Positions 1 through 26,857 of a stretch of DNA of 26,857 nucleotides are shown piece by piece; the stretch's first letter is position 1, and every line of letters begins with the position of its first letter. This DNA is from an uncultured Massilia sp. GTDB taxonomy: Bacteria > Pseudomonadota > Gammaproteobacteria > Burkholderiales > Burkholderiaceae. Below the pieces are notes generated by a model, which saw nothing but the letters and a program-made list of their open reading frames with translations, ran no database searches and was not told the origin of the DNA. Location of the stretch: assembly GCA_946886065.1 (NCBI GenBank), contig CAMPHU010000044.1:1-26857 (forward strand). Reading direction: 5' to 3'. The translations under genes were made by a program, and so were the position numbers.

Positions 1-385
1 GGTCGAAGGTCTGGCCGGCGAAGGCCTTCTGGTGCACGGTGCCGTCCGGGTTGCGGTCGAAGAAGCAGCCCAGTTCGTTCTCGAGCTCGCGGATGCGCTC
101 CACCGCCTTGGTCACAAGGGTCCAGGCCAGCTCCTGGTTGGCCAGCCACTTGCTGCCTTCGATGGTGTCCATGAAGTGGCGCTCGACCGAGTCGCCCTCG
201 GCCAGCGCCACGTTGTAGCCGCCCTGGACCATGCGGGTGCAGCCGCACTTGCCCAGCAATCCCTTGACCGCGACGGTGATCGACAGGCCCGGGTTGGCCT
301 GGTGGGCGTGCAGGGCCGCGAACAGGCCGGCGCCGCCCGAGCCCAGGATCAGGATGTCCGTCTGGATGCGCTTGATCGGTTTCAT
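1..385 (-). CDS. Succinate dehydrogenase/fumarate reductase flavoprotein subunit (N-terminal part)
   Basis: This is the last visible gene of the minus-strand respiratory operon; only about 128 N-terminal residues lie in the window. The protein starts MKPIKRIQTDILILGSGGAG, a Rossmann FAD-binding GSGGAG motif (residues 15-20). A Q-G-G-Y-N segment (54-58) and H-F-M-D-T (70-74) follow, as in SdhA/FrdA flavoproteins. It should bind FAD and interconvert succinate and fumarate, passing electrons to the iron-sulfur subunit encoded at the other end of the operon. The ATG overlaps the fumarase beta stop by four bases (ATGA). Oddity: the His-Thr that carries covalent FAD in canonical SdhA/FrdA is Cys49-Thr50 here, so FAD may be bound non-covalently. 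L-aspartate oxidase is a related family, but the operon context argues against it. Confidence 0.85.
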   Translation of the reverse strand, partial: MKPIKRIQTDILILGSGGAGLFAALHAHQANPGLSITVAVKGLLGKCGCTRMVQGGYNVALAEGDSVERHFMDTIEGSKWLANQELAWTLVTKAVERIRELENELGCFFDRNPDGTVHQKAFAGQTFD

Positions 386-993
386 GACACGACTCCCAGG
401 CTGGCCAGGACCTCGGCGCGGCGTGCGTCGACGTCGGCCCTGACTTCGGTGTACAGGCTGCCGCCGTGGCTGTCCATCGCCACCAGCAGCGGGCCGAAAT
501 GGCGGATCCGGAACTTCCACAGCGATTCCGGGTTCAGGTCGTCGAGGTCGACGTCCTCGATCTGCTCGATCCAGGTGGTCTCCAGGGCCGCGGTGCCGCC
601 GACGATCGCCAGGTAGGCGCCGCCCAGCTCGCGGAAGGCCTCGAGCGAGCCTTCGCGCATGCCGCCCTTGCCGACGATGAAGCGCACGCCGAAGCGCTCC
701 ATCAGCGGGCGGGTGAAGCGTTCCATGCGGTCGGAGGTGGTGGTGCCGATGCAGACCGGCTGGTAGCCGGCCGGGAAGGCCTCGCTCTTCTCGACCTTGC
801 GCACGTTGGGCGCGGTATGGATCACCGCGTGGCCGTTCAGGTCGAAGCGGGTGCTGCGGCCGCGGTCGAGCATGTGGATCTGGGTGGCGTCGCGGATGCC
901 GAACAGGGTCGACTCGAGGGTGACGGTATCGTTGACGCGCAGCTGCCGGACCTGCTCTTCGGTCACCGGCATGGTGAGTTGGTAGTGGGCCAT
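382..993 (-). CDS. Class I fumarate hydratase beta (C-terminal domain) subunit
   Basis: The 203-residue protein starts MAHYQLTMPVTEEQVRQL and matches the C-terminal domain of class I (Fe-S) fumarases, encoded separately as in two-subunit fumarases and tartrate dehydratase TtdB (about 200 residues). Visible family segments are GTTTSDRME, the glycine-rich VGKGGM, and the YLAIVGGTAAL strand. With the alpha subunit just upstream it should hydrate fumarate to L-malate in the cytoplasm. It lies between fumarase alpha (2-base gap) and the flavoprotein gene (4-base overlap), so it is part of the operon. L-tartrate dehydratase is the main alternative; embedding among succinate dehydrogenase genes favours fumarase. 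Confidence 0.85.
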   Translation of the reverse strand: MAHYQLTMPVTEEQVRQLRVNDTVTLESTLFGIRDATQIHMLDRGRSTRFDLNGHAVIHTAPNVRKVEKSEAFPAGYQPVCIGTTTSDRMERFTRPLMERFGVRFIVGKGGMREGSLEAFRELGGAYLAIVGGTAALETTWIEQIEDVDLDDLNPESLWKFRIRHFGPLLVAMDSHGGSLYTEVRADVDARRAEVLASLGVVS

Positions 994-995
994 GA

Positions 996-1871
996 TCAGT
1001 ATCCGTAGGTGAGTCCGTCGGGCGTGAAGCGCGCGCGCGCCCGGCGCGCCGAATGGCATTGCATGTTGACGGCGACCGGGTTCATGGTGATGTGGGTGGC
1101 CGCCAGCTCGATGTGCACGGCGAAGGCGGTGGAATCGCCGCCCAGTCCTTGCGGGCCGACGCCGAGGCGGTTGACCGCGGCGGTCAGCTCTTCCTCCAGC
1201 TTTGCCCCTTCCGGGTCTTCGCAGCGGCTTCCCAGCGGCCGGATGGCGGCGCGCTTGGCCAGCGCCACGCACAGGTCCGAGGTGCCGCCGATGCCGACGC
1301 CGACCACGGTCGGCGGGCAGGTCTTGCCGCCGGCGTTCACCACCGAATCGATGACGAAGGCCTTGACGGCGGCGATGCCCTCCGCCGGAATCGCCATCTT
1401 CAGGAAGGAGTTGTTTTCAGAGCCGCTGCCTTTCGGGACCATCAGGATGTCGAGTTCGCCCGGCTTGTCGCTGAAGTCGATGTGGATCACCGGCACCTCG
1501 GCGCCGCAGGAGGTGTGCTCGTTCTTGCGGGTGATCGGGTGCACGACCGAGGAGCGTAGCGGATGCTCGCGGGTGGCGCGCTCGCAGCCCTTGCGGATCG
1601 CCGCTTTCAGCGCATGGCCGTCGACCTCGACGCCGCTGCCGATCGTGACGTTGTAGATGGGGACGCCGGTATCCTGGCACAGCAGGTTCTCGTTCGCCTC
1701 GGCCACCTGGATGTTCTGCACCATGGTGGCCAGGATGCCCTGGGCGCGCGGCCGGGTCTCGGTTTCGGTGAGGCGGGCGAAGCCGCCCTTGATATCCGGC
1801 GGCAGCATCTTGAGGGCCCGGATGTAGAGTTCCTTGGCAGCTTCCTCGACTGCCTGCAGATCGATTTTCAT
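996..1871 (-). CDS. Class I fumarate hydratase alpha (N-terminal domain) subunit, [4Fe-4S]
   Basis: The 291-residue protein matches the N-terminal catalytic domain of class I fumarases (FumA N-terminus, TtdA). Three cysteines sit in family motifs and are the probable [4Fe-4S] ligands: Cys65 in LLCQDTG, Cys185 in GGKTCPPTVVG and Cys272 in VNMQCHS. Their spacing (120 and 87 residues) is close to that of E. coli FumA. The enzyme hydrates fumarate to malate and should be oxygen-sensitive. It starts at ATG 1871, 36 bases after the second membrane anchor, with an AAAGGTAAG-type ribosome site. Placing it inside a succinate dehydrogenase operon couples two successive C4-acid steps. Tartrate dehydratase alpha subunit is the less likely alternative. 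Confidence 0.87.
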   Translation of the reverse strand: MKIDLQAVEEAAKELYIRALKMLPPDIKGGFARLTETETRPRAQGILATMVQNIQVAEANENLLCQDTGVPIYNVTIGSGVEVDGHALKAAIRKGCERATREHPLRSSVVHPITRKNEHTSCGAEVPVIHIDFSDKPGELDILMVPKGSGSENNSFLKMAIPAEGIAAVKAFVIDSVVNAGGKTCPPTVVGVGIGGTSDLCVALAKRAAIRPLGSRCEDPEGAKLEEELTAAVNRLGVGPQGLGGDSTAFAVHIELAATHITMNPVAVNMQCHSARRARARFTPDGLTYGY

Positions 1872-1907
1872 GGTTTCTTACCTTTCACTTCGGGCTGTCG
1901 GGGCTGG

Positions 1908-2264
1908 TCAGAAGACCAGTGCGAGGGCGAATGCCATGCTGGTCATGGCGGCGAATCCGGCGCTGGCCGCGATCAGGTTCTTGCGCAGGCCGCTCCAGGC
2001 GCCGAACTCGATCAGCATCAGGCGCACGCCGCCCGCCGTGTGGGCGGCCAGCAGCAGCACCAGGCCCCACTCGGCGAACTTGAACAGCGGCTGGTCGGTG
2101 AAGCGCAGGAAGCCCTCCAGCTGGGCCTCGCCGCCGATCGCCTGGCCCAGCGCCCAGAAGTGCACCGGAAGGAACAGGGCCAGCGCGAGGCCGGCGACGC
2201 GGTTGACCATGAAGGCCCAGTAGGCCGGGTGGTTGCGGGCGCGATAGTCGTTGGTACGCTTCAT
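1908..2264 (-). CDS. Succinate dehydrogenase/fumarate reductase membrane anchor, second subunit
   Basis: A 118-residue hydrophobic protein with about three membrane helices (residues about 18-40, 64-86 and 95-117). R-V-A-G-L-A-L (22-28) followed by His35, and His75 in the L-A-A-H-T-A-G-G-V-R stretch, resemble the haem/quinone-site region of SdhC-family cytochrome b subunits (pattern R-x-x-G then H; H-x-x-x-G-x-R). It should anchor the flavoprotein and iron-sulfur subunits to the inner membrane and help pass electrons to or from quinone. The ATG overlaps the stop of the preceding anchor by four bases. Subunit naming (C or D) is uncertain, so no symbol is given. Confidence 0.8.
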   Translation of the reverse strand: MKRTNDYRARNHPAYWAFMVNRVAGLALALFLPVHFWALGQAIGGEAQLEGFLRFTDQPLFKFAEWGLVLLLAAHTAGGVRLMLIEFGAWSGLRKNLIAASAGFAAMTSMAFALALVF

Positions 2265-2605
2265 GACAGGACCACTCCATACACGGAGCGCAGCCCCAGC
2301 ACCAGCAGGAGCAGCGCGAACAGGCCGGCGGCCAGGCGGATCGCCGGCTCGCGCCAGTGCAGGGCCTCGCGCAGGATGCGCGCCAGGCCGATCGGCACGT
2401 GCACGGCGCAGGCCAGCACGAAGACGGTGTAGAACAGGCCGAAGCCCACGCTGCCGTGGGTGCGCGCCAGGATCTCGGCGCCGGACAGGCCGCCGCGCAC
2501 CGCATAGATGATCATGGCCAGGTGGACCAGGACGCAGAAGGCCAGCACCATGGCGCTGAGGCGCTGCCAGTACCAGAGCCGGATTTCGGTGAGGACGGCG
2601 CTCAT
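2261..2605 (-). CDS. Succinate dehydrogenase/fumarate reductase cytochrome b-type anchor, first subunit
   Basis: A 114-residue protein with three predicted helices (about 17-36, 54-77 and 89-112). His28 and His69 lie inside helices one and two, and with the two helix histidines of the next gene could ligate one or two haem b groups. It starts at ATG 2605, overlapping the iron-sulfur subunit stop by four bases, and its own stop overlaps the next ATG in the same way; this suggests coupled translation of the complex. Function rests on membrane topology, size and operon position more than on strong motifs. Confidence 0.78.
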   Translation of the reverse strand: MSAVLTEIRLWYWQRLSAMVLAFCVLVHLAMIIYAVRGGLSGAEILARTHGSVGFGLFYTVFVLACAVHVPIGLARILREALHWREPAIRLAAGLFALLLLVLGLRSVYGVVLS

Positions 2606-3315
2606 TTGTCCCTCCGCAGGGCCATGATCGACAGGCGCTTGAGGCCGGAGATGGCCGCGGTCGGCGCCAGCTGCTTGGGACAGCGCTCGGTGCACGAGCC
2701 CTGGGTATGGCAGGCGTGGCAGCCGGCATCCCCGGACACCGCCAGCAGGCGCGCGTCGCGCTCCACGTCGCGCACGTCGTTGACCAGGGTCCAGGCCCGG
2801 TTCAGCGCGGCCGGGCCGAGGAACTCCGGGCGCCAGCTCACCACGTCGCAGGAGGAATAGCAGATCGAGCAGCCGATGCATTCGATTCCGGCATCGGCCG
2901 CGCGCCGTTCCTTCGAGTCCGGCTCGACCAGCGCGAAGTCCTCGTGCCGCGTGCGTTCGCCCTTGAAGCGGCCCTTGGCGCCGGCCCATTTATCGAAGAA
3001 CTCGGTCATGTCGGTGACCAGGTCCTTCACCACGGGCAGGTTGGACAGCGGCGCCAGCTCCAGCTTGCCGTGCTGCGCGACCTTGGCCACGTGGGTGCGG
3101 CAAGTCCAGCGCGCCTTGCCGTTGACGGTCATGGCGCAGGACCCGCACATCCCGACCCGGCAGGCATAGCGGTAGCTCAGGCCGGGGTCGATGTGGCGCT
3201 GGATATGGGTCACCACGTCCAGCACCGTCTGGCTCTCGAGCCGGGGCACCTCGTAGCTGACGAACTCCCCGCTTTCCTTGCCCCGCCAGATCTTCACTTC
3301 AAGCATTTCAGTCAT
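2602..3315 (-). CDS. sdhB: Succinate dehydrogenase/fumarate reductase iron-sulfur subunit
   Basis: The 237-residue protein carries the complete three-cluster set of SdhB/FrdB. The plant-type [2Fe-2S] ligands are Cys52, Cys57, Cys60 and Cys72 (CRVGMCGSC, then C after 11 residues). The [4Fe-4S] motif is C146-IG-C149-SI-C152 with Cys156. The last motif, C202-x5-C208-x3-C212-P, completes the [3Fe-4S]/[4Fe-4S] pair. It relays electrons between flavoprotein and quinone site. It is the first gene of the operon, unlike the usual C-D-A-B order. ATG 3315 is preceded by AAGGTGA at good spacing. It could work as dehydrogenase or reductase; sequence alone does not decide. Confidence 0.93.
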   Translation of the reverse strand: MTEMLEVKIWRGKESGEFVSYEVPRLESQTVLDVVTHIQRHIDPGLSYRYACRVGMCGSCAMTVNGKARWTCRTHVAKVAQHGKLELAPLSNLPVVKDLVTDMTEFFDKWAGAKGRFKGERTRHEDFALVEPDSKERRAADAGIECIGCSICYSSCDVVSWRPEFLGPAALNRAWTLVNDVRDVERDARLLAVSGDAGCHACHTQGSCTERCPKQLAPTAAISGLKRLSIMALRRDK

Positions 3316-3466
3316 CTAGATCACCTTGATAATCTGCTTAAAAATTCAGCTTTGACAATGCATTGTCGAGGACTTCTCCTACAAAATAAAGCTAATCTTT
3401 ATTTGTACGAGATAAAGGAATTCTTTACTATTCATCCTATCGATCATCACGCTCCGGACGGGACCC
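3316..3466. promoter_or_regulatory. Divergent promoter region between the sdh-fumarase operon and its LysR neighbour
   Basis: This AT-rich gap has two dyads. One is a perfect 14-bp palindrome GACAATGCATTGTC at 3354-3367. The other is AAATAAAG at 3384-3391 facing CTTTATTT at 3397-3404 with a 5-base loop; it extends to ACAAAATAAAG/CTTTATTTGT with one bulge. On the minus strand TTGTCA (3358-3353) overlaps the palindrome and could be a -35 box for the operon, with a weak GATTAT-like -10 about 18 bases on. Position between divergent genes and the dyads suggest LysR binding and autoregulation; no binding is shown. Confidence 0.55.
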
Positions 3467-4354
3467 ATGGCCTCGATTCGCAACTTCAAGACCTTCCTCG
3501 CCGTCGCCAGGCACGGCAGCTTCGCCGCCGCCGGGAAGGAGATCGGCCTGACCGCGGCGGCGGTCGGCCTGCAGGTACGGGCGCTGGAGGAGGAGCTGGA
3601 CCAGGTGCTGTTCGACCGTGGCCCGCGCTCGGTGGTGCTGAACACGGCGGGACGCAAGGCGGTGCCCCAGATCGAAGACCTGCTGGCGCGTTTCGAGGCC
3701 CTGGCCGGTTCCGACAGCCATGACGAGCTGTCCGGCAGGGTGGTAATGGGCGCCCTCGTGTCGGCGCTGATGGGTTCCTTCGCCGACGCCCTGTGGACCG
3801 TCAAGCAGCGCCATCCGGCGCTGAAGGTCCAGCTGTTCGGCGGCCTGTCGGCCGACTTCGTCGTGCAGGTGGAACGCGGCGAACTCGACGCCGCGATCGT
3901 CACCCAGCCGCCGCGCGCGCTGGCGTCCAGCCTGGTGTGGACCCCGCTCTACCATGAGCCGATGGTGCTGATCGTGCCGCGCCGGCCGCACTTCGACCTG
4001 CCGGACAAGCCGCTCGACGTGCTGCGCGAGGCGCCCTTCATCCGCTTCGACCGCCATACCTGGACCGGGAGCCTGGTGAAGGATGTGCTGGACGAATGCG
4101 GCGTGGGCGCGCGCGAGGAACTCGAGCTGAATTCGGTGGAGGCGATCATCGAGATCGTCCGCCAGGGCTTCGGGGTGTCGATCGTGCCCCAGCTGGCCAA
4201 CGTGCGCTGGGAGCAGGACGAGGGGCTCAGGGTGATCCGGCTGCGCGGCGTGACGGTCGAGCGCTGCGTGGGGATGGTGGAGAGGACGCGCCATAGCCGC
4301 ATGGCGTTCACGGCGGCCATCAAGGAATACTTCGCGGACAGACCGGTCCGATAG
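3467..4354 (+). CDS. LysR-family transcriptional regulator
   Basis: A 295-residue protein with the LysR layout. The winged helix-turn-helix at residues 1-60 contains FKTFLAVARHGSFAAAGKEI, then L-T-A-A-A-V-G-L-Q-V-R-A-L-E. A linker helix and a periplasmic-binding-protein-like effector domain (about 90-290) follow. The S-x-A-A-A-x-x-x-x-L-T HTH pattern is typical. It is transcribed away from the respiratory operon, the classic arrangement for a LysR protein that controls its neighbour, so it probably responds to a C4-dicarboxylate or related metabolite. ATG 3467 has only a weak GGGA ribosome site. The effector cannot be read from the sequence. Confidence 0.9.
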   Translation: MASIRNFKTFLAVARHGSFAAAGKEIGLTAAAVGLQVRALEEELDQVLFDRGPRSVVLNTAGRKAVPQIEDLLARFEALAGSDSHDELSGRVVMGALVSALMGSFADALWTVKQRHPALKVQLFGGLSADFVVQVERGELDAAIVTQPPRALASSLVWTPLYHEPMVLIVPRRPHFDLPDKPLDVLREAPFIRFDRHTWTGSLVKDVLDECGVGAREELELNSVEAIIEIVRQGFGVSIVPQLANVRWEQDEGLRVIRLRGVTVERCVGMVERTRHSRMAFTAAIKEYFADRPVR

Positions 4355-4467
4355 CGCATCGGGGAATGGCTGCTGCGTCACGAGATATCGGCCGACTCAT
4401 CCTTTCCATCCAGGCAAAACGCCATCACGCACTGTCGAGAATAATTACAATTGCGGCAAGGCTTGAC

Positions 4468-4488
4468 CCTAAGTGCTTGATCCTTAGG
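4468..4488. repeat. Short inverted repeat upstream of the sigma-54 promoter
   Basis: CCTAAG at 4468-4473 faces CTTAGG at 4483-4488 across 9 bases. It ends three bases before the -24 element of the sigma-54 promoter. That is too close for a usual enhancer-binding site, and there is no T-run, so it is not a convincing terminator for the lysR gene either. Its role is unknown. The rest of 4355-4467 shows no gene. Confidence 0.35.
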
Positions 4489-4490
4489 AT

Positions 4491-4506
4491 TGGCACGTTA
4501 GTTGCT
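4491..4506 (+). promoter_or_regulatory. Sigma-54 (RpoN) -24/-12 promoter for the glycosyltransferase operon
   Basis: TGGCACG-TTAG-TTGCT is a full match to the consensus TGGCACG-N4-TTGCW, with the invariant GG (4492-4493) and GC (4504-4505) exactly ten bases apart. Transcription should start near 4517, leaving a leader of about 88 bases before ATG 4605. The element points at the glycosyltransferase and lies outside any gene. Sigma-54 promoters need an ATP-driven enhancer-binding activator, so the operon is probably switched on by an NtrC-type regulator located elsewhere. No clear upstream activator site could be assigned. Confidence 0.8.
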
Positions 4507-4604
4507 CTATTTCAGCAGACGTTTCAATGTCTGGCTGAGGCTGCTAAATGTCGAGCGCAGGACAGTAAATCGGCAGAAATAGTCACAGTTTCTTTTCGTT
4601 AACC

Positions 4605-5381
4605 ATGATGAGCAACATGACTGGCGAAACAAACGACAAGCAAGCCTTCCTGGTCTCGGTACTGATTCCGGCGAAGGACGAGGCCGGCAACATCGGGCGT
4701 CTTGTAGACGAGATTCATCGCGCCCTTGCCGGCCATCATGCCCACGAAGTGGTCTTGGTCGACGATGGCAGCCTCGACGACACCGGTGCCGAGTTCCTGC
4801 GGCATTGCCAGCAATCGGGCACGCCGGGGCGGCTGATCCGCCACGCGCGAAGTGCCGGGCAGAGCACTGCCCTGTGGACCGCCGCGCGCCACGCCGCCGG
4901 GCGGTTTCTGGTCACGATAGACGGTGACGGCCAGAACGACCCGGCCGACATTCCGGCACTGTTGGCACAAGCGCTGACGATGGAAGCGCAGCACCGGCAT
5001 TTCTGCATTGCGGGCTTTCGCAAGAACCGGCGCGACACGCGCTGGAAGAAAATCCAGTCGCGCATCGCCAATGCCGTGCGCCGCCGCATACTCGACGACG
5101 GCGTCCCCGATACCGGCTGCGGGCTCAAGCTGATGCCGCGCGAAACCTGGCTCTGCCTGCCGTATTTCGACCACATGCACCGCTTCGTGCCGGCGCTGGT
5201 CAAGCGCCTGGGCGGCGCGATCGCGGTAGTGCCGGTGCACCATCGGCACCGACTCGCCGGCGTATCGAAATACACCGCCTGGAACCGGCTGTGGGTCGGC
5301 ATCGTCGACATGTGGGGGGTCGGCTGGCTGATCCGGCGCAGCAAGCTGCCGCAGATCGAACGCATGGAAGTGAGGCATTGA
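4605..5381 (+). CDS. GT2-family glycosyltransferase, DPM1/ArnC-like (polyprenyl-phosphate sugar synthase)
   Basis: The 258-residue protein has a GT-A fold start (VSVLIPAKDEAGNI, residues 18-30), the nucleotide-sugar site V-D-D-G-S (52-56) and the DxD-type metal motif DGDGQNDP (106-113). The downstream D-T-G-C-G-L-K and H-R-F-V-P motifs are typical of dolichyl/undecaprenyl-phosphate sugar synthases. There is no C-terminal membrane segment, so it is DPM1-like and cytoplasmic or peripheral. It probably moves a sugar from a nucleotide donor to a polyprenyl phosphate. It is the first gene after the sigma-54 promoter, and its stop overlaps the next start (TTGA), so the three genes form one operon. 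The sugar is not identifiable here. Confidence 0.87.
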   Translation: MMSNMTGETNDKQAFLVSVLIPAKDEAGNIGRLVDEIHRALAGHHAHEVVLVDDGSLDDTGAEFLRHCQQSGTPGRLIRHARSAGQSTALWTAARHAAGRFLVTIDGDGQNDPADIPALLAQALTMEAQHRHFCIAGFRKNRRDTRWKKIQSRIANAVRRRILDDGVPDTGCGLKLMPRETWLCLPYFDHMHRFVPALVKRLGGAIAVVPVHHRHRLAGVSKYTAWNRLWVGIVDMWGVGWLIRRSKLPQIERMEVRH

Positions 5382-6082
5382 AAACCGAACTGAAACTGTT
5401 GTTCAAGCCGCTGCTGCTCACCTGCCTGCTGGCGCTGGGCTTTGCTTCCCTCCATTTCCAGTGGTGGGGATCATTCACTGAACTGGACCTGCTGAACCGA
5501 CTGTTCGAGCGGCACTGGGCCATTGCCTGGCCCGTCTTCGCGATCACCGGCATCGTCTATACCGCGCTCGGCGGTCCGCGCCAGATGCTCGCCTTCAGTT
5601 GCGGTTACCTGATGGGTGGCTTGCCGGGCGCCTTGCTGAGTACCGTCCTCACCGGAATCGGCGCCTTGCTGGTGATCTACTGCGTGCGAAATATCGGCAT
5701 GGAGTGGATGCGCAAGCGCCACGGCGAACGCGTCGACTTCATTCGCCGGCTGCTGGCGGAGGACACCTGGCTGTGGATTTGCATGGTGCGTCTGATGCCG
5801 GTCGGCAGCAACCTGGCGACCAATATCGCGGTAGCGCTGGCCATGCTGAGTACGCCGGCGGTGTTCTGGGGCAGCCTGCTGGGCTACCTGCCGCAAATGC
5901 TGCTGTTCAGCTTTGCCGGCGCCGGCCTGGCCTTGCAGGACGAGCAGCAGATCTGGATCAGCCTGCTGATGCTGGTGCTGTCCACGGTACTGGTGCTCTA
6001 TCTCTACCATCATGGCTTCAAGCAGAGGTTACTGGAAATCCGAGGACAAGCGCATGCAGCTCCCGCCCAACCCGAGCGCTAG
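5378..6082 (+). CDS. VTT-domain (TVP38/TMEM64, DedA-like) membrane protein
   Basis: The 234-residue protein has about five or six membrane segments. The core A-L-G-G-P-R-Q-M-L-A-F-S-C-G-Y-L-M-G-G is a re-entrant G/P-rich stretch typical of the VTT domain, and a second conserved part, R-L-M-P-V-G-S-N-L-A-T-N, follows. The start is taken as TTG 5378, because it has GGAAG seven bases upstream, overlaps the previous stop as TTGA, and gives an N-terminus (KTELKLLFKPLLLTCLL) suited to a first helix. DedA/VTT proteins include undecaprenyl-phosphate and lipid scramblases/flippases. Between a lipid-linked sugar synthase and a lipid-linked sugar transferase, a role in moving the carrier lipid is plausible but inferred. 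Confidence 0.8.
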   Translation: MKTELKLLFKPLLLTCLLALGFASLHFQWWGSFTELDLLNRLFERHWAIAWPVFAITGIVYTALGGPRQMLAFSCGYLMGGLPGALLSTVLTGIGALLVIYCVRNIGMEWMRKRHGERVDFIRRLLAEDTWLWICMVRLMPVGSNLATNIAVALAMLSTPAVFWGSLLGYLPQMLLFSFAGAGLALQDEQQIWISLLMLVLSTVLVLYLYHHGFKQRLLEIRGQAHAAPAQPER

Positions 6083-7781
6083 GCAGGACGCGAACTGGTG
6101 GCCGTGGATCGCTGCCCTGCTGATCGCGACCCTGTTCGCCGGCATCGGGCTGCGCGATCCCTGGCCCGCCGACGAGCCGCGCTTCGCCCAGGTCGCACGC
6201 GAAATGGTGGAATCGGGCCAGTGGCTGTTCCCCACCCGCGGCGGCGAGTTCTATCCGGACAAGCCGCCGGTATTCATGTGGCTGATCGCCCTCTGTTACC
6301 AACTGACCGGACAATTGAGGATCGCTTTCCTGCTGCCCAGTGCGCTGGCGGGCCTGGGCACGCTGTGGCTGGTATTCGACCTGGGCCGCCGCTTGTGGGG
6401 AGAGAAGGTCGCGCGTTCGGCTGTGCTTGCCCTCGCGTTCACGCCGCAGTTCCTGGTGCAGGCCAAGGCGGCGCAAATCGATGCGGTGGTCTGCTTCTGG
6501 ATCACACTCGGCTGCTACGGGCTGGTCCGTCACTTCCTGCTCGGTCCGGCCTGGAGCTGGTATGCCGCCAGCTGGGTGGCGATGGCACTGGGCATCGTGA
6601 CCAAGGGCGTCGGCTTTCTTCCCTTGCTGATGCTGGTACCGCTGGCGATCTGGCGCCGCCCCGCCACCGCATCCGGACAGCAGGTCTGGTGCATGCGCGC
6701 GTGGTGGGGGCCGGCCCTGATGCTGGGCACGCTGGCGCTGTGGCTGGTGCCGATGTGGATCGTGGTCGAACGCATCCACAGTCCGGAGCTGCTGGCCTAC
6801 CGCGACAACATCCTGCTCAGGCAAACCGCTGAACGCTATGCACATGCTTGGCATCACATCAAGCCGTGGCACTACTACCTGACGACGGCGCTGCCGACCA
6901 TGTGGTTTCCGCTGCTGGTGCTGTTCCTGCCGCGGGTGCGCAGCATCAGGAACTTATGGCCGTCCAGCGCGGCACTGCGGGTACTGCTGAGCTGGGTTGC
7001 GCTGGTGTTGCTCTTCTTTTCCATGAGCCCTGGCAAGCGCGAGGTTTACATTCTTCCCGCGCTGCCGATGTTCGCCCTGGCGCTCGCCTATGTCTGGGAG
7101 CAGGCGCCGGCAGAAGGGCGCCGCGCGGCCTCTCTTTTGCTGCGCGCAGCGCTCGCGGTGTCGGGGCTGCTGCTGATGCTGCTTGCGGCGGTCGCGCTGT
7201 TTGCGCCGGATCGCCTGCCTTCGGGAGCGGACGACTACGCCGACGCCGTCGCCGCACTGGCTCCGGGCTTGCTGCTACTCGGACTGGCGCTGTCCGGCAT
7301 CGTCTGGCTGCTGCGCAAACGCGCTTTGTTCGAACAGCTCGCCCTGGCCAGCGTGCTGGCCTGGCTGTTCATCTCTTTCTGGCTGTGGCCGAACCTCAAC
7401 GCACATCGGACGCCGCGTGCAATCATGCAGGAGCTCGAACGGAGCATTGCCCCCGGAGCGGAAGTCGGCATGCTCGAGTTCAAGGAACAGTTCCTGTTGT
7501 TTGCAGACCGGCCATTGGTCCATTTCAGCTATCTGGCGCCCTTGCCCCTGCAGGAATGGAATGCCTGGCGCTGGATGCGCGCAGATTCTGCGCGTGTGCT
7601 GCTGCTCCCCGATCACCTGGCGCTGCGCTGCTTCGATCTGGCGAAGGGACGGGTGCTTGGCGAAGCCCATCGCCGCAACTGGATCCTGCTCGATGCCTCG
7701 GCAGCAAGGGAAAGCTGCGACGGGGCCGCCGACCGCGCACCCTACCGCTATGTACCCGTGAAGAAGGACATTCTTTCGTAA
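6054..7781 (+). CDS. ArnT/PMT-family integral membrane glycosyltransferase
   Basis: The protein has 575 residues from ATG 6054. That start is preferred to ATG 6012 because GAGGA lies seven bases upstream of it. The N-terminal helix is followed by a periplasmic loop L-R-D-P-W-P-A-D-E-P-R-F-A (33-45) and A-R-E-M, then F-Y-P-D-K-P-P-V-F-M-W (67-76). These are the signature segments of ArnT and dolichyl-phosphate-mannose-protein mannosyltransferases, including the catalytic acidic pair (Asp40-Glu41). About twelve helices and a soluble C-terminal part follow. It should transfer a sugar from a polyprenyl-phosphate donor to an acceptor (lipid A, protein or polysaccharide) on the periplasmic face. 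It overlaps the VTT gene by 29 bases. The acceptor is unknown, so arnT is not assigned. Confidence 0.88.
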   Translation: MQLPPNPSARQDANWWPWIAALLIATLFAGIGLRDPWPADEPRFAQVAREMVESGQWLFPTRGGEFYPDKPPVFMWLIALCYQLTGQLRIAFLLPSALAGLGTLWLVFDLGRRLWGEKVARSAVLALAFTPQFLVQAKAAQIDAVVCFWITLGCYGLVRHFLLGPAWSWYAASWVAMALGIVTKGVGFLPLLMLVPLAIWRRPATASGQQVWCMRAWWGPALMLGTLALWLVPMWIVVERIHSPELLAYRDNILLRQTAERYAHAWHHIKPWHYYLTTALPTMWFPLLVLFLPRVRSIRNLWPSSAALRVLLSWVALVLLFFSMSPGKREVYILPALPMFALALAYVWEQAPAEGRRAASLLLRAALAVSGLLLMLLAAVALFAPDRLPSGADDYADAVAALAPGLLLLGLALSGIVWLLRKRALFEQLALASVLAWLFISFWLWPNLNAHRTPRAIMQELERSIAPGAEVGMLEFKEQFLLFADRPLVHFSYLAPLPLQEWNAWRWMRADSARVLLLPDHLALRCFDLAKGRVLGEAHRRNWILLDASAARESCDGAADRAPYRYVPVKKDILS

Positions 7782-7807
7782 GACCAGGAAGAGCGCGACG
7801 TACGCGT

Positions 7808-7842
7808 CACCGTCCCCGCCGCCATGGGCGGCGGGGACGGTG
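7808..7842. terminator. Strong hairpin between convergent genes (bidirectional terminator candidate)
   Basis: A perfect 16-bp GC-rich stem (arms 7808-7823 and 7827-7842) closes on a 3-base ATG loop. It lies between the end of the ArnT-like gene and the convergent lyase gene. It has no long T-run on either strand, so it could stop transcription by itself only weakly, or mainly protect both 3' ends. Confidence 0.6.
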
Positions 7843-7870
7843 TGCAGTCGCCCTTCAGGAACAGGCGATC

Positions 7871-9040
7871 TTATGCGCTTTCGTACAGGCGGGTCAGGAC
7901 GAACTCGCGGTGGCCCAGGGCCTCGGCGGCCGTGAGGCGGCCGTTGGCCGTGCGCAGCATGCACTCGAGCAGCATGTCGCCCGCGCCATCCATGTTGATC
8001 TCGCGCTGCAGCAGGCCCGAGGTGTCGACGTCGATGTGCTCTTCCATCACGCGCACCGTCTTGGGATTGGCGCAGATCTTGATCACCGGGACGATCGGGT
8101 TGCCGATCACGTTACCCTGGCCAGTCGGGAAGAAGTGCACCGCATAGCCGGAGGCCGCGCACAGGGTCACCATCTCGGCGGCCGCCGAGGACGAGTCCAT
8201 GAACCACAGGCCCGGGCCGGTCGGGGTCTCGGCCTTGTCCAGCACCCCGTCGACACGGCATTTCTTGCCGATCTTCTGGATGTTGCCCAGCGCTTTTTCC
8301 TCGATCGTGGTCAGGCCGCCCGCGATATTGCCCTTGGTCGGCTGCGAATCGGACAGGTCCGAGGTCTTGTAGCGGTTGATCATGTCCTGGTAGCGGTTGA
8401 ACATGGCCATGAACTTTTCCTTGACGTCCGGGGTGGCGCAGCGCGCCGCCACCAGGTGCTCGCCGCCCGTCAGTTCCGAGGTTTCGCCGAACACCAGGGT
8501 GGCGCCCAGGCCGTACAGCTTGTCGAAGGCATTGCCCACCGTCGGGTTGGCGCCGCAGCCGGAGGTGGTGTCGGACTCGCCGCACTTGGTCGAGACCCAC
8601 AGATCGCTGATCGGGCATTCTTCACGCTGCTTTTCGGACGCCCACTGCACCATCTGGCGCGCCGCCTTCGAGGCGCGGTAGATCGTGTCGTGGTCGCCAT
8701 GGCCCTCGATCGCGAAGCCCTGCACCGGCTTGCCGGTCGCGGCGATGCCGTCGACGATGAGCTGGGTCCATTGCGGCTCGATGCCGATCACGATCACGGC
8801 CGCCACGTTCGGATTGGCGCCGGTACCGATCATGGTGCGGAAGTGCAGCTCGAGGTCGGCGCCGAACTGCAGGCGGCCGTAGGGGTGGGGCAGGGCCATG
8901 GTGCCCTTGATGTTGTTGGCCACGGCCTCGGCGGCGGCGTTGGAGATATCGTCGACCGGCAGCACGATGACGTGGTTGCGCACGCCGACGCGGCCGTTTT
9001 CGCGGCGGTAGCCGAGGAAGGTGGTGTCCTGGTTGATCAT
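7871..9040 (-). CDS. suyB: UxaA/GarD-family lyase large subunit, probably (2R)-sulfolactate sulfo-lyase beta
   Basis: The 389-residue protein is a stand-alone catalytic domain of the altronate/galactarate dehydratase family. It opens with [17 protein letters not shown], then G-I-E-P-Q-W-T, the metal-site region [14 protein letters not shown], and [14 protein letters not shown]. coli UxaA and GarD are about 500 residues because they also carry an N-terminal SAF domain; here that part is the separate gene upstream, as in SuyAB. The ending [15 protein letters not shown] and the motif set resemble SuyB, as I recall the family. SuyAB cleaves sulfolactate to pyruvate and sulfite. A sugar-acid dehydratase is the alternative. 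ATG 9040 has GGAGA upstream. Confidence 0.65.
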
Positions 9041-9101
9041 GGGGTGTCTCCGTTCAATTCGCAGTTCGGTATTCGGTGAAGGCCGGGAAGGGCGTTGCGG
9101 C

Positions 9102-9383
9102 TTACCAGCGCTTGGTCTTGACGTTATGGACATGCAGGTGTTCGCCGGCCGAGATCGGGGCCACCACCTTGCCGATGTCGACGCCGTACTTCATCACCGT
9201 GTCGCCCGGCTGCAGCGCGTTCAGCGCGATCTTGTGGCCGATCGGGATATCGCTGACGGTGCGGACCTCGACCACGCGGTCCTGCTCCATCACCCAGCCG
9301 TTGAGCGTTGCGCCGGACTTCACACCCTCGACCACGACCGTACCGACCGAGTCACCATCTTCGTGCACCACAAAATGAATCAT
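9102..9383 (-). CDS. suyA: SAF-domain small subunit of the UxaA-family lyase, probably SuyA
   Basis: The 93-residue protein consists of one SAF domain ([20 protein letters not shown] ... P-I-G-H-K-I-A-L ... ending [10 protein letters not shown]). This matches the N-terminal domain of altronate/galactarate dehydratases and the small subunit of sulfolactate sulfo-lyase. It sits 61 bases upstream of the large subunit on the same strand, so the two form one enzyme. ATG 9383 is chosen because AGGAG lies six bases upstream; the longer upstream reading frame lacks such a site. Its promoter is well marked at 9430-9458. Confidence 0.7.
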
Positions 9384-9429
9384 GTCTGTCTCCTTGTTCG
9401 TCCATCCAGGTTTGTTGGAACGTGAATCC

Positions 9430-9458
9430 ATGCTAATCCACGAATTCATACGTGTCAA
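9430..9458 (-). promoter_or_regulatory. Sigma-70 promoter for the SuyAB-like operon
   Basis: On the minus strand TTGACA (9458-9453) is followed by a 17-base spacer and TAGCAT (9435-9430). Transcription would start near 9423, about 40 bases before ATG 9383. The perfect -35 box and ideal spacing make this one of the clearer promoters in the window. The flanking AT-rich stretch to about 9500 has small dyads (for example TCAT-CTAT-ATGA near 9464-9475) that could bind a regulator. Confidence 0.6.
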
Positions 9459-9580
9459 CCACATCATCTATATGAATCGACAAAAAATATTTTGGCTTTC
9501 CCGGCAAGAAATAAGCGTGTCATTAATGCAAGACCCGGCAAGGCGCCGCGCAAGCGCGTAACCTGGATGTCCGCTGCGGG

Positions 9581-9586
9581 TAAAAT
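9581..9586 (+). promoter_or_regulatory. Probable -10 box of pyrC
   Basis: TAAAAT lies 27 bases before ATG 9614, giving a start near 9593 and a short leader that contains GAGAG as ribosome site. No good -35 box is visible at the usual spacing, so this is a weak call. Confidence 0.35.
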
Positions 9587-9613
9587 GTCGGCATCCGCAA
9601 TCCGAGAGCCGCC

Positions 9614-10663
9614 ATGTCCACCATCGATACCCCAGATTCCATCACCATCGTCCGCCCCGACGACTGGCACCTGCACGTGCGCGACGGCGCCGCCATGGCC
9701 AGCGTGCTGCCGCACAGCGCGCGCCAGTTCGGCCGCGCGATCATCATGCCGAACCTCAAGCCGCCGGTCACCACGACCGCCGACGCGCTGGCCTACCGCG
9801 AGCGCATCCTGGCGGCGATTCCGGAAGGCGTCCGGTTCGAGCCGCTGATGACCCTGTACCTGACCGACGACACCGACCCGGACGAGATCCGCCGCGCCCA
9901 GGACACCGGCTTCATCCACGCGGTCAAGCTCTACCCGGCCGGCGCCACCACCAACTCGGCGGCGGGCGTGACCGACCTCAAGAAGTGCTACAAGACCCTG
10001 GAAACGATGCAGGAAGCGGGCATGCCGCTGCTGGTGCACGGCGAAGTCACCGATCCCGAGATCGACATCTTCGACCGCGAAGCCGTGTTCATCGAGCGCG
10101 TGATGCGCCCGCTGCGCCGCGACCTGCCGGCGCTGAGCGTCGTGTTCGAGCACATCACCACCAAGGACGCGGCCCAGTACGTGGCCGAGGCGGAAGGCCC
10201 GATCGCGGCCACCATCACCGCCCATCACCTGCTGTACAACCGCAACGAGATCTTCCGCGGCGGCATCCGCCCGCACTACTACTGCCTGCCGGTGCTCAAG
10301 CGCGAGGAACACCGCCTCGCGCTGGTGACGGCCGCCACCAGCGGCGACGAGCGCTTCTTCCTCGGCACCGACTCGGCGCCGCACGCCGTGCACACCAAGT
10401 ACGCCGCCTGCGGCTGCGCCGGCTGCTACACCGCGCTGCACGCGATGGAGATGTACACCGAGGCCTTCGCCCAGGCCGGCGCGCTGGACAAGCTCGAAGC
10501 CTTCGCCAGCCTGAACGGCCCGGCCTTCTACGGCCTGCCGCGCAACGAAGGCACGATCACCCTGAAGCGCGAAGCCTGGACCCTGCCTGAATCCGTGGCC
10601 ATGGGCGAACACCAGCTGGTGCCGCTGAACGCCGGCGAAACCATCAACTGGAAGATGGTGTAA
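9614..10663 (+). CDS. pyrC: Dihydroorotase, class II
   Basis: The 349-residue protein is almost exactly the size of E. coli PyrC (348). The metal-binding H-x-H is His19 and His21 in [10 protein letters not shown]. The carboxylated bridging lysine is Lys105 in [18 protein letters not shown] and [10 protein letters not shown] supply further histidines, and G-T-D-S-A-P-H supplies the catalytic aspartate. It cyclises carbamoyl aspartate to dihydroorotate in de novo pyrimidine synthesis, in the cytoplasm. It is followed seven bases later by a DUF3025 gene, with which it may be co-transcribed. Confidence 0.97.
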
Positions 10664-10670
10664 GTCCTTC

Positions 10671-11483
10671 ATGCTGGCGCAGATCGACTGGGCGCGTCCG
10701 TGGTACGACGCGGTGCGCCCGGCCTTCGAACGGCTGGCGCTCGAGGGTGACGAGTTCCTCGACGCCTTCAACCGCAATGCGCAGGCGCTCGGCCTGCGCA
10801 ACCACGCCCTCCTGCCGCTGCGCTTCGTGCCGCAAGCCGCGCTCCCCGAAGGCCGCGCCTACGAGGAATTCATCGGCGCCACCGGTCAGGTGCCCACGCG
10901 CGACAACCTGCACGATTTCTTCAATGGTTTGGTGTGGCAGACCTTCCCGCTCATCAAGCGCGAACTGAACGCCTTGCAGGCGGCCCAGATCGCGCAGGAT
11001 GGCGTCGGCAAGTCGCGCGGTCCCGCGCGCGACGCCGCCACCATCTTCGACGAGAACGCCGCCTTGCTGGTGGTGCGCGACAGCGATGCCGGGCGCGCGC
11101 TGGTCGACGACCTGCGTGGCCACCGCTGGCTCGAGGCCTTGTTCCACAAGCGCGCCATGTTCGGCGCCGACGCCCAGGTCTGGCTGTTCGGCCACGCCCT
11201 GATGGAAAAGCTGGCCGCGCCGCGCAAGGCCATCACGGCGCACGTGCGCGTGGTGTTCGCCGATGATGCCTTCTTCGCGCTCGGCCACGAGGCGCGGCGC
11301 GCCTGGCTGGACGGGCACGTGGCGTCCCAACTGGTCCGCGAGGGCCTGAGCACCGCCGCCTTCACGCCGCTGCAGGCGCTGGGCGTACCGGGCTGGTGGC
11401 CGGGCCAGGACGCCGCTTTTTATCTGGATACGACCGTATTCCGTCCCAAGCGGGCGGATCGACAAGGAGCACAGAATGGCTGA
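10671..11483 (+). CDS. DUF3025-domain protein of unknown function
   Basis: The 270-residue protein contains the DUF3025 signature VPTRDNLHDFFNGLVWQTFP followed by K-R-E-L-N-x-L-Q (residues about 72-102), and F-D-E-N-A-A-L-L-V. It has no signal peptide or membrane segment. The family is common in proteobacteria and has no established function that I know of. It starts seven bases after pyrC and its stop overlaps the start of the next oxidoreductase by eight bases, so it is probably translated from a shared transcript. The start lacks a clear ribosome site and may depend on coupling to pyrC. Confidence 0.82.
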   Translation: MLAQIDWARPWYDAVRPAFERLALEGDEFLDAFNRNAQALGLRNHALLPLRFVPQAALPEGRAYEEFIGATGQVPTRDNLHDFFNGLVWQTFPLIKRELNALQAAQIAQDGVGKSRGPARDAATIFDENAALLVVRDSDAGRALVDDLRGHRWLEALFHKRAMFGADAQVWLFGHALMEKLAAPRKAITAHVRVVFADDAFFALGHEARRAWLDGHVASQLVREGLSTAAFTPLQALGVPGWWPGQDAAFYLDTTVFRPKRADRQGAQNG

Positions 11484-12468
11484 CGCAGTACGCTGGGGCA
11501 TACTCGGCACGGGCAAGATCGCCAAGGCATTCGCCAACGCATTGAAGGAGGTGCCGGACGCCGTGCTGGCCGCCGTCGCGTCGCGCAGCCTGGACAAGGC
11601 CCAGGCCTTCGCCGCGGAGTTCGGCGCCGCTGCCGCCTTCGGCTCCTACGAGGAGCTGGTGGCGGCGCAAGGGGTCGACCTGGTGTATATCGGCACGCCG
11701 CATCCGCAGCATGCCGAGAACGCCCTGATGGCCCTGCGCGCCGGCAAGGGCGTGCTGTGCGAGAAGCCTTTCGCGATGAACCTGCGCGAGGCGGAGCGGA
11801 TGGTCACCCTGGCGCGCTCGAAGCGCCTGTTCATGATGGAAGCGATGTGGACGCGCTACCTGCCGGCCTTCATCGAGACCAGGCGCATCGTCGAATCCGG
11901 TGAAATCGGCAAGGTCAGCCAGGTGGTGGCCGACTTCGGGTTCACGGCGAACTTCGGGCCGGAGCACCGCGTGTTCAACCCCGAGCTGGGCGGCGGCGCG
12001 CTGCTCGACCTGGGCATCTACCCGCTGTCGATCGCGGCGGCGCTGCTCGGTCCCGTGCAGGAGATCAAGGCCCAGGCCGTGAAGGGGCCGACCGGCGTGG
12101 ACGTGCAGAGCGGCTTCACGCTCAAGCACGCCGGTGGCGGCATGTCGGTGTGCAGCTGCTCCTTCCTGGCGCGCACGCCCTGCGAGCTGACCGTGTCGGG
12201 CGAGAAGGGCAGCGTGCGCATGAACACCATGTTCCACCGCGCGAAGACGGTGACCGTCACCCTGGACGACGGCAGTTCGCGCACCATCGATACGCCTTAC
12301 CTCGGCAACGGCTACGTGCATGAAGTGATCGAGGCGCAGCGCTGCTGGCGCGAAGGGCTGATCGAGAGCCCGTCGATGAAGATGGAAGAGACCCTGGCGC
12401 TGATGGGCGTCATGGACGAGATCCGGCGCCAGATCGGGCTGGCGTACAAGGCGGACCAGGCACGTTAA
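11476..12468 (+). CDS. Gfo/Idh/MocA-family NAD(P)-dependent oxidoreductase
   Basis: The 330-residue protein has an N-terminal Rossmann motif (WGILGTGKIAKAF, residues 7-19) and the family's E-K-P motif (96-98, in CEKPFAMN). The substrate domain has L-G-G-G-A-L-L-D-L-G-I-Y-P (171-183), typical of the dihydrodiol dehydrogenase branch. It should oxidise or reduce a sugar-like or diol substrate with NAD(P). An AAGGAG-type site precedes ATG 11476, which lies inside the end of the DUF3025 gene. The substrate is not predictable from sequence alone. Confidence 0.88.
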   Translation: MADAVRWGILGTGKIAKAFANALKEVPDAVLAAVASRSLDKAQAFAAEFGAAAAFGSYEELVAAQGVDLVYIGTPHPQHAENALMALRAGKGVLCEKPFAMNLREAERMVTLARSKRLFMMEAMWTRYLPAFIETRRIVESGEIGKVSQVVADFGFTANFGPEHRVFNPELGGGALLDLGIYPLSIAAALLGPVQEIKAQAVKGPTGVDVQSGFTLKHAGGGMSVCSCSFLARTPCELTVSGEKGSVRMNTMFHRAKTVTVTLDDGSSRTIDTPYLGNGYVHEVIEAQRCWREGLIESPSMKMEETLALMGVMDEIRRQIGLAYKADQAR

Positions 12469-12480
12469 AGGAGAATCGGC

Positions 12481-12849
12481 ATGCAGCTCACGAAGGCGAC
12501 CCCCATCCTGCGCATCTTCGACGAACGCAAGGCACGCGAGTTCTATGTCGATTTCCTCGGCTTCCAGGTCGACTGGGAACACCGCTTCGAACCGGATCTG
12601 CCGCTGTACCTGCAGGTATCGCGCGGCGGCTTCGTGCTGCACCTGAGCGAGCATCACGGCGACTGCTGCCCGGGCGCGGCGATGCGCATCGATACCAGCG
12701 ACATCGACGCGCTGCACGCCGAGCTGGCGGGCAAGCGCTACGGCTACGCGCGGCCCCAGGTCGACCAGACGCCCTGGGGCTCGCGCGAGATGTCGGTCAA
12801 GGATCCGTTCGGGAACCGGCTGACCTTCACCAGCCCTATCCAGGCCTAG
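12481..12849 (+). CDS. Glyoxalase/bleomycin-resistance-fold protein
   Basis: The 122-residue protein has a single vicinal-oxygen-chelate domain: TPILRIFDERKAREFYVDFL at the start, H-L-S-E-H-H-G-D in the middle, and W-G-S-R-E-M-S-V-K-D-P-F-G-N-R-L at the end. The last pattern is typical of bleomycin-resistance-like members. It has a strong AAAGGAGA site and lies 12 bases after the oxidoreductase, so it is probably the last gene of this run. True drug resistance cannot be claimed; many members have other or unknown roles. Confidence 0.8.
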   Translation: MQLTKATPILRIFDERKAREFYVDFLGFQVDWEHRFEPDLPLYLQVSRGGFVLHLSEHHGDCCPGAAMRIDTSDIDALHAELAGKRYGYARPQVDQTPWGSREMSVKDPFGNRLTFTSPIQA

Positions 12850-13222
12850 CCGCAGCACCTGTCCTGGTCCCGCCGGGAAGGACCGCCGAGGCGCGCACGC
12901 GCATCCCTGCCGCATAAATGCGATGCCCGGCGCCGATTTTCCGCGGACAGGCGGCAAGAGGATTTGCAAGCAAGCGCCTCTGCTTGGTAGACTGGTTCCA
13001 TATTTACAAGCCCTGCAATGCCCACCATCCACGGTCATTGCGACATCCATTCGCCGTTAGCTTCCATCCGCTGCAACGGCGAACTTGCCCGCATCCCCAA
13101 CAGATCGCTTCTACCCGGGTATCTGCTGCCAATGCTTGACACAGCGCTGCCTGGCGTCTTCGCAAGACGCGAGCAAAGCCTCCGCTTTACCAGCGCACCT
13201 GCCCTTGAACCGAGGATCTGAC
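12850..13222. other. Non-coding stretch upstream of the aminotransferase
   Basis: About 370 bases with no gene I can support. A weak dyad (GGTCC/GGACC near 12863-12882) could mark the end of the preceding operon. TTGCAA at 12963-12968 with TAGACT at 12988-12993 is a possible promoter, but the 19-base spacer is long. A reading frame at 13018-13221 has no ribosome site or recognisable domain. Confidence 0.4.
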
Positions 13223-13330
13223 ATGAACGGCACCATCCACCCTTCCCGAGCGGGACACACGTGTTTCCGCTGCTTCGACACCGCGGTGCCCGCCGCGGCC
13301 CCGAACCTCGACAAGGGAGGCCAGGCATGA
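13223..13330 (+). CDS. Possible 35-residue small protein coupled to the aminotransferase
   Basis: ATG 13223 has GAGGA six bases upstream and opens a 35-codon frame (MNGTIHPSRAGHTCFRCF..., ending D-K-G-G-Q-A). Its stop overlaps the aminotransferase start as ATGA (13327-13330). The product is hydrophilic, with a C-F-R-C pair, and matches nothing I recognise. The good ribosome site and four-base overlap are what one expects of a real coupled gene or a regulatory leader peptide. The short length means it could still be chance. Confidence 0.4.
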   Translation: MNGTIHPSRAGHTCFRCFDTAVPAAAPNLDKGGQA

Positions 13331-14532
13331 AGATCGCTCAGCCAATGGTGCAGGGGCTCGACAGCCTGCTGCCGGCAGAACCCTTGCTGATGATGGGGGC
13401 CGGCCCGGTTCCGATTCCGGCGCGCGTGGCGCATGCCAACTCGATCGTCATCAACCATCTTGGCGATCCGATGGCGCGCATCATCAGCCAGGTGCAATCG
13501 ATGGCGCGCTATGTATTCCAGACCGAGTCGCCCTGGATCCTCGGCGTCGCCGGTCCCGGATCGGCGGCGATGGAGATGAGCATTGCCAATCTGGTGTGGC
13601 CGGGGACACGCGTGCTATCGGTCTGCAACGGCTACTTCAGCGCGCGGTTTGCCGAGATGGCGCGCCGCGTCGGCGGGGAGGTCGAAACGCTGGAGTTCCC
13701 CTTGGGCCTGGCGGCCGACCTGCCGCAGCTGGAACAGGCACTCGAACGCACACGGCCCGCCGTGCTCACCATTGCGCAAGGCGAAACCTCGTCCACGACC
13801 TTCAACCACCGCCTGCCCGAGATTGCACGCCTGGCGCGCCGGGCCGGCTGCCTGGTGGTGGTCGACGCCGTGTGCACGCTGAGCACGACGCCGCTCCTGA
13901 TGGACGAGTGGGACATCGACGTGGTCGTCACGGGCGGACAGAAAGGCCTGTCCTCGATTCCGGGCGTGTCGCTGATCGCCATCTCCCCACGTGCCTGGGA
14001 GCGCATCCAGGCGCGTCCTGCGGATCCTGCCCAGTGGTGCCTGGACGCCAAGCTGGCCGCCCAGTTCTGGCATCACGCGTCCTACCATTACACGGCCCCG
14101 GTGTCGGGTATCCTGGCATTGCACGAGGCGCTGCACCTGATTTGCCAGGAAACGCTGGAGGCGCGCTTCGCGCGTCACGCCAGCTGCTCGACGGCGATGC
14201 AGCGCGCCATCGAAGCGCTCGGGCTGAGCTTGTATGGCCACCCCGATTCCCGCCTGCAGTCCGTGATCGGCGTCGAGGTGCCGGTCGGGATCGATCGGGG
14301 GCAGATCTGCAAGCATATCTCCTCCAGGTACCGTGTCGAGATTTCGGGCTCGTTCGGTTTGAACATCGTGCGGATTGGACAGATGGGAGAGCAATGCCGC
14401 ACGCACCATCTGTTCCGCACCCTGCACGCCTTCGGGTCCACGATACGCGACCTGGGAGGCAGCGTGGATCTGCCCGCGGCTGCGGCGGAACTCGAGAGGG
14501 AGCTGCAGCGCATGCCCGATGGCGCGGCCTGA
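13327..14532 (+). CDS. Class V aminotransferase (alanine-glyoxylate / pyridoxamine-pyruvate type)
   Basis: The 401-residue protein is a fold-type I PLP enzyme of the AGXT-like class V group. It has a G-A-G-P-V-P start (25-30), V-A-G-P-G-S-A-A (74-81) binding the PLP phosphate, Asp180 in VVVDAV contacting the ring nitrogen, and Lys206 in V-T-G-G-Q-K-G-L as Schiff-base lysine. It should move an amino group from an amino donor to glyoxylate or pyruvate. Serine-glyoxylate, alanine-glyoxylate, ureidoglycine-glyoxylate and pyridoxamine-pyruvate transaminases all look like this. ATG 13327 is chosen for GGGAGG six bases upstream; the frame is open to 13261 but lacks a second site. Confidence 0.85.
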   Translation: MKIAQPMVQGLDSLLPAEPLLMMGAGPVPIPARVAHANSIVINHLGDPMARIISQVQSMARYVFQTESPWILGVAGPGSAAMEMSIANLVWPGTRVLSVCNGYFSARFAEMARRVGGEVETLEFPLGLAADLPQLEQALERTRPAVLTIAQGETSSTTFNHRLPEIARLARRAGCLVVVDAVCTLSTTPLLMDEWDIDVVVTGGQKGLSSIPGVSLIAISPRAWERIQARPADPAQWCLDAKLAAQFWHHASYHYTAPVSGILALHEALHLICQETLEARFARHASCSTAMQRAIEALGLSLYGHPDSRLQSVIGVEVPVGIDRGQICKHISSRYRVEISGSFGLNIVRIGQMGEQCRTHHLFRTLHAFGSTIRDLGGSVDLPAAAAELERELQRMPDGAA

Positions 14533-14577
14533 CGCGGCGCGGCGGCCATTGCGCCTGGTCGATCAGGTGAGCGGCAG

Positions 14578-15042
14578 TCAGGACTGAAGCATCAGGCTGT
14601 ATGCGACGAAGGTCTCTTCGCGCTTCCAGCCGGTGGACTCGTACAGGGCCTGGGCGCTGTCGTTGGTCCTGGCGGTCGACAGGGTAAGGAATTTCGCGTC
14701 GACCGCCTTCGCATAGGACGCCGCCGCCGCGATCAGCGCCTTGCCCACACCGCGCCGGCGCCCGGCTTCGGCGACGAACAGGTCATTGAAGACAAATGCG
14801 CGCTTCAGGGAAACCGACGAGAAGCTGGGGTACATCTGGGCAAACCCGAGCACCGACTCGCCGTCCTGGGCAATGAACAGCACCGATTCGCCGTGGTTGA
14901 AGCGCTCGAGCAGGAAGGCGCGGGCCGCCGCCAGGTCGCCGGGGCGCTGATAGAACTGCCGGTACCGGTCCAGCATGGGGGCCAGCAGGTCGAGATCGGC
15001 CAGCACGGCCTGGCGCACGGTGAAGTCCGATGGTGGTGTCAT
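14578..15042 (-). CDS. GNAT-family N-acetyltransferase
   Basis: The 154-residue protein has the GNAT core: a central strand F-V-F-N-D-L-F-V (about 83-90), then the acetyl-CoA pyrophosphate loop R-R-R-G-V-G-K-A-L (95-103), and a late A-x-x-L-Y-E-S-T-G-W-K-R segment. It starts 24 bases after recG on the same strand with GAGGA seven bases before ATG 15042, so it is probably co-transcribed with recG. It converges with the aminotransferase; the 45 bases between them hold no clear terminator. The acetyl acceptor is unknown. Confidence 0.88.
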   Translation of the reverse strand: MTPPSDFTVRQAVLADLDLLAPMLDRYRQFYQRPGDLAAARAFLLERFNHGESVLFIAQDGESVLGFAQMYPSFSSVSLKRAFVFNDLFVAEAGRRRGVGKALIAAAASYAKAVDAKFLTLSTARTNDSAQALYESTGWKREETFVAYSLMLQS

Positions 15043-15066
15043 GCGTGGATCCTCATGGGTGATGGG

Positions 15067-17127
15067 TCAAGCCTTCAGGAATTCTTCGCGTCCGCCCAGC
15101 CAGCGCGTCAGGTGGGCATCCACGACCGCCATGTTCTCCGGCGTCTCGTGCTGCAGCAGGTGCTGGGCCACGTCGCGCGCCCGTTCCACCAGCCACTGGT
15201 CGGTCTCGAGGTCCGCAAACCTCAGCATCGCCTGGCCCGACTGGCGCGCGCCCAGGAATTCCCCGGGACCGCGGATCTCCAGGTCGCGGCGCGCGATCTC
15301 GAAACCGTCGGTGGTCTCGCGCATCGTCATCAGGCGCTGCTTGGCCACCTGGCCCAGCGGGCTTTGGTACAGCAGCAGGCACACGCTCGCCGCCGAGCCC
15401 CGCCCCACGCGCCCGCGCAGCTGGTGCAGCTGCGACAGGCCGAAGCGCTCGGCATGTTCGATCACCATCAGCGACGCATTCGGCACGTCCACGCCCACCT
15501 CGATCACGGTGGTCGCCACCAGCACGTGCACCTCGCCGGCCGAGAAGGCGTCCATCACGACTTGCTTGTCCGCCGGCTTCATGCGCCCGTGCACCAGGCC
15601 CACCTGCAGGTCGGGCAGGGCCTCGGCCAGGGTCTCGTAGGTCTCGGTCGCGGTCTGCAGCTGCAAGGCCTCGGATTCCTCGATCAGCGGGCACACCCAG
15701 TACACCTGCCGGCCTTCCAGCGCCGCCGCGTGCACGCGTTCGATCACCTCGTCGCGCCGGTTCTGGTCGATGGCGCGTGTGACGATGGGGCTGCGGCCGG
15801 GCGGCAGCTCGTCGATCACCGACACTTCGAGGTCGGCGTAATACGTCATCGCCAGGGTGCGCGGGATCGGCGTGGCCGACATCATGAGCTGGTGCGGCAC
15901 CAGGCCGTCGCTGCCCTTGTTGCGCAGGGTGAGGCGCTGGCCGACGCCGAAGCGGTGCTGCTCGTCGACGATCACCAGGCCCAGTTTCGCGAACTGCACC
16001 GTGTCCTGGATCAGCGCATGGGTGCCGATCACCAGCTGCGCCTCGCCCGATTCGATCAGCTCGTTGGCGGCGGCCTTTTCCTTTTTCTTGAGGCTGCCGG
16101 TCAGCCACGCGACCTTCACGCCCAGCGGCTCCATCCACGAGGCGATCTTGCGGAAGTGCTGCTCGGCCAGGATCTCGGTCGGCGCCATCAGGGCCGCCTG
16201 GTAGCCGCTGTCGATGGCCTGCGCCGCCGCCAGGGCCGAGACCACGGTCTTGCCGCTGCCGACGTCGCCCTGCAGGAGGCGCTGCATGGGATAGCCTTCG
16301 CGCAGGTCGGCGCGGATCTCCTTGACCACGCGCTGCTGGGCATTGGTCAGCTTGAAGGGCAGGGCCTGCAAAAACGCTTCCGACAGGGCGCCGACCGCGC
16401 GCAGGTGGGGCGCGCCTTTCTCGCGCCGCGCCTGCTGCGCGCGCTTCAGGGACAGCTGCTGGGCCAGCAGCTCGTCGAACTTCATGCGTTCCCAGGCCGG
16501 GTGCGAGCGTTCGATCAGGGCGTGTTCGTCGGCGTCCTTGGGCGGGTAGTGCAGCAGCTTGACCGCGGGCGCGAAGTCCATCAGGCGCATGCGCGCGCGG
16601 ATCTGCTCCGGCACGGTGTCGGTCCAGTCGATGCGGCGCATGGCGTCGGCGATGGCGCGCCGCAGGATGGTCTGCGACAGGCCTTCGCCGGAAGGGTAGA
16701 CCGGCGTCAGCGAGGTGGGCAGGGGCGCGCCCTCGTTGACCACCTTGTAGGTCGGGTGCACCATCTCGGCGCCGAAGAAGCCGTGCTTGAGCTCGCCGCG
16801 TGCCCGCACCCTCACGCCTTCGGACAATTGCTTGACCTGGCTGCCATAGAAATTCATGAAGCGCAGCAGCAGCTCGCCCGAGTCGTCCTGGATCGTCACC
16901 AGCAGCTGGCGCCGCGGCTTATAGGTAATTTCATTTTTGACCACGAGGCCTTCGACCTGCCAGGTTTGCAGGCCGCGCATGCAGGCTTCGCGGATCGTGA
17001 CGATCCTGGTCTCGTCCTCGTAGCGCATCGGCAGGTGCAGCACCAGGTCCATGTCGGTGCGCAGCCCAAGCTTGGCGAGCTTGCTTTCTGTGGTTTTAGG
17101 GGCGGCTGGGGTCTTGGAAGCGGGCAT
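15067..17127 (-). CDS. recG: ATP-dependent DNA helicase RecG
   Basis: The 686-residue protein is close to E. coli RecG (693). An N-terminal wedge/OB region (about 60-170) is followed by the helicase core with Walker A GDVGSGKT, the D-E-Q-H box (in VDEQHRFG), motif III M-S-A-T-P-I-P-R-T and motif VI Q-L-R-G-R-V-G-R-G. It reverses stalled forks and migrates Holliday junctions. ATG 17127 is used; the frame stays open far upstream through antisense of queA, which is not coding. It is divergent from queA over a 105-base gap. Confidence 0.97.
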   Translation of the reverse strand: MPASKTPAAPKTTESKLAKLGLRTDMDLVLHLPMRYEDETRIVTIREACMRGLQTWQVEGLVVKNEITYKPRRQLLVTIQDDSGELLLRFMNFYGSQVKQLSEGVRVRARGELKHGFFGAEMVHPTYKVVNEGAPLPTSLTPVYPSGEGLSQTILRRAIADAMRRIDWTDTVPEQIRARMRLMDFAPAVKLLHYPPKDADEHALIERSHPAWERMKFDELLAQQLSLKRAQQARREKGAPHLRAVGALSEAFLQALPFKLTNAQQRVVKEIRADLREGYPMQRLLQGDVGSGKTVVSALAAAQAIDSGYQAALMAPTEILAEQHFRKIASWMEPLGVKVAWLTGSLKKKEKAAANELIESGEAQLVIGTHALIQDTVQFAKLGLVIVDEQHRFGVGQRLTLRNKGSDGLVPHQLMMSATPIPRTLAMTYYADLEVSVIDELPPGRSPIVTRAIDQNRRDEVIERVHAAALEGRQVYWVCPLIEESEALQLQTATETYETLAEALPDLQVGLVHGRMKPADKQVVMDAFSAGEVHVLVATTVIEVGVDVPNASLMVIEHAERFGLSQLHQLRGRVGRGSAASVCLLLYQSPLGQVAKQRLMTMRETTDGFEIARRDLEIRGPGEFLGARQSGQAMLRFADLETDQWLVERARDVAQHLLQHETPENMAVVDAHLTRWLGGREEFLKA

Positions 17128-17232
17128 TTTGCGGCAATCGGGCGTTCGCTGGCGTAAAATAGAGGGTTCGCCGCACGCGCTGTAGCCTCTATTGTAAGGC
17201 TGACAGCGTTCATTTTCCCAGAATTGAGAACA
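17128..17232. promoter_or_regulatory. Divergent recG/queA promoter region
   Basis: The gap must hold both promoters. On plus, TAAAAT at 17155-17160 and TATTGT at 17190-17195 are candidate -10 boxes for queA, neither with a good -35. AGAGG (17161-17165) and CCTCT (17186-17190) form a weak 5-bp dyad. Confidence 0.35.
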
Positions 17233-19403
<2,171 letters not shown>

Positions 19404-19441
19404 GAGGCAGGCCACCGTCTTCGTTCTCTTCACCTAGCCTC

Positions 19442-19554
19442 AAAACGTCATCCCCGCGAAGGCGGGGACCCAGGTTTGCATGCTCACCACTCAGGTTTGA
19501 TGTAGGTGGCAGAGCGATGGACTTGGATCCCCGCCTTCGCGGGGATGACGTTTT
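19442..19554. repeat. Inverted pair of REP-like palindromes downstream of tgt
   Basis: A 34-base unit at 19442-19475 recurs inverted at 19521-19554 with 32 of 34 bases matching. Each unit contains its own hairpin, TCCCCGC-GAAG-GCGGGGA in the first copy (19451-19468). This is the common proteobacterial extragenic palindrome whose chance translation reads WIPAFAGMT. A degenerate direct repeat of the right end (GCGGGATGACGGTTTGGGG) follows at about 19559-19577. The pair can fold into one long cruciform and probably ends or protects the tgt transcript. It is a REP/BIME-like element, not a gene. Confidence 0.85.
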
Positions 19555-19699
19555 TGGGCAGCGGGATGACGGTTTGGGGCCAACAATGTCTCATCCGTGC
19601 GTCTTTACGCAATCCGAAATTATTTTTCCTTCAACACTTGCAATTCTTTTTTGCAAGACCTACATACCTCCAGATTGGCCCGCGCCAGTAAGCCGGTGC

Positions 19700-19705
19700 T
19701 AGAAT
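19700..19705 (+). promoter_or_regulatory. Probable -10 box of the yajC-secDF operon
   Basis: TAGAAT is followed by a start region about 32 bases before the yajC GTG. TTGGCC at 19675-19680 could be the -35, but the 19-base spacer is long. Upstream, CTTGCAA (19637-19643) and TTGCAAG (19651-19657) form a perfect 7-bp dyad that could be a regulator site. Confidence 0.45.
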
Positions 19706-19743
19706 ACACCGCTTATTTTTTTAACTTCACAATCGGAGTTCTT

Positions 19744-20076
19744 GTGTTCATTTCCAACGCGTACGCGCAAACTGCCCCTGCCGCCGACCCTGGCCTGATG
19801 GGCAGCCTGACTACCTTCCTGCCGCTGATCCTGATGTTCGTGGTCATGTATTTCCTCATGATCCGTCCTCAGCAGAAGCGCCAGCGCGAACTCAAGGCGA
19901 TGATGGACGCGCTGACCAAGGGCGACGAAGTCGTGACCGCGGGCGGCATCGTGGGCCGCGTCAACAAGGTCACCGACGCCTATGTGGCGATCGAAGTGGC
20001 AGCCGGCACCGAAATCATGGTGCAGAAGAACGCAGTGACCACCCTGCTGCCGAAAGGCACCCTGAAAGCCCTGTAA
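19744..20076 (+). CDS. yajC: Preprotein translocase subunit YajC
   Basis: The 110-residue protein is the same length as E. coli YajC. It has one membrane helix (about residues 23-43, L-P-L-I-L-M-F-V-V-M-Y-F-L-M-I) followed by the hallmark R-P-Q-Q-K-R and then G-D-E-V-V-T-A-G-G-I-V-G-R-V. It associates with SecDF in the inner membrane. GTG 19744 is chosen because CGGAG lies five bases upstream and the product length then fits the family; the frame is open to 19597, but that extension runs through the promoter. It leads the yajC-secD-secF operon. Confidence 0.95.
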   Translation: MFISNAYAQTAPAADPGLMGSLTTFLPLILMFVVMYFLMIRPQQKRQRELKAMMDALTKGDEVVTAGGIVGRVNKVTDAYVAIEVAAGTEIMVQKNAVTTLLPKGTLKAL

Positions 20077-20080
20077 GCCA

Positions 20081-20105
20081 GCAGTGCGGCTTCGCGCCGC
20101 ACTGC
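20081..20105 (+). other. Intercistronic hairpin between yajC and secD
   Basis: GCAGTGCGGC (20081-20090) and GCCGCACTGC (20096-20105) form a perfect 10-bp stem with loop TTCGC. No T-run follows, so it is more likely an mRNA stability or processing element, or a partial attenuator, than a full terminator. It lies 23 bases before the secD ATG. Confidence 0.6.
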
Positions 20106-20128
20106 GCAAACATGAATGCCGGAACACT

Positions 20129-22018
20129 ATGAACCGCTATCCCGTCTGGAAATATTTACTGATCGCCATCGCGCTGCTGATCGGCGTGCTGTACACGGCG
20201 CCTAACTACTTCGGCGAATCGCCGGCGTTGCAGGTGACGTCGGGCCGGTCGACGATCAACGTCACCAGCGCCACCACCACGCTGGTCGAGGATGCGCTCA
20301 AGCGCGCCGGCATTCCCACCACCGCCATGAGCCTCGAAGGCACTGGCCACAGCACCTCGGTGCGCGCGCGTTTCGCCGGCACCGACGAGCAGTTCCGCGC
20401 CAAGCTCGCGCTCGAACGCGACCTGAACCGCGATCAGGCCAATCCGGATTACATCGTCACCGTCAACCTGGTGAAGAACACCCCGGCCTGGATGCAGAAG
20501 ATCAACGCGCTGCCGATGAACCTGGGCCTGGACCTGCGCGGCGGCGTCCACTTCCTGCTGCAAGTCGATACCCGCGCCGTGCTCGACGCCAAGGTCAAGG
20601 GCATCCAGGCCAGCGTGCGCAACCAGCTGCGCGACAAGAACGTGCGCCACGCCGGCATCGAGCGCGTGGGCAACAACATCGAAGTGCGCTTCCGCGACGC
20701 CGAAACCCGCGTCGCCGCGCGCAATGTCCTGGCGACCCAGACCGACCTGTCCCTGGCCGACGCCGCCGACGGCGCCGATCTCAAGCTGGTCGTCTCCATC
20801 AAGCCGGAAGCGCTCAAGCGCACCGTGGAAGAGGGCGTGAAGCAGAACATCGTCACCCTGTCCAAGCGTATCAACGAACTGGGCACCACCGAGCCGATCA
20901 TCCAGCAGCAGGGCGCGGACCGCATCGTGGTCCAGCTGCCGGGCGTGCAGGACGTGGCGCGCGCCAAGGACATCATCGGCCGCACCGCCACCCTCGAGCT
21001 GCGCATGGTCGACCACAGCGTGACCCCGGGCACCGAACTGTCGGCCGCCATCCCGCTGAATTCCGAACTGTTCACCGAAGGCCGCGGCGCACCGGTGGTG
21101 GTCTCGAAGGACGTGATCCTGACCGGCGACTACATCTCCAGCGCCGTCGCCAGCTTCGACCAGAACCAGCAGCCGGCCGTGTCGCTCGACCTGAACGGCG
21201 ACGGCGGCCGCATCATCCGCCAGGCCACCCGCGACAACGTCGGCAAGCGCATGGCCATCCTGCTGAAGGAAAAGGGCAAGTACAGCGTGCTGTCGGCTCC
21301 GACCATCCAGAGCGAACTGGGTTCGACCTTCCAGATCACCAACATGGGTACCTCGGAAGACGCCAACGAGCTGGCGCTGCTGCTGCGTTCGGGCGCCCTG
21401 TCGGCCCCGATGGAATTCGTCGAAGAACGCGTGATCGGCCCGCAGCTGGGCGCCGAGAACATCGAGCGCGGCCTGCACTCGACCATCTGGGGCTTCGTGG
21501 CGATCGCGATCTTCATGATCGCCTACTACCACCTGGTCGGCTTCTTCAGCGCACTGGCGCTGGCGGCCAACGTGCTGTTCCTGCTGGCCCTGCTGTCGAT
21601 GATGCAGATCACCCTGACCCTGCCGGGTATCGCCGCAATCGCGCTGGCGCTCGGTATGGCGATCGACGCCAACGTCCTGATCAACGAGCGCATCCGCGAA
21701 GAGCTGCGCGCGGGCCAGCCGCCGCAAGCGGCGATCTCGGCCGGCTTCAAGCACGCCTGGGACACGATCTTCGACTCCAATGTCACCACCCTGATCGTCG
21801 GCCTGGCGCTGCTGGTGTTCGGCTCGGGCGCGGTGCGCGGCTTCGCCGTGGTGCACTGCCTGGGCATCCTGACCTCGATGTTCTCGGCCGTCTTCGTGGC
21901 GCGCGGCTTCGTCAACGCCTGGTACGGCCGCAAGAAGAAGCTGACCAAGATGTCGATCGGCACGGTGTGGGCGGAAGGCCTGGCCTCGCCTAACAAGAAA
22001 CAAGCTACTCAGGACTAA
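20129..22018 (+). CDS. secD: Protein translocase subunit SecD
   Basis: The 629-residue protein (E. coli SecD: 615) has an N-terminal helix (WKYLLIAIALLIGVLYTAPN), a long periplasmic P1 region containing the D-L-R-G-G-V-H-F-L-L motif, and five C-terminal helices with P-G-I-A-A-I-A-L-A-L-G-M-A-I-D-A-N-V-L-I-N-E-R. This last stretch carries the Asp used for proton flow. With SecF it uses the proton motive force to help release exported proteins. ATG 20129 gives the expected N-terminal helix; the frame extends upstream to 20084 without support. secF follows two bases after its stop. Confidence 0.97.
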   Translation: MNRYPVWKYLLIAIALLIGVLYTAPNYFGESPALQVTSGRSTINVTSATTTLVEDALKRAGIPTTAMSLEGTGHSTSVRARFAGTDEQFRAKLALERDLNRDQANPDYIVTVNLVKNTPAWMQKINALPMNLGLDLRGGVHFLLQVDTRAVLDAKVKGIQASVRNQLRDKNVRHAGIERVGNNIEVRFRDAETRVAARNVLATQTDLSLADAADGADLKLVVSIKPEALKRTVEEGVKQNIVTLSKRINELGTTEPIIQQQGADRIVVQLPGVQDVARAKDIIGRTATLELRMVDHSVTPGTELSAAIPLNSELFTEGRGAPVVVSKDVILTGDYISSAVASFDQNQQPAVSLDLNGDGGRIIRQATRDNVGKRMAILLKEKGKYSVLSAPTIQSELGSTFQITNMGTSEDANELALLLRSGALSAPMEFVEERVIGPQLGAENIERGLHSTIWGFVAIAIFMIAYYHLVGFFSALALAANVLFLLALLSMMQITLTLPGIAAIALALGMAIDANVLINERIREELRAGQPPQAAISAGFKHAWDTIFDSNVTTLIVGLALLVFGSGAVRGFAVVHCLGILTSMFSAVFVARGFVNAWYGRKKKLTKMSIGTVWAEGLASPNKKQATQD

Positions 22019-22020
22019 CG

Positions 22021-23043
22021 ATGGAATTTTTCAAGATCAAACGGGATATCCCGTTCATGCGTCATGCCCTGATCCTCAACGTGATCTCGGCGGTGACCTT
22101 CCTGGCGGCGGTGTTCTTCCTGGCGACCAAAGGCCTGCATTACTCGGTGGAGTTCACCGGCGGCACCGTGATGGAGCTGCGCTATCCGCACGCGGCGGAC
22201 CAGGAAAAGATCCGCACCACCCTGCGCGGCATCGGCTACGAAGCGCCTGAGGTGCAGAGCTTCGGCACCGCCCAGGACATCATGCTGCGCCTGCCGATCG
22301 TGCAGGGCACGCCGGCGGCCGGCACCTCGGCCAAGGTCTTCGACGCGGTTTGCGCCTCCGAGCAGGGCGCGACCAGGCAGTTCCAGACCACCAGCGCCAA
22401 GGGTGAGCAGGTCAGCCGCACCAGCTGCGTGGACGCGGCCGGCAAGGAAGTGCTCAGCCTGCAGCGCGTGGAATTCGTCGGCCCGCAGGTGGGCGACGAG
22501 CTGGCGCAGAACGGCCTGAACGCGCTGCTGATGGTGGTGTTCGGCGTGGTTGCCTACCTCGCCATCCGCTTCGAGTGGAAGTTCGCGGTCGCGGCCATCC
22601 TGGCGAACCTGCACGACGTGGTCATCATCCTTGGCTTCTTCGCCTTCTTCCAGTGGGAATTCTCGCTCACGGTGCTGGCGGCGATCCTGGCGGTGCTGGG
22701 CTACTCGGTCAACGAATCGGTCGTGATCTTCGACCGTATCCGTGAAATGTTCCGCAAGCATCGCAAGATGACGGTGACCGAGGTGATCGACCACGCGATC
22801 ACCAGCACCATCTCGCGTACCATCATCACCCACGGTTCGACCCAGATGATGGTGTTGTCGATGCTGTTCTTCGGCGGCCATGCGCTGCACTACTTCGCCA
22901 TCGCGCTGACCATCGGCATCTGCTTCGGCATTTATTCGTCGGTGTTCGTGGCCGCGGCGATCGCCATGTGGCTGGGCGTGAAGCGCGAAGACCTGATCAA
23001 GCCGGTCAAGGAAAAGGACGAGACCGACGGCGCCGTCGTGTAA
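22021..23043 (+). CDS. secF: Protein translocase subunit SecF
   Basis: The 340-residue protein has the SecF layout: first helix (about 15-35), Y-S-V-E-F-T-G-G-T-V (41-50) opening the periplasmic domain, then five helices including L-G-Y-S-V-N-E-S-V-V-I-F-D-R-I-R-E with the family's conserved Asp. It partners SecD in the inner membrane. The periplasmic region has an insert (about 95-155) relative to E. coli SecF (323 residues), with Cys111 and Cys136, which could form a disulfide. A strong intrinsic terminator follows. Confidence 0.97.
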   Translation: MEFFKIKRDIPFMRHALILNVISAVTFLAAVFFLATKGLHYSVEFTGGTVMELRYPHAADQEKIRTTLRGIGYEAPEVQSFGTAQDIMLRLPIVQGTPAAGTSAKVFDAVCASEQGATRQFQTTSAKGEQVSRTSCVDAAGKEVLSLQRVEFVGPQVGDELAQNGLNALLMVVFGVVAYLAIRFEWKFAVAAILANLHDVVIILGFFAFFQWEFSLTVLAAILAVLGYSVNESVVIFDRIREMFRKHRKMTVTEVIDHAITSTISRTIITHGSTQMMVLSMLFFGGHALHYFAIALTIGICFGIYSSVFVAAAIAMWLGVKREDLIKPVKEKDETDGAVV

Positions 23044-23060
23044 TCTCAAGCTTCCTGCTG

Positions 23061-23097
23061 AAAATGCCGCCCCGGCTTTGCTGCGGCGGCATTTTTA
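23061..23097 (+). terminator. Rho-independent terminator of the yajC-secDF operon
   Basis: AAAATGCCGCC (23061-23071) pairs perfectly over 11 bp with GGCGGCATTTT (23085-23095), followed by more T (ATTTTTATT). It begins 18 bases after the secF stop. Confidence 0.9.
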
Positions 23098-23135
23098 TTG
23101 ATCCGTTCCGGTACGGATGAGAACGTTCGGATTTG

Positions 23136-23178
23136 TGTGCGGCAACGCACAGATGCATTGTTAGCGCAACCTTATAGT
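23136..23178 (+). promoter_or_regulatory. Promoter and CRP-like site of sRNA copy 1
   Basis: TGTGC-GGCAAC-GCACA (23136-23151) is a perfect dyad, close to the CRP consensus TGTGA-N6-TCACA. Its centre (23143.5) is 41.5 bases upstream of the predicted start at 23185. The -10 box is TATAGT (23173-23178), and there is no good -35 hexamer. This is the layout of a class II activator-dependent promoter. The same layout occurs before the other two copies, with the same spacing. Confidence 0.65.
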
Positions 23179-23184
23179 GGACTC

Positions 23185-23244
23185 GTCTCTTTCAGGACAT
23201 CCCTAGTTTTGGACTTTGCCCGCTCCCTGAGCGGGCATTTTTTT
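23185..23244 (+). ncRNA. Small RNA, copy 1 of 3 (about 60 nt)
   Basis: The predicted transcript runs from G 23185 to the T-run at 23244. Its first 32 bases (from GTCTCTTTCAGG to TTTTGGACTT) are identical in three copies in this window, while the surroundings differ. There is no ATG or ribosome site. The 5' part folds only weakly, leaving a pyrimidine-rich stretch and the ATCCC segment open, as expected for a base-pairing sRNA; ATCCC could pair with purine-rich ribosome sites. It lies between secF and the convergent FemAB-like gene. A Rfam family of betaproteobacterial toxic small RNAs may be the same; I could not compare. Confidence 0.75.
23218..23244 (+). terminator. Intrinsic terminator of sRNA copy 1
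   Basis: GCCCGCTC-CCT-GAGCGGGC forms a perfect 8-bp stem with a 3-base loop, followed by A and seven T. Confidence 0.9.
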
Positions 23245-23276
23245 GCCGCCCCGGGCGCCAGCGGGCCGCCAGCCTT

Positions 23277-24236
23277 TCAGCCATGACCGCGGATCAGCCG
23301 GCGCACTTTGGCCTTGACGCCGTAACGGTCCAGCAGCTGGCCTGCCCAGCCGGAAAAACGGTCCATCAGCGCGTGGGCGCGGAGGACGGCGGCATTGCGC
23401 AACGTGGGCCGCACCAGGTACACATGGGCGCACTGGCGCTGGTGGGTGGCGAACAGGCGCTTGTGGTCGGACTGGCCTTCGGTGAAATCGAAGTAGCGCA
23501 GGCCGTCTTCGCTGAACATCTGCTCCAGCACCAGCCACTGCAGCACGGTGCCGACCGACAAGTGCATGTAGGCCGGGTCATAGCCCAGGTAGGCGTAGAT
23601 CGCCACGCCGTCCTGGACCGGGCAGTAGAGGTAGGAGACAGGCCGCTCGCCGTCGAACAGTACGTAGGCGCGCAATTGCCCGCCGGCGGCCAGCGCGCGG
23701 CTGCGTTCCATGAACTCGGGCGTATCGGGCAGGCCCGCGTCCAGTAGCTTTTCCTGGTAGGTCAGCTTCGACACTGCGCGCGCGAGTTCGAAAAAGGCCG
23801 GAATCTCTTCCGGACCGCGGTAGGAATGCCACTTCAGGGCGCCACCGCAGTGTTCGGTGTACTTGCGGATCTTGCGATTGATGGTCGAGCGCGTCTTGGA
23901 CGAGAATTTCTTCTGATAGTCATCGAAGGACGTGCCCAGATCGATGTAGCAGTGCTGGTACTGCAATGGGACGTAGCGCAGGAAGGGCCCCGAGCGGGCC
24001 AGGCGCGGCAGCGTTTTGTCGACCGGCAGGCGGCGCAGGGCGAAACCCTGGCTGCCCTGGCGCAGGTGGTCCTCGCCCGGAATCGCGATGCCGTCGGCAT
24101 TCCCTGTCTCGGCCAGCCCGATCGAGTGCAACTGCAAGCGGATGGAGGCTCGGAACAAGGTCCAGTCACTCAGCTGGAACTTGAACGCTACATCACGCAT
24201 TTGCCAGGCAAATTGCGTCCCAAGGTTTTTTTGCAT
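23277..24236 (-). CDS. FemAB/GNAT-like acyltransferase (BioF2/CelD-type domain)
   Basis: The 319-residue protein has a central F-S-S-K-T-R-S-T-I-N-R-K-I-R-K-Y segment (about residues 111-126). This basic helix is typical of the acetyltransferase domain found in CelD/BcsL and FemAB-like proteins of exopolysaccharide clusters. A GNAT-like C-terminal half follows (A-Y-V-L-F-D-G-E-R-P-V-S-Y-L-Y, and F-D-F-T-E-G-Q-S-D-H-K-R-L-F). There is no signal peptide. The substrate is unknown; cell-surface polysaccharide modification is a guess from the family. It is a lone minus-strand gene flanked by the plus-strand sRNA copies. ATG 24236 has no good ribosome site; ATG 24200 is an alternative. Confidence 0.75.
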   Translation of the reverse strand: MQKNLGTQFAWQMRDVAFKFQLSDWTLFRASIRLQLHSIGLAETGNADGIAIPGEDHLRQGSQGFALRRLPVDKTLPRLARSGPFLRYVPLQYQHCYIDLGTSFDDYQKKFSSKTRSTINRKIRKYTEHCGGALKWHSYRGPEEIPAFFELARAVSKLTYQEKLLDAGLPDTPEFMERSRALAAGGQLRAYVLFDGERPVSYLYCPVQDGVAIYAYLGYDPAYMHLSVGTVLQWLVLEQMFSEDGLRYFDFTEGQSDHKRLFATHQRQCAHVYLVRPTLRNAAVLRAHALMDRFSGWAGQLLDRYGVKAKVRRLIRGHG

Positions 24237-24478
24237 AGCACGTGCGACTCAGAAAGGAAACATGCACCAACATGGCGCAGGTCTTAGATGTTGCAGCATT
24301 GCATTGTCACATTCCGCCTGTCAATAAATTCGGCATTGTTGAGCCGACTGTGATGGCAAATTGCAACTCACGGTACATGGTATCGACGGATTGCAAGGGA
24401 GCCAGACCTGGACCAGCTGCAAGACAAGTTCGCGGTCCGCCGGAAGAGCATGGAAGAAGATGGAAAATCATCCCGCAG
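24237..24478. other. Non-coding region between the FemAB-like gene and sRNA copy 2
   Basis: No gene is supported here. On minus, TTGACA (24324-24319) is a candidate -35 for the FemAB-like gene, but no convincing -10 follows. I looked for a decayed fourth sRNA copy and found none. Confidence 0.4.
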
Positions 24479-24521
24479 TGTGAAACAACGCACGGAGCAG
24501 TCCGGGGCAGGGACCTATACT
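24479..24521 (+). promoter_or_regulatory. Promoter and CRP-like site of sRNA copy 2
   Basis: TGTGA-AACAAC-GCACG (24479-24494) has a perfect left CRP half-site and a weaker right one. Its centre, 24486.5, is 41.5 bases before the predicted start 24528. The -10 is TATACT (24516-24521), 22 bases after the GCAC core, as in the other two copies. Confidence 0.65.
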
Positions 24522-24527
24522 GAAGCT

Positions 24528-24591
24528 GTCTCTTTCAGGACATCCCTAGTTTTGGACTTCACCCGTTCCCTCATCGGAGCGGGTTTTTTTT
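24528..24591 (+). ncRNA. Small RNA, copy 2 of 3 (about 64 nt)
   Basis: It has the same 32 initial bases as copies 1 and 3, then a diverged terminator that keeps its pairing. It starts exactly 150 bases before copy 3, so the two look like a tandem duplication. It has no start codon or ribosome site. It is preceded by the same dyad and -10 layout, so it should be expressed independently. Confidence 0.75.
24561..24591 (+). terminator. Intrinsic terminator of sRNA copy 2
   Basis: ACCCGTTCC (24561-24569) pairs with GGAGCGGGT (24576-24584) with one G-U pair and a 6-base loop, and runs into eight T. Several bases differ from copies 1 and 3 but the stem survives. Confidence 0.88.
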
Positions 24592-24628
24592 CGCCTGTTT
24601 GCGCTGACAGTAGAAGAAATATGCGCAA

Positions 24629-24671
24629 TGTGAAGCAGCGCACGGAAAGAACCCGCCCAAGTCCTTAAAGT
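24629..24671 (+). promoter_or_regulatory. Promoter and CRP-like site of sRNA copy 3
   Basis: TGTGA-AGCAGC-GCACG (24629-24644) is centred at 24636.5, again 41.5 bases before the predicted start 24678. The -10 is TAAAGT (24666-24671), the weakest of the three. Confidence 0.62.
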
Positions 24672-24677
24672 AGACCT

Positions 24678-24737
24678 GTCTCTTTCAGGACATCCCTAGT
24701 TTTGGACTTTGCCCGCTCCCTGAGCGGGCATTTTTTT
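24678..24737 (+). ncRNA. Small RNA, copy 3 of 3 (about 60 nt)
   Basis: It matches copy 1 over its predicted length, including the terminator, although the two lie about 1.5 kb apart and their promoter flanks have diverged. It ends four bases before the stop of the convergent HDOD gene, so its terminator hairpin also lies at the 3' end of that transcript. Confidence 0.75.
24711..24737 (+). terminator. Intrinsic terminator of sRNA copy 3
   Basis: GCCCGCTC-CCT-GAGCGGGC, then A and seven T; identical to copy 1. Confidence 0.9.
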
Positions 24738-24741
24738 GTGC

Positions 24742-25575
24742 TTACATCAGCGCGGCGGTCAGGCTCTTGACTTCCTCGGCCGATTCCTCGAGCACCTGGG
24801 CCAGGGTGCCGGCGCCGATGGTGAAATCGATGGTGGCCGCGCTCTCCGGCGTGGTGGCGCCCGGACGTTCCAGCAGGGGAGAAGCCACCGGGGCCAGGTC
24901 GTTGGCCAGCAGCAGGGTGTCGCCCAGGGTCTCGGGCGGCAGGGCGCGCATGCCATTCCACAGCGCCTCGATGGCGCCCATCACGGCCACCGGCACGCCC
25001 AGCTTGAGCAGCACGCCGCGGCCGATGGCCACTTCGCCGTGCTCGATCCATTCGTCCGCGCCGCCATCCAGCAGGCCCGGATAGGCTTCCGCGCGCGACA
25101 GCAGGTAGAAACCGCCCACCTCGTGGACGATGCCGGCGAACATGGCCGTTTCCGGATCGACGAAGGAGACGCGGCGCGCGATCACCTGGGCCAGGGCGGC
25201 CACGTGGGCCGAGTGGGCCCACAGCTGGTCGGCCTTGGCGCGCAGGGCGGGATCCTGGATCTCGCTGGCCAGCTGGCGCACGATGACGGAGGCCGCCAGC
25301 GCCCCCAGGGTGCGGAAACCGACGCGCTGGACGGCAGCGCGCACATTGGTGACGTCGTTGCCGGAGCGGTTGTAGGCGACGGAATTGGCGATGGCCACGG
25401 TGCGCGCCGCCAGCAGCGGCTCGGCCTGGACCAGGCGCGCCGCTTCGTCGATGTGGAAGTCCGGCTCGCCCAGCGCGCGCTGCAGCGTGAGCGTCGCGTT
25501 GACGCTGGTGGGGAAGCTCAGCTCGCCGCGGCCGGCCTCGGCGGCGATGCTCTTGAGTGCGGAGAGTCTGTCCAT
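24742..25575 (-). CDS. HDOD-domain signalling protein
   Basis: The 277-residue protein is one HDOD domain (about 15-215), a catalytically inactive HD relative common in bacterial signalling. It shows LSFPTSVNATLTLQRAL, I-D-E-A-A-R-L-V-Q-A-E-P-L-L-A-A-R-T-V-A-I-A-N-S, G-F-R-T-L-G-A-L-A and A-G-I-V-H-E-V-G-G-F-Y-L-L. Such proteins act as adaptors in motility, biofilm or cyclic-di-GMP circuits; no specific partner is evident. ATG 25575 lies only six bases after a perfect TATAAT, so the message may be leaderless. It is downstream of marR and the orphan gene on the same strand but has its own -10 box. Confidence 0.9.
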   Translation of the reverse strand: MDRLSALKSIAAEAGRGELSFPTSVNATLTLQRALGEPDFHIDEAARLVQAEPLLAARTVAIANSVAYNRSGNDVTNVRAAVQRVGFRTLGALAASVIVRQLASEIQDPALRAKADQLWAHSAHVAALAQVIARRVSFVDPETAMFAGIVHEVGGFYLLSRAEAYPGLLDGGADEWIEHGEVAIGRGVLLKLGVPVAVMGAIEALWNGMRALPPETLGDTLLLANDLAPVASPLLERPGATTPESAATIDFTIGAGTLAQVLEESAEEVKSLTAALM

Positions 25576-25581
25576 CGAAAA

Positions 25582-25587
25582 ATTATA
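25582..25587 (-). promoter_or_regulatory. -10 box directly before the HDOD gene
   Basis: On minus, TATAAT (25587-25582) is separated from ATG 25575 by TTTTCG, which places the start point on or next to the A of the start codon. AGGGG lies further upstream, too far to be a good ribosome site and outside the predicted message. The -35 region is weak. Confidence 0.5.
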
Positions 25588-25655
25588 CCCCTATCGCGAT
25601 GGCGCGCCGCCGAAAATTTTTCCCTACGGCATCGTTTTGTCGCAGGGAGGGAGCA

Positions 25656-25937
25656 TCATGGCTCGCTGAAGATGGCGTCGCAGCCGTCCTTCGGTTCCTC
25701 GGTATCCTGGAGTTCGTCGACCAGGCCGAGGTCGAACAATTCCTCGACCGCATTCATGAAGCTGTTCAGCTTGGTGGCGCCGATGAGGCGGTAGATCTCG
25801 CCGGTTTCGTTGCGCACGCCGATCAGCATCTTTTCCTGCTTGACCTCGTCCAATGGGGCGACGTCGAGCAACAGGTTGCCGATGATGTGCTTGTCGAAAT
25901 GGGCAGGCTTCTTGCCTTCGATCAGGGAGGTTTTCAA
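25656..25937 (-). CDS. Orphan 93-residue protein coupled to MarR
   Basis: The 93-residue acidic protein (KTSLIEGKKPAHFDKHIIGN ... ending E-E-P-K-D-G-C-D-A-I-F-S-E-P) matches no family I recognise and has no signal or membrane segment. It starts at TTG 25937, overlapping the marR stop as TTGA, so translation is probably coupled. No in-frame ATG fits better. A 7-bp dyad (CCCTGCG/CGTAGGG, minus strand, about 25646-25621) follows the stop and may be a weak terminator. Its pairing with a MarR gene suggests a shared stress or signalling role, but that is inference only. Confidence 0.65.
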   Translation of the reverse strand: MKTSLIEGKKPAHFDKHIIGNLLLDVAPLDEVKQEKMLIGVRNETGEIYRLIGATKLNSFMNAVEELFDLGLVDELQDTEEPKDGCDAIFSEP

Positions 25938-26413
25938 GGGAGTTCCTTTAGTTGGGACGGTAAGAGGGGCAGGCCGTCGGCATGGCTGCCCTGCGCGATG
26001 CTGGCGCGCAGGGTCGAGAGCGCCGCATCGAGCGCATCGAAGTCGGCTTCGCTATAGGCCGAGAATAATTGCTTTCCATGGGCGACCACCTTGGGGAACA
26101 CTTCGCAGAATACCCGATCCCCGGCCGGCGTGAGCCGTACGAAGAAGGAGCGCTTGTCGTCGGTGCTGCGTTCGCGCATGACCAGGCCTTTCTGCTCCAG
26201 GCGTTCGATGACGCCGGTCAGGGTGCCCTTGGTGATCAGGGTCCGTTCGCCCAGCTCCTTGTAGCTCATGCCGGTGGTGTTGCCGAGCGTGGCGATGATG
26301 TCGAACTGGGCGTGGGTCAGGCCGTGATGGCGTACCGATTCGCCCGAAAAGCGTTCGAAGCCCTGCATGCACTCGGCCAGCAGCCGGACGCTCTTTAAGT
26401 ATCGTTCCCCCAT
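25934..26413 (-). CDS. MarR-family transcriptional regulator
   Basis: The 159-residue protein has the winged helix-turn-helix of MarR: L-T-H-A-Q-F-D-I-I-A-T-L (32-43), then S-Y-K-E-L-G-E-R-T-L-I-T-K-G-T-L-T-G-V-I-E-R-L-E-Q-K-G-L-V (50-78), and the wing D-D-K-R-S-F-F-V-R-L-T. It should be a dimeric ligand- or redox-responsive repressor that probably binds the divergent region upstream. ATG 26413 follows a perfect TATAAT by seven bases with no purine-rich site, so the message is probably leaderless or nearly so. The orphan gene downstream overlaps its stop. Confidence 0.93.
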   Translation of the reverse strand: MGERYLKSVRLLAECMQGFERFSGESVRHHGLTHAQFDIIATLGNTTGMSYKELGERTLITKGTLTGVIERLEQKGLVMRERSTDDKRSFFVRLTPAGDRVFCEVFPKVVAHGKQLFSAYSEADFDALDAALSTLRASIAQGSHADGLPLLPSQLKELP

Positions 26414-26420
26414 GGAGAAG

Positions 26421-26426
26421 ATTATA
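26421..26426 (-). promoter_or_regulatory. -10 box directly before marR
   Basis: On minus, TATAAT (26426-26421) is followed by CTTCTCC and ATG 26413, so transcription should start at or one base before the start codon. The -35 region reads CAGGCA at a 17-base spacing (weak). Confidence 0.5.
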
Positions 26427-26486
26427 GCCGCCCGACCATGGTTTGCCTGTTAGCTTCACCGCCGGGGCCGCTACGGTGATCTCCGG

Positions 26487-26492
26487 TATGAT
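26487..26492 (+). promoter_or_regulatory. Probable -10 box for the truncated downstream gene
   Basis: TATGAT, followed by the small dyad TAGT-GG-ACTA (26492-26501) over the likely start point, which could be a regulator site. It is divergent from marR; no clear -35 is seen. Confidence 0.4.
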
Positions 26493-26547
26493 AGTGGACT
26501 ACGTTTTATTTGCCCGGTTTTCTTCATGACACCGCCGATCCAGCCCG

Positions 26548-26857
26548 ATGCAGCCTGTTGACCTGTCCCGCCTGGCACAGGAGCGCCCGCTGCGCGTCCT
26601 GCTGGTCAATGCCGGCGAGCCGGACGCGCTGACCTGGTCGGCGCTGGTCCAGCCGCTGCGCCTGGCTGCCAAGGCGATGGGGCCGGAGCGGCTGCACGTC
26701 GACGTGCGCAGTCCCGACAAGTTCGTGGGCGACGCCCAGCGCCACTGGCACCTGGTGCTGCTGGTGGCGGACGAGTCCGAGGCGGCGCTCAAGCCCGCCA
26801 ACTGCCGCGCCCTGATCGAGCGCTGCCGCGCCGCGCCGTTCTGGGGCGGGGTGGGGG
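26548..26857 (+). CDS. Truncated gene, possible GlxA-like (DJ-1/PfpI plus AraC) regulator N-terminus
   Basis: Reading from ATG 26548 gives about 103 residues before the window ends (MQPVDLSRLAQERPLRVLLV ... F-W-G-G-V-G). An alternating strand-helix pattern, R-V-L-L-V near the start, an L-V-Q-P-L-R-L-A-A-K segment and the final G-G-V-G resemble the DJ-1/PfpI-like sensor domain of GlxA-type AraC regulators. The similarity is weak and the DNA-binding half would be outside the window. It has the high GC and codon use of a real gene and is divergent from marR. No strong ribosome site is seen. Confidence 0.4.
   Translation, partial: MQPVDLSRLAQERPLRVLLVNAGEPDALTWSALVQPLRLAAKAMGPERLHVDVRSPDKFVGDAQRHWHLVLLVADESEAALKPANCRALIERCRAAPFWGGVG

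Follow-up and report, generated by a model that had tools for sequence, protein, structure and literature searches.

The closest described systems are the RF02278 or double-hairpin RNAs of the Burkholderiales, including ncS03, ncS05, ncS27 and ncS62 of B. cenocepacia and Hsnc059/063/086/107 of H. seropedicae. In the portions of the reports drawn on here, these RNAs are about 60 nt long, begin with 5' GUCUC, end in a terminator with a U-tract and occur in several copies (PMC5688073, PMC7011215, PMC4603805). The four B. cenocepacia RNAs were reported as transcripts of 57-92 nt (PMC5688073, PMC4603805). The sections used of one of these papers say that double-hairpin RNAs are never tandem in Burkholderia and state that the regulation of its sRNAs' accumulation is not known (PMC5688073). 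The same sections describe the Neisseria NmsRs, tandem homologous betaproteobacterial sRNAs with CU-rich anti-RBS stretches (PMC5688073). For Bordetella pertussis S17/S17S, the part of the report consulted describes a 27-nt block, with a terminator next to it, as 100% conserved across betaproteobacteria; S17S is called Hfq-dependent, is processed from a longer RNA and matches RF02278 excellently (PMC11722255).

Here we analyse three predicted sRNA units in a window of Massilia DNA (the whole stretch under study, 26,857 nt). They share with the RF02278 RNAs the 5' GUCUC, the length, the terminator with U-tract, the multiple copies and the host order, but they lie together at one locus, lack the CCUCC motif, have a weak and non-covarying hairpin 1, score below the RF02278 cut-off and carry a Crp/Fnr-type box. 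Their 5' end is related to that of S17/S17S; unlike S17S, whose excellent matches are to RNAs with a CU-rich seed, each has a predicted promoter of its own and another seed. Like the NmsRs, they are tandem and homologous. In E. coli, a Crp-family protein switches on the sRNA CyaR; as CyaR is generally described, the likeness would lie in that mode of activation, whereas the regulator and the regulon differ.

Anatomy and conservation of the sRNA units

A preliminary description of this DNA had proposed three plus-strand units with a common 32-base core, each with its own -10 box and intrinsic terminator, and this anatomy was borne out (Table 1). The window contains a 33-mer spanning the core at the three proposed positions, with 0-1 mismatch, and it turned up in none of 100 dinucleotide shuffles. 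The core reads GUCUCUUUCAGGACAUCCCUAG and contains two GGA motifs (AGGAC and UGGAC). The -10 hexamers lie 12 to 7 nt 5' of a common G, and each unit ends in a hairpin followed by T7-8 (whole-unit folding z = -3.6 to -4.0). Model R1 scores units 1 to 3 at 85.8, 80.5 and 85.8 bits. The units had also been said to lack a start codon and to lose their identity before the start. The first claim holds for ATG and GTG, the absence of which led us to reject a short peptide gene, but a TTG is present in each unit. The second holds for positions -120 to -52, where copies are only 25-39% identical (ungapped), but not for a palindrome at -49 to -34 and the -10 box, which are conserved. Each unit is probably an sRNA gene in its own right, about 60-64 nt long.

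Table 1. Features of the sRNA locus and its neighbours (positions in the window)
Feature	Position	Strand	Details
secF	22021..23043	+	Pfam SecD_SecF_C; flanks the sRNA locus on the left, also in relatives
Crp/Fnr-type box, unit 1 (TGTG-N8-CACA)	23136..23151	+	Centre -41.5; PWM score 24.7
-10 hexamer TATAGT, unit 1	23173..23178	+	18 nt 3' of the 21-mer box match
Predicted sRNA unit 1, 60 nt	23185..23244	+	Core 23185-23216; terminator hairpin 23217-23237; T7 23238-23244
GNAT acetyltransferase (Acetyltransf_6)	23277..24236	-	Pfam; between units 1 and 2
Crp/Fnr-type box, unit 2	24479..24494	+	Centre -41.5; PWM score 29.7
-10 hexamer TATACT, unit 2	24516..24521	+	
Predicted sRNA unit 2, 64 nt	24528..24591	+	Core 24528-24559; terminator hairpin 24561-24584; T-tract to 24591
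Crp/Fnr-type box, unit 3	24629..24644	+	Centre -41.5; PWM score 28.7
-10 hexamer TAAAGT, unit 3	24666..24671	+	
Predicted sRNA unit 3, 60 nt	24678..24737	+	Core 24678-24709; terminator hairpin 24710-24730; T7 24731-24737
HDOD-domain gene	24742..25575	-	Pfam HDOD; flanks the locus on the right, also in relatives; convergent with unit 3

The core is not confined to one strain: with up to three mismatches it was detected in 95 of the 100 genomes sampled from five Oxalobacteraceae genera, and none of 194 genomes from 39 other genera had it. We examined 159 loci with a copy, from two collections that count some genomes twice. secF and/or the HDOD gene is visible at 148 of them, with order and orientation identical in all, and the other 11 show neither. 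The secF-downstream loci (18 of 30 for the Rfam scan, 30 of 30 for the pattern scan) reach at most 1.5 kb past the secF match, some less. The GNAT acetyltransferase gene of the window was found by tblastn at none of the 159 loci. The secF-HDOD locus, constant wherever its flanks are visible, rules out a mobile repeat of the REP/MITE kind and, together with the presence of the core across genera, upholds the earlier view of a selected family of independently promoted sRNA genes. The family would have originated between secF and the HDOD gene in the stock ancestral to Massilia, Duganella, Pseudoduganella, Janthinobacterium and relatives.

For comparison of sites, 177 distinct copies were collected with at most four mismatches in a 24-base core, many of them through an exact-core scan (80 of 99 stretches), so invariance within the core is partly by construction. 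Positions +1 to +8, the -10 and the box played no part in this selection. Each base from +1 to +8 is identical in at least 176 of the 177 copies, and the -10 box keeps T at -12 in 174, A at -11 in all 177 and T at -7 in 175.

Kinship with RF02278

An Rfam scan matched units 1 to 3 to RF02278 at 43.8, 40.1 and 47.0 bits (E 7e-8 to 4e-6), and none reaches the gathering cut-off of 50. The anti-Shine-Dalgarno motif CCUCC is absent from the core, which has AUCCCUAG in its place. Because of both features, the suggestion that the units may belong to a known toxic sRNA family stands only as distant kinship, and they would be distant paralogues of the double-hairpin sRNAs. Relatives score 41-45 bits (L017), 33 bits (L066) and 31 bits (L222) against RF02278, and L220 gave no match at E 0.01. 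A canonical RF02278 core reads, for example, GUCUCCUCCACCCUCCUCC. Canonical genes in G233, G263 and G042 read GUCUCCUCCAACACCUC... and are found by both models, and in G001 and G013 canonical genes with the old seed and no box occur beside the new ones.

Among 54 homologues, the terminator helix shows two-sided change in 5 of 9 pairs. Its two-sided cells and covariation score exceed those of all 500 shuffles, and the two-sided pair count is reached by 83 of the 500. Hairpin 1 (-5.2 kcal/mol, z 0.03) shows no two-sided change; 97% of its cells are paired because the sequence hardly varies, and it may still have a role.

A Crp/Fnr-type box and a candidate stress regulon

Every one of the 177 copies has its best match to TGTGA-N6-GCACA-GAG centred upstream of the presumed first base of the sRNA, at -41.5 in 154 copies and at -42.5 in 23. 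Motif scores are 8-13 of 13, versus 5-10 in shuffled upstream sequence, and no box occurs at this position in 30 canonical RF02278 loci. With a PWM whose 177 training rows include the three window copies, the matches of at least 9 in the window are the three boxes and one match of 10.8, which is the box 1 palindrome on the opposite strand. A palindrome near -41.5 combined with a -10 is the layout of a class II Crp/Fnr promoter, found in 177 of 177 copies, and the palindrome probably serves in place of a -35 box. Neither this conserved site nor the regulon to which it points had been noticed in the preliminary description.

The PWM, built from sRNA boxes only, was used to scan 2.2 Mb of genome G345. 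Nine of the 15 matches above 12 fall within 1.89-1.92 Mb (binomial p 8e-14, for an interval picked after the matches were known), a region where a cluster of stress genes and a Crp/Fnr gene are found. Across relatives, 29 of 30 loci of this regulator contain box matches (78 matches in 107 kb), although these loci are orthologous and not independent trials. Control loci with matches number 3 of 30 for secF and 2 of 30 for a Crp-HTH search, in which one locus, L258, is the G042 homologue itself. A fair -10 follows at exactly 18 nt in 62 of the 78 regulon matches, compared with 199 of 9000 random hexamers. Boxes lie in front of two CsbD genes, a BON gene, glycine-zipper genes and a DUF4398/OmpA pair, and by eye the sites are nearer to TGTnCG-N4-CGnACA than to TGTGA-N6-TCACA.

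An orthologue of the regulator at 71% or above is present in 17 of 18 sRNA-bearing genomes (one of them the query's own genome), and the best match in 19 genomes of other genera is at most 53%. G434 keeps the sRNA and the box and lacks a close orthologue (best 38%). In G390, G413, G503, G521 and G531, which belong to the five sRNA-bearing genera, the regulator is present and the core was not detected.

Candidate protein partners and targets

Hfq is encoded in all 15 relatives' genomes searched. CsrA was found in none of 15 relatives' genomes searched, 12 of which bear the sRNA, and this speaks against a CsrA sponge. In 20 sRNA-bearing genomes, the reverse complement of a 20-mer (up to three mismatches) matched only sRNA genes and one three-mismatch site in G276, which rules out an antisense RNA to one gene.

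We scanned 2.2 Mb of one genome (G345) for targets; it holds 1742 predicted genes, whose starts came from a simple script and not from an annotation. Strong start-region complementarity was seen for 14 genes, versus 42 for the canonical core. Shuffles gave 13-38 genes and the reverse complement 13, so that, with 14 genes not above controls, base pairing at start regions is without statistical support. The smaller number of complementary starts and the sub-cut-off RF02278 score speak against a canonical anti-Shine-Dalgarno RNA. The best predicted target is an acetyl-CoA acetyltransferase, with 13 bp over the Shine-Dalgarno sequence in G345. The site is kept in G345 and G017, partly in G008, and not in the other sRNA-bearing genomes with a placeable start; 3 of 30 loci (L418, L428 and L429) count neither way because the start was not placed. 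This was the one candidate pursued, and no conserved mRNA target emerged from the 1742 genes.

Discussion

The explanation that we favour, and consider probable, is that, under stress, a Crp/Fnr activator fires one to three copies of an Hfq-type sRNA with a narrow spectrum of targets. The activator, most likely encoded in the envelope/general-stress cluster (or a close paralogue), would bind the palindrome at -41.5 and recruit RNA polymerase to a class II promoter that has no -35 box, and all copies would fire with the stress genes under the inducing stress. The RNA, with its terminator and U-tract, would be loaded on Hfq and repress a narrow set of mRNAs by pairing via the invariant AUCCCUAG/UUUGGACUU stretch. 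Start regions of the affected mRNAs would pair with AUCCCUAGUUUUGGACUU, and copy number would set the dose. The unit boxes resemble the switch before the envelope-stress genes, and the sRNAs look like an RNA arm of the stress response.

The activator could instead be another Crp/Fnr protein, such as a cAMP-type Crp, in which case the signal would be carbon or oxygen status and not envelope or general stress. The E. coli Crp site resembles TGTGA-N6-GCACA, G001, G008 and G345 each have 10-11 HTH_Crp_2 matches, and G345 has one perfect match to the motif at a distance of about 3 kb from a different Crp/Fnr paralogue (1026614); the box of G434, without a close orthologue of the cluster regulator, points the same way. 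We nevertheless hold this to be unlikely, since the boxes concentrate at the cluster regulator and not at other Crp/Fnr genes, and the regulon sites lean towards TGTnCG-N4-CGnACA. It is rather more doubtful that the units are ordinary RF02278 toxic sRNAs, that is, RNAs with a broad anti-Shine-Dalgarno action that block many ribosome-binding sites and thereby slow growth. Their low score, missing CCUCC, weak hairpin 1, different promoter and smaller number of complementary starts all argue against it, despite the E values, the shared 5' GUCUC, length and terminator, and the recovery of the canonical GUCUCCUCCAACACCUC... genes by both models.

The two GGA motifs and the several copies would also suit a sponge that titrates a protein such as CsrA/RsmA. 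With CsrA missing from the genomes searched, such a role, which would have to involve another protein, is very improbable. No more credible is that the units have no trans-acting RNA role and are promoter-terminator cassettes that insulate secF from the HDOD gene or absorb read-through. Strong terminators and a constant order and orientation, where the neighbours are visible, would fit such cassettes, but it is the terminator that varies and the 32-base RNA body that hardly does across five genera, and an insulator would need neither the activator box nor an invariant body.

Beyond the activator-driven sRNA that we prefer, a wider reading has about an even chance of being correct. A Crp/Fnr regulator with its own specificity (approximately TGTnCG-N4-CGnACA, with class II spacing) would run an envelope/general-stress regulon of the Oxalobacteraceae. 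One lineage would have recruited a toxic-type sRNA to this regulon, exchanged the broad anti-Shine-Dalgarno loop for a specific seed that contains CUAG, and multiplied the gene to one to three copies. In the literature searched, mostly titles and abstracts, we recognised nothing as this sRNA subfamily or regulon, nor a description of such a regulator.

If true, an sRNA family would have changed both its seed and its control while members with the old seed persist beside the new. Because canonical members without the box persist in G001 and G013, the rewired state could be compared with the original one inside a single family. The regulator would be tied to a coherent set of stress genes by way of a site accessible to footprinting, and there would be a specific handle (regulator, promoter and condition) on how an RF02278-type RNA is turned on. 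Canonical RF02278 genes themselves occur in pairs about 215-230 bases apart in G233 and G263.

Three small RNA genes of one family

The three-unit small RNA (sRNA) family proposed in the preliminary description is real, under selection and clade-specific. Its three units and their first bases were confirmed (see the table). A 33-mer spanning the shared 32-base core has three matches in the window with at most one mismatch and none in 100 shuffles. Each unit has its own -10 hexamer, ending 7 bases ahead of the common G, and a terminator at its end. Between copies, ungapped identity is 18-39% at -120 to -52 and in the 60 bases downstream; thus, as had been claimed, these are three separate units and no duplicated block. 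The absence of a start codon holds for ATG and GTG in all units, and fails for TTG, which occurs.

Coordinates of the sRNA units and associated features
Feature	Coordinates	Strand	Remark
sRNA unit 1	23185-23244	+	window
sRNA unit 2	24528-24591	+	window
sRNA unit 3	24678-24737	+	window
GNAT (Acetyltransf_6) gene	23277-24236	-	window, between sRNA units 1 and 2
Second sRNA copy of G464	L067:204-262		1.3 kb upstream of main copy
TTGCTGC-N3-GCAG-like dyad	L450:110-150, L451:115-155, L452, L453, L031, L042, L060		several loci, other genera
Boxes ahead of CsbD genes	1545762, 1547287		G345
Box beside Crp/Fnr regulator	L370:1294-1314		example from L370-L391
Top predicted target site	L276:14330-14370		G345 C1 334330-334370

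The core is not a repeat of one strain, which would have spoken against the family. Searched as 24 bases with up to 3 mismatches, it was matched in all 25 same-genus genomes (three matches in 13, two in 11, one in 1), in 95/294 genomes of the family, and in none of 16 genomes from other families. Five of 44 genera account for these matches, and within them 95 of 100 genomes carry the core (27/27, 5/5, 26/26, 15/17, 22/25). Outside the window's genus there is a single match per genome, save for G464 with two; its second copy is more diverged. An exact 20-mer of the core occurs in 99 DNA stretches from genomes of named species. Of these, 80 were listed, under the labels Massilia, Pseudoduganella, Duganella, Telluria, Rugamonas, one Janthinobacterium and one Herbaspirillum sp.; some further bins among them carry only a family or phylum name.

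Kinship to the Betaproteobacteria toxic sRNAs

The suggested membership in a toxic sRNA family is partly borne out: RF02278 (Betaproteobacteria toxic sRNA) matches all three units, at 47.0, 43.8 and 40.1 bits, all under the cut-off of 50, and no Rfam family reaches its cut-off in the window. Of 250 Burkholderiales genomes, 158 contain RF02278, 93 of them with scores over the cut-off; there are nine matches in G001, the closest to the window's genome among those compared, and eight in G013. A covariance model of the subfamily (these sRNAs and their homologues), built from 54 copies, scores the window units at 80-86 bits, two of them being part of the model. Across 250 genomes of the order it has matches in 20; the top five (80-91 bits) are all from G001 and G013, and the remainder reach at most 45.2 bits. 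The best outsiders (G233, G263, G042) are RF02278 genes reading GUCUCCUCCAACACCUCCUAAGGUUUGGAUU with small variations. Comparison by eye with GUCUCUUUCAGGACAUCCCUAGUUUUGGACUU suggests descent with an altered loop, the CCUCC anti-Shine-Dalgarno (anti-SD) motif of canonical members. One genus (L220, L221, L223, L229) has GUCUCCUCUGGAGGAGAUCCCUAGUUUUGGACUU, whose CU-rich 5' arm is predicted to be able to pair with GAGGAG, and retains AUCCCUAGUUUUGGACUU; the minimum-energy and centroid folds of L220 disagree on this pairing.

In the terminator helix, 93.2% of cells are paired across 54 distinct copies, with two-sided changes in 5/9 pairs. The first hairpin reaches 97.2% because its sequence hardly varies; it has no two-sided changes, and its four variable pairs deviate through unpaired cells only. 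Two-sided-change cells and covariation score lay above all 500 shuffles, and the number of pairs with two-sided change was reached in 83 of them. Shuffles fold as well as the 32-base core (z 0.03), and natural variants (L220, L222, L066) favour other folds; good folding was seen for two canonical members (L452, z -5.0; L037, z -6.6). Judged from the core's folding, the unvarying hairpin and the variants, the conserved property of the subfamily is its sequence, and the first hairpin is doubtful.

According to the accessible parts of published work, B. cenocepacia expresses RF02278 relatives, its growth slows when ncS27 is overexpressed, and an upstream motif is common to three of four homologues (PMC5688073); a review gives ncS27 a role in balancing metabolic shutdown upon nutrient deprivation (PMC10987360). 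H. seropedicae has four RF02278 sRNAs (PMC7011215), and a block of B. pertussis S17S is reported as 100% conserved across betaproteobacteria (PMC11722255). The same parts of these four papers contain neither the subfamily's seed nor its promoter, and RF02278 did not turn up when PMC6337395 was searched. The units are a new variation on a known kind of sRNA, and the literature searched does not describe their regulatory context.

Promoter and genomic locus

In the upstream sequence of 177 distinct copies, the -10 and a Crp/Fnr-type palindrome, TGTGA-N6-GCACA (the box) followed by GAG, stand out as peaks of information content; there is no -35 box. The box scores 8-13 of 13 (5-10 in shuffled sequence) and is centred at -41.5 in 154 copies and -42.5 in 23. 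Class II sites of Crp/Fnr activators are centred at -41.5. The palindrome is missing from this place in all of 30 canonical RF02278 loci, among them one gene each from G001 and G013. Several canonical genes of other genera carry a different dyad just ahead of or over the -10 (see the table), which suggests another regulator, perhaps a repressor. In G233 (L450) and G263 (L451) canonical genes come as near-identical pairs spaced by about 215-230 bases, so the window's subfamily is not alone in having tandem copies.

By tblastn of window proteins against 159 copy-bearing loci, the left and right neighbours, secF and an HDOD gene, are both present in 51, secF only in 43 and HDOD only in 54. The arrangement is the same in all 148: the copies follow secF on its strand and face HDOD, with varying spacing between copies; the window's GNAT gene is beside copies in none of the 159. 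Neither neighbour was found in 11 (L025, L029, L068, L073, L097, L104, L107, L115, L149, L150, L189), five of which cover 8 kb of sequence, so inserted genes or a different location are possible there. Within up to 1.5 kb after secF, 30 genomes from other genera of the family have no core, canonical motif or good box, and two weak box-like matches (L207, L215). The locus thus appears to have been gained in this clade and multiplied afterwards.

A predicted stress regulon

A 21-column matrix trained on sRNA boxes only was used to scan 2.2 of 4.25 Mb of G345. It gave 15 matches above 12, two of them ahead of CsbD genes and nine within 1.890-1.920 Mb (binomial p 8e-14, for an interval picked after the matches were known). 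A fair -10 follows at exactly 18 nt in eight and at 19 nt in two; in the other five it is weaker, elsewhere or absent. Judged by position, there are boxes ahead of two glycine-zipper genes, a BON gene (a weaker one, 11.5), a gene pair including a DUF4398/OmpA protein, and several family-less genes. This envelope/general-stress cluster also holds ferritin-like, DUF883 and second BON genes, a glutaredoxin-domain gene with weak peroxiredoxin matches, and a Crp/Fnr protein (the cluster regulator) whose cNMP domain match is sub-threshold. A looser motif without mismatches has six sites in the same 2.2 Mb: one is close to another Crp/Fnr paralogue, and the other five are at the cluster or at a CsbD gene; with two mismatches it has an uninformative 1106.

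Loci of regulator orthologues or best homologues from 30 genomes contain 78 matches scoring at least 9, in 29/30 loci, although these loci are orthologous and thus not 30 independent trials; controls gave 3 in 30 secF loci and 2 in 30 Crp-HTH-search loci, one of which (L258) is the G042 homologue of the regulator itself. A fair -10 lies at exactly 18 nt from 62/78 matches, versus 199/9000 random hexamers in the same loci. A box beside the regulator reads TATGTACGGTGACGCACGGAA, or is one base off, in 22/22 loci (L370-L391). The orthologue match in L388 (G333) contains one in-frame stop codon.

Regulator orthologues occur at 71% or more in 17 of 18 sRNA-bearing genomes (one being the query's own) and at 63-85% in five same-genera genomes lacking the sRNA; 19 genomes of other genera have matches of at most 53% or none. 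Since sRNA-lacking genomes also have the regulator, the predicted regulon extends at least as far as the sRNA, and the sRNA was apparently recruited into it. An exception is G434, with sRNA and box but no close regulator orthologue; its single diverged copy (L224) reads CTAGCATTGG and has a good box. The predicted link to a regulon can be put to the test and is somewhat surprising.

Function and candidate targets

CsrA was found in 0/15 genomes and Hfq in 15/15. Strong complementarity to the start region was found for 14 of 1742 predicted G345 genes with the subfamily core and for 42 with the canonical core; eight shuffles gave 13-38 and the reverse complement 13. By this measure the RNA does not resemble a broad anti-SD RNA, and no target class stands out. 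With CsrA absent, Hfq present and no broad complementarity, we infer that the units encode a narrow-spectrum Hfq-type regulator within the stress regulon. The top predicted target is an acetyl-CoA acetyltransferase gene whose Shine-Dalgarno sequence lies within 13 bp of complementarity. The site is not conserved across sRNA-bearing genomes but is kept in G017 and partly in G008, and possibly represents a lineage-specific target.
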